NCBI GenBank assembly: GCA_900473795.1
Contig: UCMT01000014.1
Location: 1-64,000, forward strand
Length of the DNA stretch: 64,000 bases
Direction: 5' to 3'
DNA from: Hyphomicrobiales bacterium
GTDB taxonomy: Bacteria > Pseudomonadota > Alphaproteobacteria > Rhizobiales > Rhizobiaceae
The notes under the pieces are model-generated. The model had not been told where the DNA came from. It ran no database searches and was given only the letters and a program-made list of their open reading frames with translations. Positions 1 to 64,000 of this stretch are shown here, piece by piece (positions within the stretch are counted from its first letter, which is position 1; each line of letters starts with the position of its first letter). The position numbers and the translations under genes were made by a program.

Positions 1-5
1 CCTCC

Positions 6-81
6 CCCTTGTGGGGAGGGTTGGGGAGGGGCTTTTTCTTTACTGAGAGAGTAAACCCCTCCCCAACCCTCCCCACAAGGG
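6..81. repeat. 26-bp perfect inverted repeat (stem-loop element)
   Basis: Two arms, 6-31 and 56-81, are perfect reverse complements over 26 bp and are separated by a 24-nt AT-richer spacer. One arm is purine-rich and the other pyrimidine-rich. The element lies just downstream of the minus-strand alcohol dehydrogenase stop, so a transcript reading through would form a very stable hairpin. It may be a terminator-like or REP/MITE-like chromosomal repeat. No second copy was noticed in the window. Confidence 0.75.
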
Positions 82-100
82 AGAGGGAAAACCGCCGGCC

Positions 101-1141
101 TTACAGCGTCGCCATGTCGATGACGAAGCGGTAGCGCACGTCGCTCTTGATGACGCGCTCATAGGCTTCGTTGACCTGATCCATGCGGATCAACTCGATC
201 TCCGAGACGATGTTGTGCTCGCCGCAGAAATCGAGCATCTCCTGCGTTTCCTTGATCGAGCCGATCATCGAGCCGGCAATCGAGCGGCGGCCCGGAATGA
301 GCGAGAAGGCATGCACCGGCACCGGATTTTCCGGAACGCCGAGCAGGACGAGCGTCCCGTCCACCTTCAGCAGGCCGAGATAGGCGTTCCAGTCGATTTC
401 CGCCGAGACGGTGCACAGGATAACGTCGAACGTGCCGGCCAGCGTCTTGAAGGTCTCCGCGTCGCTGGTGGCGTAATAGTGATCGGCACCCAGCTTGAGG
501 CCGTCTTCCTTCTTCGACAGCGACTGGCTAAGCACGGTCACGTCCGCGCCCATCGCACGGGCGAGCTTGACGCCCATATGGCCGAGGCCGCCCATGCCGA
601 CGATCGCGACCTTCTTGCCGGGACCGGCGCCCCATTTGCGCAACGGCGAATAGAGCGTGATGCCGGCGCATAGCAGCGGCGCCGTCGCCTCGAAAGGCAG
701 ATGCTCCGGAATGGACAGCACATAACCTTCCTTGACGACGATGTGATCGGAATAGCCGCCCTGGGTGGGCGTTTTTCCGTCCGCCTCGACCCCGTTGTAG
801 GTCGGCACGAGACCAGGCATGTACTGTTCGAGATCCACGTCGCGGCTGGCACAAGTGGTGCAGCTGTCGACGAAGCAGCCGACGCCGACCCGGTCGCCCA
901 CCTTGAACTTCGAAACCTTCGATCCGACAGCGGTGACGATGCCGGCGACCTCGTGGCCGGGAACCATCGGAAACATCGAGTTGCCCCATTCGTTGCGGGC
1001 CTGATGAATGTCCGAGTGGCAGATGCCGGAATATTTGATGCTGATGACGACGTCGTCCTCGCGCGGTTCGCGCCGCTCGAACGTGAAGGGTTGCAGCGGT
1101 TTCGACGCATCCGTCGCCGCATATCCTCTTGCCAGGGCCAT
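101..1141 (-). CDS. NAD(P)-dependent zinc alcohol dehydrogenase (YahK/cinnamyl-alcohol-dehydrogenase type)
   Basis: A 346-residue medium-chain dehydrogenase that would interconvert alcohols and aldehydes in the cytosol. Catalytic zinc ligands are visible as C41 (GICHSD), H63-E64 (GHE) and C158. The Rossmann glycine motif [10 protein letters not shown] is at 181-190. The start is preceded by a good AAGGAG site. It is divergent from an AraC-type regulator 222 bp away, the layout of aldehyde-responsive yqhC/yqhD-like pairs, so local control by that regulator is likely. One oddity: the structural-zinc loop keeps C94 and C97, but the third and fourth cysteines are R100 and M108. The substrate cannot be read from sequence. 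Confidence 0.9.
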
Positions 1142-1363
1142 AGATCACTCCTTTATGTCATGAAGCGGGGATTATGATGGAGGCGCGAGCGGCCTCTCCC
1201 CGGAAGCGCACTATGCAGGCAGCGGCGAACGGGTGTTAGAGCAATCCTGCAAAATTATTGTACGATCCTGCAAAACATGTCGCCGGCGTTTTGCAAACGC
1301 GTGTTAAAAGACTAACTCTCGAATTGCGTGATGAAGTCTAAATGGCTGGAAAGACTTTCGATT

Positions 1364-2305
1364 ATGACAGATTCAAGAACCCCGAGCAGTCAGGAACTGA
1401 TTGATCTCATTGCCCGTTTCGCCAAAGAAGACGGCGATCACGAAACGTCGATCCCCGGTTTGAGCGTTCATAGACGTTCGGGAACAGGCATCAAGGCCTG
1501 TGGTGCCTACAAGCCGAGCCTGGCACTGATCGTCCAGGGCGCAAAACAGGTGGCGCTCGGCGATGATGTCTACCGCTATGCCCGCGGCGACTATCTGCTC
1601 ACCTCGATTGACCTGCCGGTCACCACCCAGATCGTCGAGGCGACCGTCGAAAAGCCGTATCTGAGCATGACATTCCAGATCGACACCACCAAGATCGCCG
1701 GTTTCGTGGACCAAACCAGTCAGGCGGATCGCAGTTCCACCCCAGCCACCCGCGGCATGGCGGTGAGCGAGCTGACGCCGGAGCTCGAAGACGTCGCCAC
1801 GCGACTGCTGCGGCTGCTGGAGCGGCCGGAAGACGTTGCGGTCCTGCTGCCGCTGATCGAGCGGGAGATTATCTATCGCCTTTTGATGGGACCGCAGAGC
1901 GGCCGCCTGCGCCAGATGGCCGTCACCGACAGCCAGTCGCACCAGATCAACCGCGCCTGCGTCTGGCTGAAGGAGCACTACGCCCTGCCGCTGAAGGTCG
2001 AGGAACTCGCCAGCCGCGTCAGCATGAGCGTTTCCTCGCTGCACCATCATTTCAAGGCGATCACCGCCATGAGCCCGATGCAGTACCAGAAGCAGTTGCG
2101 CCTGCAGGAAGCGCGCCGGCTGATGCTGGAAGAGATGCTCGACGCAGGATCGGCCGGCCATCAGGTGGGTTATGAGAGCCAGTCGCAGTTCAGCCGCGAA
2201 TATGCCCGCCAGTACGGCGAACCGCCGCGGCGCGACGTCGGCCGCGTCCGCCGCAGCCTGATGGAACGGCTGACAGGTGGTGTCGAAATGCTGAGCGAGG
2301 GATAG
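1364..2305 (+). CDS. AraC family transcriptional regulator with AraC_N-type sensor domain
   Basis: A 313-residue regulator. The N-terminal cupin-like AraC_N domain covers roughly residues 20-170 and shows the family signature around YKPSLALIVQGAK and DYLLTSIDLPV. The C-terminal part (about 205-300) holds two helix-turn-helix motifs, with SVSSLHHHFKAITAMSP in the first. The ATG at 1364 has a GGAAAG nine bases upstream and was chosen. In-frame GTG 1328 and ATG 1331 would add 11-12 residues. It is divergently transcribed from the alcohol dehydrogenase. By analogy with YqhC it probably senses a reactive aldehyde or alcohol and controls that enzyme, which is inference. Confidence 0.88.
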   Translation: MTDSRTPSSQELIDLIARFAKEDGDHETSIPGLSVHRRSGTGIKACGAYKPSLALIVQGAKQVALGDDVYRYARGDYLLTSIDLPVTTQIVEATVEKPYLSMTFQIDTTKIAGFVDQTSQADRSSTPATRGMAVSELTPELEDVATRLLRLLERPEDVAVLLPLIEREIIYRLLMGPQSGRLRQMAVTDSQSHQINRACVWLKEHYALPLKVEELASRVSMSVSSLHHHFKAITAMSPMQYQKQLRLQEARRLMLEEMLDAGSAGHQVGYESQSQFSREYARQYGEPPRRDVGRVRRSLMERLTGGVEMLSEG

Positions 2306-2454
2306 GCCTCTCGTGCAAGAAGCGAATTGGGAGTCCTGTCCTTGCCGGTCACGAACGGCCGATCTTCGCGGTCGTTAAAATTGTCGCCTTTCTCACGCCA
2401 TTTCCTTTACAGCATTTCCGTAGCATTCTTGCACACAGAGGCGAGGAGCATGTG

Positions 2455-2622
2455 ATGGCAAATCACCGAAGAGATGCATATTCGGCGTTCGCAGAAGATC
2501 ATCGGCGGCTGGGGGCAGCGAAAGGTCCCCTGTCTCCGACGCTGCGCATAAAGGCGCTTGCCGCCGCCGTACTGGCCGGCGCCCTGTTCTGGAGCGCGGT
2601 GATCTATTTCATCATGCGCTGA
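2455..2622 (+). CDS. small single-pass membrane protein, unknown function
   Basis: A 55-codon frame with a strong GCGAGGAG ribosome site nine bases before the ATG. The first 33 residues are charged and basic (MANHRRDAY at the start). Residues 34-54 form one hydrophobic segment (ALAAAVLAGALFWSAVIYFI), followed by a short MR tail, so a tail-anchored or N-in membrane peptide is expected. No family is recognised. Support comes from the ribosome site and the well-formed membrane helix. A chance reading frame remains possible. Confidence 0.55.
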   Translation: MANHRRDAYSAFAEDHRRLGAAKGPLSPTLRIKALAAAVLAGALFWSAVIYFIMR

Positions 2623-2822
2623 GGCTGCGTGCCGGGTTTCCCTGACCGGGTGGTGCCGCTGCGCGCAGATTGGCGAACCTTTCACAAGCCGCAATTCCAA
2701 CGTCCGCAACCACAGCGGCGACCTCCCCTCGCAGCCGTATCGGCAAGCCGTTTGACGCCATCCCGCGCGAAAAGCGGCTAACGCGGCGTTACATCGCAAA
2801 ACAATTTGCGATGATATTTTTC

Positions 2823-2848
2823 GGAACGATCACTCCGCCTCTCGCATT
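2823..2848 (+). promoter_or_regulatory. possible EcfG-type promoter of the DUF1236 gene
   Basis: GGAAC at 2823-2827 is followed after 17 nt by CATT at 2845-2848, one mismatch from the alphaproteobacterial EcfG consensus GGAAC-N16/17-CGTT. It would start transcription about 30 nt before the DUF1236 gene. The match is imperfect, so this is tentative. Confidence 0.3.
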
Positions 2849-2887
2849 GTGGACCACATGGCCATGACAAAACGAAAGGAGTGAGCC

Positions 2888-3283
2888 ATGAAAACCAAGA
2901 TCCTGATCCTCTCCGCTGCCGCTCTCGGCATGATGTCCACCGCTGCGCTCGCAGAGGATGGCGCCATCACCGGTGCTGCCGGCGGCGCGGTCACGGGCGC
3001 CATCGTCGGCGGCCCGGTCGGCGCTGCCGTCGGTGGCGTTGTCGGCCTGGCGGCCGGCGCCGCTCTCGACCCGCCGCCGCAGAGGGTGGTGACCTATGTC
3101 GAACAGCAGCCGCTGCAGCAGTCGGTCGTCATCGAACAGCCGCTGGCGGTCGGCAAGCCGATCCCGCGCGATGTCGTGCTGATGCCCGTGCCGGAAGACA
3201 CCCGCTATTCCTATGCGGTCGTCAACAACCAGCGCGTGATTGTCGATCCGAGGACCCATACGGTCGTGCGGATCATGCAATAA
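2888..3283 (+). CDS. DUF1236-type secreted protein with glycine-zipper segment
   Basis: A 131-residue protein with a clear signal peptide (positive MKTK, hydrophobic core, cleavage after ALA at about 22). Residues 26-60 are a glycine/alanine zipper (GAAGGAVTGAIVGGPVGAAV), which could insert into or associate with membrane. The C-terminal half carries the DUF1236 pattern, ending in DTRYSYAVVNNQRVIVDPRTHTVV. Such proteins are abundant periplasmic or envelope proteins of unknown function in Rhizobiales. The start has AAAGGAG upstream, and a terminator follows at 3308, so it looks monocistronic. Confidence 0.85.
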   Translation: MKTKILILSAAALGMMSTAALAEDGAITGAAGGAVTGAIVGGPVGAAVGGVVGLAAGAALDPPPQRVVTYVEQQPLQQSVVIEQPLAVGKPIPRDVVLMPVPEDTRYSYAVVNNQRVIVDPRTHTVVRIMQ

Positions 3284-3307
3284 GGCCAACTACGGCATCG
3301 AGTGGAG

Positions 3308-3331
3308 GGGCGGACGGTGGTCCGCCCTTTT
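3308..3331 (+). terminator. Rho-independent terminator after the DUF1236 gene
   Basis: GGGCGGAC (3308-3315), loop GGTG, GTCCGCCC (3320-3327), then TTTT. The stem is a perfect 8 bp. Confidence 0.8.
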
Positions 3332-3462
3332 CGTTTGAGGAAGCCTCGTCTCGCGCCCTTCGCCACGTTCCATGGGCTAATCTGCCGACAAGACGGACCG
3401 GCAGAGGGAACATTTCGTCGCGATAACGTGTTAAAGTGAGCTTGGACGAGGGAGGCGATATA

Positions 3463-3726
3463 ATGAAAATACTGATTCTAGCCTGCGCCGTCGCATTGGC
3501 GTCCTGCACCTCAGCTGAGGTGGAGCCGATCCCCGGAAGCATCACCTACGGCGGTCACCAGCCGCGCACGAAGCTGACGAAAGCACCGATCGGCAGCACG
3601 TTCACCAATCAGATCATGGACGAAACCGGCCGCATGGCCATCGAAACCTACAGGATCGAGCCGGACCGCTCTCTGACCCTGATCAGACGTCAACGCATCC
3701 GGCCGGACTTTTTCTCATTTGATTGA
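3463..3726 (+). CDS. small lipoprotein, unknown function
   Basis: An 87-residue protein. The ATG at 3463 follows a GGGAGG ribosome site. MKILILACAVALASC is a type II signal peptide with lipobox LASC and lipidated C15. The mature part is polar, contains GSITYGGHQPRTKLTKAP and ends in basic and aromatic residues. No domain is recognised. It presumably sits on the inner leaflet of the outer membrane. An in-frame upstream start at 3436 would put residues before the signal peptide and is less likely. Confidence 0.7.
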   Translation: MKILILACAVALASCTSAEVEPIPGSITYGGHQPRTKLTKAPIGSTFTNQIMDETGRMAIETYRIEPDRSLTLIRRQRIRPDFFSFD

Positions 3727-3826
3727 GGACTTGGGCACCGATCGAGACCATATCGGCCGACATTCAGCCACGCTGATTGAACGCACGACCGCCATTCAGC
3801 GAGTTCTGTCATCTATATTGGAAAAA

Positions 3827-3903
3827 TGGTAGCGGGAGAGGGACTCGAACCCCCGACACGCGGATTATGATTCCGCTGCTCTAACCACCTGAGCTACCCC
3901 GCC
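3827..3903 (-). tRNA. tRNA with CAU anticodon, probably elongator tRNA-Met
   Basis: The minus strand folds as a 77-nt tRNA with encoded CCA. Acceptor GGCGGGG pairs with TCCCGCT through two G-U pairs. The D arm is AGCTCAGGTGGTTAGAGC. The anticodon stem is GCGGA/TCCGC with loop ATCATAA, and the T arm is GGGGGTTCGAGTCCC. It is not an initiator tRNA, because position 1 pairs and the anticodon stem lacks the three G-C pairs. A CAU tRNA could also be tRNA-Ile2, modified to lysidine by TilS. Discriminator A73 with G2-C71 and C3-G70 fits methionine but does not exclude Ile2. Confidence 0.93.
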
Positions 3904-4052
3904 GCCGGGACGTTGACATGGGCCTTGGCCGCTGTCGTCGCCGTCAGTGGGGCGGCTTATAAGGTGCGGTTCATGCCGGTGTCAAGCCGAGCCGTTTTAA
4001 AAAATGGGAAGTTTTCCAACGGCCCGTGAACGCCGAGCAAGCGCCGCCCCGC

Positions 4053-5249
4053 TCAGGCGGCGGCCGAGCTCCGCAGCAGGTCCTTCAGCGCTGCCTCGGC
4101 AGCCGCTTCGCGTTCGGAACGCAGGATGAAACCACCGCCATAGACCCGGGCGTCCTCGCCGGTGCCGGAATAGAGTGCGCAGGCCTGCCCGGGGGCAACA
4201 CCCGCCTCACCTTCCAGAAGTTCGACCGAGATGCCGCCTGCATCGGCGTGCAGGATGGCGGGTGCCGGCTGGCGCGTGGAGCGCACCTTGGCGAAGCAGG
4301 CAAAACCGCCTGCCGCGACTTCATGGATATCGCCGTCGCCCAGCCAGTTGATGTCGCGCAGATAGACGCGGCGCGTTTCCAGCGCTTCCTTCGGTCCGAC
4401 GATGACGCGACGCGAGCGGGCGTCGAGATGCACGACATAAAGCGGTTCGCCGGTGGCGATGCCGATGCCGCGGCGCTGGCCGATGGTGTAATGCAGGATG
4501 CCCTCATGGCTGCCGAGGATGCGGCCGTCGAGATGGACGATATCGCCCGACAGCGCCGCATTCGGCTTCAGCTTCGAGACGATATCGGAATATTTGCCCT
4601 GCGGCACGAAACAGATGTCCTGGCTGTCGGCCTTCTTGGCGACGACGAGGCCCATGTCTTCGGCCAGCGCCCGGGTTTCGGCCTTGGTGAGGCTGCCGAG
4701 CGGGAAGCGCAGATAGTCGATCTGCTCCTGCGTCGTGGCAAAGAGGAAGTAGCTCTGGTCGCGATCGGCATCGGCCGGCCGGAAGAGCGCGCGGCGGCCG
4801 GGCGCGCCGGGCTGAGGGTTTGCTCTGGAGCGGATGTAGTGCCCCGTCGCCAGGGCATCCGCGCCAAGTTCGCGCGCGGTCGCGAGCAGATCGGCGAACT
4901 TGACCGTCTGGTTGCACGCCACGCACGGGATCGGCGTTTCGCCGGCGACATAGCTTTCCGCAAAGGGATTGATGACGGTCTCGCGAAAGCGCTGTTCATA
5001 GTCGAGCACATAATGCGGAATACCGAGGACTTCGCAGACGCGGCGGGCGTCGTCGATATCCTGGCCCGCACAGCAGGAGCCGGCCCTGTGCACGGCAGCG
5101 CCATGATCGTAGAGCTGCAGGGTGATGCCGAGGACATCATAACCCTCGCGCTTCAGGATGCCGGCCACGACGGAGGAATCGACGCCGCCGGACATGGCAA
5201 CGACGACGCGCGTATCTTCGGGCTTGCGATCAAAATCGAGACTGTTCAC
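4053..5249 (-). CDS. mnmA: tRNA-specific 2-thiouridylase MnmA
   Basis: Adds sulfur to C2 of the wobble uridine in tRNA-Lys, -Glu and -Gln, using ATP and a persulfide relay. The PP-loop SGGVDSS lies near the N terminus. The first catalytic cysteine is in [11 protein letters not shown] and the second in GQACALYS near the C terminus. [11 protein letters not shown] marks the central domain. Of several in-frame starts I chose the GTG at 5249 (398 residues, MNSLDFD...), which has GGAAG just upstream and gives the usual rhizobial length. ATG 5276 would give 407 residues. Its downstream neighbour on the same strand is the tRNA-CAU gene. Confidence 0.95.
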
Positions 5250-5425
5250 GGCTTCCAATCCGGCATTCCGGTCCATCGGCGGGGTTTCGGCACTTCTGCG
5301 CGACCTTACCCTGTTTCCTGCAAACGGCCAACGCCGCAGCGAAGCGGGCTTCGGCAACGCCTATCCGCAAGCCCGCTATATAGAAAGTCGCGAGGAAATG
5401 GACAAGAGCGCGCCGAAGCGGTGCT

Positions 5426-6175
5426 TCAGATCAGCTTCATCCGCATGGCGCGGGCAATCGCCTGCATCCGGTTGACGGCATCGAGCTTGCGCGTCGCCGT
5501 CTTGAAATAGCTGGAGACGGTGTATGCCGAAATGCCCAGGATAATGGCGATCTCGTCGCTGCTCTTGCCGGCCGCCGCCCAGCGCAGACACTCGATCTCG
5601 CGGGTAGACAGCTTGTCGCGCACCGAGGTCCCGCTGTCGAAGGTGCGTTCGAGGGTTTCGAGCAACTGCAGCAGGGTCAGATAGAGATCCGCGGTCTCTG
5701 CCCTGTCGGGCTCGGCGCGCGTGCCGGAAAGGAGGACGGCAAAAGCCTCGCCGGCCGTCGTATGCATGAGGACGGCAAAGGCATTGCGCATCGCCTGGCC
5801 CGCAAACAGCGTACCGATCGCATCGACGGCTTTGTCACCCTCAGCGTTCACGAGGAGGGCCGTTTCGGCAAAAATCGGCAGCTTTGTCTGGCGCAGGCGC
5901 TCGACCAGCATGCTGGCATGGAACACCGTGGCCGCATCATATTGCCGTACCATGTCTGAGGGCCAGTTGCTCAGCACAAGACGCTCGGCAAAGCGCTGCT
6001 GCTCGCCGGAGGAAAGACGCGCGATCATGAAGTGGCTGAAGCCGAACTGCGCCGTGCATTGGCGCATCAGGTGCAGCACTTCATATTCCGTCTGGATTGC
6101 GGAACTATTCATGGCGGAAAGGAAATCAGCATAAGCCTCGCTTCGCTGCAAGGCCGGCTTGTCAGGGTCTCTCAT
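5426..6175 (-). CDS. LuxR family regulator with degenerate autoinducer-type domain
   Basis: About 249 residues. The N-terminal part resembles the LuxR autoinducer-binding fold (LVLSNWPSDMVRQYD). However, the conserved ligand Asp and Trp seen in the DPV and PxxW positions of AHL receptors are not evident (FHASMLVER, LPIFAE), so it may not bind an acyl-homoserine lactone. The C-terminal HTH runs from LSTREIECLRWAAAGKSSDE to the end. No luxI is present in the window, making it a LuxR solo. Start options are ATG 6202 and ATG 6175. A 21-bp palindrome lies upstream at 6437-6457. Confidence 0.82.
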   Translation of the reverse strand: MRDPDKPALQRSEAYADFLSAMNSSAIQTEYEVLHLMRQCTAQFGFSHFMIARLSSGEQQRFAERLVLSNWPSDMVRQYDAATVFHASMLVERLRQTKLPIFAETALLVNAEGDKAVDAIGTLFAGQAMRNAFAVLMHTTAGEAFAVLLSGTRAEPDRAETADLYLTLLQLLETLERTFDSGTSVRDKLSTREIECLRWAAAGKSSDEIAIILGISAYTVSSYFKTATRKLDAVNRMQAIARAMRMKLI

Positions 6176-6436
6176 AATTTCGATCACCACCTGCCGGCCC
6201 ATGCCGCCGACGCCTCAAGAAAATTCTCATTTGCGGAACCTTTTTTCTTAAAGCAGCACAGGTGCTCAAAAGCGGCAAAACTCCGAAAGCGCCAGGGAAG
6301 GCACAATCGAAGCAACAGACCGAAATTTGGAAATAATGTGACGCAGTAAGAGCGGATCCATACATCGAACAGGATGTACTATGCTCAATTACGACGGTTT
6401 CTTTATCAAAGAACTGAGCCAAATTGCACCGTTGTA

Positions 6437-6457
6437 TTTGCATGGCTCCCATGCAAA
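6437..6457. promoter_or_regulatory. perfect 21-bp palindrome, operator candidate
   Basis: TTTGCATGG, spacer CTC, CCATGCAAA: nine-base arms with no mismatch, about 260 bp upstream of the LuxR gene and 237 bp upstream of sciP. Size and symmetry are those of a lux-box-like or other dimeric-regulator operator. The binding protein is unknown. Confidence 0.5.
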
Positions 6458-6625
6458 CGTTTGTTTCTAAACATGTCTCGCCTCGCGGACGACCGCTAAA
6501 ACCTGTTGGTTTTGCGGCAAAGGTGGCACCGGCGATCGGCTGGGCGCCAACCGGCGAGACCTCAGATCCGTTGTCAGCAACGCCCGGGAAGTCTCTAAAA
6601 TTATGAGCAAATTGTTACCGTGCGC

Positions 6626-6640
6626 TTAGGCAAATGTTAA
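6626..6640 (+). promoter_or_regulatory. CtrA box upstream of sciP
   Basis: TTAG, 7 nt, TTAA: one mismatch from the full CtrA recognition motif TTAA-N7-TTAA. It ends 53 nt before the sciP start. In Caulobacter, sciP is a CtrA-activated gene, so the location is consistent with conserved control. A GANTC site is also present at 6687-6691. Confidence 0.6.
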
Positions 6641-6693
6641 ATGTGGCAAGCTAAGTTGGGCGCATATGGTCTTGAGTATGTGTAGAGAGTCCA

Positions 6694-6969
6694 ATGACCG
6701 AAATGATACGACCCCGCGTGAAATATGTCATCGGCCCCGATGGCAGCCCTCTGACGATTGCAGACCTGCCGCCGGCCAATACCCGTCGCTGGGTCATCCG
6801 CCGCAAGGCTGAAGTCGTCGCCGCCGTTCGTGGCGGGCTTCTGAGCCTGGAAGAAGCCTGCGAACGTTATACCCTGACCGTCGAAGAATTCCTGTCCTGG
6901 CAGTCCTCCATCAACGACCATGGCCTCGCCGGCCTGCGCACCACGCGTATCCAGCAGTACCGCCACTAA
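6694..6969 (+). CDS. sciP: SciP, CtrA-inhibitory protein (DUF1153)
   Basis: A 91-residue protein matching the DUF1153 family from end to end. It carries the signature RPRVKYVIGPDGSPLTIADL and LPPANTRRWVIRRKAEVV, a helix-turn-helix region at about 35-75 (EVVAAVRGGLLSLEEACERY) and the ending EEFLSWQSSINDHGLAGLR. In Caulobacter, SciP binds CtrA at its promoters and blocks RNA polymerase recruitment late in the cell cycle. Its presence 1.3 kb from ctrA supports the same pathway here. A CtrA-like box lies upstream. Confidence 0.92.
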   Translation: MTEMIRPRVKYVIGPDGSPLTIADLPPANTRRWVIRRKAEVVAAVRGGLLSLEEACERYTLTVEEFLSWQSSINDHGLAGLRTTRIQQYRH

Positions 6970-7111
6970 TCGGCGCGCCAAGCGAAACCTTTTTCGGGCG
7001 GTTGCCATGAACCCGGCAACCGCCCGACGCATTTTCAGGTACCAGCCACCCTTCGCGTTCTGCCCGCGGCATGCCATATATCCGCAGGATGACAATCCAG
7101 ATAGGTGGATG

Positions 7112-7393
7112 ATGGATATCGAACTAGAGGAAGCCGGCTCGCACGGCCGCTACAGCGTGGTGGTTGAAGGTCACACCGGCGAAATGACCTATTCCAGGTC
7201 GTCGCCGCACCTGATCATCATCGATCATACCGCCGTCCCCGACGCGTTGCGCGGCAAGGGCGTCGGCCAGGCGCTCGCTGCCCATGCGATCGAAGAGGCC
7301 CGCAAAGGCGGCTGGAAGATCATTCCGCTCTGCCCTTTCATGCGCGCCCAGACGCTGCGCCATCCCGAATGGCAGGACGTCGTCCAGGGATAG
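7112..7393 (+). CDS. GNAT family N-acetyltransferase, short (Acetyltransf_CG type)
   Basis: About 93 residues, containing only the acetyl-CoA binding core typical of the small YjdJ-like GNAT group. The pyrophosphate-binding motif is VPDALRGKGVGQALAAHAIE, followed by GWKIIPLCPFMRA. Start ATG 7112 is placed by an AGGTGG six bases upstream; ATG 7109 is adjacent. The substrate is unknown. It sits between sciP and the fliJ-like gene, and the convergent terminator at 7431-7480 separates it from the latter. Confidence 0.85.
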   Translation: MDIELEEAGSHGRYSVVVEGHTGEMTYSRSSPHLIIIDHTAVPDALRGKGVGQALAAHAIEEARKGGWKIIPLCPFMRAQTLRHPEWQDVVQG

Positions 7394-7430
7394 GACTGCA
7401 CCGCCCCGAGGCAATGCGCCAAAAATGCAC

Positions 7431-7485
7431 AAGGCCCTCCTCACGAACTTGAGACAAGTCCGTCAGAAGGGCCTTTTGCCTTTTT
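7431..7485. terminator. bidirectional terminator between the GNAT gene and fliJ-like gene
   Basis: AAGGCCCT (7431-7438) pairs with AGGGCCTT (7468-7475), with an inner hairpin ACTTG/CAAGT. On the plus strand it is followed by TTTTGCCTTTTT. It lies between two convergent genes. Confidence 0.75.
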
Positions 7486-7500
7486 GCGCGCTGAATGCCT

Positions 7501-7851
7501 TTATGCGCGCATGCGAACGCCACTGTCGCGCTCTTCGAGCGCGGCCGCCTTGGCGAATTCCGCCTGGACTTCCTCCAGCGCCAGTTCCGCCGCGTCCTGC
7601 TGCACCTTCAACTCCCGAACCGAGACCTGCAGGTTGTCGGCCCGCTGCCGGGCAGCCTTGGCAAACGTCGGATAGGCAAAATGCGAAGGATCGGAAATCC
7701 CAGACTTCTTCTCTTCGAACGTGATCTGGTTTTCCAATTCCTTGGTCATCCGCTCAAATTCGGCCATCATCATTTGAAGCTGGTTCAACTGACGCTGCTT
7801 CTCCTTCACCTGAAATTCCTTCAGGCGAACAAGGCTCTCACGTGACTTCAT
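7501..7851 (-). CDS. fliJ: FliJ-like flagellar export protein
   Basis: A 116-residue, almost entirely helical, coiled-coil protein starting MKSRESLVRLKEFQVKEKQR. Length, charge pattern and heptads fit FliJ, the soluble stalk of the flagellar export ATPase complex that works with FliI/FliH. In rhizobia a fliJ-like gene is often next to ctrA, as here (divergent, 442 bp apart). Other flagellar genes are absent from the window, so the name rests on the coiled-coil pattern and context. ATG 7851 follows GGGAG. An in-frame TTG at 7857 is less likely. Confidence 0.72.
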   Translation of the reverse strand: MKSRESLVRLKEFQVKEKQRQLNQLQMMMAEFERMTKELENQITFEEKKSGISDPSHFAYPTFAKAARQRADNLQVSVRELKVQQDAAELALEEVQAEFAKAAALEERDSGVRMRA

Positions 7852-8293
7852 ACGCAATACTCCCGTGATGCGAGACCCCGGTTACTGGATTATGGCCCGT
7901 TCAACCGACCTGCCGTGTCGGAAAATGAAAAAATTCCAGCGATCTTAACAAAATCCTACCGCTGGTAACCTTTCGTTTACGGGCATCGTTAATCATAGGG
8001 ACGATCATTTAAGGGTCAGTAAATGCCGAATGTTAAATTTGATGTTCGGCATAGATTGAGTCGGATGAGTCAGATAGCCGATTTTCTTAATGTGGCGCAT
8101 TAAGGAAGTTATTCTGGATTCACATTGAAAATCAGAGGACTGCAAAAAATATTTAACATTTTCGATTCACCTTGCCAGAGTGAATCAGAATTTGTTAACC
8201 ATTTGCTGGCAGCCTCCAAATCAGGCAACGACTGGATCCGTATCGCGTAAGGGGGCCATCAACGACCTTTCGGCGGCGGAAAAGGGGACAATT
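7852..8293 (+). promoter_or_regulatory. ctrA upstream control region with five GANTC sites
   Basis: GANTC (CcrM methylation) sites occur at 8058-8062, 8067-8071, 8117-8121, 8164-8168 and 8182-8186. The last two form the ends of an inverted repeat GATTCAC (8164-8170) and GTGAATC (8180-8186). A second inverted repeat is ATGCCGAA (8023-8030) with TTCGGCAT (8045-8052). TTAA half-sites are frequent, including TTAACCAT at 8195-8202 and two TTAA spaced by 9 nt (8087-8090 and 8100-8103), a pattern expected for CtrA autoregulation. Confidence 0.7.
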
Positions 8294-8992
8294 ATGCGGG
8301 TTCTACTGATTGAAGACGACAGCGCGACAGCGCAGAGCATCGAACTGATGCTCAAGTCGGAAAGTTTTAACGTTTACACCACCGATCTCGGTGAAGAGGG
8401 CGTCGATCTCGGCAAGCTCTATGACTACGACATCATTCTGCTCGATCTCAACCTGCCGGACATGTCCGGATATGAGGTTTTGAGAACGCTGCGCCTGTCC
8501 AAGGTCAAGACGCCGATCCTCATCCTCTCCGGCATGGCCGGCATCGAGGACAAGGTTCGCGGCCTCGGCTTCGGCGCCGACGACTACATGACCAAGCCGT
8601 TCCACAAGGACGAACTCGTCGCCCGCATTCATGCGATCGTCCGCCGCTCCAAGGGTCATGCGCAGTCGGTCATCTCCACCGGCGAGCTCATCGTCAACCT
8701 CGATGCCAAGACCGTCGAAGTCGGCGGCCAGCGGGTTCACCTGACCGGCAAGGAATACCAGATGCTGGAGCTGCTTTCGCTCCGCAAGGGCACCACCCTC
8801 ACCAAGGAAATGTTCCTCAACCACCTTTATGGCGGCATGGACGAGCCGGAACTGAAGATCATCGACGTCTTCATCTGCAAGCTGCGCAAGAAGCTGGCCA
8901 ATGCCGCCGGCGGCGCGAACTACATCGAGACGGTCTGGGGCCGCGGCTATGTGCTGCGCGAGCCGGACGGCGATTACGCCGAAAGCGCCTGA
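8294..8992 (+). CDS. ctrA: cell-cycle master response regulator CtrA
   Basis: A 232-residue OmpR-type response regulator. The receiver domain (1-120) has the acidic pair D8-D9, phosphoacceptor D51 and the KPFHKDEL region. The winged-helix DNA-binding domain (about 130-225) ends with [16 protein letters not shown]51, the length and the sequence throughout match CtrA of Caulobacter and rhizobia, which is phosphorylated through ChpT and controls replication, division, motility and envelope genes. Start ATG 8294 follows AAAGGGG. An in-frame start at 8180 would add 38 residues absent from the family. A strong terminator follows at 9077. Confidence 0.97.
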
Positions 8993-9076
8993 TTTTTCGC
9001 CTGGCCTTCAGCTGGCGGCGCCCGCATTCCGCATATGTGGAGACGCCGCGGTCGATCGTGCCGAAGTGAATGTGGA

Positions 9077-9102
9077 AACCCGCCGGGAATGGCGGGTTTT
9101 TC
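9077..9102 (+). terminator. Rho-independent terminator of ctrA
   Basis: AACCCGCC (9077-9084), loop GGGAAT, GGCGGGTT (9091-9098) and a T run. Confidence 0.85.
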
Positions 9103-9156
9103 CGTTTTTGGACCCGGGATGCATCGAGACGCCGCCCCAACCGCCAAACACGCACA

Positions 9157-9186
9157 TAAAAAAAGCCGCGACCCGAGGCAGCGGCT
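9157..9186 (-). terminator. terminator of the receiver-domain gene
   Basis: On the minus strand AGCCGC (9186-9181) and GCGGCT (9169-9164) form a stem followed by a run of T. It lies 30 nt after the stop of the 9217-9579 gene. Confidence 0.75.
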
Positions 9187-9216
9187 TCATCTGGCGGATA
9201 GGGGAATAGATTTTGC

Positions 9217-9579
9217 TCAGGCGGCGACCGACGGGCTGCCGAAAACGCTGGTCAGGATCTTGCGATCGAACGGCTTCAGAAGGAAGTCGTCGGCACCGGC
9301 CCGCTTGCCGGCCATCATCTTCTTCAGGTCGGCTTCGACGACGCAATAATAGATGCGCACGGTCTTGCCGTTGGGCAGATTACGGATATTGGCAATGAGG
9401 TCCAACGCGCCATCAAGAGCTGCATCGACAATGATGATATTCGGCAATTCCGCTTCGCAACGCACGAGTGCTTCAAGGCCGTTGGCGGCCTCGGACACCA
9501 GGAAATTCAAGCCGGAGAGAATGCGCTTTCCAACCTTGCGTACGACGTCAGAATCATCGGCAATCATTAACCGTTGCAT
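9217..9579 (-). CDS. stand-alone receiver-domain protein next to chpT (atypical)
   Basis: A 120-residue single receiver domain. The acidic pocket D8-D9, phosphoacceptor candidate D52 (IIIVDAALDG) and K102 (FLLKPFD) are present. The usual Met-Pro after the aspartate is missing. The switch Ser/Thr at the end of beta-4 is replaced in IYYCVVEAD. It is co-directional with chpT (113-nt gap) and could accept phosphate from ChpT or modulate it. Caulobacter uses single-domain receivers (DivK, CpdR) in this pathway, but the sequence is not clearly either one. Confidence 0.82.
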   Translation of the reverse strand: MQRLMIADDSDVVRKVGKRILSGLNFLVSEAANGLEALVRCEAELPNIIIVDAALDGALDLIANIRNLPNGKTVRIYYCVVEADLKKMMAGKRAGADDFLLKPFDRKILTSVFGSPSVAA

Positions 9580-9692
9580 CTCTAGCTCCTTCTTTATACT
9601 TATGCGGGAGTCATTCCCTCACAACAACCGTATGCGGGTTTGGCAAAGATTCTGTTACCGCGGCAGCTAAAAAGAGATTTATTTCGGATCGC

Positions 9693-10340
9693 TCAGGCTT
9701 CGGTCACCCTGGCGGAAAAGACGATCTCCTCCGGCGTCGAATCGACCGCGATCTCCATGCCGGCCTCCTCGGCAAGCAGGACCGTGTAATAGGGCTGGAT
9801 CGTGTGTGCATCGACCGCTTCCTCGAGGGTGCCGGACAGAAGCTCGATCAGTCTCGGCGGCACGCGCATCATCCGGCCTTTGGCGATCAGCTTGAAGACC
9901 GCGTCATATTCAGGGTTTTCCAGCACGACCTCGATCGAGCCACCGCGCGGAATGGCGCCATAGGCGATGAGGAAAAGATTGAGCAGCAGCTTCACCCGGT
10001 TCTTGGCGATGATCACACGCGGGCCAGTCCAGGTGACTTCGGTCTTTTTTTCGACGGAGGCGAAATCCTTCGCCGCCTTCTCGGCCTCGCCGGTATCGAT
10101 CGAGGCGCCAACCGAACCGGAAGCGCCAAAGGCGAGCCGCGCGAACTTCAGCCGGACGGAGGCATTGAGCGCGCTGGTGCGGATCAAGTCCATGGCATCG
10201 GCATCCGCCCCGCCCTCGTCCAGGAGCTCGAGACCGTTGTTGATGGCGCCGACAGGAGAAATGATGTCATGGCAGACGCGGCTGCACAGAAGCGCTGCGA
10301 GATCGGGACCGGTCAAGGTCAGGTTCGGGTTCTTTCCCAT
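9693..10340 (-). CDS. chpT: histidine phosphotransferase ChpT
   Basis: A 215-residue protein that looks like a dimeric histidine-kinase core without sensor. The DHp helix carries H24 in SRVCHDIISPVGAINNGLEL. The C-terminal part (about 90-215) is a degenerate ATPase-like domain (VIIAKNRVKLLLNLFLIA) lacking an N/G1/G2 catalytic set. ChpT relays phosphate from the CckA receiver to CtrA and CpdR. Placement next to ctrA and an eipA homologue mirrors Brucella. It shares a 276-bp upstream region with the divergent eipA gene. Confidence 0.93.
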   Translation of the reverse strand: MGKNPNLTLTGPDLAALLCSRVCHDIISPVGAINNGLELLDEGGADADAMDLIRTSALNASVRLKFARLAFGASGSVGASIDTGEAEKAAKDFASVEKKTEVTWTGPRVIIAKNRVKLLLNLFLIAYGAIPRGGSIEVVLENPEYDAVFKLIAKGRMMRVPPRLIELLSGTLEEAVDAHTIQPYYTVLLAEEAGMEIAVDSTPEEIVFSARVTEA

Positions 10341-10486
10341 ATCGTTTCCTCAATAGCCGTCTTTCGGCTTCCGGCTCATAAGCGTGGTCTGGCGGCTTGC
10401 GCGATGCTTTGCCCAGCACCGTGTAGCCCGCGAAGATTGCGCGGACATAGCGTCAAGGGCGAAGATCATAAAGACACCACATTTGG

Positions 10487-10501
10487 TAAACCGATTGTTA
10501 A
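10487..10501 (+). promoter_or_regulatory. CtrA-like box between chpT and eipA
   Basis: TAAA, 7 nt (CCGATTG), TTAA: one mismatch from TTAA-N7-TTAA. It lies 115 nt before the eipA-type start and 147 nt from the chpT start. In Brucella, eipA expression is directly activated by CtrA, so a site here is expected. Confidence 0.5.
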
Positions 10502-10616
10502 GATCATCGGTTCAAATTGCTGACAATCAGCCCGGACCCGCGACAAGGCGGAACGGGGCAAGACAACGGCCCGCGAATGAACGCGCGTGGCCGCTCCCGG
10601 ATTTACGGAGAAAACT

Positions 10617-11207
10617 ATGCAGCGGATCGCCAATGCCGTGAAAACCACCCTCCTCCGCACGCTCGTGACGCTGATGGCTGCTTTCAGCCTTGCGTCCGCT
10701 TCGCATGCGCAGAGTGCCAACGGCAACCAGTACAGCATGCAGGAAATCGTCGACGCCGGTCACGGCTTCTTCGGATCGACATCCGGCGGCCTTGCCAAGG
10801 TGGTCGAGAACGCATTTTCCAAATACGGCCTGCCGAACGGCTACATCCTTGGCCAGGAAGGCTCCGGCGCTTTCGTGGCCGGCCTCACCTATGGCGAAGG
10901 CGACCTCTACACAAAGAACGCGGGGCAGCACAACGTGTTCTGGCAGGGTCCGTCGCTCGGCATCGATTGGGGCGGCCAGGGCAGCCGTGCGATGATGCTG
11001 GTCTACAACCTTCCAGCCGTCCCCTCGCTCTACAAGCGCTTCGGCGGCGTCTCCGGCTCGGCCTATGTGGTCGCGGGCGTCGGCATGACCGTGCTGACCG
11101 ATGACAATATCGTGCTGGTGCCGATCCGCACCGGCATCGGCGCGCGGCTCGGCATCAATGTCGGCTATTTGAAGCTCACCGAGCAGCCGACGTGGAACCC
11201 CTTCTGA
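10617..11207 (+). CDS. eipA: EipA-like periplasmic envelope-integrity protein (DUF1134)
   Basis: A 196-residue protein. The signal peptide runs to SHAQ at about residue 32. The rest is a DUF1134 domain with GHGFFGSTSGGLAKVVENAF and FWQGPSLGIDWGGQGSRAMM. In Brucella the DUF1134 protein EipA is a periplasmic beta-rich protein needed for envelope stress resistance, and it is encoded beside chpT and ctrA, as here. Start ATG 10617 follows GGAG; an upstream in-frame start at 10587 has no ribosome site. A hairpin at 11244-11275 follows the gene without a T run. Confidence 0.88.
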   Translation: MQRIANAVKTTLLRTLVTLMAAFSLASASHAQSANGNQYSMQEIVDAGHGFFGSTSGGLAKVVENAFSKYGLPNGYILGQEGSGAFVAGLTYGEGDLYTKNAGQHNVFWQGPSLGIDWGGQGSRAMMLVYNLPAVPSLYKRFGGVSGSAYVVAGVGMTVLTDDNIVLVPIRTGIGARLGINVGYLKLTEQPTWNPF

Positions 11208-11363
11208 GGTAAAAGCGTGGCTATTGTTTCCATCACTTGTTCAGCGGACGCGTCTTGCAAAAAAGGCGCGTCCGCGAATACTTGAAGTGATAGTGTCGTT
11301 AGGCTTACGAACCTCCTGAGACGAAAACCATTGCCGTGTGCTTCGAATTGAAATGGCCAGCCC

Positions 11364-12527
11364 TTGATTGAATTCGCACTCCTGTTTGCGCTCGGTTTCC
11401 TGACGGCGGCTATTCTCGGCCTTCTGGCTGCCCCCGCCGTTTACAAACGTATCGTCCGCTTCGCCGAAGATCGGCTGAAGGCGACGATGCCGCTGTCTCC
11501 ACAGGAAGTGCGGGCACAGAAGGATGCGGCCCGCGCCGGCTATGCCGCGGAAAACGCCCGCACCAGCCAAGTCCTCAAGCGCGAGCGCGACAAGACGGTC
11601 ACGCTGATGCTGCAGAATGATGCCGTGCTGAAAGACGCCCAGCGCCTCGCCGGCGAGAATGCAGATATGCACACACAGATCGCCGACATGAATGTCGAAG
11701 CTGCCGACCTGCGTTCCACCGCCCGCCAACTGGAGCAGACGATCGAGCGGCTGAAAGCCAGTTTGGCGGACGTCGAGCGCGACAACGTCAAGAAGAACAC
11801 CGACATCAAGACTTTGCATCGTCGACTGGACCACTTCAACGCCGATCTCGACAACCTGAAGATCGACGCCGTTACCTCCGATACGGAGGCGGAAAACCTG
11901 AAAAGCCGCATTGCCGGGTTGAGGGATGAGCGTGATAGCCTGCGCAACGAACTGAGAGCGGAAAGCGCCAAGGCGCGCGAATTGGAAGCCCGCCTTGCCC
12001 GCGACGAAACCCGCATCCGCCAATCCGAAGCTAAGCTTGCAAGGGCAATCGCTGCCAATGCGGACAAGGATAGCTCGCTCGAGCGCCGTGGAGCGGAAAT
12101 CGAGCGGTTGAAGGCAAAGATCAGGGATGCCGGCGCTGCCGGCCTGGCGATGCCCGTGCGGAAAGACAGAAAGCCTTTGGCAGAAGTCTCCGCGGTTGAC
12201 GGTCTGCCCGTCAACGTGACGGCTACAGCCGACCAATCCCGCCCGACAAGTGTCGCGATCGATCTGGCTGTGCCTGCCGACGACGCCCGCAACCGTGCGG
12301 CTGCCCTGTCGGAGCGGCTGATCAATTCAAAAACGGCGTCTCACGACGACGCCCTGCGGGAAGAAATTGCCGATATCGCAGCGACCATGGTGGTGTTGAC
12401 GACGGCAAAGGAAGGCCCGGCATCGCCGATACCGGCCCTTCTCAACCCCGCAGGCGTGCAGAATGGGGGAAGCGGAAAAAGCCTCGCCCGCCGCGTCAAG
12501 AACATGCTGCCGCCGGAGCAGCCATAA
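11364..12527 (+). CDS. membrane-anchored coiled-coil protein, unknown function
   Basis: About 387 residues, apparently starting at a TTG codon (11364), because no in-frame ATG precedes the hydrophobic segment. Residues 3-26 are one membrane helix (FALLFALGFLTAAILGLLAA). Residues 45-260 are a long charged coiled coil rich in Arg/Glu/Lys heptads, and the tail is low-complexity and polar. The pattern suits a protein that projects from the inner membrane as a rod. No named family is recognised, and the start is the least certain part. Confidence 0.75.
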   Translation: MIEFALLFALGFLTAAILGLLAAPAVYKRIVRFAEDRLKATMPLSPQEVRAQKDAARAGYAAENARTSQVLKRERDKTVTLMLQNDAVLKDAQRLAGENADMHTQIADMNVEAADLRSTARQLEQTIERLKASLADVERDNVKKNTDIKTLHRRLDHFNADLDNLKIDAVTSDTEAENLKSRIAGLRDERDSLRNELRAESAKARELEARLARDETRIRQSEAKLARAIAANADKDSSLERRGAEIERLKAKIRDAGAAGLAMPVRKDRKPLAEVSAVDGLPVNVTATADQSRPTSVAIDLAVPADDARNRAAALSERLINSKTASHDDALREEIADIAATMVVLTTAKEGPASPIPALLNPAGVQNGGSGKSLARRVKNMLPPEQP

Positions 12528-12533
12528 ACGCCG

Positions 12534-13361
12534 TCAAATAAACCCGTTGATCATCGCGACCTGGTGCAGCGCAATGCCGGTCGCCGTCGCGACGTTGAGG
12601 CTGTCGAGACCAGGTCGTTGACGAATGCGGGCCGTGCGGATCGAGGACAGGATATGCTGCGGCAGCCCCTCGCCTTCCGTACCCACCAGAAGCGCGGTGC
12701 GCGGCGACGGCGCGATGTCGCGCAGATCGGTTTGCCCGCGCGGCGACAGTCCCCAGATCGAAAACCCCTCCGCCTGCAGTCTCGACACAAGCGCGGTAAC
12801 CGAGCCTTCACGGGCAAAGGGCACCGTCAGGACCGAACCGACGGACACGCGGATCGCCTTGCGGTACATGGGATCGCAGCTGGTTTCGTCCATCAGCACC
12901 GCATCGGCACCGAATGCCGCGGCATTGCGGAACATCGACCCCATATTGTCGTGATTGGAGATGCCGCAGGCGGCCAGCACCAGGCTTTTCGCGGGTAGAC
13001 CGCCGACCAGGGCATCCATTCGGGGTGCCTGATCACGCCGCCCGAGCGCCATCACACCGCGATGCATGTTGAACCCTGCAATGGCATCGAACACCGAGGC
13101 ATCGGCGACATAAACGGGAATGTCGGCCGGAAATTCAGCGAGAACATCGCCGAGACCGCTGACCCGGTTTTCGAGCAGCAGGATTGCCTCGGCCTCAACA
13201 CCCCGGCCCGCCCGATGCGCGGCGGCAAGCATGCGCAGCACGACGGTCCCCTCGGCGATGAACCGGCCCTGCCGCCCGGTCAGATCCTTTTCCTTGATCG
13301 ATACAAAGCCGGCGATGCGCGGATCAGCCGGATCGTCGATACGGACGGGGGCGTTCGTCAC
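12534..13361 (-). CDS. TrmH/SpoU family RNA 2'-O-methyltransferase
   Basis: 275 residues. The SPOUT knot motifs are present in order: SNHDNMGSMFRNAAAFGA (motif 1), LLVGTEGEGLP (motif 2) and LDSLNVATATGIALHQ (motif 3). The N-terminal 100 residues form a substrate-binding extension (KDLTGRQGRFIAEGTVVLRM). It uses SAM to methylate ribose in rRNA or tRNA; the exact nucleotide cannot be assigned. It is 13 nt downstream of the small membrane-protein gene on the same strand, probably an operon. Confidence 0.9.
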   Translation of the reverse strand: MTNAPVRIDDPADPRIAGFVSIKEKDLTGRQGRFIAEGTVVLRMLAAAHRAGRGVEAEAILLLENRVSGLGDVLAEFPADIPVYVADASVFDAIAGFNMHRGVMALGRRDQAPRMDALVGGLPAKSLVLAACGISNHDNMGSMFRNAAAFGADAVLMDETSCDPMYRKAIRVSVGSVLTVPFAREGSVTALVSRLQAEGFSIWGLSPRGQTDLRDIAPSPRTALLVGTEGEGLPQHILSSIRTARIRQRPGLDSLNVATATGIALHQVAMINGFI

Positions 13362-13374
13362 GAGCCTGCCCCGC

Positions 13375-13758
13375 TCAGTTCGGCTTGACGGTCACATCCG
13401 CGACGATGCGGCCGGCCGCGATATCGAAAATGATCGCCTTGCGATCTCCACCGCCGACAGCGCCGTAGAACAGGATCTGGCCGCCCGACAGGGCAACATC
13501 CGAAACCTCGAACCCGGCCGGCAGGGCGGCAACCGCAGTCCGCGGCGCATCACTCGGAACTGAAACGGCGGCCGTTTGCGGGGCATCCTGGTCGCTCAGC
13601 CGCGTTAGCTTGTAGACAATCGCGCCAAGCACGACCATAAGCATCACCAACATGACACCGGCCGAGACAAGCTGCAGGCGGATCATCTTGCGGCGGACGT
13701 TCTCCATCACCGGATCGAGCGGCTTTTCTTCCTGTTCGTCTGGTTTCTGAATAGACAT
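13375..13758 (-). CDS. single-pass membrane protein, unknown function
   Basis: 127 residues (MSIQKPDEQEEKPLDPVMEN...). An acidic cytoplasmic head precedes a membrane helix at about 28-52 (VSAGVMLVMLMVVLGAIVYK). A C-terminal soluble domain ends KAIIFDIAAGRIVADVTVKPN and is probably periplasmic. A longer reading frame upstream is the shadow of the divergent pseudouridine synthase gene. It is likely co-transcribed with the methyltransferase. No recognised family. Confidence 0.72.
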   Translation of the reverse strand: MSIQKPDEQEEKPLDPVMENVRRKMIRLQLVSAGVMLVMLMVVLGAIVYKLTRLSDQDAPQTAAVSVPSDAPRTAVAALPAGFEVSDVALSGGQILFYGAVGGGDRKAIIFDIAAGRIVADVTVKPN

Positions 13759-13789
13759 GGCTGGCCTTACCTGCGGAATGGAACGAAGA

Positions 13790-14812
13790 ATGAGCGATCC
13801 CTTTAAACAAGCCCCGGCGATTAGGAAAGTCCTGACCGCAAATGAGGTTGCAAGCGGCCGCATGGACGCTTTCCTGACCGAGGCGCTGGCCGGCGAGTTT
13901 TCCCGCAACCGTATCAAGAGCCTGATCGAGCAGGGCGAGGTCACCGTCAACGGTAAGACCGTGACGGAAGCGAAGAAGAAGGTGCAGCCGGGAGACGTCT
14001 TCGAGATCGGCCTGCCGGAACCGGAAGATCCCGAACCCAAGGGCGAAGATATCCCGCTCGACGTGCTCTACGAAGATGACGACCTGATCGTGCTGGTCAA
14101 GCCGCCAGGCCTGGTCGTTCATCCCGGCGCCGGCAACTGGACCGGGACGCTGGTCAATGCGCTGATCCATCATTGCGGCGACAGCCTGTCGGGCATCGGC
14201 GGCGTCAAGCGCCCCGGCATCGTCCATCGCCTCGACAAGGATACCAGCGGCGTCATGGTCGTCGCCAAAAACGATGTGGCACACCGGCATCTCTCCGACC
14301 AGTTTGCCGACCACGGCCGCACCGGCCCACTGGAACGCGCCTACATGGCCGTCGTCTGGGGGCGTCCGCGCGGCCTGAAGGGAACGATCGATGCACCGCT
14401 CGGCCGCGCCGGCGACCGCGTCAAGCGTGCCGTCAAGCAGGAAGGCACGGATGATGCGCGCGAGGCGATCACCAATTACGAGGTCGTCGAGCGCTACCAC
14501 GAAAAGCCCGATGCGACGGCGCTCGCTTCGATGGTCGAATGCCATCTCGAAACCGGCCGCACGCACCAGATCCGCGTGCACATGGCCCATATCGGCCATC
14601 CGCTGATCGGCGACCAGGATTACGGCGCGGCGTTCAAGACCAAGGCCAATCTGCTGCCGGATGCAGCAAAAGCCGTCGTCAACCGCTTCCCCCGCCAGGC
14701 GCTGCACGCCTTCATGCTGGCCTTCGAGCATCCGACGACCGGCGAAACCATGCATTTCGAATCGCCGGTTCCCGACGATATGCGGGAACTGGTCGAGGCA
14801 CTGCGCGGTTGA
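13790..14812 (+). CDS. RluA/RluD family pseudouridine synthase
   Basis: 340 residues. An S4 RNA-binding domain (about 11-75) is followed by the RluA catalytic domain with HRLDKDTSG at 146-154 and nucleophile D149. Substrate motifs are ETGRTHQIRVHMAHIGHPL and DQDYG. It isomerises uridine to pseudouridine in large-subunit rRNA, RluD being the closest functional type (helix 69), although the RluC and RluA subtypes are not excluded. Starts at 13790 and 13778 are both possible. It is divergent from the small membrane protein gene 31 nt away. Confidence 0.92.
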   Translation: MSDPFKQAPAIRKVLTANEVASGRMDAFLTEALAGEFSRNRIKSLIEQGEVTVNGKTVTEAKKKVQPGDVFEIGLPEPEDPEPKGEDIPLDVLYEDDDLIVLVKPPGLVVHPGAGNWTGTLVNALIHHCGDSLSGIGGVKRPGIVHRLDKDTSGVMVVAKNDVAHRHLSDQFADHGRTGPLERAYMAVVWGRPRGLKGTIDAPLGRAGDRVKRAVKQEGTDDAREAITNYEVVERYHEKPDATALASMVECHLETGRTHQIRVHMAHIGHPLIGDQDYGAAFKTKANLLPDAAKAVVNRFPRQALHAFMLAFEHPTTGETMHFESPVPDDMRELVEALRG

Positions 14813-14972
14813 AGCAAGGCGTGGCGGACACAGCCGATCTCGCCGGAGCGAACCGGAGAACACGATCGAAACTACCGGTGGTGGCGCACAGCCTGATTGA
14901 AGGTCAACGTCCAGAAACATGCATCCTTTTGCGGCTTGGCGCGTTTTACGAACCTGTAAAAAGGAGAAAACC

Positions 14973-15230
14973 ATGTTCGATGCTAGTCAAATCAAGGAAC
15001 ACGCCGAGATCATCAGCGCGGACGGCCTGCACATCGGTACCGTGGATCGCGTCGAAGGAAATCGGATAAAGCTCACAAAGAAGGACAGCGGCGCGGGTCA
15101 CGAAGACCATCACCACTTCATCGATATCAACCTTGTCGAAAGCGTCGACGACAACCGCGTTCGCCTGACTGCAAGAAGCGCAGATGCGCTCTCCTCGGAG
15201 GAAGAAGAAAGCGGCTCTTCGGTTCACTAA
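14973..15230 (+). CDS. DUF2171 domain protein
   Basis: 85 residues starting MFDASQIKEHAEIISADGLH, with GTVDRVEGNRIKLTKKDSG and HHHFIDINLVESVD. This is the PRC-barrel-like DUF2171 pattern, with an acidic serine-rich tail. AAGGAG lies seven bases before the ATG. Such proteins are common, small and often stress-linked in Rhizobiales, but have no defined biochemical role. It lies between the pseudouridine synthase gene and rpoH as a separate unit. Confidence 0.82.
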   Translation: MFDASQIKEHAEIISADGLHIGTVDRVEGNRIKLTKKDSGAGHEDHHHFIDINLVESVDDNRVRLTARSADALSSEEEESGSSVH

Positions 15231-15496
15231 AAAGGAATGCTGTTAATCCCGCTTTACGCGGGACGGGCCGGCCAAAAGGGTGGATTTGTGCAATTCCGCC
15301 CTTGATATCTCGCCGGAGAACACGATTTACATGTGGTAACCCGCATGGAGCATTCGCTTCTCCGGCTTCACGTCCGCGTGAAACCGGAGTCCTTGAATCA
15401 TGCTTTCGCCGCACTTATCTATGAGCATGTGGGGTCGGACAGACCCACAAGCCCGGCTTGCCAGAAGGAGGCCGGAACGCGAAAGGGGGGTGCATC

Positions 15497-16402
15497 ATGG
15501 CCCGCAGTACGTTACCGTCCATTACCGCCGGAGAAGGCGGTCTCAATCGTTACCTCGATGAAATCCGCAAATTTCCCATGCTCGAGCCGCAGGAAGAGTA
15601 CATGCTCGCCAAGCGGTACCAGGAGCATGACGACCGCAAGGCGGCCCATCAGCTCGTGACCAGCCATCTGCGCCTCGTGGCGAAGATCGCCATGGGCTAT
15701 CGCGGCTATGGCCTGCCGATCGGCGAAGTCGTTTCCGAAGGCAATGTCGGCCTTATGCAGGCCGTCAAGAAGTTCGATCCGGAACGCGGCTTCCGCCTCG
15801 CAACCTACGCCATGTGGTGGATCAAGGCCTCGATCCAGGAATATATCCTGCGCTCGTGGTCGCTCGTCAAAATGGGTACGACCGCCAATCAGAAGCGGCT
15901 GTTCTTCAACCTGCGACGCCTCAAGGGCAAGATCCAGGCCCTCGACGAGGGTGATCTGAAGCCCGAGCAGGTCACGCAGATCGCCACGACGCTGAACGTA
16001 TCTGAGGCCGAAGTCGTCTCGATGAACCAGCGCCTCTCCGGCGATGCGTCGCTCAACGCGCCGATCAAGGCCGGGGAAGGCGAGTCCGGCCAATGGCAGG
16101 ACTGGCTGGTCGATGACCACGACACACAGGAAGAAATGCTCATCGAGCAGGACGAGCTGGAAAACCGCCGCAGCTTGCTGTCGGGCGCCATGAAGGTGCT
16201 GAACGATCGCGAGCGCCGTATCTTCGAGGCTCGCCGCCTGACCGAAGAGCCTGTCACGCTCGAAGACCTGTCGACGGAATTCGACATCAGTCGCGAGCGC
16301 GTTCGACAAATCGAGGTCCGCGCCTTCGAAAAGGTTCAGGACGCCGTCCGCAAGGCCGCGCTCGACCGGCAGAATGCCCTTCGCGTCGTCGAAGGCGCCT
16401 GA
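15497..16402 (+). CDS. rpoH: RNA polymerase sigma-32 factor RpoH
   Basis: 301 residues. Region 2 holds RLVAKIAMGYRGYGLPIGEV and FRLATYAMWWIKASIQEYI. The RpoH box is the variant QKRLFFNLRRLK. Region 4 contains the HTH LEDLSTEFDISRERVRQIEV. It directs transcription of heat-shock chaperones and proteases. Rhizobia often have two rpoH genes; this resembles the main rpoH1. ATG 15497 is 9 nt after a GGGGGG stretch. A strong bidirectional terminator follows at 16421. Confidence 0.96.
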   Translation: MARSTLPSITAGEGGLNRYLDEIRKFPMLEPQEEYMLAKRYQEHDDRKAAHQLVTSHLRLVAKIAMGYRGYGLPIGEVVSEGNVGLMQAVKKFDPERGFRLATYAMWWIKASIQEYILRSWSLVKMGTTANQKRLFFNLRRLKGKIQALDEGDLKPEQVTQIATTLNVSEAEVVSMNQRLSGDASLNAPIKAGEGESGQWQDWLVDDHDTQEEMLIEQDELENRRSLLSGAMKVLNDRERRIFEARRLTEEPVTLEDLSTEFDISRERVRQIEVRAFEKVQDAVRKAALDRQNALRVVEGA

Positions 16403-16420
16403 TCGGATCGACGTCTCAAC

Positions 16421-16456
16421 AAAAAACCCGGCTGGATCATTCCAGCCGGGTTTTTT
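16421..16456. terminator. bidirectional terminator between rpoH and the 16479 gene
   Basis: A perfect 16-bp stem (16421-16436 with 16441-16456) and tetraloop TCAT. A runs and T runs flank both sides, serving the two convergent genes. Confidence 0.92.
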
Positions 16457-16478
16457 CGTTCAGGCTGCGCCTGCCAGA

Positions 16479-18812
16479 TTACTGGCCGGCCGGATTTGGC
16501 TTGGCGACGAGGCTCCAGGCCTGCATGGCCTTGGTGAAGGCCTCCGATCCTGCAGGACCCTTTTCAAGCGTCAGCAGAGCGCGGCGACCATTGCGATAGG
16601 TCAGCGGAATATCGATCCAGCTGCGGCTGCGCAGGAGCTCGGTATTCGTCGCCACCGCCTCGGGGAAGTCGTTGAGCGCGATCATGTGGAAATCTTCCGT
16701 GATCTTCGCGGGCACAGCGATCAGCGGATCGCCACGATCCTGCTCGTTGCGCTTCATCGCGACACGCTGGACGCTTTCGATGCTGCCGCCCTCGAAATTC
16801 TCCGGCAAGGAGAAAACGAACTCGATGACATGGCTCGCGGGCAGCGAGGTATCGGCATTGCGCTTGATCGTCATCAGGGCCGTCAAACCGCGTTCCGGAA
16901 CATTGATCTGCGCCTGGACGACCGGCTCCGGCTTGGCATCGCCGCCCGGAGATTCCTCTTTCACCGACCAGGCGACATTACCCTCGATCGCCGTCGGCGC
17001 GGACTGGCCGAGCCGTTCCTCATAGAGGAACATCTTCTGGGCGCCGGCAGGAATCTGCTGCGTCGTCGGATTGACCGCGGTCTGCTGCTCAGGCACCGCC
17101 TGGGCGGGCTGGGCATTGCCGGCCTGGCCCGCGGGCGTTGCCTGCGCGACGTCCTGCGGTGCCCCTGCCTCTGTCTGTGCGGCAACGGATTTGCCCTCCT
17201 CGGAGGCTGCGTCGCCTCCCGGTACGGGCGCTGGTCCTTGATCGACTTCCGTGCCATCGACTTGCAGCCGCTGTGTGAATTTGGTGCTGCTGCCCTCAGC
17301 TGAAGCCACGTCAGTGCTGGGCGGGGTTTCGGCCTGCTTGCTCGCCTCCTTGACCACGTCCTTGGCACCTTGCGAGCCCGCTGCGTCCGGCGTTTTCTGT
17401 GCAGGAACCTGTGCGGTCAGGGACTCAATCGTGGTCGCAACCCAGGCATTGACCGCCTCCTGGTTTCGCCAATAGGCATAAGCCGCAGCGCCGACCATGA
17501 TGAGAACAGCCGCGACAATTGCGATGATTTTTAGATTGATCGACGAACGCTTCGGTTCGGCACGATAGGAAACCGGCCTGGAAGGATTCGCCAGATCCTC
17601 GCGGATAGCTCCCGCCGCTTCCCGACTCTGCTGAAAGGCCGCCGCAGCGCCAGTCGCTGGCGCGGCGTTGTAATCAAGAAGGTCGTCGACATCATTCCAT
17701 GCATCCCCGGCAGGCTTCTGCTCTTCCGGCGCAGCTTGTTTCTCGACAGGCCAAGACCAGTCGGAAATGGCAGGCTCGCTGCTGTCCGCCGCACCCGTTG
17801 CCGGTTTCTGGGTGAAGGGATCGCTATCGTCCCATGCCCAGGAGTGCGACGGTTCGGCGGTCTCCTGCTCTTTGCCGCTGGAAGCGGTGTGCGGTGGCGC
17901 GACCGGTTCGGCGCGCTCATAGTCTGTGAGGTCGGGAATTTCGTCGGTGATCGCCACGTCGCCCGCCGCTTCGGTCCAGACGGATTGGCTGTGCGCGGCG
18001 GCGGGAACCGGATCGTTCCACTCCGGCAGTTCCCACTCGGACGACGACGCCGAGGGCATCGGCTTGTCTTCGACGGTCGCCGGCTCGCCGCTGAACTCGT
18101 CCTCCAGAAGGCTCGACACGTGCGCGTCGTCCTGGGACGAGGTTTGCGCGGCAACGGCATCAGCGGTTTCGGAAGCAACAGCTTGCGGCAGCTCGTCTTG
18201 CGGCAGTTCGTGTTGCTGCGGCTCGTCTTGGGCCGGCACTTCAACGGTCTCGCCCGTCTCGGCGAATTCCGGTTGCGGGACAGGTTCCGCGGTCAGCGCT
18301 GGTTCGCCCTGCTCGCTGTAAGTTTCCTCGGCCTCGGCAGCAACTGGCTCTGGCTCTGGCGCGGACGTTTCCTTGTAGTCGGGGCTTTCAACCGCTTCCT
18401 CGACCGGAGCAACGGCGTCGACATGAGCCTCTACTGGCTGGTGAGAAGGCTCCTCGACAACATCGCCCTGACTTTCCTCGGCGTCTGTTTCGATAGCGGG
18501 GGGCGCCTCCTCGACGAAAGTGCTTTCCTCAGGGGCCTCCACGGGCTCGGCAGCAACTTCGGGCGGCGACGCGGCCAGCTCGTCCTCAAGCGCCGGAAGC
18601 GCTTCGGCGTGATCGCTCTCGACTTCCGTGATGGCCGCTTCCAGCTTGACCATCTGGCGCTCGATCATCTCGTCCGAGGGACGAGGTTTCATGCTTTCGA
18701 GCTGACGGCGGACGGCGCCCCTGGCCTTTTCATAGACCTTGGCCCGCATTTCGGGAACATTGTCCGACAGACCATCAACGGTCCTTCGAATAACTGCAAC
18801 AAAATCCGCCAT
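16479..18812 (-). CDS. large acidic, mostly disordered single-pass membrane protein
   Basis: 777 residues. Residues 1-75 are folded and basic-acidic (FVAVIRRTVDGLSDNVPEMR). Residues 80-410 are a long Glu/Pro/Ala-rich, probably disordered stretch with recurring Trp-Asp patches (SWAWDDSDPF, ISDWSWPVEK). A membrane helix lies at about 425-448 (LKIIAIVAAVLIMVGAAAYA). The C-terminal 150 residues look folded (MFLYEERLGQSAPTAIEGNV, HVIEFVFSLPENFEGGS). This implies a cytoplasmic acidic tail and a periplasmic domain. The family is unrecognised. ATG 18812 was chosen over 18830 because MADFVAVIRR fits the folded start. Confidence 0.78.
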   Translation of the reverse strand: MADFVAVIRRTVDGLSDNVPEMRAKVYEKARGAVRRQLESMKPRPSDEMIERQMVKLEAAITEVESDHAEALPALEDELAASPPEVAAEPVEAPEESTFVEEAPPAIETDAEESQGDVVEEPSHQPVEAHVDAVAPVEEAVESPDYKETSAPEPEPVAAEAEETYSEQGEPALTAEPVPQPEFAETGETVEVPAQDEPQQHELPQDELPQAVASETADAVAAQTSSQDDAHVSSLLEDEFSGEPATVEDKPMPSASSSEWELPEWNDPVPAAAHSQSVWTEAAGDVAITDEIPDLTDYERAEPVAPPHTASSGKEQETAEPSHSWAWDDSDPFTQKPATGAADSSEPAISDWSWPVEKQAAPEEQKPAGDAWNDVDDLLDYNAAPATGAAAAFQQSREAAGAIREDLANPSRPVSYRAEPKRSSINLKIIAIVAAVLIMVGAAAYAYWRNQEAVNAWVATTIESLTAQVPAQKTPDAAGSQGAKDVVKEASKQAETPPSTDVASAEGSSTKFTQRLQVDGTEVDQGPAPVPGGDAASEEGKSVAAQTEAGAPQDVAQATPAGQAGNAQPAQAVPEQQTAVNPTTQQIPAGAQKMFLYEERLGQSAPTAIEGNVAWSVKEESPGGDAKPEPVVQAQINVPERGLTALMTIKRNADTSLPASHVIEFVFSLPENFEGGSIESVQRVAMKRNEQDRGDPLIAVPAKITEDFHMIALNDFPEAVATNTELLRSRSWIDIPLTYRNGRRALLTLEKGPAGSEAFTKAMQAWSLVAKPNPAGQ

Positions 18813-18875
18813 CAGAACTTTCTCATACAATCGGCGTGTTTACGCCAGACCCTTCCCCAGTCGCAAACGCGAAGA

Positions 18876-20174
18876 CTAGTCCTCAAACGGGTCTGTCACA
18901 AGTATCGTGTCATCGCGCTCGGGGCTGGTCGAAAGCAGCGCGACCGGCGCGCCGATCAGCTCTTCCACCTGGCGAACATATTTGATCGCCTGGGCCGGAA
19001 GATCTGCCCATTTGCGGGCGCCGACGGTCGATTCCTTCCAGCCTTCCAGCGTGATGTAGACGGGCTTTGCCTGTGCCTGCTGCGCCTGGCTTGCCGGCAG
19101 ATGATCGATCTCGACGCCGTCCAGCGTATAGCCAACGCAGATCTTCAGCTCATCGAGCCCATCGAGCACATCAAGCTTGGTGAGAGCGATGCCGGTGATG
19201 CCGTTGGTGGCGACAGACTGGCGCACCAGTGCGGCGTCGAACCAACCGCAGCGGCGCTTGCGACCGGTCACGGTGCCGAATTCATGGCCCTTTTCGCCGA
19301 GGAACTGGCCGATTTCGTCGTGCAATTCGGTCGGGAACGGTCCCTCGCCGACGCGCGTCGTGTAGGCCTTGGTGATGCCGAGGATATAGCCGAGCGCACC
19401 CGGCCCCATGCCTGAACCTGCCGCTGCCTGTCCCGCCACGGTGTTGGACGAGGTGACGAACGGATAAGTGCCGTGATCGATGTCGAGCAGCGTGCCCTGC
19501 GCGCCCTCGAACAGGATGCGCGCGCCCTTGCGGCGATGGCGGTCGAGCAGCAGCCAGACCGTATCCATGAACGGCAGTACGCGGGCGGCGATGGAGGACA
19601 GTTCCGCCATGATCGCCTCATGGCTCACTTCCGCCTCGCCAAGACCGCGGCGCAGCGCGTTGTGGTGTGTCAGCAGGCGATCGACCTTGGCCGGCAGCGT
19701 GTCGAGATCGGCGAGATCCATGACGCGGATGGCGCGGCGGCCGACTTTGTCCTCGTAGGCAGGGCCGATGCCGCGGCGGGTGGTGCCGATCTTGGTGCCG
19801 CTGTTGGACGCTGCGTCTTCGCGGATACCGTCGAGCTCGCGATGCAGCGACAGGATGAGCGTCGCATTGTCGGCAATGCGCAGGTTTTCCGGCGTGATCG
19901 TCACGCCCTGCTTGTCGAGCTTCTCGATTTCGGCGATCAGCGCATGCGGATCGATAACGACGCCATTGCCGATGACGGCAAGCTTGCCCGGACGCACGAC
20001 GCCAGAAGGCAGGAGGGAAAGCTTGTAGCTGGTGCCGTCGATCACCAGGGTATGGCCGGCATTGTGACCGCCCTGAAAGCGTACGACGACATCGGCACGC
20101 TCCGAGAGCCAGTCGACAATCTTGCCTTTGCCTTCGTCACCCCATTGCGATCCGACCACCACGACATTCGTCAT
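18876..20174 (-). CDS. purA: adenylosuccinate synthetase PurA
   Basis: 432 residues, the standard length. It joins IMP and aspartate with GTP to form adenylosuccinate in AMP synthesis. The GTP-binding start [17 protein letters not shown], the HNAGHT loop, the [14 protein letters not shown] substrate loop and [11 protein letters not shown] are present. AGGA lies eight bases before the ATG. It is 63 nt upstream of the acidic membrane-protein gene on the same strand, and co-transcription is possible. Confidence 0.97.
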
Positions 20175-20656
20175 TTCAGTTTTCCTGTTTCCACGCGCCA
20201 GTCATTGCGCTGTCTTCAAACCCGCGCATCTATACTGTTTTGTTTTTTGGAAAGCGACCCTGTTTAGGCCTGGATCGGGGCTTTTTGCATGACAAAGAGG
20301 GCATTTAGGCCGCGGAGAGGGAGGTAGCGCGCACTTCGGCAGGGCGGGATCACAGCAGATACCCGCTAGACGGACAGGATTGACCAGATATTCGCCCGTC
20401 TCGGCGTCGGTCGGCGAACACACTGCGCCGGGCATTTTACAACATGCACCGTCACCCCTTTTCGCAGCCACGGCGAGGGCCCCGCCGCACATACTCACGT
20501 TCCGCCGCTTGTAGACCTGTCCCCCCGACCGGCAAAGGCTAATAATGCGGGGTTGCCTTATGTCCGCCGGATTGATTCAATGCGAACGCGGTGTCATGAC
20601 GGCTCGATGTGACCGCGCTATTCCGCCTGTCTCCATATGCATCGCCCAGGAACGCC
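20175..20656. other. gene-free interval between purA and the DMT transporter gene
   Basis: 482 nt. No reading frame with family support and no convincing hairpin with a T run was seen. The purA and transporter promoters must lie here. Confidence 0.5.
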
Positions 20657-21568
20657 GTGCCCGTAAATCTTCAAGCCTACGTCATTCTTTGCATCACCAC
20701 CCTGATCTGGGGCGGCAACTCGGTCGCCGGCAAGATGGCGGTCGGCCATGTCAGCCCGATGATGCTGACCAGCTTGCGCTGGGTGGTTGCCTGCATCGTG
20801 CTTCTGATTTTCGCAGCCCCCCAGGTGCGCCGCGACTTTCCCGCGATCCGCAGGAACTGGCTGCTTCTGCTCGGCTATGGCACGGTCGGCTTCACCGCCT
20901 TCAACGCGTTTCTCTATTCAGCGCTGCAATATACCAGCGCCATCAACGCCGTCATCGAGCAGGCCGGCATCCCCATGGTGATTTTCGTGCTGAACTACCT
21001 GCTCTTCCGCACGGCCTTTTCAATGGCGCAGATCGCCGGCTTCACGCTGACGCTGTTCGGTGTGGCACTGACCGCGTCGCATGGCGATCTCTCAACGCTC
21101 CTGTCGCTCCAGCTCAATCAGGGCGATGCTCTGATGATGGCCGCCGTGCTCGTCTATGCCGGCTATACCGTGGCGCTGCGCTGGAAGCCGAACATTCACT
21201 GGAAAAGCCTGATCGCGATATCCGCCCTCGGCGCCCTGCTTAGCAGCATACCGCTCATCGTCTGGGAGTTTTCCACGGGCCGGCTCCTCTTGCCCGATGC
21301 TCAAGGGTGGGCCATCGTCGCCTATGCCGGCCTGCTCCCCTCTCTGGTGTCGCAAATCCTCTATGTGCGCGGCGTCGAACTGATCGGTCCCAACCGTGCC
21401 GGCCTGTTCATCAACACCATCCCGATCTTCGGCACGCTTTTGTCCATCGCGCTCATCGGCGAGGCGCTGCAGACATTTCATGTAGTCGCCATGGTGCTGG
21501 TGCTGGGCGGTATCGCGGTTGCCGAACGTGGCCGCCCGCGCCCGCAGCAAGAGGCCGAGGCGAGTTAG
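20657..21568 (+). CDS. DMT superfamily (EamA) transporter
   Basis: 303 residues with ten predicted membrane helices in two EamA repeats. Helix 1 contains the family motif ITTLIWGGNSVAGKMAVGH. The second repeat ends GPNRAGLFINTIPIFGTLLS and FHVVAMVLVLGGIAVAERGR. It is an inner-membrane exporter of amino acids or metabolites; the substrate is unknown. The GTG at 20657 has AGGA five bases upstream and gives the normal EamA length; an ATG at 20609 would add 16 residues. The convergent neighbour is a GNAT gene. Confidence 0.88.
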   Translation: MPVNLQAYVILCITTLIWGGNSVAGKMAVGHVSPMMLTSLRWVVACIVLLIFAAPQVRRDFPAIRRNWLLLLGYGTVGFTAFNAFLYSALQYTSAINAVIEQAGIPMVIFVLNYLLFRTAFSMAQIAGFTLTLFGVALTASHGDLSTLLSLQLNQGDALMMAAVLVYAGYTVALRWKPNIHWKSLIAISALGALLSSIPLIVWEFSTGRLLLPDAQGWAIVAYAGLLPSLVSQILYVRGVELIGPNRAGLFINTIPIFGTLLSIALIGEALQTFHVVAMVLVLGGIAVAERGRPRPQQEAEAS

Positions 21569-21575
21569 ACCACTC

Positions 21576-22100
21576 TCAGCTTCCGCGGCCGGGCAGATCT
21601 CGCTCCATATAGACGGCCTGGCCGCCATAACACTCGAGCTTCGCGGCCAGTGCATCATCCATGCACACCGAAAAACCTTGGCCCTCCCAGAACCCCTGCG
21701 ATCCGTTGACCGAGACCAACGCGGCCGTCCGATAACCGGCCAAACGGGCCTGCTCGGCAAGCAACGCCGAAACCTTGGCCCCAGCGCCGGAGCCGCGCGT
21801 ACCCGGCAGCAAGGCCAGGTCATGTAGATACCACGCGTCTGCCTCTGCAGGGATTGCCCCGAGGCGGACGTCGATCGGCGGCGGTGCACGCCGGACCCAG
21901 GGGTGGCTCAGAACATATCCCGAAACCACCCCACCGTTTTCCAACACAAAGCATCCCTGCGGGCAAAGCAGCAGCCGTTCCAGAAGCACATCATGCGCCT
22001 CGGGCTGAAGCGCATGGGCGATGCACTGGATGTCATAGATCACGCCAATGTCCGCCGGATCGGCAGGGCGCCAACGATGGGCCGTATTTTTCTCGGTCAT
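21576..22100 (-). CDS. GNAT family N-acetyltransferase
   Basis: About 174 residues (MTEKNTAHRWRPADPADIGV). The fold elements are VIYDIQCIAHALQPE at the start, the beta-4/acetyl-CoA loop WYLHDLALLPGTRGSGAG and the C-terminal VNGSQGFWEGQGFSV. The conserved acetyl-CoA loop reads RGSGAGAK rather than R-G-x-G-x-G/A. Start is ATG 22100 or 22124. Substrate unknown. It ends eight bases from the convergent transporter stop. Confidence 0.86.
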   Translation of the reverse strand: MTEKNTAHRWRPADPADIGVIYDIQCIAHALQPEAHDVLLERLLLCPQGCFVLENGGVVSGYVLSHPWVRRAPPPIDVRLGAIPAEADAWYLHDLALLPGTRGSGAGAKVSALLAEQARLAGYRTAALVSVNGSQGFWEGQGFSVCMDDALAAKLECYGGQAVYMERDLPGRGS

Positions 22101-22124
22101 GCCGCTCGCTTTCGTCAACGACAA

Positions 22125-22154
22125 ACGCGCCGGAAACAGATCCGGCGCGTCCTT
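22125..22154 (-). terminator. hairpin terminator after serA
   Basis: ACGCGCCGGA (22125-22134) and TCCGGCGCGT (22141-22150), a perfect 10-bp stem with a 6-nt loop. It lies 41 nt past the serA stop and upstream of the GNAT gene. The T tract on the serA side is weak (TTTG). Confidence 0.6.
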
Positions 22155-22194
22155 TTGTCAGCCTTGGAGGCTCTGCGCTCGCGCGGAGAGCTGA

Positions 22195-23790
22195 TCAATC
22201 GACGTTGAACACCAGTTGCTTGGCCTGGCGGATTGCCGGGTTGGCCCGCAGCTTGTCGAGCACCTCTTCCGAAACCGCACCATCGACATAGAGGAGCGCG
22301 ATGGCATCGGAGCCGGCATGGTGACGGCCGAGCTGGAAGTTGGCGATGTTGACGCCGGCATTGCCCAGCGTCGTGCCGATGAAGCCGATCATGCCGGGAA
22401 CGTCGGTATTGGTGATATAGACCATGTGGTTGCCGACATCGGCATCCAGATTGATGTCCTTGATCTGGATGAAGCGCGGCTTACCGTCAGAGAAGACAGT
22501 GCCGGCGATCGAGCGCGTCTGGTTGGCGGTCGTCACCGTCAGCTTGATGTAGCCATCGAAGACGCCCGACTTGTCGCGCTTGACCTCGGAGAGGATGATG
22601 CCCTTTTCCTTGATCATCACCGGCGCCGATACCATGTTGACGTCGGAGACCTGGCTGCGGATGAGCCCGGCAAGAGCCGCACTCGTCAGTGCCTTGGTGT
22701 TCATCCCGGCGGTGGCGCCGTCATAGAGGATCTCGATTTCCTTGATCGCGCTCTCCGTCACCTGGCCGACAAAGGCGCCGAGTACGTCGGCGAGCTTGAT
22801 GAACGGCTTCAGGATTGGCGCTTCTTCCGCCGTGATCGACGGCATGTTGATCGCGTTCGAAACCGCGCCCTTGACCAGATAGTCCGACATCTGCTCGGCA
22901 ACCTGCAGGGCGACGTTCTCCTGCGCTTCCGTGGTCGAAGCGCCGAGATGCGGCGTGCAGACGACATTCGGCAAGCCGAAGAGCGGGCTTTCCGTGGCGG
23001 GCTCGACCTCGAAAACGTCGAAACCGGCACCGGCGACGTGGCCGGACTTGATGGCGTCGGCCAGCGCATGCTCGTCGACCAGGCCACCGCGGGCGCAGTT
23101 GACGATGCGCACACCGCGCTTCGTCTTCGCCAGCGCCTCGCGGTTCAGGATGCCGCGCGTCTTGTCGGTCATCGGCACATGCAGGGTGATGAAATCGGCC
23201 TGGGCCAGCAGTTCGTCGAGCTCGACCTTGGTGACGCCCATTTCTTCGGCGCGTTCCTTCGACAGGAAGGGGTCATAGGCAAGCACGTGCATCTTCAGGC
23301 CGATGGCGCGCGAGCAGACGATCGAGCCGATATTGCCGGCGCCGATGACGCCGAGCGTCTTGCCGGTGATCTCGACACCCATGAATTTCGATTTTTCCCA
23401 TTTGCCGGCCTGGGTCGAGGTATCGGCCTGCGGCAGTTGGCGGGCGACGGCAAACATCAGCGCGATGGCGTGCTCGGCCGTCGTGATCGAGTTGCCGAAC
23501 GGCGTGTTCATGACGATGATGCCGCGGCGCGAGGCGGCCGGGATATCGACATTGTCGACGCCGATGCCGGCGCGACCGATCACCTTGAGATTGGTCGCAG
23601 CCGCGATCAGCTTTTCCGTCGCCTTGGTGGCGGAGCGGATGGCAAGGCCGTCATAGTTGCCGATGATCTCGGCCAGCTTGTCCTTGTCCTTGCCGAGTTT
23701 CGGCTGGAAATCGACTTCGACGCCGCGATCGCGGAAGATCTGGACGGCGGTTTCCGACAGTTCATCGGATACGAGTACGCGAGGTGCCAT
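22195..23790 (-). CDS. serA: D-3-phosphoglycerate dehydrogenase SerA
   Basis: 531 residues, the long type with catalytic, NAD-binding, intervening (ASB) and C-terminal ACT domains. It oxidises 3-phosphoglycerate, the first step of serine synthesis. Visible are TLGVIGAGNIGSIVCSRAIG for NAD, the arginine region VNCARGGLVDE, catalytic CTPHLGAST and an ACT domain from about residue 455 (HMVYITNTDVPGMIGFIGTT). ATG 23790 follows GGAGG with six bases spacing. It lies 75 nt downstream of serC in the same direction, a serine operon. Confidence 0.96.
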   Translation of the reverse strand: MAPRVLVSDELSETAVQIFRDRGVEVDFQPKLGKDKDKLAEIIGNYDGLAIRSATKATEKLIAAATNLKVIGRAGIGVDNVDIPAASRRGIIVMNTPFGNSITTAEHAIALMFAVARQLPQADTSTQAGKWEKSKFMGVEITGKTLGVIGAGNIGSIVCSRAIGLKMHVLAYDPFLSKERAEEMGVTKVELDELLAQADFITLHVPMTDKTRGILNREALAKTKRGVRIVNCARGGLVDEHALADAIKSGHVAGAGFDVFEVEPATESPLFGLPNVVCTPHLGASTTEAQENVALQVAEQMSDYLVKGAVSNAINMPSITAEEAPILKPFIKLADVLGAFVGQVTESAIKEIEILYDGATAGMNTKALTSAALAGLIRSQVSDVNMVSAPVMIKEKGIILSEVKRDKSGVFDGYIKLTVTTANQTRSIAGTVFSDGKPRFIQIKDINLDADVGNHMVYITNTDVPGMIGFIGTTLGNAGVNIANFQLGRHHAGSDAIALLYVDGAVSEEVLDKLRANPAIRQAKQLVFNVD

Positions 23791-23865
23791 GAGAGGCCTC
23801 CATTGTTTCGTCAAAAATTGAAAGGGTATGGAAGACCGCGCCCTGTTGGCGCGGTCATAAGCCGG

Positions 23866-25044
23866 TCAGGCCGCAGCCTGGGAAAGCGTCGCCTTCTGGG
23901 TCGCAAACGCCCAGTCGAACCAGGGCATCAGCGCCTTGAGGTCGGCCGTCTCGATGGTCGCACCGGCCCAGATGCGGAAGCCGGACGGGGCATCGCGATA
24001 GGCGCCGATATCGTTGGCAACACCCTGCTTTTCGAGCAGCGCCACCATGCCCTTGGCAAAGGCGTCCTGCCCGGCAGCATCGAGGGCTGCGACATCCTTG
24101 TCGATGATCTTCAGGCAGACCGACGTATTGGACCGCGTTGCTTCCACAGCGGCCAGGTTGGCGATCCAGTCCGTCTTGGCGACGAAATCGTGGATGACCT
24201 GCGCATTGGCGTCGGCCCGGGCGATCAACGCCTTGAGGCCGCCGACCTTCTTTGCCCAGAGCAGAGCATCGATATAGTCCTCGACGCAGAGCATCGACGG
24301 TGTGTTGATCGTCTCGCCCTGGAAGATGCCTTCGATGATCTTGCCGCCCTTCGTCATGCGGAAGATCTTCGGCAGCGGCCAGGAAGGCTCATAGCTTTCC
24401 AGCCGCTCGACAGCGCGCGGCGAGAGAATGAGAATGCCGTGCGCGCCCTCGCCGCCGAGAACCTTCTGCCAGGAGAAGGTAACGACATCGAGCTTGGCAA
24501 AATCCAGTTCCTGCGCGAAGGCCGCCGACGTGGCGTCGCAGATCGTCAGGCCTTTGCGGTCAGCCGGAATGAACTCGGCATTGGGAACGCGGACGCCCGA
24601 GGTCGTGCCGTTCCAGGTGAAAACCACGTCGCGGTCGAAATCGAGCTTGGAGAGATCCGGAAGCAGGCCATAGTCGGCCACAATCTTGCGGGTGTCGGGG
24701 AGCTTCAGCTCCTTGACGACATCGGAAACCCAGCCGGAGCCGAAGCTTTCCCAGGCGACCATATCGACGCCGCGGGGCCCGAGCAGCGACCAGAGCGCCA
24801 TCTCGACGGCGCCGGTGTCGGACGCCGGCACGATGCCGATGCGGTAATCCGCCGGCACTTCCAGAACTTCGCGGGTGAGGTCGATGGCTTGCTTCAGCTT
24901 GCTCTTGCCAACCTTGGCACGATGCGAGCGACCGAGGGCTGCATCAGAGAGTGCATCGAGCGACCAACCGGGGCGCTTCGAGCAAGGGCCAGAAGAAAAA
25001 TGGGTGTTTGCCGGACGCAATTCCGGCGTAGCAGGGGTCGTCAT
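23866..25044 (-). CDS. serC: phosphoserine aminotransferase SerC
   Basis: 392 residues, the alphaproteobacterial SerC subfamily. It transaminates 3-phosphohydroxypyruvate with glutamate using PLP. K194 in [14 protein letters not shown] is the PLP lysine. [11 protein letters not shown] and [16 protein letters not shown] bind substrate and cofactor. ATG 25044 is the start because GGAAGGA precedes it inside the serC leader hairpin; a start at 25104 would overlap the leader RNA. serA follows 75 nt downstream. Confidence 0.96.
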
Positions 25045-25105
25045 CTGAGCTATCCTTCCAGATAGAAAGCCTCTCGTTAGGGAGAGGTGGCCTGCCGCCG
25101 TCAAT
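25045..25105 (-). ncRNA. serC leader RNA motif (cis-regulatory)
   Basis: Directly before serC the transcript can form two hairpins. The first is CCTCTC/GAGAGG at 25087-25070. The second is CTATC/GATAG at 25065-25050, whose loop and 3' arm contain the GGAAGGA ribosome site. This arrangement fits the serC motif described from alphaproteobacteria (Rfam serC), proposed to act by hiding the Shine-Dalgarno sequence. The ligand, if any, is not established. The 5' limit is approximate. Confidence 0.75.
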
Positions 25106-25188
25106 ATGGCGGACCGGGAAGGAAGTCAACTAACTTGTGTCGCTGTTGAAAAGATTTTTGGCGCTGCCAGCATGGCAGGCGTCCCTGC

Positions 25189-25995
25189 CTACCACAATGC
25201 CAACCGCAGGCCGGCGCGCAGCTCATGGCGGCCGAGGCCGTCGTCGCGCCCGCTTGTATCGCCGCTGCCGAACATGTCGCCGTCACCGATTTGCGAATAG
25301 CGGTAGCCGACGTCAAGCTTCAGCCGTTCCGTCATGTCATAGGAAACACCGGCCATCAGCGCATAGGTCAAGCGCCAGCTGCTGTCGCCACTGAAGGACT
25401 GGTCGATAGCGCCAGCGCCGGAACAGGCAGCCGCGCCCGGTACGCAGCTGCTGCTTAGCGACACGTCGCTCCAGCGCAGTTGCGTCACGCCGACGCCGGC
25501 GCCGAGATAGGGGGTCAGGCCGGCCAGCGTGCCCAGATCGACATAGCCGTTTGCCATGATGCCGATTGCCTTGTAATCGGCGCGTTCGCTTGCGGCACAG
25601 GAGGTCCCGGCCGCCTCGCCGGCGCAGGGAATGTCCACTTCACCCGAACCGTCGAACTGCCCTTCGAAATAGTCGCCCGTCAGATCGGCGCGAAACATGT
25701 CGTTGAACTGATAGCCGACACCCAGGGCGCCGGAAAACGGTTTGCCGAAGCGAGCGTCGTCGAAAGACGCGGTGCTCGTCGTACCCGTGCCGGCGTCGAA
25801 GACGCGCAGCGACGGATCGCCCTCCTCCGTCCAGCCGGCATAGCCGAGATCGCCGCGCAGATAAAAACCCTGGGTTCCCGTTTCGGCCGCCGAGATGGTG
25901 ACTTCCGGTGCATCGATGAGATCGTCCGCCGCCATCACGTGGCCACCGGCAAGAATAAGCGCCAGCGCGGAGGCAGAGAGAAGAATGTGCCGCAT
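25189..25995 (-). CDS. outer-membrane beta-barrel protein (Omp25/Omp31 family-like)
   Basis: 268 residues. The signal peptide ends at AMA-ADD (about 22). The mature protein has alternating strands such as GFYLRGDLGYAG, FGKPFSGALGVGYQFNDMF and LTPYLGAGVGVTQLRW, and ends ELRAGLRLALW with the terminal aromatic residue needed for BAM assembly. Two loops contain cysteine pairs (IPCAGEAAGTSCAAS, SSSCVPGAAACSG). It is similar in plan to the next protein (26187-27017), so the two are tandem paralogues. Function: envelope structure or porin-like. Confidence 0.88.
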   Translation of the reverse strand: MRHILLSASALALILAGGHVMAADDLIDAPEVTISAAETGTQGFYLRGDLGYAGWTEEGDPSLRVFDAGTGTTSTASFDDARFGKPFSGALGVGYQFNDMFRADLTGDYFEGQFDGSGEVDIPCAGEAAGTSCAASERADYKAIGIMANGYVDLGTLAGLTPYLGAGVGVTQLRWSDVSLSSSCVPGAAACSGAGAIDQSFSGDSSWRLTYALMAGVSYDMTERLKLDVGYRYSQIGDGDMFGSGDTSGRDDGLGRHELRAGLRLALW

Positions 25996-26130
25996 CGTAT
26001 CGTCCTTGGGAATGCCTTCAGCGGCGGGGAATCAAGCCCTCCTCGGCCGCGTTTACGAGCGTTAACTATCGCAGCGCCAGGTTAACCGCCGGTTAACCAT
26101 GCTTCTTAACCAAGGTGACGGAGGAATAGA

Positions 26131-26163
26131 AAAAGGCCGCCCGGGGGAGCCGGACGGCCTTTG
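26131..26163 (-). terminator. terminator after the second outer-membrane protein gene
   Basis: On the minus strand AAAGGCCGTCCGG pairs with CCCGGGCGGCCTTT and is followed by a short T run. It lies 24 nt past the stop. Confidence 0.75.
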
Positions 26164-26186
26164 AAATCAGGGATTTTGGTTCAAGG

Positions 26187-27017
26187 TTACTTGTAGACCG
26201 CGGGCTCGACCGGCGGATCATAGACAGGGTCGCAATTTTCGCCGAACGCGTAACGCAGGCCTGCACGGCCTTCATGCAGATGGAACCCCTCGTCCGAACC
26301 CGGGCCGCCGTTCGACGCAAAGCCGAACATGTCGCCACCGAGAACGCGGCGGTAGCGATAGCCGACATCTGCCTTCAGGTTGCAGGTGAGGTCGAAGGCG
26401 CCACCGATCATCAGCGCATAGGTGAAGCGCCACGGATCCTTGCCTTCATGCTCGACCGTAGGGTCGCAATTGGTCGGATCCGTCGTATCGCAGCTGGTGT
26501 TGCGCAGGTTGCTCCAGTTGACCCTCGTGCCGCCGAGACCGCCACCGGCATAGGCCGTGAACGAGCCGTAGCTCCAGAAATCGACATAAGCGTTCGCCAT
26601 CAGGCTCCAGGCCGACATCGATGAAACGTCCGACGAAACGCAGGAGACAGCCACGCCACACGAACCGGACGTGGAACCGTGGAAATCGGACTTGCCGAGA
26701 TAGTCCAGCGTCACGTCCGTGCGCAGATATTGGTTCATCTGATAGCCAACACCGACGCCGAGCAGGTAGGAGTTGTCGACTTCTGCGGAATCGAAATCGC
26801 GCACGTTGCCGTTGGAACCCTGGAAATAGTGCGCACCGCGCAGATTTTTGTTCGAGAAGCCCGCATCACCACGCAGATACCAGCCGCTGGCCGCGGCCAC
26901 GTCTACCGGCTGCTGATACGGCTCCCGCGCGTCTACCGGCTCCTGATAGGGTTCTTGCGCGAGTACCGGCGTACTGCCGAGCAGAACTGCAACAACGCCA
27001 CTCCAAATCCTCTTCAT
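26187..27017 (-). CDS. outer-membrane beta-barrel protein with proline-rich N-terminal repeat
   Basis: 276 residues. The signal peptide ends PVLAQ at about 20. It is followed by two near-identical units, EPYQEPVDA and EPYQQPVDV, a short periplasmic tether. The barrel begins GWYLRGDAGFSNKNLRG and contains YLLGVGVGYQMNQYLRTDVT and LKADVGYRYRRVLGGDMFGF. Its end is AGLRYAFGENCDPVYDPPVEPAVYK, longer than in the paralogue and lacking a terminal aromatic beta-signal at the very end. GGAGTGGAG precedes ATG 27017. It is a separate unit with its own terminator. Confidence 0.86.
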   Translation of the reverse strand: MKRIWSGVVAVLLGSTPVLAQEPYQEPVDAREPYQQPVDVAAASGWYLRGDAGFSNKNLRGAHYFQGSNGNVRDFDSAEVDNSYLLGVGVGYQMNQYLRTDVTLDYLGKSDFHGSTSGSCGVAVSCVSSDVSSMSAWSLMANAYVDFWSYGSFTAYAGGGLGGTRVNWSNLRNTSCDTTDPTNCDPTVEHEGKDPWRFTYALMIGGAFDLTCNLKADVGYRYRRVLGGDMFGFASNGGPGSDEGFHLHEGRAGLRYAFGENCDPVYDPPVEPAVYK

Positions 27018-27193
27018 GGCTCCACTCCAATACTTTTGTTGTTTGGTCAGCCAAGAGAGAGGCCTCCAATACACAGTGTCGAAGCGGATCATGAATAAGA
27101 AAGGTTAAGGTCCAATTAACTACAAAAATTTACCGTAACTATTAATGGGTTTGCTTGAAAACAAAGCAACGCCCGATGTTTTCCTAGCAATAG

Positions 27194-27223
27194 CTAAAAA
27201 AAGACCGGGCATAACCCGGCCTT
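27194..27223 (-). terminator. terminator after glmM
   Basis: GGCCGGG, loop, CCCGGTC on the minus strand (27221-27203) followed by seven T. It lies 25 nt past the glmM stop. Confidence 0.85.
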
Positions 27224-27248
27224 CCCTGAGTCTCGAACGCAATGCGTT

Positions 27249-28601
27249 TCAGGCGACGTTGCGAACGGCGCTGATGACACTGATCAGTTCGTCGACGATC
27301 CGTTCGACCTGCTCCCGATCGTCGCCTTCCGCCATGACGCGGATCAGCGGTTCGGTGCCGGACGGGCGGATCAGCAAGCGGCCGTTCTTGGCAAGTTCGG
27401 CCTCCGCGTCGGCGATTGCCTGACGGACGGTGACGTTTTCGAGCGACATGCCGGACGAAACCCGGACGTTCTTCAGAACCTGCGGTACCGGGTCGAAACG
27501 GTGGCACACTTCGCTGACCGACTTTCCCTGGCGCTTGACGCAGGCGAGAATCTGCAGCGCCGCGACAAGCCCATCGCCGGTCGTGCCGAAGTCCGAGAGG
27601 ACGATATGGCCGGATTGCTCGCCGCCGACATTGAAGCCGTGCTGGCGCATGTGCTCGACGACGTACCGGTCTCCGACCTTGGTGCGATGCAGGTTGAGAC
27701 TGCGTCCCTGGAGGTAGCGCTCAAGGCCAAGATTGGACATCACGGTCGCAACGATGCCATCGCCGTTGAGCATGCCTTCGGCGGCCCAGCTGTCGGCGAT
27801 GACCGCCATCAACTGGTCGCCGTCGACGATCTTGCCATGTTCATCGACGATCAGCACGCGGTCGGCGTCGCCATCGAGCGCGATGCCGATATCGGCGCGC
27901 ACCTCATGCACCTTTTTCTGCAGTGCCTCCGGATGGGTCGATCCGCAGTCAAGGTTGATATTGATGCCGTTCGGCTCGTTGCCTATCGTCACGACGTCCG
28001 CGCCGAGCTCCCACAGCGCAAGCGGCGCGACCTTGTAGGCGGCACCATTGGCGCAATCGATCGCGACCCTCAGGCCCTGGAGCGTCACGTCGCGCGGCAA
28101 TGTGCGCTTGGCGTGTTCGATATAACGATAGATGTCGCCTTCGACGCGCTTGGCCCTGCCGATTTCCTGCGACTTGGCGAGCTGCGCCGTCATATCCTTT
28201 TCGAGCAGTTCCTCGATCTGGCCTTCCATCTCGTCGGACAGCTTGTAGCCATCCGGGCCGAATAGCTTGATGCCGTTGTCTTCGAAGGGATTGTGCGAGG
28301 CGGAGATCATCACGCCGATATCGGCGCGCAGCGAGCGCGTCAGCATCGCGACGCCGGGGGTCGGTATAGGTCCCAGCAGGAAGACATCGAGACCTGCGGC
28401 GGTGAAACCGGCCACCAGGGCATTTTCCAGCATATAGCCCGAAAGACGCGTATCCTTGCCGATCACCACCCGGTGCCGATGCGCGCCATTGCGAAAGATC
28501 GTACCGACGGCAACGCCGACGCGCATGGCGAGATCCGGCGTCATCGGGAACAGGTTCGACTGTCCGCGGATACCATCCGTCCCAAAATATTTGCGCTTCA
28601 T
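27249..28601 (-). CDS. glmM: phosphoglucosamine mutase GlmM
   Basis: 450 residues. It converts glucosamine-6-phosphate to glucosamine-1-phosphate for peptidoglycan and LPS. The catalytic phosphoserine is S102 in [13 protein letters not shown]. The metal-binding loop is [15 protein letters not shown] and the sugar-phosphate site is [17 protein letters not shown] 28601 follows TTGGAG; a longer in-frame extension to 28694 lacks family support. It lies downstream of ftsH, as in other bacteria, separated by a terminator and 292 nt. Confidence 0.96.
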
Positions 28602-28831
28602 AAAAACTCCAATTCTTGTCAAAGGCGCCGGCGCAACGTCAGTCACAGGCCCGCCAGGGAGCCGCTTTTCCGCAACACCGGCCTTCCGGATCACATTGCA
28701 GACGCTCAGGCGTCAATCTGCGATCACGCGGAAAACTGCGCATGGGTATTTTATTGCCATAAAACCTTCGCAACAACATCCCGTGGTATCATCAGAATTC
28801 ATTACAGCGCGTTACCAAATTATTCAGGACA

Positions 28832-28866
28832 AAGAAAAACCGCCGCATCTTTCGGCGCGGCGGTTT
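28832..28866 (-). terminator. terminator after ftsH
   Basis: AAACCGCCGC (28866-28857) and GCGGCGGTTT (28846-28837) on the minus strand, then a T run. Confidence 0.85.
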
Positions 28867-28893
28867 TAGTTCGCATTTGTACTCGGTGTAAGC

Positions 28894-30837
<1,944 letters not shown>

Positions 30838-30936
30838 CGAACTCCCCGGAACCTGTCGCAACCCTCAATGATTTGTGGCTGCATTGTTATGTCTAACATA
30901 GGGTTGCGCGACCGGCTTGCCAAGGTAAACTCAGGT

Positions 30937-32298
30937 TCAACCTGTCTTTTCCGTCAAAACATCGTGAACCGGAGGAGCAAGATACCGGTCACGGCCAACG
31001 AGCGCAGCGATGCTATTGGCCATCATCAGGTCGAAACGCGGCAAAAAGGTGTCGTACAGGCCGATACTGATTTCGACCAAGGGCTTGTACGACAAGGCGC
31101 CTTGGCCCGCCGCAGAGACGACCGGGACGGATTTGGCCGCGCGCTTGACGATCGCCTCCGGGAGACCTGCGGCAATCGGTCTCGCCGCAAGTTCCCTGGT
31201 ATCGACACCACCGGCGACCACCAACGGCTCTTGCCCGATATTCGAAACAATGAAACGGCCGTCCCAGACCGCTTTCTGGCGAGGCCGAATAACGATTTCC
31301 GGCAAATTCCTTGCCTCGCGATAGAGATACAGACCTGAACGGCGGCGGTCGAAGACCACCCGCCCGGCCGTCATTCGGCCGTCCCGTCCCTCGGCCAGGA
31401 ACGCGGCAAGCCGCGCCGCCGTCTCGCGCCCCGGCAGATGACGCCTGCCGCCGAGGACTGCGGTGAGCGACAGGATTGCCCGACGACAATCCGGGTCTGA
31501 CATATTTCCGCCAAGCGCCGGATCGATCCGTGCGGCAAGCCGCTCGAAGACAGCGACATGCCGCTCCAGCAGATCGGCGACGCGTGCGCTGGAGCGACGC
31601 CGCGCTTCGGCCGCCGCCGTGAAGTGATCAGTGGTCGAGCGAGCGTCATCGTGGAGCGCCTGGCGAACCCGGACCCGCTCGAAGCGAGGATTGGCGTTGC
31701 TCGGATCATCAAACCAGTCTTCGCCCCGCAGCGCGAGGTAACCGCGAATATCGGCCCGACGCTGCTTTAGAAAAGGCCGTAACACCCAGAAGCGACGGTC
31801 GACAAGCATTGCATCCGCCATGCCGGCCAAGCCTAGCGCATCTGGCTGTGAGCGGCTTTGCCGCATGGCAACGGTTTCAACCTGGTCTTCGGCGGTATGC
31901 GCGGTCACGATACATTGCGCGCCCACCTCCTCCGCTGCATCAGCCAGCAAGACGTACCGAGCCTCGCGCGCTGCAGCCTGCAGGCCGGTCGCCGGTTTTT
32001 CGCCCAGCCACCGGCGCGTGAAATGAGGGATTTTTCTGCCCGCGCAAAACTGCGCGACGGCATGCGCTTCGCTGGCGGATTCCGGACGCAAGCCATGGTC
32101 GACGGTGCAGGCAGACAGGGAAAATGCGGAAAAGCCGCCGCGCGCGATCGCCTCGTGCAGCGCAAGCAGCAAACCCTTCGAATCGCTGCCGCCGGAAACG
32201 GCGGCGAGGATCATGCCGGGCGTCTTGAACGTCGAAAGAAATTGTCTGGCCGCTTCGACGACGGCGAGCGGCGCAACGCCATCTGCCTCAGCAGGCAA
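30937..32298 (-). CDS. tilS: tRNA(Ile)-lysidine synthetase TilS
   Basis: 453 residues. An N-type ATP pyrophosphatase with P-loop SGGSDS at 35-40, the substrate region CTVDHGLRPES and TAHTAEDQVETVAMR. It attaches lysine to C34 of tRNA-Ile2 (CAU), changing decoding to AUA. The family motif DDPSNANPRFERVRVRQ is present. Its start overlaps the cpoB stop by 11 bp, implying translational coupling. The pal-cpoB-tilS-ftsH order is usual in Rhizobiales. Confidence 0.93.
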   Translation of the reverse strand: MPAEADGVAPLAVVEAARQFLSTFKTPGMILAAVSGGSDSKGLLLALHEAIARGGFSAFSLSACTVDHGLRPESASEAHAVAQFCAGRKIPHFTRRWLGEKPATGLQAAAREARYVLLADAAEEVGAQCIVTAHTAEDQVETVAMRQSRSQPDALGLAGMADAMLVDRRFWVLRPFLKQRRADIRGYLALRGEDWFDDPSNANPRFERVRVRQALHDDARSTTDHFTAAAEARRRSSARVADLLERHVAVFERLAARIDPALGGNMSDPDCRRAILSLTAVLGGRRHLPGRETAARLAAFLAEGRDGRMTAGRVVFDRRRSGLYLYREARNLPEIVIRPRQKAVWDGRFIVSNIGQEPLVVAGGVDTRELAARPIAAGLPEAIVKRAAKSVPVVSAAGQGALSYKPLVEISIGLYDTFLPRFDLMMANSIAALVGRDRYLAPPVHDVLTEKTG

Positions 32299-33277
32299 GG
32301 CGGCTCTGTTCGCTGGTAACCTTGGCCTTCACTGCCTGGGACGCCTTGGGATAGCGCTTGTTGACCTCGCGCAGCGTCGCGCAGGCTGTATCCTTGTTGT
32401 CGAGGGCTGCAAGCGACATGCCGAGCTTCAACAGCATTTCCGGTGCCTTCGGCGACTTGCCGTAAGTCTGGTGCGCATTCAGGAAGGTCTTGGCCGCGTC
32501 GTTGAATTTGCCCTGCGAATATTGCGCCTCGCCCATCCAGAAGCTGGCATCGGCGGCTTTTTCGCCGTTCGGGAAGACGTCCAGATAATCGCGGAATTCG
32601 TTTTCGGCCTGGCTGTAGTCGCCGGTCAGGACGTGGCCGTAGGCGGACTGGTAGAGATCGCCGGGATTGTCGAGCGCTGCCGTCTGCTGCTGGCTGTCGG
32701 GCGTCTGGTTGATGCCCTGATCGACGCCTGGAAGCGGGGCTTCGAGGTTGGTCGCGTTTCGATTTGCCCCGACGGGATTGCCGTTCTGATCGAATTCGAT
32801 CTGGCCGAGCGTCGTGGGTGGAGCCCCGACATTGCCGTTCGAAGACGTATCCGATCCCAAACCTGCGTTGGGATCGGTTGCCGCTGCCTGATCATCCGTT
32901 GCCGGCACGCCGGTGGATGCAGTGTCGTCTGTCGCCGGCGTTTCCGCCTGGCTTTTCTTGGTCGAGCCCGACTTGCCGCTTTCCAGATCCTGGAAACGGA
33001 ACTCGTTGTCTTCCTGGAACTTGCGGATCTGTTCCTGCATCTGCAGGAGCTGGAAGCTCATTTCCTCGATACGCCCGTTGAGCGAGCGGATCTGTTCCTC
33101 GAGCTGCCCGATGCGTCCAACTTCGCTGGACTGCACTTTGAGCAGCGGCGCCGGCGACTGGGTCTCGCCGTGAATTGCGCGGTTAAACAGCGCAGAAAGC
33201 GGCATGGCGGTGACTGTCTGGCCAAAGCCCGCAAAGGCGGTCAGGCCGATCATTCCCGCCACGACAAAATGTTTCAT
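32288..33277 (-). CDS. cpoB: Tol-Pal system cell-division coordinator CpoB (YbgF)
   Basis: 329 residues. The signal peptide is at the N terminus (MKHFVVAGMIGLTAFAGFGQ). A coiled-coil trimerisation segment lies at about 50-95 (VGRIGQLEEQIRSLNGRIEE). A low-complexity linker follows, then three TPR-like repeats from about 205 (GDLYQSAYGHVLTGDYSQAE). CpoB links outer-membrane constriction by Tol-Pal to peptidoglycan synthesis in the periplasm. ATG 33277 is the start at the signal peptide. pal lies upstream, but an opposite-strand hydrolase gene intervenes. Confidence 0.92.
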   Translation of the reverse strand: MKHFVVAGMIGLTAFAGFGQTVTAMPLSALFNRAIHGETQSPAPLLKVQSSEVGRIGQLEEQIRSLNGRIEEMSFQLLQMQEQIRKFQEDNEFRFQDLESGKSGSTKKSQAETPATDDTASTGVPATDDQAAATDPNAGLGSDTSSNGNVGAPPTTLGQIEFDQNGNPVGANRNATNLEAPLPGVDQGINQTPDSQQQTAALDNPGDLYQSAYGHVLTGDYSQAENEFRDYLDVFPNGEKAADASFWMGEAQYSQGKFNDAAKTFLNAHQTYGKSPKAPEMLLKLGMSLAALDNKDTACATLREVNKRYPKASQAVKAKVTSEQSRLAC

Positions 33278-33599
33278 GTCATGTGTCCCGTTTGAATATT
33301 CCACTCTCGTCCGCAGCCGGTGCAAATCAGGCTTTCTGACGATTGCCGCACAGTTTTCCAATTGGCCTCAAAAAGCAACGGAGTTCGGTGAAAGTGTGAC
33401 AAAAAAGAAAGGGCGGCTCGAATGGCCGGCCTTTTCGCTGCGCGTTGGCCCCAACCGCCGCAACGCGCAAAATCCCCTTGCCAAAGCTGATAACTAAATT
33501 CATTATGCAACCGGTTTTATTTTGCAATCACATGGATGTCATTGCGGCGCCGGCATTGCAGACCCAGACAACGATGCTTGTGTAAGAGGAGGACGAGAT
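33278..33599. other. divergent intergenic region, cpoB / hydrolase
   Basis: 322 nt with no gene. An 8-bp inverted repeat GCGCGTTG (33440-33447) and CAACGCGC (33461-33468) is present, without a T run. The promoter for cpoB-tilS-ftsH must lie here, because the hydrolase insertion separates this group from pal. Confidence 0.45.
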
Positions 33600-34442
33600 A
33601 TGGCAGATTTGACGATCAGGCGCGGCGAAGTGGAGCTTGCTACGGAGACATTCGGCAGTCCGTCCGACCCGGCGCTGCTGCTGATCATGGGGGCAATGGC
33701 TTCGATGCTTTGGTGGCCGGAGGAGTTTTGCGAGCAGCTTGCAACTCGCGGCCACTACGTCATCCGCTACGACAATCGCGATACCGGGTTGTCTTCAACC
33801 TATCCGCCGGGCGAACCAGGCTATACGCTGGCGGACATGGCAGAGGATGCGGTGGCGATCCTCGACGGCTACGGCATAGAGACTGCCGACATCGTCGGCA
33901 TTTCAATGGGCGGATTCCTGGCCCAGCGCCTCGCCCTCGTCCATCCCGACCGCGTCAGGACGCTCACAGTGATGAGTTCGAGCCCTCTGGGGATCGACGG
34001 CCTGCCGCCGTTCACGGATGCCTATCGCGAACATGCAGCGACGGGCGAGGCAGTCGATTGGAGCGATCGTGCAGGCATCATCGATTTCATGCTGCGTGAT
34101 GCACGCATGACAGCCAGCACCACCCATCCGCATGATCCAGCCGCCGCTCGTTTGTTGCTGGATCGCGATCTCGATCGCGCCCGCTCCTTTGCAAGCGCGA
34201 CCAACCATTTCATGGTCGCGGGCGGCGATGACGACCGCCTGGCCGCGGCCGACCTGCGGGTTCCTCTCCTCGTGATACACGGAACTTCAGACCCGATCTT
34301 TCCTATCGCCCATGGCGAGGCTCTCGCCAACGCCGGCAGGGGCGCGAAACTGCAACCCGTCGTGGGCGGTGGCCATGAACTGCACAGGAACGACTGGCCG
34401 CAAATCACAGGCGCGATCGCCGCGCACGTCGGAGCCCCGTGA
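33600..34442 (+). CDS. alpha/beta hydrolase
   Basis: 280 residues. The oxyanion region LLLIMGAMASMLWW leads into the fold. The nucleophile serine is in DIVGISMGGFLAQ, the acid aspartate in VIHGTSDPIFP and the histidine in GGGHELHRNDW. This is a complete catalytic triad of the epoxide-hydrolase/esterase/lactonase type; the substrate is unknown. GAGGAGG precedes ATG 33600. It is the only plus-strand gene between pal and cpoB, interrupting an otherwise conserved series. Confidence 0.9.
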   Translation: MADLTIRRGEVELATETFGSPSDPALLLIMGAMASMLWWPEEFCEQLATRGHYVIRYDNRDTGLSSTYPPGEPGYTLADMAEDAVAILDGYGIETADIVGISMGGFLAQRLALVHPDRVRTLTVMSSSPLGIDGLPPFTDAYREHAATGEAVDWSDRAGIIDFMLRDARMTASTTHPHDPAAARLLLDRDLDRARSFASATNHFMVAGGDDDRLAAADLRVPLLVIHGTSDPIFPIAHGEALANAGRGAKLQPVVGGGHELHRNDWPQITGAIAAHVGAP

Positions 34443-34445
34443 TGT

Positions 34446-34487
34446 GAAAAAAACGGGCCGCGTGAAGAACATTCACACGGCCCGTTC
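34446..34487 (-). terminator. terminator after pal
   Basis: On the minus strand AACGGGCCGTGTGAA pairs with TTCACGCGGCCCGTT with one mismatch, followed by seven T. It also ends 45 nt past the hydrolase stop, so it may serve both. Confidence 0.85.
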
Positions 34488-34530
34488 CAGATCTGAAGAA
34501 TTCTGCGGCCTTCACGCAGGCCGACAAATT

Positions 34531-35058
34531 TTACATGCCGGCGCCACCGAGAACCGTGACGGCGCGGCGGTTCTGCGACCAGCAGGAAATGTCGTCGCAG
34601 ACGGCGACCGGCTTTTCCTTGCCGTAGGAGATCGTCTTCACCTTGCCGGCCGGGATGCCGCGCGAAGCGAGGTAATCACGGGTCGCGGCAGCGCGGCGTG
34701 CACCGAGTGCAAGGTTGTATTCGCGGGTGCCGCGTTCGTCGGCGTGACCTTCGATCGTGATCGCATAGTTGGGGTAGCGCTGCAGCCACTGAGCCTGCTT
34801 GTCGAGTGTCGCCTGCGCGTCAGCACGGATCGAGGTGGAGTCCGTATCGAAGAAGATGCGGTCGCCGACATTGACCGTGAAGTCCTGCGCCGAGCCCGGC
34901 GTCGCCGCGTTCAGGCCGAGTTCGCCAGCGCTGTTCGGCAGATTGTTCTTCTTCGAGGCGCAGCCGGCAATGGCGAGCGTCATGAAGAGGGCAATCATGA
35001 CCGGATTGCGAGCGAGGGTTTGCATGCGGCCTTCGGCCTGGGCGTGAATGCGGCTCAT
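34531..35058 (-). CDS. pal: peptidoglycan-associated lipoprotein Pal
   Basis: 176 residues. A lipoprotein signal with lipobox AIAGC places lipidated C33 after a membrane-like segment. The OmpA-like peptidoglycan-binding domain (about 70-170) contains FFDTDSTSIRADAQATLDKQ and the diaminopimelate-binding motif GHADERGTREYNLALGARRA. It anchors the outer membrane to peptidoglycan and partners TolB. AAGGAG precedes ATG 35058. A 177-nt gap to tolB probably carries its own promoter. Confidence 0.95.
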   Translation of the reverse strand: MSRIHAQAEGRMQTLARNPVMIALFMTLAIAGCASKKNNLPNSAGELGLNAATPGSAQDFTVNVGDRIFFDTDSTSIRADAQATLDKQAQWLQRYPNYAITIEGHADERGTREYNLALGARRAAATRDYLASRGIPAGKVKTISYGKEKPVAVCDDISCWSQNRRAVTVLGGAGM

Positions 35059-35235
35059 GGGCCGGTCTCCTTGGATGTCTAAATTCAGGGTTGCCAGACT
35101 GTAACCGGAAGCGGTTAATCCACTTTCAACAGGTATGGTTAACAGAGTGTCAAAATATGCATGAAGGCTTGCTAGATCAGCCCTTTGCGGCAAGAAAGCG
35201 GCGGCTTGCCACTTTCCCGCCGCATCGCAGCAACG

Positions 35236-36540
35236 CTATTCGAGCAGCGGCGACCAGGCCGGATCGGATGCAAAGCCCTGGGTGGAGATCAGCTGCTCGT
35301 TGTAGCCGGTGAGGTCGATCGAGTAGAGCTGCGGGCCGCCGGCACCGGCGTTCTGGCGGAAGAACATCAGCACGCGGCCATTCGGGGCCCAGGTCGGGCC
35401 CTCATTATGAAAGCCCGTCGTCAGGATGCGTTCGCCCGAACCGTCCGGCTTCATCACGCCGATCGAGAACTTGCCGCCCGACTGCTTGGTAAAGGCGATC
35501 AGGTCGCCGCGCGGCGACCAGACCGGGGTCGAGTACGAGCCGTCACCGAAGGAGATGCGGTTCTGACCGCCGCCCGAGGCACCCATGACGTAAAGCTGCT
35601 GGCGGCCGCCGCGGTCACTTTCGAAGACGATCTGGCTGCCATCCGGCGAATAGGACGGCGAGGTGTCGATCGCCGCCGTCGAGGTCAGGCGCGTCGTCGT
35701 GCGCGAACGCAGGTCCATCGTATAGATGTTGGCGTTGCCTTCCTGCTGCAGGCTCATGATGACCCGCTGGCCATCCGGCGAGAAGCGCGGCGCAAAGGTC
35801 ATGCCGGGAAAGTTGCCGACGACTTCGCGCTGTCCGGTCTCGAGCTGCAGCAGATAGACACGCGGCTCGTTGCCCTCGAAGGACATGTAGGTGATTTCCT
35901 GCTTGTTCGGCGAGAAGCGCGGCGTCAGCACGATATCGTTGGAATTGGTGACCGCGCGGGCGTTGAAGCCGTCCTGGTCCATGATCGCCAGCTGCCGCTT
36001 GCGCGCTGTCTTCGGACCGCTTTCGGCGACATAGACGATGCGGGTGTCGAAATAACCCTTTTCGCCGGTGATCTGCTCATAGATCGCATCGGCGATGATA
36101 TGGGCGACCCGGCGCCAGTTTTCCGGCTGGGTGAAGAACTGCTGGCCCGTCATCTGCTGGCCGGCAAAACTGTCCCACAGGCGGAATTCGGCCTTCAGGC
36201 GGCCATCGCCTTCTTGCGTGACCCGGCCGGTGACGAGCGCCTGCGCATTGATGACCTTCCAGTCCTCGAAGCGCGGAGCGGCATCCGGATTGGAGATCTT
36301 CTCGATGAAGGCGGCCCGGTCGATCGGCGCAAACAGGCCCGAACGCTTGAGGTCGGCTGCGACCACGTCGGAAATCTTCTGCCCCAGCTCACCCTGCAGG
36401 AAATCACTGACAGCGATCGGCATGGGCTCGACATTGCCCTTGTTGATGTTCAGTTCGACGCGCGCGGAAACAGGCGAGGTCGACAATGTGACCACTGCCG
36501 CGAGTGCGACGAGAAAACGGAAAAGGTTGCGTTTCAGCAT
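35236..36540 (-). CDS. tolB: Tol-Pal periplasmic protein TolB
   Basis: 434 residues. Signal peptide to VSAR (about 27), an N-terminal domain with [13 protein letters not shown], then a six-bladed WD-like propeller with repeated blades such as [36 protein letters not shown] and [18 protein letters not shown]. TolB shuttles between Pal and TolA. The start is taken at [10 protein letters not shown]; an in-frame ATG at 36561 is possible. It lies 39 nt downstream of tolA. Confidence 0.95.
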
Positions 36541-36579
36541 ATATCGAAGCCTTTCAGCCATTCATTCATTCATTTTATG

Positions 36580-37653
36580 TCACTGGATCGACATGGAGCT
36601 CGGGTCGAAATTGACGACCATCTCTCTCCATGAATCGTATTTGTCTGCCGGCAGGCCCTGGAAAGGCAGCGACTTCAGGATGGCGCGGCGCACGCTGCCG
36701 ATCATTGTCCGACGGGCCGCTTCCGAGCCACCCGTGGTCTCGACCTCGGGTTGGCCGACGATATTGCCCTGCGGGTCAAGCTCGAAGCTCACCTTCAGGA
36801 TCATGCCATCCAGGCCTTCGATGCCGGCAAAGGAGCTCCAGTTCTTCTGGATCTGCCCGCGCAATGCGTCCATCTCATTCTGAGAAAGCGTGTTGCCCGT
36901 CGTCTTGGACGCTCCGAAAGCCTTCTCGGTCTTGCCGCTCTTGGCACCGCCGTTGGTGGGATCGGTCTTGTTGAGAAGGGCCGCGACCTCGTCGGCGTTG
37001 AAGTCTGACTCGTTCTGGGACGAGGCCTTCTTCTTCTCTTTCTTGTTTTCTTCGTTCTTGCGGTCCGGCGTCTTCGCGGTCTGTGCCGGCTGCTCCACCT
37101 TGGGCTTGGCGACAGGCGTCGGCACCTTGTCGGGCAACGCTTCGGCATCCGGATTTTCCGCAGGCTTCTCTTCCGCCGGCTGCTCTTCAGGCTTTGGGTC
37201 CGGCTTTACCTCTTGCTTAGGCTCGGGAAGAGAAGCAACTTCCGTCGCAGGTTCGGAAGCCGGTTTTTCCTCGGTAATTTCCTTGCTGTCTTCCTTCACC
37301 GGATCGGGTGTCGGCAGAGCCTTCTCGGTCTTTTCCGGCGCGGCGGCAGATTCGTTATTACTCGGCTTGGCATCCGGCTTGGGCGGGGTCTTTATGTCGA
37401 CCTTGTTCTCGCCGACATTCTCCGCGTTTTCGACGGTATCCGGGCGCTTGGTCGGCGTGACAGACGGTATTTCGGCTTTGGGCGCTTCCTTGTCGCCTTG
37501 CTGCAGCTTGGTCAGTTCCTCAATCGGGACCATGTCGACAGGCATTGCCTCAACATCGGCGACCTCGAAATCTGCCGGACTGCCGAGCGAAACCAGCGCC
37601 CAGGTCAGCACCAGGGCGTGCAGCACAGCGGATGTGACGAGACTGGTCTTCAT
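36580..37653 (-). CDS. tolA: TolA, inner-membrane/periplasmic spanning protein
   Basis: 357 residues. One N-terminal membrane helix (SLVTSAVLHALVLTWALVSL) precedes a long Lys/Glu/Pro-rich periplasmic domain (50-250) and a TonB/TolA-like C-terminal domain (LRGQIQKNWSSFAGIEGLDG, VSFELDPQGNIVGQPEV). It transmits proton-motive energy from TolQR to TolB-Pal. The low sequence conservation is normal for TolA. It lies 9 nt after tolR. Confidence 0.9.
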   Translation of the reverse strand: MKTSLVTSAVLHALVLTWALVSLGSPADFEVADVEAMPVDMVPIEELTKLQQGDKEAPKAEIPSVTPTKRPDTVENAENVGENKVDIKTPPKPDAKPSNNESAAAPEKTEKALPTPDPVKEDSKEITEEKPASEPATEVASLPEPKQEVKPDPKPEEQPAEEKPAENPDAEALPDKVPTPVAKPKVEQPAQTAKTPDRKNEENKKEKKKASSQNESDFNADEVAALLNKTDPTNGGAKSGKTEKAFGASKTTGNTLSQNEMDALRGQIQKNWSSFAGIEGLDGMILKVSFELDPQGNIVGQPEVETTGGSEAARRTMIGSVRRAILKSLPFQGLPADKYDSWREMVVNFDPSSMSIQ

Positions 37654-37662
37654 CGCAGCGCT

Positions 37663-38115
37663 CTACTGGTCCTTCTTCGGCTGGGTCACGAGGCCGATGT
37701 TCTTGAAGCCGGCCTCCTGGATGCGCGACATGACGTCGGCGATCACGCCGTAGGGCGACGTCGCGTCGCCGCGCACGAAAATGCGCTCGCTATAGCCGGT
37801 CGTGGCGATCGCCTCGAGCTTGGCTGCGACTTCCTCGACCGGGATCGGCGTTTCCTGCAGGAAGACCTGGCCGTCACTCTTGACGGAGATGGTGATCGGC
37901 TGCGTTTCGGAATTGAGCGCCTTTGCCTGCGTTTCCGGCAGGTCGATCGGCACGCCGACCGTCATCATCGGGGCGGCGACCATGAAGATGATCAGCAGCA
38001 CCAGCATCACGTCCACGAAGGGCGTGACGTTGATTTCGCTCATGATGGCCTTGCCGCGGCCACGCCGGCGGCGTCCGCCGCCCGAGCCCTTCGATCCGCC
38101 TACTGCCATACCCAT
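37663..38115 (-). CDS. tolR: TolR, ExbD/TolR family
   Basis: 150 residues. A basic glycine/arginine-rich N terminus precedes [20 protein letters not shown], which contains the essential membrane aspartate of ExbD/TolR proteins. The periplasmic domain ends [15 protein letters not shown]. With TolQ it forms the proton-driven stator unit. It lies 27 nt after tolQ. Confidence 0.95.
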
Positions 38116-38142
38116 AGCAAATACTCCGTCTCTTAGGCCCGG

Positions 38143-38865
38143 TTACTGCGCGGCCTGGCGCGGCTGCTGCAGCTTCTCGTCGATCTGGCGCGAAAGGATG
38201 GCCGAGAACTCGTCGGCAAAGCCTTCCATGCGGGAGGTGATCTTGCCGGCGTCGGCGGAGAACTTGTTGTAGGCGATAACCGCGGGGATAGCGGCGAGAA
38301 GGCCGATCGCGGTGGCAAGCAGCGCCTCGGCGATACCGGGCGCGACGACGGCAAGGTTGGTCGACTTCGAACCGGCGATTGCCTGGAACGAGGTCATGAT
38401 ACCGACGACCGTACCGAACAGGCCGACGAACGGACCGGCCGAGCCGATGGTGGCAAGCGAACCGAGCCGCGCTTCCAGCGCTTCGGACTCGCGAGAAAGC
38501 GTGACATCCATCGCCCGGTCGATACGCATCTGCAGGCCGATCGGCGAACGGGCACCGCGCTCGAAGGATTTCTTCCACTCGCGCATCGCCGAGACGAAGA
38601 TCGCGCCCATGCCGGAAGTCTGCCGGTCCGACAGCGTCCGGTAGAGTTCCTCAAGCGACTGACCCGACCAGAACACCTGTTCGAAGGCATCGAGCTGGCG
38701 GCGCACCTTGCCGTATTTCAGTGTCTTGTCGACGACGATCGCCCAGGTCCAGACGGAGGCACCAATCAGCCCCAACATGACCAGCTTGACGACGAAGCCC
38801 GCTTCCATGAAAAGCGACCACAGCGTTACGTCCGTCGTCGCCGCAGCCAATCCAACCTGTTCCAT
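38143..38865 (-). CDS. tolQ: TolQ, proton channel component
   Basis: 240 residues with three membrane helices: [20 protein letters not shown] at about 17-36, and two in the C-terminal MotA/TolQ/ExbB domain ([20 protein letters not shown] and [20 protein letters not shown]). First gene of tolQRAB. Start ATG 38865 ([10 protein letters not shown]) was chosen over an in-frame start at 38931. ybgC, usually the gene directly upstream, is displaced 4 kb by the ku-ligD block. Confidence 0.95.
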
Positions 38866-39181
38866 AGTCTCAAATCCCCGAATCCAAACACCCGGCAAGA
38901 GCAGTCTCATGCTCACAGCCAGGTAGCTCAAACGTCATTGTTGCAAGATTGACCCGGCAGCTGCCGATAACCGGCCTCATGCCGATCTTTAAGCTTCCTG
39001 TCTGCCTTCTTGCGTTCAATCTTGGTGAAAGGATGACGTGCACCGCACAAAACCCTAATATGGGCATTAAGACATCATTATGGTTAAGGGAGCGTTACTT
39101 TATTGCACTGCAATCGCGATGGGCGAAAGCAGACGGCAGGCCGCTCCGGGAACATTCCACCGCCCGCCGCGTTAGCCGGCC
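38866..39181. other. divergent promoter region between tolQ and the ku-ligD block
   Basis: 316 nt without a gene. It carries the EcfG-type promoter match at 39149-39173 on the plus strand. No clear promoter for tolQ was recognised. Confidence 0.5.
39149..39173 (+). promoter_or_regulatory. EcfG (general stress sigma) promoter match
   Basis: GGAAC (39149-39153), 16 nt, CGTT (39170-39173): a perfect match to the alphaproteobacterial EcfG/RpoE2 consensus. Transcription would begin at about 39180, essentially at the ATG (39182) of the first gene of the ku-ligD block, predicting a leaderless or near-leaderless message. Confidence 0.7.
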
Positions 39182-39454
39182 ATGAGCACCGACACGCCGA
39201 AGAAATCGCCAAAACCTCCCGTACGGCCGCATTTCGATCACCGCGACCGCCTCATTCTTGCACTCTACGCGCAGCTCCGGGCCGAGCGAGAGACCCGCGA
39301 GGCCCTGGAATGGGCGATCGAGAATGATGCGATATCGCCCGAGGTGCTGCAGGCCATGATGTCCGACCCCGTGCCCGTCATCACCAGTGAGGATGTGGCA
39401 GCGCTCGAGCGGCTGCTCGCCCGCGACACGAACACCAGGAACATTCCGCACTAG
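39182..39454 (+). CDS. small protein of unknown function upstream of ku
   Basis: 90 residues (MSTDTPKKSPKPPVRPHF...). A basic, proline-rich N terminus is followed by a helical segment (DRLILALYAQLRAERETREA) and a short acidic helix ending VAALERLLARDTN. No family is recognised. It is the first gene of a plus-strand unit, 27 nt before ku, and begins just after the EcfG-type promoter. It has no Shine-Dalgarno sequence (GCCGGCC before the ATG), consistent with leaderless translation. It could be a stress or NHEJ accessory factor, which is inference. Confidence 0.6.
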   Translation: MSTDTPKKSPKPPVRPHFDHRDRLILALYAQLRAERETREALEWAIENDAISPEVLQAMMSDPVPVITSEDVAALERLLARDTNTRNIPH

Positions 39455-39481
39455 CCCGCTTGAAACGCAAAAGGTGGAAAC

Positions 39482-40324
39482 ATGGCATCGCGTGCATTGT
39501 GGAAAGGGCAGTTGCGCCTCTCCCTCGTTTCCATACCCGTCGAAGTCTTCAGCGCGACGAAGTCCGGCGCGCGTTTTTCCTTCCGACAAATCCACGAACC
39601 CTCCGGCAAGCCGGTCCACTACGACAAGGTCGTCGAGGGCGTCGGTCCTGTAGACATGGACGAAATCGTCAAAGGCTACGAGTATGAGAGCGGCAAATAT
39701 GTCCTGCTCGAGCCGGAGGAAATCGACGCCGTCAAACTCGAAACGAAAAAGACGCTGGAGCTCGTCCAGTTCGTCGATGCATGCGAGATTTCACCGATCT
39801 ACTACGACAAGCCCTATTACCTTGTGCCGGCCGACGACCTTGCCGAGGACGCCTATCGCGTCGTGCGCGATGCGCTAAGGTCTGCCGGCAAGGTCGGGCT
39901 CGGCCAGCTGACATTGCGCGGGCGCGAATACATTGCCGCCATAAAGCCATGCGGCGACGGTCTCCTGCTTGAAACGCTGCACTATGCGGATGAATTGCGA
40001 AAGGCTGACCCGATGTTCTCAGGCCTTTCCGGCAGGAAGGCCGACAAGGAACTGCTGGAGGTGGCAACCGCCCTCATCGACCGCAAGACCGCCCCTTTCG
40101 ATGCCACGACCTTCAAGGACAACTATTCAACCGCGCTGAAGGAGCTGGTCCAACGAAAGCTCAAGGGCAAGAAAACCAAGATCGAGGTCGATGAGGACGA
40201 GGACAAGGGCAAACGCGGCGACAATGTCGTCGACCTGATGTCGGCCCTGAAGAAGAGCCTCGAAGGTGGCGGCGGGAAATCACCAGCGCCGAAGAAAACC
40301 ACTGCCCGGAAAAAATCCGCTTGA
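39482..40324 (+). CDS. ku: Ku, DNA end-binding protein
   Basis: 280 residues. The bacterial Ku core spans about 5-235, starting RALWKGQLRLSLVSIPVEVF, with FSFRQIHEPSGKPVHYDKVV and the strand/loop region ELVQFVDACEISPIYYDKPY. The lysine-rich C-terminal tail (SPAPKKTTARKKSA) binds DNA in other Ku proteins. The homodimer rings double-strand ends and recruits LigD, encoded 9 nt downstream. Confidence 0.95.
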   Translation: MASRALWKGQLRLSLVSIPVEVFSATKSGARFSFRQIHEPSGKPVHYDKVVEGVGPVDMDEIVKGYEYESGKYVLLEPEEIDAVKLETKKTLELVQFVDACEISPIYYDKPYYLVPADDLAEDAYRVVRDALRSAGKVGLGQLTLRGREYIAAIKPCGDGLLLETLHYADELRKADPMFSGLSGRKADKELLEVATALIDRKTAPFDATTFKDNYSTALKELVQRKLKGKKTKIEVDEDEDKGKRGDNVVDLMSALKKSLEGGGGKSPAPKKTTARKKSA

Positions 40325-40333
40325 GGCACGGCC

Positions 40334-42967
40334 ATGGTTCAGCGGCACGATTCCCTCACCGAATACAATCGCAAACGCGACTTCACCAAGACATCGGAGC
40401 CGAAGGGCGCGGCGCGGCGGTCGAAGCCCGGCAAGCTTTTCCTGATCCAGAAACATGATGCGACCCGGCTGCACTACGATTTCCGGCTGGAATGGAAGGG
40501 TGTTCTGAAAAGCTGGGCCGTCACGCGCGGGCCGAGCCTCAACCCGGAAGACAAGCGCCTTGCCGTGCGCACCGAGGACCATCCGCTGGCCTATGGCGAT
40601 TTCGAGGGTACGATCCCGGAAAAGCAATATGGCGGCGGCACGGTGATGCTGTGGGATACCGGCTGGTGGGAGCCGGACAACGACCCGGATGAGGGGCTGA
40701 AGGAAGGCAAGCTGAAATTCCACACCCATGGCCAGCGCCTGCGCGGCGGCTGGACGCTGGTGCGCATGAAGCCGCGCGAGGGCGAGAAACGCGAAAACTG
40801 GCTGCTGATCAAGGAAGACGACGAGGACGCTGATCCCGACGGCGAAAGCCTGCTCATGGAAAACATGACCAGCGTCAAGACCGGCCGGTCGATGGAGGAA
40901 ATCGCTTCGGGCCGCGGCGAAAAGAGGGCCCATGTCTGGCAATCCAACAAGAGTGTCGCGGAAAACGTCAGGGCGGGTGCCGTCGCTGCGGACGAAAAGC
41001 CTTCTCGCCGAAGTGCGAACGTGCAGACGGGCAAAAGGCCCGCGTTTCAAAAACCCCAGCTCGCGACCCTCGTCTCCGAGGCCCCCGCAGGCGAGGACTG
41101 GCTGAACGAGGCGAAGTTCGACGGCTACCGGCTGATGGTCGCCGTCGGCAAGGGCGGCGTCACCTGCTACACCCGCACCGGCCTCGACTGGACGGAAAAA
41201 TTCCCCGACATCGTCGAGGGTTTTTCCGAGCTCGATTGCAAGAGTGCCCTGATCGATGGCGAAGCGGTCGCAGCTTCCGAAATAGGCTCGAAATTCTCCG
41301 CCTTGCAGAAGGCCCTGAAGACCGGTGGCGAAACGCGGTTCTATGCCTTCGATCTGCTGCATCTTGACGGCAAGGACCTGCGCAGGAAACCGCTGACCGA
41401 GCGCAAGCAGGCGCTGAAGATGCTGATCGAGACACTGGGTGGCAGCCGTCCGGTCCAGTACAGCGAGCATGTTCAGGGCAATGGCGAGAAGGTCTTCCAG
41501 GCAATGTGCAGGGCCGGACAGGAGGGGATCATCGCCAAGCGGGCGGATGCGCCCTACCGCGAGGGACGCGTCGGCAGCTGGCTGAAGATCAAATGCACCA
41601 AAAGACAGGAGTTCGTCATTGGCGGCTATTCGCCGTCCGACAAGCGCGGCCGCGCCTTCGCCTCGCTGTTGGTCGGCGCCTATCAGGGCGGCAAATTCGT
41701 CTATCAGGGCCGCGTCGGGACCGGTTTCGATGAGGACACGATGGAAGATCTGGCGTCCCGTTTTGCGAAGCTGAAAGTCGAGAAACCGGCCTTCGACGCC
41801 GTACCGCGCGAAATCGCGCGTGGCGCCGTCTGGCTTAAGCCAAAGCTTGTCGCCGAGATCGATTTCACCGAATTTACCGATGATGGCCATATCCGCCACG
41901 GGGCCTTCGAGGGCCTGCGCGAGGACAAGGAGGCAACTGCCGTGACACTGGAATCGGAAAAACCCGTCTCGACGAAATCGGTGCAGCGAAAGGCGGCCAA
42001 GCTCGAAGCGCCCTTGGACACAGCCGCCTCGGCGAGCAAGACGACGCCCAAGCGCAAGGAAACCGATGCCGAAGGCGATGTGCTCGGCATCCGCATTTCC
42101 CATGCCGACCGCCTGCTCTTTTCGAATCCGGACATCACCAAGATCGACCTTGCCCGCTACTACGGCGTCGTCTCCGACCGGATGCTGCCGTTTGCAGCCA
42201 GGCATCCGGCCTCGATCCTGCGGTGCCCGCAGGGGCCGGACCATCAATGTTTCTACCAGAAACATGCCGGCGAGGGATTTCCGGACGAAATCCACCAGGT
42301 GCCGATCGAAGAATCGGACGGCGACATCGCGAACTACCTCTACGTCGATGACGCGGAGGGCCTCATCGCTGCCGTGCAGATGGGCACGATCGAATTTCAC
42401 ATCTGGGGCTCGACCGTCGACAGGCTCGACGCGGCCGACCGTCTGGTCTTCGACCTCGATCCTGATCCAAGCGTGACATTTGAGACTGTGAAGACGGCGG
42501 CCGTCGATCTGCGCAAGACACTCGACGATATCGGCTTGAAGTCCGTTGCCATGGTCTCGGGCGGCAAGGGCATCCACGTCATCGTGCCGCTATCGCGCAA
42601 CGCCGCCTGGGAGGACGCCAAGGCCTTTGCCAAGGCGCTTTCCGTCAAGATCGCCGACCAAGACCCCGATCACTATATCGCCACCATGTCGAAGGCGAAG
42701 CGCAAGGGGCGCATCTTCATCGACTGGCTGCGCAATGAACGCGGCGCAACCGCCGTCGCTCCCTATTCCATCCGGGCCCGCAAAAGCGGTCCGGTCGCAA
42801 CACCTGTCACCTGGGAGGAACTGGCCGACCTCGACGCCGCCAACAGCTTCCATATTCCAGATATCCTCGGCAGGATCGAAGATGGAAATGATCCCTGGGC
42901 CGAAGCCAAGGATTGGAAGCAAAGCATCACCAAGGCAATGCTGAAAGCGGCGGGTGCCGAGAGCTGA
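40334..42967 (+). CDS. ligD: multifunctional DNA ligase D (NHEJ)
   Basis: 877 residues in the order phosphoesterase, ligase, polymerase. The 3'-phosphoesterase domain (about 35-165) has HDATRLHYDFRLEWKG with H41, H47 and D49, plus H83. The ATP-dependent ligase domain (about 240-535) has nucleophile K261 in EAKFDGYRL, with DGE, FAFD-like FYAFD and WLKIKC motifs. The primase-like polymerase domain (585-877) has FDLDPDP (D707, D709), SGGKGIHV (H748) and D797 in IDWLRN. All three active sites look intact. It trims, fills and seals broken ends held by Ku. Confidence 0.96.
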   Translation: MVQRHDSLTEYNRKRDFTKTSEPKGAARRSKPGKLFLIQKHDATRLHYDFRLEWKGVLKSWAVTRGPSLNPEDKRLAVRTEDHPLAYGDFEGTIPEKQYGGGTVMLWDTGWWEPDNDPDEGLKEGKLKFHTHGQRLRGGWTLVRMKPREGEKRENWLLIKEDDEDADPDGESLLMENMTSVKTGRSMEEIASGRGEKRAHVWQSNKSVAENVRAGAVAADEKPSRRSANVQTGKRPAFQKPQLATLVSEAPAGEDWLNEAKFDGYRLMVAVGKGGVTCYTRTGLDWTEKFPDIVEGFSELDCKSALIDGEAVAASEIGSKFSALQKALKTGGETRFYAFDLLHLDGKDLRRKPLTERKQALKMLIETLGGSRPVQYSEHVQGNGEKVFQAMCRAGQEGIIAKRADAPYREGRVGSWLKIKCTKRQEFVIGGYSPSDKRGRAFASLLVGAYQGGKFVYQGRVGTGFDEDTMEDLASRFAKLKVEKPAFDAVPREIARGAVWLKPKLVAEIDFTEFTDDGHIRHGAFEGLREDKEATAVTLESEKPVSTKSVQRKAAKLEAPLDTAASASKTTPKRKETDAEGDVLGIRISHADRLLFSNPDITKIDLARYYGVVSDRMLPFAARHPASILRCPQGPDHQCFYQKHAGEGFPDEIHQVPIEESDGDIANYLYVDDAEGLIAAVQMGTIEFHIWGSTVDRLDAADRLVFDLDPDPSVTFETVKTAAVDLRKTLDDIGLKSVAMVSGGKGIHVIVPLSRNAAWEDAKAFAKALSVKIADQDPDHYIATMSKAKRKGRIFIDWLRNERGATAVAPYSIRARKSGPVATPVTWEELADLDAANSFHIPDILGRIEDGNDPWAEAKDWKQSITKAMLKAAGAES

Positions 42968-43411
42968 TCAGCCCTGCCCCAAAAACTTCTTGCCCAGCGC
43001 CTCCGGCAGCCGGCGCGGCCGACCCTGTCCGTTGATCACGGCAATGATCACCTTGGCGGCGATCAAAAGCGTGCCCTCACGGCGGATTTCCTGGCCCAGC
43101 ACCATCTTGGCGCCACCCGCCTTTTCCGTCGTCGTGGTGATCGTCAGGATGTCGTCCATGCGCGCTGGCGCCTTGAAGTTGATTTCCATGCGATGAACAA
43201 CGAAGACGAGACCTTCCGCGTCCCCCTCGATCGCCAGCGTCGCCTGCTCGACACCCAGAAGCCGCAGATAGTCGGTGCGGGCCCGCTCCATGAAATGCAG
43301 GTAGCGGGCGTGATAGACGACGCCGGAGAAATCGGTGTCTTCGTAATAGACCCGCTGCACCAGCCGGTGCCCGTGATCTGTCAGTTCGCCGGAAAGCGCG
43401 ATCAACGTCAT
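42968..43411 (-). CDS. ybgC: Tol-Pal associated acyl-CoA thioesterase YbgC
   Basis: 147 residues, hot-dog fold. The catalytic region is RVYYEDTDFSGVVYHARYLH, with the aspartate of YEDTDFSGVVYHA. It ends INGQGRPRRLPEALGKKF. It hydrolyses short-chain acyl-CoAs or acyl-ACP and interacts with phospholipid synthesis. It is normally the first gene of the tol-pal operon, immediately before tolQ. Here ku-ligD lies between, and the stop codons of ligD and ybgC are adjacent (convergent). ATG 43411 follows GAGG. Confidence 0.93.
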   Translation of the reverse strand: MTLIALSGELTDHGHRLVQRVYYEDTDFSGVVYHARYLHFMERARTDYLRLLGVEQATLAIEGDAEGLVFVVHRMEINFKAPARMDDILTITTTTEKAGGAKMVLGQEIRREGTLLIAAKVIIAVINGQGRPRRLPEALGKKFLGQG

Positions 43412-43535
43412 CCACAACCTCGGAAGTTTTCTTTTTCCTGTGGCGGAACAAACGCCGTTTGGCAAGCATTGTCGTCCTGTCACATTCCATCCCTATCACC
43501 GTCACATAATTTTCCACGTGAAGGAGATTCCCTGC

Positions 43536-44756
43536 ATGAAGATTGCTGTCCTTGGCGGTGACGGCTTCGTCGGCTGGCCGACGGCCCTGCATTTGTCCGA
43601 TGCCGGGCATGACATTCACATTCTCGACAATCTCTCGCGGCGGTGGATCGACACCGAACTCGGCGTCCAGTCTCTGACCCCGATGGATTCCATTCAGGAG
43701 CGGACCCGCATCTGGCATGCCGAGACCGGCCGCCGCATCCATTTTCACCTGATCGATCTCGCGCGCGATTACGAGCTCCTGAAAAACTGGCTCGCCGAAA
43801 ATCGCCCCGACGCCGTCATCCACTTCGCCGAGCAGCGCGCGGCCCCCTATTCGATGAAGAGCGACCGTCACAAGAACTACACGGTCAACAACAACGTCAA
43901 CGCTACCCACAACCTCTTGAACGCGCTGGTCGAGATCGGCCTCGACGCCCATCTGGTCCATCTCGGCACGATGGGCGTCTACGGCTATTCGACCGTCGGC
44001 GCGGCGATCCCGGAAGGCTATCTGCCTGTTGGCATCGAGACGCAGGATGGCCGCACCGTCGCCCAGGAAATTCTCTATCCGGCCAATCCCGGCTCGATCT
44101 ACCACATGACCAAGTGCCTCGATCAGCTGCTGTTCCAGTTCTACGCCAAGAACGACGGCATGCGGATCACCGATCTGCATCAGGGCATTGTCTGGGGCAC
44201 CCACACCAAGCAGACCCGCCGCCACACCCAGCTGATCAACCGGTTCGACTATGATGGCGACTATGGCACCGTGCTCAACCGTTTCCTCATCCAGGCGGCG
44301 ATCGGCTATCCGCTGACCGTGCATGGCACCGGCGGCCAGACCCGCGCCTTCATCCATATCCAGGATTCGGTGCGCTGCATCGAGCTGGCGCTGATGAACC
44401 CGCCCCAGCGCGGCGCCCGCGTCGAAATCTTCAACCAGATGACCGAAACGCATCGGATCCGCGATCTTGCCGAAATGATCGCCAGCCTCACGGGCTCGGA
44501 AATCGCCTGGCTGCCCAATCCGCGCAAGGAAGCTACGGAAAACGATCTCGTCGTCCGCAACGAGAAGTTCCACGACCTCGGCCTCAACCCAACGAGACTG
44601 CAGGATGGTCTGCTTGCGGAGATCATCGACGTTGGCAGGACATATGCCTATCGCGTCGACCGCAGCCGCATCCCGGCCGTTTCGGCCTGGACGAAGGGCA
44701 TCGCCGCCAAGATCAACCACGATCCGGAAGGCCGGAGGCTGAAATCGGTTTCATGA
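43536..44756 (+). CDS. sqdB: UDP-sulfoquinovose synthase SqdB
   Basis: 406 residues, an extended short-chain dehydrogenase. It builds UDP-sulfoquinovose from UDP-glucose and sulfite for the sulfolipid SQDG. NAD motif VLGGDGFVGWPTALHL, the SQD1/SqdB signature IHFAEQRAAPYSMKS, the TMGVYGYST region and catalytic YHMTK (Tyr and Lys), then HQGIVWGTHTKQT and GGQTRAFIHIQD. AAGGAG precedes ATG 43536. Its last codon overlaps the next start as ATGA. Confidence 0.94.
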   Translation: MKIAVLGGDGFVGWPTALHLSDAGHDIHILDNLSRRWIDTELGVQSLTPMDSIQERTRIWHAETGRRIHFHLIDLARDYELLKNWLAENRPDAVIHFAEQRAAPYSMKSDRHKNYTVNNNVNATHNLLNALVEIGLDAHLVHLGTMGVYGYSTVGAAIPEGYLPVGIETQDGRTVAQEILYPANPGSIYHMTKCLDQLLFQFYAKNDGMRITDLHQGIVWGTHTKQTRRHTQLINRFDYDGDYGTVLNRFLIQAAIGYPLTVHGTGGQTRAFIHIQDSVRCIELALMNPPQRGARVEIFNQMTETHRIRDLAEMIASLTGSEIAWLPNPRKEATENDLVVRNEKFHDLGLNPTRLQDGLLAEIIDVGRTYAYRVDRSRIPAVSAWTKGIAAKINHDPEGRRLKSVS

Positions 44757-45625
44757 CGCAATCCGGTCCAGTTTCTGAAGGCATCACACCTTCCGGTCCC
44801 GCCGGATCGCGCAGTGCATTCGTCACGCTGGTGACGAGCGCCGACTACGCCATGGGAGCGACCGCGCTTGCTCGCTCCATCGGGCTAACAGGTACCAAGG
44901 CGGATATTGTCGTGCTCCATACCGGCGGCGTCGACAACCAGGCATTGGAACCATTGATCGTGCTCGGCTGTCGCCTCGTCGCCATCGACCTCCTGCCGCT
45001 GTCGGACGCCTTCAACGAGCGTCATGCCCGCAAGAATGTTCATGACACTGCCCCTTTCACCAAAGGCCGCAAACCCGACTTCCACTCGCCGCTCGACAAT
45101 TTCTGCAAGCTGCGCCTCTGGCAGTTGACGGACTACGACCGCTGCATTTTCATCGATGCCGACGCGCTGGTGCTGAAGAACATCGACCGCTATTTCGCCT
45201 ATCCCGAATTTTCCGCAGCCCCCAACGTCTATGAGAGCCTTGCCGACTTTCACAGGCTGAACTCGGGCGTCTTCGTCGCCCGCCCCTCACGCCGGACGTT
45301 CGAAACCATGCTGACACGGCTGGATGCGCCCGATGCCTTCTGGCCACGCACCGACCAGACCTTTCTGCAAAATTTCTTTCCCGACTGGCACGGCCTACCC
45401 GTCACAATGAACATGCTGCAATATGTCTGGTTCAACATACCGGCGCTGTGGGATTGGGCATCGATCGGCGTCGTGCACTATCAATATGAAAAACCTTGGG
45501 AAAAAGACCATCCGAAAGCAGAAAGACTGCAACCTCTGATCGATCTCTGGCATGCCTTCTTCACCGGCGAGAACATCCCGCAGATTGCCAATCTGCCAAA
45601 TCCGGGCCTGCCAGACCCGGACTGA
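44753..45625 (+). CDS. sqdD: glycogenin-like glycosyltransferase SqdD (family 8)
   Basis: 290 residues. The GT8 start is AFVTLVTSADYAMGATALAR, the metal-binding DxD is IFIDADALVLKN, and VFVARPSRRTF and FHRLNSGVF follow. In Rhodobacter sqdD is the glycogenin-like gene of the sulfolipid operon, thought to transfer sulfoquinovose to diacylglycerol. The neighbours sqdB (ATGA overlap) and the sqdC-like gene (13-nt gap) support that role. Without this context it would be called only a family 8 glycosyltransferase. Confidence 0.88.
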   Translation: MTQSGPVSEGITPSGPAGSRSAFVTLVTSADYAMGATALARSIGLTGTKADIVVLHTGGVDNQALEPLIVLGCRLVAIDLLPLSDAFNERHARKNVHDTAPFTKGRKPDFHSPLDNFCKLRLWQLTDYDRCIFIDADALVLKNIDRYFAYPEFSAAPNVYESLADFHRLNSGVFVARPSRRTFETMLTRLDAPDAFWPRTDQTFLQNFFPDWHGLPVTMNMLQYVWFNIPALWDWASIGVVHYQYEKPWEKDHPKAERLQPLIDLWHAFFTGENIPQIANLPNPGLPDPD

Positions 45626-45638
45626 ATTCAGGAAGCCC

Positions 45639-46529
45639 ATGACAAGCGTTCTCGTTTCCGGCGGCACAGGCTATGCCGGCCGCTTCATCGTCGAGCATCT
45701 GCTGGCGGGCGGCTACAAGGTCACCGTTGGCGGCCGTACCGCGCCCGAACCGGGCTTCTTTTCGAAGGACGTTCCCTTCGTTCGCCTGATCCTCGATCCC
45801 GACGCGGACCAGATCGAGGCCTTCGACAACATCTATTATTTCGTCCACGCTGCCTTCGATCACTTGCCTGGCAAATATCGCGGCGGCGAAGGTAACGACC
45901 CGGACCGATTTCGCCGCGTCAATCTGGACGGCGGCGTGCGGCTGTTTGAAACTGCGCGCGACGCTGGCGTTCGTCGCTGCGTTTTCCTGTCGAGCCGCGC
46001 CGCCTATGGCCCGCAAGCAGGCGGCGCTCTGCTGACCGAAGACATGCAGGCCAAGCCCGATACGCTCTATGGCGAGGTAAAGCTGCAGGCCGAACGCAGC
46101 CTGCTTGCGCTTTGCGGCCATGGCTTCGTCACGACAAGCCTCAGAGCGACCGGCATCTACGGTCCCGCCGGGCCGGGCCGAAAACACAAATGGGCTGCGC
46201 TTTTTGAGAACTACCTGTCAGGAACGATCGTCGGGCGCCGTGCCGCGACGGAAGTGCACGGCGAGGATGTCGCCAAAGCCGTGCGGCTGATGCTGGAGGC
46301 CGACGCCGTGCAGATCAATGGCGAGACCTTCAACGTGTCGGATATCCTGACCGACAACCACGAAATCCTCTCCATCCTTCAGCGGGTGACCCACTGTCCG
46401 CATCCGCTGCCGGAAGCAGCGGATGGCAGCGCCTGTAACCGGATGGAAACCTGCAAGATCGAAGCACTGGGCTGGAAGCCTGGCGGCAGGGATCTGCTGA
46501 GTTGGACGATCGAACAACTGGCTTCGTAA
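45639..46529 (+). CDS. sqdC: SqdC-like NAD-dependent epimerase/reductase
   Basis: 296 residues, an extended short-chain dehydrogenase with N-terminal SGGTGYAGRFIVEHLLAGGY. The usual YxxxK appears as YGEVK, preceded by VFLSSRAAYGPQ. It is the third gene of the sulfolipid operon, the position of sqdC in Rhodobacter and Sinorhizobium, where its exact step is less certain. AGGAAG precedes ATG 45639. sqdA is not in the window. Confidence 0.85.
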   Translation: MTSVLVSGGTGYAGRFIVEHLLAGGYKVTVGGRTAPEPGFFSKDVPFVRLILDPDADQIEAFDNIYYFVHAAFDHLPGKYRGGEGNDPDRFRRVNLDGGVRLFETARDAGVRRCVFLSSRAAYGPQAGGALLTEDMQAKPDTLYGEVKLQAERSLLALCGHGFVTTSLRATGIYGPAGPGRKHKWAALFENYLSGTIVGRRAATEVHGEDVAKAVRLMLEADAVQINGETFNVSDILTDNHEILSILQRVTHCPHPLPEAADGSACNRMETCKIEALGWKPGGRDLLSWTIEQLAS

Positions 46530-46617
46530 GGTCAAGGCGCGGGCCGGCAGACGATTGCCCGAAGTCGCGCACTGCAATTCGAACATTGAACGGCGGCGCG
46601 GTGGTGCAGGTTCGGCT

Positions 46618-47490
46618 TCAGCCGAGGTCTATGACGACGATTTCCGGTGGCGAACCGAGACGAAAGGGCAGGATCGACGTGCCGAGTCCGCCGGAAACGA
46701 TCAGGTTGCGGTTGTCCTCGACGATATGGCCATAGGCATAGCGGTTGCGGAAGCGTGACGGGACGATGGGAGAATAGCCAAACATACGGATTTGTCCGCC
46801 ATGCGTGTGCCCTGAAAGGGTCAGTGATACGCGATTCGGCACCGTCGGAAAAACATCCGGCTCATGCGCCATCAGGATAACGGGCGCCTCGCCGATGATC
46901 TGCGCCATCGTTGCGGGCAGGTCATCCAGCCCCGGCCACGGCCCAATCTGGTCCGCAAGACCTGCGAGCCAGAACGAAAGGCCATCCTTCTCGAAACACA
47001 CCGCGCGATTGTCGTAGACCGCAACGTTGATCGATGAAAGCGCGCCGTGAACAAGTGTCGGTCCCTTTCCAGCAGCCATCGCCCCCGGATCGTCCAGCCA
47101 GTCATGATTGCCCAGCACCGCGTGGACGCCGAGCGGTGCCGACAGACGGGCGAGCTCGCGGGCCCAATCCTCCGGCGCGACCTGGCCGGCGCTTAATCGC
47201 ATGCCGGACAAAAAATCCCCCAGCAGCAGGATCATGTCGCCACCAAGACCGTTGGCCTGCTCACAGATCTCGCCGATCCGCCGTGGCGACATCCAGGGTG
47301 TGCAGGCATGAATGTCTGCAAGCACGACCAGCCTCAATTTCAATCCGGCCGGCCATTTGTTCGGGACGAGACTATATCGCGTTACGCGCGGCTGCCGGGC
47401 CGGCTCTATCCCGATCACATAGGCGCCGGTCGCGATGCCACTCAGCAGCATGCTCGCGAATGCTCCCAGAAAGCCGCGCCTGCTGATCAC
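46618..47490 (-). CDS. Tat-type metallophosphoesterase
   Basis: 290 residues. The N terminus SRRGFLGAFASMLLSG is a twin-arginine signal or anchor. The calcineurin-like metal motifs are in order: LADIHACTP, LLGDFL, LGNHDW, LMAHEPD and LSGHTHGG. This YkuE-like family acts outside the cytoplasm on phospholipid or UDP-lipid substrates; the substrate here is unknown. It starts with GTG at 47490 directly after the ruvB stop (TGAGTG), so it is translationally coupled to ruvB. Confidence 0.9.
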   Translation of the reverse strand: MISRRGFLGAFASMLLSGIATGAYVIGIEPARQPRVTRYSLVPNKWPAGLKLRLVVLADIHACTPWMSPRRIGEICEQANGLGGDMILLLGDFLSGMRLSAGQVAPEDWARELARLSAPLGVHAVLGNHDWLDDPGAMAAGKGPTLVHGALSSINVAVYDNRAVCFEKDGLSFWLAGLADQIGPWPGLDDLPATMAQIIGEAPVILMAHEPDVFPTVPNRVSLTLSGHTHGGQIRMFGYSPIVPSRFRNRYAYGHIVEDNRNLIVSGGLGTSILPFRLGSPPEIVVIDLG

Positions 47491-48531
47491 TCAATCGTCC
47501 TCTTGGAACAGGCGGAACTGGGTGGCTTCCAGATCCTTCGGCACCTGCAATCCAAGATGTTTCCATGCATTTGCGGTCAAAACACGTCCGCGCGGCGTGC
47601 GCTGGATAAAACCCTGCTGGATCATATAGGGCTCGATGATGTCCTCGATCGCATCCCGCGGCTCCGAAAGCCCGGCCGCGATCGTTTCGATGCCGACCGG
47701 GCCACCGCCGAAATTGAGCGCGATCATTGTGAGATAGCGCTTGTCGAGCTGGTCGAGGCCCATATTGTCGACCAGCAACCGCGTCAAAGCCTCGTCGGCG
47801 ATCTGCTTGGTCACCGCTTCGGCCTTTGCCACCTCGGCGAAATCACGCACCCGGCGCAACAGCCTGCCGGCAATGCGCGGCGTGCCACGCGAGCGGCGGG
47901 CGATCTCGCGGGCGCCGTCGTCGGTGATGCCAAGCCCCATCAGCCTGGCGCCGCGCCGAACGATCAGTTCCAGTTCCTCGACCGTATAGAAACTGAGCCG
48001 CACGGGAATGCCGAAACGGTCGCGCAACGGCGTCGTCAGCAGGCCGAGCCGCGTAGTGGCGGCAACCAGGGTGAATTTCGACAGGTCGATCTTCACCGAG
48101 CGCGCCGCCGGTCCTTCGCCGATAATCAGGTCGAGCTGAAAGTCCTCCATCGCCGGATAGAGGATCTCCTCGACCGCCGGGTTGAGCCGGTGGATTTCGT
48201 CGATGAACAGCACGTCGCGGTCTTCGAGATTGGTCAGGAGCGCCGCAAGGTCTCCCGCCTTGGCAATCACGGGACCAGAGGTCGAACGGAAATTGACCCC
48301 CAGTTCCTTGGCCATGATCTGCGCCAGCGTCGTCTTGCCGAGGCCGGGCGGGCCGACGAACAGCACGTGGTCCAGCGCCTCGCCGCGGTTCTTCGCCGCC
48401 TCGATGAACACCTTCAGATTGGCGCGCGCCTCCGCTTGGCCGGTAAACTCGTCCAGCGATTGCGGCCGCAGCGTCGTATCGAGGTCCTCGCCCCGCTTCT
48501 CCGGTGTGATCAAACGTGCGGCATCGGTCAT
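47491..48531 (-). CDS. ruvB: Holliday junction helicase RuvB
   Basis: 346 residues, standard length. Walker A is GPPGLGKTT and Walker [10 protein letters not shown]. Sensor and arginine-finger regions include [15 protein letters not shown], and the C-terminal winged helix contains [15 protein letters not shown]. It drives branch migration with RuvA. Its ATG (48531) overlaps the vapC-like stop as ATGA, so its translation is coupled to the toxin gene rather than to ruvA. A start at 48597 would overlap the toxin frame further and is not the family start. Confidence 0.96.
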
Positions 48532-48932
48532 GCGAGGAGTTCCATTCCGGGGACTTTGCGTGCGGCCTTCATATCGAAGGTCTTGGTGGAGTGGCAACCT
48601 TCCTCAAACGAGCGGCAGGCAATCACGGCATCTGCAAAATCTGCATTGTTTTTTTCGACAAGCCGAAGAGCCTTTACGACAAGCGTGTGGTTCTCGACGA
48701 TGAGCCCGCGCGTGTGAAGCAGCCTGTCAATGGCAAACGTAACATCTTTCCTAGTGTACCCGTATTGCGACCGAAGGGCCCAATCAAGCTCCAGCAATCC
48801 GATAAGCGTGACAAAAGCCGAATAGTCCCGTCCAAGACCTTCTCCGAACTTGAGTGCCGCTGCCCGCTGTACCGGATCGTCATCAATGAAAAGCCGTATC
48901 ACGATATTCGTATCGAGCCCGAACACCATCAT
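48528..48932 (-). CDS. vapC: PIN-domain toxin (VapC-like)
   Basis: 134 residues. The PIN fold acidic residues are visible: D7 (GLDTN), E48 (LLELDW), D98 ([10 protein letters not shown]) and D120 (TFDMKA). These chelate Mg/Mn for RNA cleavage in VapC toxins. Its ATG overlaps the antitoxin stop as ATGA and its own stop overlaps the ruvB start as ATGA. All four acidic residues are present, so it is probably active. Target RNA unknown; many VapC enzymes cut initiator tRNA or the sarcin-ricin loop. Confidence 0.9.
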
Positions 48933-49213
48933 GCGGCGGCGTCCGCTTCATGGTCGTCTTGCGTATCGACTGCATTCTCGCCGCCACCCTTCAAGACTGC
49001 AGCGTCGATTTCCTCCAGCGTTGCGCGTCCCTTGGGGGGCTTTCCCAGCAGACCGGCAAGATCATTGAAATCGATATTTTTTGGGGTAAGGACGACCTCG
49101 CCGTCAACGACGGAATAGATCAACTGATCTCCGGGTCGGAGATTCAAAGCCTCCCTCATCTCCTTCGGGATGGTCACCTGGCCCTTCGGCGAAAGCGTAA
49201 CTTCCCACCACAT
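48929..49213 (-). CDS. vapB: AbrB/MazE-type antitoxin (VapB-like)
   Basis: 94 residues. The SpoVT/AbrB swapped-hairpin DNA-binding domain is at 1-45 (VTLSPKGQVTIPKEMREALN, RPGDQLIY, DGEVVLTPK). It is followed by an acidic C-terminal arm (LAGLLGKPPKGRATLEEIDA) that would wrap the toxin. GGAAGGA precedes ATG 49213. Such antitoxins repress their own promoter, so ruvB expression may fall under antitoxin control (inference). Confidence 0.9.
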   Translation of the reverse strand: MWWEVTLSPKGQVTIPKEMREALNLRPGDQLIYSVVDGEVVLTPKNIDFNDLAGLLGKPPKGRATLEEIDAAVLKGGGENAVDTQDDHEADAAA

Positions 49214-49286
49214 ACCGCAATCCTTCCAACGAAAATCGTTTTGGCGGAAATTCTACCAAATCTCTGTCGATCTCACAAACGACCAA

Positions 49287-49904
49287 TCATCGCGCCAGTT
49301 CCTTCAGCCCCAGCCGGATCAGCTTGGCGCTGTCAGCGCCCTCGCCGCCATTCTTCAATGCCGCGGCTACCGCGTTTGCCGCCTGATCGCGTGAATAGCC
49401 GAGATTGCTGAGCGCCGAGACCGCATCGGCCACAGGAGCGGAAGCAACCCCTTCACCAAGTTCCTGCTTCAGACCGATATTGGCCGCCGCCTCGCCGGCA
49501 AAGGCGGGTGCCTTGTTCTTCAGTTCGGTCACGATGCGCACCGCGACCTTCGGGCCGACACCCGGCGCCCGCGACACGGACGTCTTGTCCTGCAGCGCGA
49601 TCGCATTCGCCAGTTCGCCGGGCGTCAGAACCGAGAGCACCGCCAGCGCCACCTTGGAGCCGACACCCTGAACGCTCTGTAGGAGCCGGAACCACTCCCG
49701 CTCCAGCGCCGTCAGGAAGCCGAACAGCCGCAGCTGGTCCTCGCGCACATAGGTTTCGATGAACAGAATGGCGGCCTCGCCCGGAGAGCCGAGCTTCGAC
49801 AATGTGCGCGACGAGCAATGGGCGACATAGCCGACGCCGTGTACGTCGAGAACCACGTGGTCGTCGCCGATCTCGTCGATCGTTCCCTTGAGTTTGCCGA
49901 TCAT
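49287..49904 (-). CDS. ruvA: Holliday junction DNA helicase subunit RuvA
   Basis: 205 residues. The N-terminal OB domain begins [20 protein letters not shown]. The two HhH motifs follow ([19 protein letters not shown] and [17 protein letters not shown]). The C-terminal RuvB-binding domain ends [20 protein letters not shown]. It recognises four-way junctions and recruits RuvB. It is flanked on both sides by toxin-antitoxin pairs: 13 nt from the upstream toxin stop and 73 nt from the downstream antitoxin start. Confidence 0.96.
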
Positions 49905-49917
49905 GGCGCAACGTCCT

Positions 49918-50331
49918 TCATGGGTGAGTTTCCGGCGTGATCAGTTCGACGGAAGGGAAATAGGCCCGATAGCCTTTCGGATCGCGGGTCAAAATGGTGT
50001 GGCCACGAATGGCCGCATGGGCACCGATGAGAAAATCGGGTAGCACCCGTTCGCGCCCTCCTCCGGCTTGCCTGTATCGACGAAAAGCCACTCCGGCCGC
50101 AAACGCCGCAGTCCAAGGGAGGTTTTCCCGGCTGAATTCGGTTTCCGGTAAGAAGCTATCCACCTCTTCCGTTCGTTGATAACGCACCGAAAATTCCGAG
50201 TAGATGACCGGATTGATGACCACGGCACCACGTTTTGCGGCTGCGATAATCTGTGTTTTCGACCACCCCCACCAAGTCGGATCGCGAACAGCGATATCGA
50301 CCAGAATATTCGTATCCACCAAAGTCGCCAT
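49918..50331 (-). CDS. PIN-domain toxin, second VapC-like
   Basis: 137 residues. PIN acidic residues D6 (LVDTNILVD), E46 (YSEFSVRY), D99 (LPDFLIGAH) and D117 (TRDPKGY) are present, and [17 protein letters not shown] is a typical C-terminal motif of the group. It starts 4 nt after its antitoxin stop and ends 13 nt before ruvA. It is only distantly similar to the other PIN toxin nearby, so the two pairs probably arrived separately. Confidence 0.9.
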
Positions 50332-50335
50332 GAGG

Positions 50336-50587
50336 TCAGCGGTCCCGCGTCATTTCCATGAGCCGGTTCGCATCGATCTCTTGATCGCCCGTTCCTTCCA
50401 GCCGTTGCAATGTTACAAGAAATCGCTCGAGGCGAACGCGGTCTTCCTGCTCCTGCCGGCCGTCTTTGGGAACAATGGTCAACTTACCGCCCTCCATTGA
50501 AAAAAGGACTTCGCTATTGGGCGCTATACCCGCCAGCTCGCGCAAGTCTCGCGGAATGGTAACCTGACCTTTTGAAGTGACGCGCAT
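50336..50587 (-). CDS. AbrB-type antitoxin, second pair
   Basis: 83 residues, AbrB/SpoVT domain MRVTSKGQVTIPRDLRELAG then VLFSMEGGKLTIVPK. The charged helical tail (EDRVRLERFLVTLQRLEGTG) is presumably for toxin binding. AAGGAG precedes ATG 50587. It lies 57 nt after the ruvC stop and is the first gene of the second toxin-antitoxin pair, inserted between ruvC and ruvA. Confidence 0.9.
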   Translation of the reverse strand: MRVTSKGQVTIPRDLRELAGIAPNSEVLFSMEGGKLTIVPKDGRQEQEDRVRLERFLVTLQRLEGTGDQEIDANRLMEMTRDR

Positions 50588-50644
50588 GAACTTGCTCCTT
50601 CAAAGTAGGAAATATCCTTACGAATGGAACAAGTCAAGAACAAA

Positions 50645-51157
50645 TCAGCCCGCCAGTGCCGCCAGCCGCATCCGGGCCGCACCGCGATTGTGCGCATGGC
50701 AGATGGCAATCGCCAGCGCATCGGCCGCGTCATTGCCCTTGAATTCGGCCTTCGGCATCAGGATTTTCAGCATCATGTGAATCTGCTGCTTCTCGCCGTG
50801 ACCGACGCCAATTACCGCCTTCTTGACTGCATTCGGCGCATATTCGGAGACCTGCAAGCCGGCCCGCGCCGGTACCAGCATGGCGATGCCGCGCGCTTGT
50901 CCGAGTTTCAGCGTCGCCACCGCATCCTTGTTGACGAAGGTCTGCTCGACGGCCGCCTCGTCCGGCTTGTGGCTGTGGATCACCTCCGCCAATCCGTCAT
51001 GCAGCTGGCAAAGGCGCGAGGCAAGGTCCATGTCGCCATCGGAGATGACGGTGCCGGAAGCAACGAAGCGCAAGGAGTTGCCGAGCGTGTCGATGATGCC
51101 CCAGCCTGTGCGGCGAAGTCCCGGATCGATGCCGATGATGCGAATCGTATTTTGCAT
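50645..51157 (-). CDS. ruvC: Holliday junction resolvase RuvC
   Basis: 170 residues. The RNase H-like fold has D11 in [12 protein letters not shown], the glutamate in AAVEQTFVN and the acidic pair in [15 protein letters not shown]. It cuts four-way junctions symmetrically after RuvAB branch migration. AGGA precedes ATG 51157. The YebC gene, normally just upstream, is separated by an opposite-strand oxidoreductase gene. Confidence 0.96.
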
Positions 51158-51329
51158 GCTGAAATCCTATTCCCGATAGTGGGACGCTGCCAGCGAAATG
51201 TGAACAAAACAAAAACATCCCCATGATTGAGCAGGAACTGATCTGCACTCTCCCTCTCCGGCGGGCTTGGATTTACGAAATTCGATCTTACATAGGCTTC
51301 TATCAAAATCGTTGATCGAAGGCTTTATC

Positions 51330-52331
51330 ATGGTGCCCTTTTCCATCCTCGACCTCTCCCCGATCACGCAAGGGGCCAACGCGTCTCAGGCCCTGCAGAA
51401 CTCACGCCGACTGGCGCAGGAGGCGGAAGCTGCAGGTTACAAGCGCTTCTGGGTGGCCGAGCATCACGGCATGAAAGGCATTGCCAGCGCCGCCACCTCG
51501 ATCGTCATTTCCCACGTGGCAGCCGGCACGAAGACGATCCGCGTCGGCTCCGGCGGCATCATGCTGCCGAACCATTCGCCGCTGGTGATCGCCGAGCAGT
51601 TCGGAACACTTGAAGCGCTTTATCCAGGCCGTATCGATCTTGGCCTCGGTCGCGCCCCCGGAACGGACATGCGCACCGCCTCGGCGCTTCGCAGAAACAT
51701 GGAGACGAGCGCCAACAATTTTCCGAACGATGTGGTCGAACTGCAAGCGCTGCTCGGCCCGGTCCGGGAGGGGCAGGACCTGATCGCCATCCCCGGCGCC
51801 GACAGCAACGTGCCGATTTGGCTGCTCGGCTCCAGCCATTTCAGCGCCCATCTTGCCGGCATGCTCGGCCTGCCCTTCGCCTTCGCCTCGCATTTTGCGC
51901 CTGATATGCTGTTGTCGGCGCTGGAGATCTATCGCGAGCGCTTCGAGCCGTCACAATATCTCGACCATCCGCATGCCATGGTCGGCATCATGGGTGTCGC
52001 CGCCGATACCGATGACGAGGCAAACCACCTCTTCACCTCGATGCAGCAATCCTTCGTGGCGCTCCGCCGCAATGCGCGCGGCCAGTTTCCGCCGCCGGTG
52101 GACTCCATGGACGAGCTGTGGAGCGAGACGGAAAAGATCTTCGTCGATCACGCGATGACCTATGCGGTCGTCGGCGGGCCGGAAACGATCAGGACCAAGC
52201 TCGACAGGTTCCTCGGAGAAACGCGGGCCGACGAGTTGATCATTTCGATGCCGATCTACGACATGGACGCGCGGCTGAAATCGGTACGCCTGTTTGCCGA
52301 GGCGCAACAGAAACTCGCAAAGGCCGCATAA
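51330..52331 (+). CDS. LLM class flavin-dependent oxidoreductase (YhbW-like)
   Basis: 333 residues, a luciferase-like TIM-barrel monooxygenase. The start is [40 protein letters not shown], the flavin-binding [20 protein letters not shown] and [11 protein letters not shown] follow, and [16 protein letters not shown] completes the group signature. It would use FMNH2 from a partner reductase; the substrate is unknown. It sits between yebC and ruvC on the opposite strand and shares a terminator with the YebC gene. An in-frame ATG at 51267 is less likely. Confidence 0.9.
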
Positions 52332-52362
52332 CAAAAAGCCCGGCTAAACCGGGCTTTTTGTC
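52332..52362. terminator. bidirectional terminator between the LLM gene and the YebC gene
   Basis: CAAAAAGCCCGG (52333-52344), a short loop, CCGGGCTTTTTG. A and T runs flank both sides and serve the convergent genes. Confidence 0.9.
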
Positions 52363-52376
52363 GAAGAAGTAGCCGA

Positions 52377-53123
52377 TCAGGCCGAAAGCTTGGCCATCAC
52401 TTCGTCGGAGACTTCGAAGTTGGTGTAGACGTTCTGCACGTCGTCGTCGTCTTCCAGCGTGTCGATCAGTTTCATCAGCGACTGGGCACGCTCTTCGTCG
52501 ACCGGCACGGTGTTCTGGGCCCGCCAGATCGCCTTGACCATGTCTGCTTCGCCGAGCGTTGCTTCGAGCGCCTTGGACACCTCGCCGATATCTTCGAAAC
52601 CGCAGGTGATGTAATGGCCGTCCTCGTCGGTCGTCACGTCTTCGGCGCCGGCTTCGATTGCCGCTTCCATCACCGTGTCGGCATCGCCGGCCGACAGCTT
52701 GTAGGAGATTTCGCCGACACGGTCGAAGGAGAAGGAAACCGATCCGGTTTCACCGAGCGCGCCGCCAGCCTTGGTGAAGGTCGAGCGGACATTGGAGGCG
52801 GTACGATTGCGGTTATCGGTCAGCGCCTCGACGATGACGGCAACGCCACCCGGGCCATAGCCTTCATAGCGCACGGCCTCGTAGTTTTCGCCATCGGCGC
52901 CGGAGCCCTTCTTGATGGCGCGCTCGATGTTGTCCTTCGGCATCGACTGTGCCTTGGCGTTCTGGATCGCCAGACGCAGGCGCGCGTTCATGGTCGGGTC
53001 AGGCAGACCGCCCTTGACCGCGACGGTGATTTCGCGCGCAAGCTTGGAGAACATTTTCGACCGCACGGCGTCCTGGCGACCCTTGCGGTGCATGATGTTT
53101 TTGAACTGTGAATGGCCGGCCAT
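52377..53123 (-). CDS. YebC/PmpR family (TACO1-like) translation/transcription factor
   Basis: 248 residues matching YebC throughout: [20 protein letters not shown] at the start, [20 protein letters not shown], the acidic [19 protein letters not shown], and [12 protein letters not shown] at the end. The family has been linked to DNA-binding regulation and, more recently, to relief of ribosome stalling at proline stretches. It is the usual gene before ruvC. GAAGAGGG precedes the ATG. Confidence 0.95.
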
Positions 53124-53211
53124 GGCGCCCTCTTCGCATATTTGTCATGTTTTGGAATTGGGCGCCTTATAGTTTCATTGGCGCTTTGCGTCCAGCAGGG
53201 GCGGTCTTTTT

Positions 53212-53688
53212 TCAGTTGGCGTCAATCCGCCGGCGGCTGAGAAAGAAGGAGTGGCCGTCATCGCGCTCGCAGGAAAGGCCCCTGCGGGTGGAGAGGCAGG
53301 AAAAGGGTCCTGCCGCCCAGGTCTGACCATAGCCAAGGACCGCACCGGCGGAGCAGCAGCCCTGGTCGCCTACATCATGAAGGAGGGTCGCTACACCGTC
53401 GCGCGCCAGCGTCGCCCGAACATAGCGCGGCGCGACGCGGTCGCAGGAGAGCTCCGGGCCGCCGTCGGCCGGCTGGTAGACCTCCGTTCCACCCTCCGGC
53501 GTATAGACACAGCCGATATTGCCGGAGGGCAGCACGAATTCTTGCCTCTGACCGAACGATTTCGCTTCCGGCACGGCGACGACCTTGTCGCCCTCTGCCG
53601 TCGGCGTGCGCGGCGGCGGGGCTCCATCAGCCATAGCAAGGGACGTCATGGAAAGAAGGGCAAGCGTACGGACGGCGAAAAATCTCAT
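53212..53688 (-). CDS. secreted DUF6636-like protein
   Basis: 158 residues. The signal peptide ends SLAMA (about 20). The mature part contains FVLPSGNIGCVYTPEGG, a PSGNIgC motif, then VLGYGQTWAAGPFSCLSTRR and GLSCERDDGHSFFLSRRR. This is the cysteine-patterned secreted domain found in DUF6636 proteins. Six mature cysteines (IGCVY, LSCDR, the GCCS pair, FSCLS and LSCER) suggest disulfides in the periplasm. Function unknown. Confidence 0.75.
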   Translation of the reverse strand: MRFFAVRTLALLSMTSLAMADGAPPPRTPTAEGDKVVAVPEAKSFGQRQEFVLPSGNIGCVYTPEGGTEVYQPADGGPELSCDRVAPRYVRATLARDGVATLLHDVGDQGCCSAGAVLGYGQTWAAGPFSCLSTRRGLSCERDDGHSFFLSRRRIDAN

Positions 53689-53719
53689 TCCATGATTCCT
53701 GACAATGTGTCCCCGAAGA

Positions 53720-54556
53720 TCAGACGCCCTGCAGGATATAAATCAAGGGCTTCGTTGGCAAGGAACGCACCGAAACGATGACGCTCGCTCCCGTGGCAAA
53801 GCTCTTGTCGAAACCATCCCCGAACATTTGCAGGAAATTCGTGACCGGCGGCCCGCGCCGGTGCATCGGCAGGATCAGCGCCGAGCGCAGCCGCGTCACC
53901 ACCCGGCTCATGCTTTCCGCGCCCATGGTCAGACCGCCATCGACCGGCACCATCAGCACGTCCAGGCGGCCGATCTCGGCATAGTCGGTTTCGTCGAGTT
54001 CATGATGCAGGTGGCCGAGATGGCCAATGCAGAGACCTGCGACTTCGAAAATGAAGATGGAATTGCCATCCGGCTCCATCATCCCGCCACCAGCGCGAAT
54101 GTCGGTCGTCACATTGCGGATGTAGGTGTCGCCGACGACGACATCGTGATCCGCCGGCCCGCCGTCGTCCCCCCATCCATGCAGTACATGCTTGATCGCC
54201 GGATCGGGTGTCAGCGTGTAGTGGCTGGAATGCGCCTTGTTCATCGTCACCACATCCGGCGTCTTCGGCGGCACATACCAGCCGCTATAGTCCGTCGCGA
54301 TGGACACGCCGCCGGGCGTCTCGATGAGGACTGTCGAATGGCCGATATAGGTGATCTTCACCTCGTCGTTCGCCAAAGCCTGCGCATTGAACGCGCTCTG
54401 CGGCTTGAAGCTGGCAAAGGTGACGTCGGGAAGCATCTGCGCGATCGCCTGGCACTGGCTGACCGGCTGGGCCGATCCCTGTGCAAGCGCCGGCATCGGC
54501 GAGAGAAAATGCAACAGCGAGATGGCGGCAAATGGGAGGAGAAATCGCAGCATCAT
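53720..54556 (-). CDS. secreted MBL-fold metal-dependent hydrolase
   Basis: About 278 residues with a signal peptide (ending PALAQG). The UlaG-like MBL fold shows VKITYIGHSTVLIETPGGVS, TMNKAHSSHYT where HxHxDH would be, IGHLGHLHHELDETDYAEIG and LMVPVDGG, and ILPMHRRGP. The first metal motif is unusual (AHSSHYT), so metal binding may differ from classic MBL enzymes. Substrate unknown. The start is one of the adjacent methionines at 54553-54571. Confidence 0.82.
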   Translation of the reverse strand: MMLRFLLPFAAISLLHFLSPMPALAQGSAQPVSQCQAIAQMLPDVTFASFKPQSAFNAQALANDEVKITYIGHSTVLIETPGGVSIATDYSGWYVPPKTPDVVTMNKAHSSHYTLTPDPAIKHVLHGWGDDGGPADHDVVVGDTYIRNVTTDIRAGGGMMEPDGNSIFIFEVAGLCIGHLGHLHHELDETDYAEIGRLDVLMVPVDGGLTMGAESMSRVVTRLRSALILPMHRRGPPVTNFLQMFGDGFDKSFATGASVIVSVRSLPTKPLIYILQGV

Positions 54557-54676
54557 GCACCTCGCAGTCAAGGATTTGCATGGGCCTTGAGGATAGGCAG
54601 GACGGGCGCAACGTCCAGCGGCGATTGTGTGCGCTCGCTCACAATCGCGTCATTGGCCTCCGTGCGATGCGGCAGT

Positions 54677-55501
54677 TCAAGCCCAGAAGGCCGGGATCGT
54701 CTCCGCCAACCTGGGCCCGATCCGCAGTGGCGCGATATTTTCCGCAAGGCCAGTGCGATCGGAAATCTCCACGCCGACACCGCAGATGGTGGCCGGGCCG
54801 GACGCCGCCTCGAAGCGGCCCTTCGGCATCTTCGAGATGAAACGGTTCAGCGGCTCTTCCTTCTCCATGCCGAGCGAGGAGTCGTAATCGCCGCACATGC
54901 CGGCATCCGACATGTAAGCGGTGCCGCCATTGAGGATCTGGTGATCGGCGGTCGGTACATGCGTATGGGTGCCGACGACGAAGCTGGCGCGACCATCGAC
55001 GAAATGGCCGAAGCACTGCTTCTCGCTGGTCGCTTCCGCATGGAAATCGAAGATGATGGCGTCCGCCTGCTCCTTCAGCGGACAGGCGTCGAGAATGGCC
55101 TCCGCCGCCTTGAAGGGATCGTCCAGTTCCGGATGCATGAAGACGCGGCCCATGACATTGGCGACGAGCACGCGCGCGCCGTTGCGGGCGAAATAGAGAT
55201 TGGAACCGCGGCCGGGCGTGCCTGCCGGATAGTTGGCCGGGCGCAGGAACTGGTCGTGCCGCTCGCAGAAGGTAACGGCCTCCTTCTGGTCCCAGACGTG
55301 ATTGCCGGTGGTCACCACATCGGCGCCCGCATTGATGGTTTCGAGAAAGATATCCTCGGTGATGCCGAAGCCGCCGGCGGCGTTCTCGCCGTTGACGATG
55401 ACGAAGTCGAGCTTCAGGTCGCTGATCAGACCGGGCAATCGGTCCCAGACCGCCGTCCGGCCGGTCTTGCCAACCATGTCACCCAGAAACAAAAGTCTCA
55501 T
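54677..55501 (-). CDS. YmdB-type metallophosphoesterase (2',3'-cAMP phosphodiesterase family)
   Basis: 274 residues, TIGR00282 family. The metal ligands are in MRLLFLGDMVGKTGR, IVNGENAAGG, TTGNHVWDQKE, FDFHAEATSEK and VVGTHTHVPTAD. In Bacillus, YmdB hydrolyses 2',3'-cyclic nucleotides. The start overlaps the upstream 5-FTHF cyclo-ligase stop by 23 bp, implying coupled translation. Confidence 0.93.
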   Translation of the reverse strand: MRLLFLGDMVGKTGRTAVWDRLPGLISDLKLDFVIVNGENAAGGFGITEDIFLETINAGADVVTTGNHVWDQKEAVTFCERHDQFLRPANYPAGTPGRGSNLYFARNGARVLVANVMGRVFMHPELDDPFKAAEAILDACPLKEQADAIIFDFHAEATSEKQCFGHFVDGRASFVVGTHTHVPTADHQILNGGTAYMSDAGMCGDYDSSLGMEKEEPLNRFISKMPKGRFEAASGPATICGVGVEISDRTGLAENIAPLRIGPRLAETIPAFWA

Positions 55502-56090
55502 ATTTGCTTATTCCTAGCCCGAAGATCCTGAGCCCGCTTTCGGTCAGCAGGGCGTCCAGCGCCACGTCATGCGGCTCCGCGGGCACTGATGCCACTTCCT
55601 GGCAGTCGAATGCAATCCCGATCAGTCTCGGCATATGGCCTTTCCGGCGCAAACGTCCGATCGCACGGTCGTAATATCCGGCGCCGTAGCCGATCCTGTG
55701 ACCGGTTCTGTCGAAGGCCGACAGCGGCACCAGCATAATGTCGGGATCCAACACCGGCGCATCCTCGCCCGGTCCGGTCGTGCCGAAACCCGTTTCAACG
55801 ATCGGAGCACCCGGCACAAGTTCTCGAAAGACTATGGTTTTCTTGTCGAGAATGACGGGGAGGCACAACCGCGCGCCGCGTTCGCGCAGGCGCTCCATCA
55901 GCGGCCGGATATCGACTTCCGAGCGGATCGGCCAGAAGCCGGAAATCACCTGCCCGGGCTCGAACTCGATGATGTCGCCGGCATGATCGAGCATTCTAAG
56001 GCTGGCTTTCATGCGCGCTTCCGGCGGCATCGCGTCCCGCAGCGCCAGTCGCTCCATTCTTAGCGCAGCCTTCAGTTCTCTCGGTGTCAT
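55479..56090 (-). CDS. 5-formyltetrahydrofolate cyclo-ligase
   Basis: 203 residues. MTPRELKAALRMERLALRDA is the N-terminal helix, FWPIRSEVDIRPLMERLRER follows, and the ATP/substrate loop RIGYGAGYYDRAIGRLRRKG ends with HDVALDALLTESG. It converts 5-formyl-THF to 5,10-methenyl-THF using ATP. The ATG at 56090 lies 8 nt after AAGAGG; in-frame starts further upstream have no family support. In many bacteria this gene (ygfA) directly follows 6S RNA. Here about 1.7 kb intervenes. Confidence 0.92.
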   Translation of the reverse strand: MTPRELKAALRMERLALRDAMPPEARMKASLRMLDHAGDIIEFEPGQVISGFWPIRSEVDIRPLMERLRERGARLCLPVILDKKTIVFRELVPGAPIVETGFGTTGPGEDAPVLDPDIMLVPLSAFDRTGHRIGYGAGYYDRAIGRLRRKGHMPRLIGIAFDCQEVASVPAEPHDVALDALLTESGLRIFGLGISKYETFVSG

Positions 56091-56266
56091 GCACATGCCC
56101 TCTTGCCTGCCAATGTCCATTTCTAGTGCATCGAACCACGAGAGGGAAACCGCGCCGCGTCGGTTGTACAACTTTTTGCGACGAAAGACGTCTGATGCAA
56201 TCCGGAACACCGTTAAAGCTCTGTTCTCTATGTCATGCGGTTCCGCTTTCACGCTCTTTGCCGCCC

Positions 56267-56572
56267 ATGCCAGAAGAATTGCCATTTGCATCAGAAAACG
56301 GCTCGGTAGTCGCTTCCAACATTGCGGCAAACTGGTCGTTTCAAGGCGGAGCCGGGGCGATGAAGGACAAGCTGCTACCGGAACTCGATCCCCTGGAATT
56401 GCGCTGCCTGTCCTTGGCGGCGCGCGGACGGAGCCGGGAAGACATCACACGCGAAACGGACATTGCCCGCGACCGGATCGACGAAGCCTTCACTACGGCC
56501 ATGGAAAAGCTGCAGGCCGGCAACGTCGCCGAAGCGATTTTTCGCGCCGTCCGCATGAACCTGATTTCATAA
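56267..56572 (+). CDS. orphan LuxR-type HTH protein
   Basis: About 101 residues. The C-terminal half is a LuxR-like four-helix HTH (LDPLELRCLSLAARGRSRED, RIDEAFTTAMEKLQAGN) ending AIFRAVRMNLIS. That end is strikingly like the C terminus of the LuxR-type protein at 5426-6175 (AIARAMRMKLI). No sensor domain is present. Start options are 56194, 56267 and 56360, and none has a strong ribosome site. It could be a small regulator or antagonist of LuxR-type proteins, which is inference. Confidence 0.65.
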   Translation: MPEELPFASENGSVVASNIAANWSFQGGAGAMKDKLLPELDPLELRCLSLAARGRSREDITRETDIARDRIDEAFTTAMEKLQAGNVAEAIFRAVRMNLIS

Positions 56573-56794
56573 CATCCAGAAGCGGTGCCTTTCGCCGTTT
56601 TGGACCCGATGCTGCCGGCAGTCGCCACCCGCCGTGTCGATCCCCATATCATCGAGCAGATACGCGTTCTCGCGCCGCGCTATCTGAGCCAGGGCTTGTT
56701 TCACCAGACGCCTGGTCCGCCATTGCTCGATCGCCCGCCAAAGGAAGATCGTCGTTCTGACGGGCCACCGCCGTGTCCTGTGATGGTGCTTCAT
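56567..56794 (-). CDS. DUF1127 domain small protein
   Basis: 75 residues, very basic at the N terminus (MKHHHRTRRWPVRTTIFLWR). It contains the DUF1127 pattern EQWRTRRLVKQALAQIARRE followed by LLDDMGID. DUF1127 proteins in rhizobia and Rhodobacter bind RNA or influence phosphate and carbon metabolism. The tail after LDDMGID (about 20 residues) is longer than usual. It is divergent from the LysR gene, with 105 nt between, and overlaps the end of the convergent HTH gene by six bases. Confidence 0.75.
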   Translation of the reverse strand: MKHHHRTRRWPVRTTIFLWRAIEQWRTRRLVKQALAQIARRENAYLLDDMGIDTAGGDCRQHRVQNGERHRFWML

Positions 56795-56899
56795 ATCCGA
56801 AACTCCGGAAGTGTTCTCGCCTGAGTATCGGACCTGCGTTGACATCAATCCAACGAATTGCAAACATGCCTACCATTAGAAAACCTGATGGAAGGCGCG

Positions 56900-57781
56900 A
56901 TGTTTCCTCCTCTTGAAAGCGATCTCCTGAGAACCTTCGTCGCGGTGGCCGAAAGTGGCAATTTCACCAAGGCGGGCGAGACGGTCGGCCGGACGCAATC
57001 CGCCGTCAGCATGCAGATCAAGAAACTGGAGGATATTCTTGGTGAGCCGCTGTTCGAGCGCGGATCGCGCGGCGTCAATATCACGGGACACGGCGCGCGA
57101 CTTCTCGACAACGCCCGCCGCATCATCTCCCTTCTCGACGATACGGCAGCGTCCATCCGGCTACCTGTTCTCGATGGGTCGGTCAGGATCGGAATTTCGG
57201 AGGAATACATCAATTCGACCCTGCCGAAGGCGCTCGGCGCGTTCGCCGCCATTCACCCTGGCGTCGAGGTGACGGTGCAGCAGGGCGTCTCGATGTCCAA
57301 TCTGGCGGCGCTCGAGGCGGGAGAAATCGATATCGCCGTCGTTTTCGAACCCGGCGGCCAGACGAAGAACGAAGTCCTGATGGTCGATCCCACCGTTTGG
57401 GTGACGTCGGATCAGCATCATATCCACGAGCGCAACCCCGTGCCGATCGCCAGCTATACCTATCTGAAGGGCGGATGGTGTGACGTTCTGGCGCTGAAGG
57501 GCCTGAAGAAACGCGGCATCGAAAGCCGCGTCGCCTTTATCAGCCGCACGAGCAGCGGCCTGATCGCCGCGGTGACATCAGGCCTTGCCATCGCGCCCCT
57601 CACCCGCAGCAGCATTCCCGCCGGATGCCGGGAACTGACGGCCGCGGACGGATACGATGTCATCGACTTTTCGAATGTCGTGCTGAAGACGAGGGCGAGA
57701 AACGCGAACAGCCGGATCGTCGACAGCATGGCCAACGCCATTCGCGAGGCGTTCCGCGCTCCGGCGGCTGCACAGGCTTGA
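56900..57781 (+). CDS. LysR family transcriptional regulator
   Basis: 293 residues. The winged HTH at 1-65 reads LLRTFVAVAESGNFTKAGET and TQSAVSMQIKKLEDILGEPL. The periplasmic-binding-like effector domain (90-290) begins VRIGISEEYINSTLPKALGA. GGAAGG five bases before ATG 56900 fixes the start. The divergent DUF1127 gene may be its target. The inducer is unknown. Confidence 0.9.
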   Translation: MFPPLESDLLRTFVAVAESGNFTKAGETVGRTQSAVSMQIKKLEDILGEPLFERGSRGVNITGHGARLLDNARRIISLLDDTAASIRLPVLDGSVRIGISEEYINSTLPKALGAFAAIHPGVEVTVQQGVSMSNLAALEAGEIDIAVVFEPGGQTKNEVLMVDPTVWVTSDQHHIHERNPVPIASYTYLKGGWCDVLALKGLKKRGIESRVAFISRTSSGLIAAVTSGLAIAPLTRSSIPAGCRELTAADGYDVIDFSNVVLKTRARNANSRIVDSMANAIREAFRAPAAAQA

Positions 57782-57800
57782 GCATTTTCAGGGAGAAAAA

Positions 57801-57961
57801 GTGCGATCCACACAGCCGATGGACTGTTTACGATCCTGGGTGCCTACAAACGTAGGTGGGCACCGTGTGTCCAGGCCCACGAGCCTGGTCAGGGACAGCT
57901 CCCTTTGGATCGAGTATGGCCCCAGGGATTGTGGTGTCCTGTCGGGAAGCGCAGACCGCGA
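57801..57961 (-). ncRNA. ssrS: 6S RNA (ssrS)
   Basis: The minus strand shows an approximately 160-nt transcript downstream of zapA. The 5' segment GCGGTCTGCGC pairs with the 3' segment GTGTGGATCGC to close a long rod. Internally, CCTGGGGCC and GGGAGCTGTCCC, then CCAGG/CCTGG and GCCCACCTACG, make an imperfect duplex with a central bubble, the 6S RNA architecture. A -10 like TATATT lies at 57972-57967, and the 3' end runs into TTTTT (57800-57796). 6S RNA holds sigma-70 RNA polymerase in stationary phase. zapA-ssrS adjacency is conserved. The ends are approximate. Confidence 0.85.
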
Positions 57962-58020
57962 TGCTGAATATAAAGGGCATCAACCGCTTGCGCCAGTGCC
58001 CACGCTCAACTTCTCAAAAT

Positions 58021-58395
58021 TCAGTTGGCGGAAGCAGCCTTGCCGGACAGCTTCGCCGCAATCCCATGGATCTGTGACGTGACTTCTGAAAGCACGGACG
58101 CCAGCGCTTCCTCGGCCCTCTGCTGGTCGGCTACGGTCGCATCGCGTCCCTGCCTCAGATTGTCCGTCTCCGTCTGCAGGCTTTTCAGCTTGCGGTTCAC
58201 TTCGCTGAGTTCGTCCATGACCATGATGCCGGCCATGACGGTCAGCCTGAGGTCACCGATCTCGCCGAATTGGGATTTCAAATGGCTGACATACTGATCG
58301 AAGCGGTTGGCCAGGTCGGTCAGATGATCTTCCTGGCCTTCTTCGCATGCCATGCGATAGGCCTTGCCGTCGATTGTCACCGTTACCTGTGCCAT
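58021..58395 (-). CDS. zapA: cell division protein ZapA
   Basis: 124 residues. MAQVTVTIDGKAYRMACEEG is the ZapA N-terminal beta domain. The helical LTDLANRFDQYVSHLKSQFG and a long C-terminal coiled coil follow. It cross-links FtsZ protofilaments at the division ring. It lies 31 nt downstream of the DUF4164 gene in the same direction and just upstream of 6S RNA. Confidence 0.93.
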   Translation of the reverse strand: MAQVTVTIDGKAYRMACEEGQEDHLTDLANRFDQYVSHLKSQFGEIGDLRLTVMAGIMVMDELSEVNRKLKSLQTETDNLRQGRDATVADQQRAEEALASVLSEVTSQIHGIAAKLSGKAASAN

Positions 58396-58426
58396 TCCCG
58401 TCACCTGCCCGCAGACGGACCGCGCC

Positions 58427-58699
58427 TCAGCGGTCCAGCACTGCCCTTATCGTTTCCATGGCCGTTACCAGACGGCGCGAGACTTCGCGGTTGACTTCCT
58501 CAAGACGGTTCGCCCGAAACTGCGACTGGTCGAGTTCCTGCGCCAGCCGCGACCGATCGGTATTGACCCGACGCACTTCGCCTTCGATTTCGCTGTGATT
58601 GCGCTCCTGGTCGAAGCGCCCGTCAATGGCATTTTCAAGGCTGCTGACCGCGCTGCGCAACTCCTCGATCGCTGCCTTGACTGTCTTTCCTGCCGCCAT
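58427..58699 (-). CDS. DUF4164 coiled-coil protein
   Basis: 90 residues, wholly helical with heptads (AAGKTVKAAIEELRSAVSSL, RSRLAQELDQSQFRANRLEE). DUF4164 genes sit directly before zapA in Rhizobiales, suggesting a division-related ZapB-like role, though this is inference. ATG 58699 follows GGGAAAG; a start at 58717 is possible. Confidence 0.82.
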   Translation of the reverse strand: MAAGKTVKAAIEELRSAVSSLENAIDGRFDQERNHSEIEGEVRRVNTDRSRLAQELDQSQFRANRLEEVNREVSRRLVTAMETIRAVLDR

Positions 58700-59039
58700 C
58701 ACGCTTTCCCGATACACACCAGACGGCCTCGAATCGCCGTCCGGCCTCTGTATTTCAAGCTCGTTACATTCTTAGACCCATTCGGCACGTCTCCACAACG
58801 GCAAGGGCTTCGCAGGTCCGCAGAAGCTGTGGATCACGCCCCTTCAAGCCGATTTGCATCGCTTGCGGCCACCTGATCTTCTCCAACGGACAGCGGCCGA
58901 AAAAGGCTCTGCCGAGACACTCAAAATGGCCGTATTTGTTGACTCCGTCGAAGCAGGTGCTATGTGTCACCCGCTTTCTTGTACGGTCTTTGGAGGATAG
59001 AGACCGTTCCCTGTCCACCGAACTCAAGCGGAACAGTCA
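58700..59039. other. divergent intergenic region, DUF4164 gene / tkt
   Basis: 340 nt without a gene. It contains the tkt promoter candidate at 58939-58966. Nothing else with support was seen. Confidence 0.45.
58939..58966 (+). promoter_or_regulatory. candidate sigma-70 promoter of tkt
   Basis: TTGACT (58939-58944), 16 nt, TATGTG (58961-58966), about 74 nt before the tkt ATG. The -35 overlaps a GANTC site (GACTC, 58941-58945). The -10 is weak, so the call is tentative. Confidence 0.4.
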
Positions 59040-61022
59040 ATGATCTCTCGCGAACAACATGACCGGATGGCAAACGCGATCCGTTTCCTTTCCATGGATG
59101 CCGTCGAAAAGGCCAATTCCGGACATCCCGGCCTGCCGATGGGCGCTGCCGATGTAGCAACGGTTCTATTCTCCCGTTACCTGAAATTCGATCCGAAGGC
59201 TCCGCTCTGGGCAGACCGCGACCGCTTCGTGCTGTCGGCCGGCCACGGCTCCATGCTGATCTATTCGCTGCTCCATCTGACCGGCTACGAAGACATGACG
59301 ATGGAGGACCTCAAGCAGTTTCGCCAGCTCGGCTCGAAGACCGCCGGTCACCCGGAATACGGCCATGCCTCCGGCATCGAAACGACGACCGGTCCGCTCG
59401 GCCAGGGCATTGCCAATGCCGTTGGCATGGCGATTGCCGAGCGCAAGCTCGCCGAAGAATTCGGCAGCGACCTGCAGAACCATTATACCTATGTCCTCTG
59501 CGGCGACGGCTGCCTGATGGAAGGCATCAGCCACGAGGCGATCGCGCTCGCCGGCCACCTGAAACTCAACAAGCTGATCCTCTTCTGGGACGACAACAAC
59601 ATCACCATCGACGGTGCCGTCTCGCTGTCGGATTCGACCGACCAGATCGCCCGCTTCCAGGCCGTTCACTGGAACACTATCCGCGTCGACGGCCACAATC
59701 CGCAGGAGATCGCAGCCGCCATCGAAGCCGCCCAGAAATCCGATCGCCCGACCTTCATCGCCTGCAAGACCGTCATCGGCTTCGGCGCTCCGAACAAGGC
59801 CGGCACCCACAAGGTCCACGGCTCCCCGCTCGGTGCGGAGGAAATCGCCGCAACCCGCAAGGCACTCAACTGGGAAGCCGAAGCCTTCACCCTCCCGGCC
59901 GACGTTCTGGAAGCATGGCGCGCAGCCGGCAAACGTTCCGTTGGCGCGCGCAAGGAGTGGGAGGGTCGCCTTGACGCGACCGAGACGGCCAAGAAGTCCG
60001 AGTTCACCCGCCGCTTCGCCGGCGAACTGCCCGGTAATCTCGATGCCGCCATCGACGCCTACAAGAAGAAGATCGCCGACGCACCGCCGACGATTGCCAC
60101 CCGCAAGGCTTCCGAAGACGCGCTTGAAGTTATCAACGGCACCCTGCCCGAGACGCTCGGCGGCTCGGCCGACCTGACGCCGTCGAACAACACCAAGACC
60201 AGCCAGATGAAGTCGATCACCCCGACCGATTTCTCGGGCCGCTACATGCACTGGGGCATCCGCGAACACGGCATGGCTGCCGCCATGAACGGCATCGCAC
60301 TGCACGGTGGTCTCGTGCCTTACTCCGGCGGCTTCATGATCTTCTCGGACTACTGCCGTCCGTCCATCCGCCTTGCGGCCCTGATGGGCATCCGCGTCAT
60401 CCACGTCCTGACGCACGATTCCATCGGCGTCGGCGAAGACGGCCCGACGCACGAGCCGGTCGAGCATATGGCTGCCCTGCGTGCGATCCCGAACCTCCTG
60501 ATGTTCCGCCCGGCCGACGCGGTTGAAACCGCCGAGTGCTGGCAGCTGGCGCTCAAGGAGCAGCATCGTCCGTCGGGTCTCGCACTGACCCGTCAGAACC
60601 TTTCTCCGGTCCGCCTGACGTACGAGGCTGAAAACCTCTGCGCCAAGGGTGCCTATGAGCTCGTTGCCGCCGACAATGCCAAGGTGTCGATCTTCGCATC
60701 CGGCTCGGAAGTCGAGCTTGCGGTGAAGGCTGCAGCCGAACTGAACGGCAAGGGTATCGCAACCCGCGTCGTATCGGTTCCCTGCTTCGAACTCTTCGAG
60801 CAACAGTCCGACGCCTACAAGAAGGCCACGATCGGCGATGCGCCGGTCAAGATCGCGGCCGAAGCCGCCGTCCGCCAGGGCTGGGACTACTTCATCGGCT
60901 CGGACGGCGCCTTCGTCGGCATGCACTCCTTCGGCGCGTCCGGCCCGGCCAAGGATCTGTTCAAGCATTTCGGCATCACCTCGGACGCGATCGTCGCTGC
61001 CGCCGAAAAGAAGCTCGCCTGA
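59040..61022 (+). CDS. tkt: transketolase
   Basis: 660 residues. The TPP-binding motif [20 protein letters not shown] and [11 protein letters not shown] lie in the N-terminal third. The pyrimidine domain has [20 protein letters not shown], and the C-terminal domain follows. It transfers two-carbon units between sugar phosphates in the pentose phosphate pathway and, in some relatives, the Calvin cycle. It starts the tkt-gap-(62110)-pgk series, with a terminator-like hairpin before gap. Confidence 0.97.
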
Positions 61023-61033
61023 TTTTCCTCTTC

Positions 61034-61060
61034 GGAGCGCGGTCCAACGCGCTCCGTTTT
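61034..61060 (+). terminator. hairpin terminator or attenuator between tkt and gap
   Basis: GGAGCGCG (61034-61041), loop GTCCAA, CGCGCTCC (61048-61055), then GTTTT. The stem is a perfect 8 bp. Confidence 0.7.
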
Positions 61061-61094
61061 CCACATCGAGACCTTAGACAGGGAGAGACCTGAA

Positions 61095-62105
61095 ATGACT
61101 GTAAAAGTTGCCATCAACGGCTTTGGCCGCATCGGCCGCAACGTCCTTCGCGCCATCGTCGAATCCGGCCGCACCGACATCGAAGTCGTTGCCATCAACG
61201 ATCTCGGCCCTGTCGAGACCAATGCGCATCTGCTGCGTTACGATTCGATCCACGGCAAGTTTCCGGCTGACGTGAAGGTCGAAGGCGACACGATCGTCGT
61301 TGCCGGCGGCAAGCCGATCAAGGTCACGGCGATCAAGGATCCGGCAACCCTGCCGCATGGCGCAATGGGCGTCGACATCGCGCTCGAATGCACCGGCATC
61401 TTCACCGCCCGCGACAAGGCTGCCCTGCATCTTCAGGCCGGCGCGAAGCGCGTCATCGTTTCGGCACCGGCCGACGGTGCCGACCTGACCGTCGTCTTCG
61501 GTGTCAACCACAACGAACTGACCAAGGAACACCTGGTCATCTCCAACGCATCCTGCACGACCAACTGCCTGGTTCCGGTCGTCAAGACCCTGGACGACGT
61601 CGTGGGCATCGATCATGGCTTCATGACGACGATCCACTCCTACACCGGCGACCAGCCGACGCTCGACACGATGCACAAGGATCTGTACCGCGCCCGCGCA
61701 GCCGCCCTGTCGATGATCCCGACATCGACCGGTGCCGCCAAGGCCGTCGGCCTCGTCCTGCCGCACCTCAAGGGCAAGCTCGACGGCACCTCGATCCGCG
61801 TCCCGACCCCGAACGTCTCGGTCGTCGACTTCAAGTTCGTTGCCAAGCGCGACACGACGGTTGCGGAAATCAACGGTGCGATCAAGGCAGCCTCCGACGG
61901 CGCGCTCAAGGGCATCCTTGGCTACACCGACGAGCCGCTGGTTTCGCGCGACTTCAACCATGACAGCCATTCCTCGATCTTCGCCAACGACCAGACCAAG
62001 GTTCTGGAAGGCAAGTTCGTGCGTATCCTCTCCTGGTACGACAATGAATGGGGCTTCTCCAACCGCATGGCCGACACGGCGGTTGCAATGGCCAAGCTGA
62101 TCTAA
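61095..62105 (+). CDS. gap: glyceraldehyde-3-phosphate dehydrogenase
   Basis: 336 residues. The NAD motif [15 protein letters not shown] and D36 (AINDL) point to NAD use. The catalytic cysteine is C154 in NASCTTNCL, and the phosphate-binding [10 protein letters not shown] and [11 protein letters not shown] are intact. It oxidises glyceraldehyde 3-phosphate to 1,3-bisphosphoglycerate. GGGAGAG precedes the ATG. The next gene starts 5 nt after its stop. Confidence 0.97.
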
Positions 62106-62109
62106 AGAC

Positions 62110-62676
62110 ATGTTCCGCGCCCTTTCCCCAACAACGGTACGCTGGCGTCCGCTTGAGGGGGAAGGGCTCGAACATCTGACGATCAGTCCGGTCGACGGCG
62201 CGGGCATCCGCGCGACGAGCGTCCTAATCGGCGAGCGCGGCGGCCGCCCCTATGGCGTCCGCTATGTGATCGACTGTGACCCTCAGTGGACCGTCCTCGC
62301 CTTCACGATCGAAACGACCGAAGGCCAGCGGCTTTCGCTCACTTCCGACGCAAAGGGCCACTGGCGCGACGCGGACGGCAACGCCCTCCCCGCCTTCGAC
62401 GGCTGCATCGATATCGACCTTGCCGGAACGCCCTTTACCAACACGCTGCCCATTCGCCGCCTTGGCCTGGCGCCTAAGGACGGTACCGTTAAGCTCACCA
62501 TGCTCTATGTGCCCTTCGACACGTTCGAGCCCTTTCCCGATGGCCAGAATTACACCTGCCTCATGGAGGACCGGCTCTACCGCTACGAGGCCGAGGACCG
62601 TTCCTTCACCGCGGATCTGCCGGTGGACGAGGACGGGCTGGTGACGGACTATCCCACCCTTTTCCTAAGACTGTGA
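62110..62676 (+). CDS. putative glycolipid-binding domain protein (DUF1089)
   Basis: 188 residues ([20 protein letters not shown]). It follows the Glycolipid_bind/DUF1089 pattern: [15 protein letters not shown] near the start, [54 protein letters not shown] and a terminal [20 protein letters not shown]. It is probably a soluble beta-rich protein; the ligand is unproven. It is tightly placed between gap (4-nt gap) and pgk (13 nt), so it is co-transcribed with glycolytic genes. Confidence 0.85.
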
Positions 62677-62689
62677 CCGGAGACCGATC

Positions 62690-63889
62690 ATGACTTTCAA
62701 GACCCTCGACGACCTCACCGACATCGCCGGCAAGCGCGTGCTTGTGCGCGTCGATCTCAACGTTCCGGTCAAGGACGGCAAGGTGACCGACGCGACCCGC
62801 ATCGAACGCGTCGTGCCGACCATCCGCGAACTCTCCGAAAAGGGCGCCAAAGTCATCCTGCTTGCCCATTTCGGCCGTCCGAAGGGTGAGCCTGTGGCCG
62901 ACATGTCGCTGTCGCTGATCGCGCCCGCCGTCGAAGACATCCTCGACCAGCGCGTCCATTTCGCTGCCGACTGCATCGGCGAGAAGGCGGCCGCTGCCGT
63001 TGCCGGCATGAACGAGGGCGATGTCCTGCTCATGGAAAACACCCGCTTCCACAAAGGCGAGGAAAAGAACGACGCGGAGTTCACCAAGGCGCTCGCCGCC
63101 AATGGCGACATCTATGTCAATGACGCCTTCTCCGCCGCCCACCGCGCGCATGCCTCGACGGAAGGGCTTGCCCATCTGCTGCCCGCCTATGCCGGCCGCA
63201 CGATGCAGGCCGAACTCGAGGCGCTGGAAAAGGGCCTCGGCAATCCGAAGCGCCCGGTCGTCGCCATCGTCGGCGGTGCCAAGGTCTCGACAAAGATCGA
63301 CCTCTTGATGAATCTCGTGAAAAAAGTCGACGCCCTCGTCATCGGCGGCGGCATGGCCAATACCTTTATCGCCGCGCGCGGCACCAATGTCGGCAAGTCC
63401 CTCTGCGAGCATGACCTGGCCGGCACCGCCAAGCAGATCATGACGGAAGCCGCATCCGCCGGCTGCGCCATCGTGCTGCCGGTCGACGGCGTCGTTGCCC
63501 GCGAATTCAAGGCAGGCGCCGACAATGAGGTGGTCGATATCGAAGCGATCCCGGCCGACGCCATGGTGCTCGACGTCGGCCCGAAGTCGATCGCCGCCGT
63601 CAACGACTGGGTGAGCAAGGCCGAGACGCTCGTCTGGAACGGCCCGCTCGGCGCCTTCGAGATCGCACCTTTCGACAAGGCGACCGTCGCCGTTGCCAAG
63701 CACACGGCTGCCCGCACCAAGAGCGGTGCGCTCGTCTCCGTTGCCGGCGGCGGCGATACGGTCTCGGCAATGAACCATGCGGAGGTGGCGGACGACCTCA
63801 GCTACGTCTCCACGGCAGGCGGCGCCTTCCTCGAATGGATGGAAGGCAAGCCGCTGCCGGGCGTCGACATCCTGCACCAGCAGAAGTAA
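62690..63889 (+). CDS. pgk: phosphoglycerate kinase
   Basis: 399 residues. The N-terminal substrate region is [17 protein letters not shown], with HFGRPKGE and [11 protein letters not shown]. The hinge and nucleotide domain contain [19 protein letters not shown] and [14 protein letters not shown]. It makes ATP from 1,3-bisphosphoglycerate. Last gene of the window's glycolytic cluster, followed by a terminator. Confidence 0.97.
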
Positions 63890-63927
63890 CAGAGCGCCAC
63901 GGCTGCAACCGCTTGTCCGTTTCCGTC

Positions 63928-63956
63928 AACCCCTGGCCGCAGCCGGGGGTTTTTCG
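63928..63956 (+). terminator. Rho-independent terminator after pgk
   Basis: ACCCCTGGC, loop CGCA, GCCGGGGGT (one G-T pair), then TTTT. It lies about 40 nt past the pgk stop. Confidence 0.85.
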
Positions 63957-64000
63957 TTGCACCGCCTCAACTTTCAAACGATCCACAAAAATAATCCCGA

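Follow-up and report, generated by a model that had tools for sequence, protein, structure and literature searches.

Toxin-antitoxin pairs interrupt the ruvCAB operon, which encodes the machinery for DNA-junction repair, at two fixed positions in the DNA of this soil bacterium and of many relatives. On the minus strand, the window (the whole 64,000-nucleotide stretch that was analyzed) carries ruvC, antitoxin 1, toxin 1, ruvA, antitoxin 2, toxin 2, ruvB and a metallophosphoesterase gene, in that order. It contains two AbrB/PIN (VapBC-type) pairs, one per ruv gap: pair 1 between ruvC and ruvA, and pair 2 between ruvA and ruvB. Pfam assigns the antitoxins to MazE/AbrB and the toxins to PIN; the ruv genes were identified with NCBIfam equivalog models. 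A preliminary description of this DNA recorded pair 2 and its overlaps correctly; it missed the other AbrB/PIN pair, pair 1 (50587-49918), and the LexA-type box at 50641-50627. The features of the locus, all on the minus strand, are as follows.

51202 to 51216, minus strand: one-mismatch LexA-type box GTTTTTGTTTTGTTC, 59 bases before ruvC, read from the sequence
50645 to 51157, minus strand: ruvC (PF02075, 3e-45; TIGR00228, 1e-40)
50627 to 50641, minus strand: LexA-type box GTTCTTGACTTGTTC with a TTGACT -35-like hexamer, in the pair 1 leader (exact GTTCN7GTTC)
50605 to 50621, minus strand: palindrome GTAAGGATATTTCCTAC, candidate antitoxin 1 operator, in the pair 1 leader
50336 to 50587, minus strand: antitoxin 1, AbrB/MazE type, 83 aa (PF04014, 4e-11)
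49918 to 50331, minus strand: toxin 1, PIN domain, 137 aa, C terminus ETHP (PF01850, 3e-8; alignment A2)
49287 to 49904, minus strand: ruvA (TIGR00084, 1e-57)
49278 to 49250, minus strand: promoter-like TTGTGA-17-TAGAAT, candidate pair 2 promoter (promoter scan)
49240 to 49260, minus strand: palindrome TTTGGTAGAATTTCCGCCAAA, candidate pair 2 operator, overlapping the promoter-like site, read from the sequence
48929 to 49213, minus strand: antitoxin 2, AbrB/MazE type (MazE_antitoxin), 94 aa (PF04014, 2e-13)
48528 to 48932, minus strand: toxin 2, PIN domain, 134 aa, C terminus MELLA (PF01850, 7e-7; alignment A1)
48528 to 48545, minus strand: toxin 2 end, ATG GAA CTC CTC GCA TGA, which includes the ruvB start codon, read from the sequence
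47491 to 48531, minus strand: ruvB (NF000868, 5e-155)
46618 to 47490, minus strand: metallophosphoesterase gene, GTG start (PF00149, 4e-10)

We regard the anatomy of the locus and its conservation as solid. Elsewhere in the window (39482-42967, plus strand), two adjacent genes encode a Ku-like and a LigD-type ligase-like protein, which from their translations we take to be an end-joining pair.

Both toxins score above the PF01850 cut-off, and the family was detected at E values up to 0.01 in 36/36 and 36/37 of the aligned relatives. D7, N9 and E48 are invariant in the toxin 2 alignment (36 sequences), with D101 and D120 conserved in at least 90%; in the toxin 1 alignment (37 sequences), D6, E46, D99 and D117 are invariant. 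We assume that the conserved acidic residues of both proteins are catalytic. Directly upstream of each toxin lies a small gene for a MazE/AbrB-domain antitoxin, the arrangement by which VapBC modules are recognized. Profile comparison matched toxin 1 to VapC15 and to another VapC; for the toxin 2 profile (A1), the only match among PDB sequences up to E 0.001 was PcrIIC1 (8wmm, 2e-7), which is not named as a VapC. Both toxins are predicted to act as VapC-type RNases and would slow growth if the supply of antitoxin fell.

PIN folds include flap nucleases, and the constant company of recombination genes could suggest that these PIN proteins process DNA together with RuvABC instead of acting as toxins. 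We consider this very improbable. Each stands behind an AbrB-type antitoxin and usually has a palindrome in its leader, like ordinary VapBC modules; eight of the 14 plasmid relatives fetched are annotated VapC toxins located away from ruv (the other six have no toxin annotation); and the Ruv genes stand alone in many relatives.

The distribution of the pairs was read from 106 ruv loci in 54 genera, comprising every genome of the genus (26) and 80 of 161 family genomes. These 80 were picked by hand and weighted toward nearer RuvB proteins, so the occupancy rates are not estimates for the family. Gap 1 was judged in 104 loci and gap 2 in 105 (L110 is without ruvC, and L159 without ruvC and ruvA, in the stretch read). 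A pair occupies the ruvC/ruvA gap in 52/104 loci and the ruvA/ruvB gap in 42/105, the latter count including a broken copy in L087. Within the genus, gap 1 is occupied in 23/26 loci and gap 2 in 16/26; the corresponding numbers for the family sample of 80 are 29 and 26. Pairs occur at gap 1 in 26 of the 54 genera, at gap 2 in 23 and at either gap in 33. Each gap is occupied by its own toxin type in the family loci. Four loci (L133, L136, L152 and L158) hold open frames of 138-178 aa in their ruv gaps that are unmatched by toxin or antitoxin profiles, suggesting that the gaps may take other cargo.

The A1 profile, run against 61 family genomes, yielded 20 matches with E < 1e-30, all lying at most 260 bases before ruvB and one with an internal stop; 11 came from loci in the profile and nine did not. 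The next match (6e-28) is located elsewhere, and the broken L087 copy scored 3e-16. A contig scan with the single toxin 2 protein, which reaches close relatives only, returned 12 named near loci from Neorhizobium, Agrobacterium, Rhizobium and three Rhizobiales bacterium records. Outside the family the pairs are rare: in the rest of the order, with 11 genomes left out of the count, a pair was present in 2/48 loci read at gap 1 and 1/48 at gap 2, and two more loci had just an antitoxin-like stretch; in the class outside the order it was present in 0/29 loci read (of 52 with a ruvB match).

Closely related loci can carry very different toxins. The clearest case is L064 and L065, whose DNA is 93.5% identical in ruvC, 97.1% in ruvA and 95.7% in ruvB, with 34% identity in toxin 2 and 55% in toxin 1. 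For the window and L062, the values are 93.1%, 94.1% and 93.6% for ruvC, ruvA and ruvB, and 40% and 46% for toxin 2 and toxin 1. At gap 2 within the genus, toxin 2 identity is below 50% in 71 of 120 genome pairs, for which mean ruvA and ruvB identities are 84.5% and 86.8%; in the 48 pairs with toxin 2 at 60% or above these are 84.2% and 87.3%, and one pair falls between. Gap 1 behaves similarly, with toxin 1 below 60% in 157/231 pairs (ruvC 84.9%, ruvA 85.5%) and above it in 74 (ruvC 85.1%, ruvA 85.3%), L070 being left out of this comparison. Toxin identity as low as 34% between flanking ruvA and ruvB DNA that is more than 95% identical indicates that alleles have been swapped in place.

Divergent alleles swapped at fixed gaps are typical of immune loci, and one could propose an anti-phage, arms-race locus that SOS induction arms upon phage DNA damage. 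Allele replacement with ruvA and ruvB more than 95% identical would fit this proposal, as would the tandem modules, two in each case, in gap 1 of L085 and gap 2 of L113. We nevertheless judge it quite unlikely, since none of the four pair proteins matched a known defense family in PADLOC up to E 0.01, and a single search of viral contigs using toxin 2, of close-relative reach only, found no match.

The 103 loci placed on a Ruv protein tree comprise 30 with both pairs, 21 with the first only, 11 with the second only and 41 with neither, and require at least 19 occupancy changes at gap 1 and at least 28 at gap 2. The L104 scar retains the antitoxin start and the toxin 2 end around a deletion, L134 retains the antitoxin start and the toxin 1 end around a deletion along with a box variant, and L095, L102 and L156 have only toxin-like last codons before ruvB. 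This patchy presence, with 41/103 loci holding neither pair, and the decayed copies in L087, L104 and L134 are what would be expected of hitchhikers without a ruv function. On that account, a VapBC module landed long ago in a non-lethal gap and spread by recombination through the flanks, with the overlap and the box serving to limit damage to the host. A review takes the hitchhiker view of relA-mazEF and dinB-yafNO in the portion available to us (PMC7167474). We treat hitchhiking as a serious rival, quite possible if just short of probable.

Several observations pull the other way. The toxin types are gap specific, and in a toxin 2 tree of 81 rows (52 from gap 2, 29 non-ruv) there are only two label changes, against a shuffled mean of 24. 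On this basis we reject the idea that gap 2 captured unrelated toxins again and again. The gap-2 rows come close to a single group, with a main group of 46 (support 85) and six rows outside it; many forks of the tree are unresolved and the deep ones are weakly supported, and a single origin of the gap-2 toxins is no more than possible. The pattern fits old residents exchanged through conserved flanks. Moreover, dN/dS across 11 chosen pairs is 0.03-0.25 for the toxin and 0.04-0.15 for the antitoxin, values that place both under purifying selection, which also counts against passengers.

A further feature that speaks against simple hitchhiking is the LexA-type box, carried only by the ruv-resident pair 1. 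The published alphaproteobacterial LexA site is GTTCN7GTTC, as given in the accessible parts of two papers (PMC3323433, PMC9578287), and the pair 1 leader holds an exact copy at 50641-50627, the kind of promoter site that marks members of the SOS regulon. In 52/52 loci that have pair 1, an exact GTTCN7GTTC follows ruvC (overlapping its end in L059), and 47/52 loci without pair 1 are also without the box. The five exceptions have it after ruvC (L111, L134, L148 and L156) or further on (L109); L134 is a clear scar. Among named loci, the box is present in 10/10 with pair 1 and 0/4 without, although L161, counted among the ten, duplicates genus locus L080, and further named loci may duplicate unnamed ones. 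It precedes each of the two gap-1 modules in the tandem locus L085. The 15-mer of the window occurs once per genome in 21/26 genus genomes, always on the ruvB contig, upstream of ruvB and on the same strand; the backward control pattern had no match in the 26 genus genomes. Upstream of modules elsewhere, the box was found in 0/36 cases (both strands). About two matches per 64 kb are expected by chance on both strands. GTTCN7GTTC also precedes lexA in this genome, by about 50 bases, and the recA profile match, by about 170 bases, each time on the strand opposite to the gene. Taken together, gap specificity, the box and purifying selection point to adaptation of the pairs to their site, not to a benefit to the cell.

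From these matches we infer that LexA binds the pair 1 box; its inner seven bases are near-invariant, so a factor other than LexA may be involved. Our first expectation, that the box is an antitoxin operator, became less likely because plasmid relatives have the palindrome without the box. A LexA site is not new to this operon, as alphaproteobacterial ruvCAB promoters have already been stated to hold putative ones in the part of PMC3323433 at hand. Within 160 bases before ruvC, the best GTTCN7GTTC match departs from the pattern at exactly one base in 91/104 loci, mostly near -60, versus 4/104 when the same stretches are read backward. The new point is a second box, belonging to toxin-antitoxin pair 1, beside those known sites. 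Since ruvC already has a one-mismatch box of its own, the contribution of pair 1 may be small. In the order-level modules L182 and L185, the only box carries one mismatch. Between ruvC and ruvA, two other order-level loci, L198 and L200, combine the same 15-base box with an antitoxin-like stretch and gave no toxin hit.

Palindromes accompany both pairs. One of the GTAAGGATATTTCCTAC or GTAATAC/GTATTAC type lies downstream of the box in 45/52 pair 1 leaders, and a CTTAC..GTAAG-type palindrome is present in 24/42 pair 2 leaders; the window's own pair 2 palindrome is not above shuffles. The promoter scan of 4 kb reported a single promoter-like site, TTGTGA-17-TAGAAT, where shuffles give 1.6, and its score alone is not above shuffles. 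We describe the putative pair 2 promoter and palindrome as no more than suggestive. The candidate pair 1 promoter has a poor -10 and was unreported by the promoter scan. With palindromes and promoter-like or -35-like sites before the pairs, the VapB autoregulation proposed in the preliminary description is plausible.

The two pairs meet the following ruv gene differently. In the window, antitoxin 1 ends four bases before toxin 1, and the toxin 1 stop lies 13 bases before ruvA. Across 52 loci, the gap-1 toxin and ruvA are separated by 12-13 bases in 34, overlap as ATGA in seven and have another arrangement in 11. The gap-1 toxins end in [TS][HY][PS] in 55/58 cases, with the truncated L292 left out, versus 0/5 relatives elsewhere.

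At pair 2 the genes overlap. The antitoxin 2 stop and toxin 2 start share an ATGA at 48932-48929 on the minus strand, the toxin 2 stop and ruvB start (ATG, 48531-48529) share another at 48531-48528, and ruvB (TGA, 47493-47491) runs directly into the GTG-start gene as TGAGTG, each exactly as first described. Conservation of the ruvB overlap in relatives had been proposed as a check, and it held: an NTGA is common to the toxin 2 stop and ruvB start in 38/42 occupied loci, counting the broken copy in L087, so with the family sample we reject an overlap of chance or purely local origin. Of the other four, L129 by eye also has a GTGA, and its RuvB is shorter by two residues at the N terminus; L149 has one common base, and L150 and L153 have no overlap. 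A ribosome-site-like GGA (within GGAA) falls in the last toxin 2 codons, eight bases before the ruvB start. The C-terminal motif [MVL]E[LRF][LF] is found in 52/52 gap-2 toxin rows, 51 of them distinct (one locus appears twice, as L157 and L256), versus 0/29 non-ruv relatives. In an AlphaFold2 model of toxin 2 (mean pLDDT 96.4) the conserved C-terminal residues form the last strand, and the toxin end may thus be kept for a protein reason.

The original interpretation of this overlap was that RuvB production depends on toxin translation and VapB autoregulation. The conserved four-base overlap and the palindromes and promoter-like site before pair 2 are in its favor, and mutant data from R. leguminosarum 3841 lend it some support. 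In that strain, adjacency of vapBC to ruvAB is already in print, and the sections of the report available to us place insertions in vapC, ruvA and ruvB in the same class, with vapB classed apart, and credit the toxin pair (PMC11406972). The pair concerned is, however, pair 1, and polarity on ruvAB would, in our view, explain the vapC result as well; the wording "polar effect" is absent from PMC11406972. Against dependence, 63/105 family loci have no pair in the ruvA/ruvB gap, the broken toxin 2 of L087 adjoins an intact ruvB start, and the scars in L095, L102, L104 and L156 hold only the last toxin codons. The predicted ribosome-site energy at ruvB, calculated from 16S-tail pairing, is the same in 42 occupied and 64 other loci (mean -4.1 in both), so independent initiation is equally likely with and without the pair, and ribosome-site strength failed as proof of coupling. 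The toxin is thus dispensable for ruvB, whereas its end tends to persist. What survives of the original interpretation is the conserved overlap, the start signals within the toxin end and the plausibility of autoregulation; dependence of RuvB on the toxin is unlikely. The pair 1 box appears to be the stronger regulatory link.

Our preferred reading, in which we place moderate confidence, is that these are gap-specific, SOS-wired VapBC modules embedded in the ruvCAB operon of a Neorhizobium-type bacterium. Upon DNA damage, LexA would be cleaved and a promoter before pair 1 would fire, giving a transcript that spans vapB1-vapC1-ruvA-vapB2-vapC2-ruvB. VapBC complexes would repress their own promoters through the palindromes, and ribosomes finishing toxin 2 could reinitiate at ruvB, supplementing direct initiation from the GGA site. 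In this way the pairs would be carried along by the SOS expression of RuvAB and would also contribute to driving it. A module could be lost safely only if the following gene retained its start signals. The insertion classes of R. leguminosarum 3841, with vapC grouped with ruvA and ruvB, also favor this reading. We consider it likely that RuvAB is controlled together with the pairs. We find doubtful the more ambitious extension of this reading to a family-wide DNA-damage checkpoint, in which the LexA-controlled pair and the ruvB-coupled pair would tie growth arrest to RuvABC supply, with alleles kept diverse by selection and swapped through the ruv flanks.

Whether chromosomal toxin-antitoxin pairs are passengers or are wired into the cell is a long-standing dispute. 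A single core operon that holds them at two fixed places in many genera provides repeated natural cases of gain, swapping, decay and loss, together with a DNA-damage box that accompanies the resident pair. With occupied, empty and scarred relatives at hand, harmless soil bacteria offer a direct test of the dispute. There is also a practical consequence: in rhizobia, a toxin may contribute to the phenotype of ruvAB mutants, just as RuvAB may contribute to that of vapC mutants.

We found no paper in the open-access literature searched on the two-gap pattern, the ruvB overlap or the pair 1 box, and the searched text of a broad toxin-antitoxin survey (PMC2701414) has no mention of ruv. Among the closest described systems is RL3987-RL3988 of R. 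leguminosarum 3841, likewise an AbrB/PIN pair directly upstream of ruvA; it concerns one gap only, and the available sections discuss no LexA-type box, second gap, ruv overlap or spread to other genera (PMC11406972). In some Vibrionaceae, ruvCAB is also split by inserted genes, and others have separate LexA sites for ruvC and ruvAB, but the inserted genes are not called toxin-antitoxin in the part of the paper at hand (PMC3323433). E. coli ccd(O157), between folA and apaH, is similarly a chromosomal pair in a fixed core-gene gap; that gap takes other elements as well, and the portion available makes no mention of the pair overlapping the start of the following gene (PMC7167474). Caulobacter higBA is an SOS-regulated type II pair, as pair 1 may be, in an alphaproteobacterium with a GTTCN7GTTC LexA site, but its toxin belongs to another family and the excerpt gives no placement in a repair operon (PMC9578287). 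Finally, in E. coli dinB-yafNO, a patchily distributed, SOS-regulated type II pair within a DNA-damage operon is co-transcribed with a LexA-controlled repair gene; according to the parts of two papers available to us, yafNO sits behind the repair gene and under its LexA control (PMC7167474, PMC9578287). Here, by comparison, there are two pairs, and pair 1 stands before ruvA with a LexA-type box of its own.
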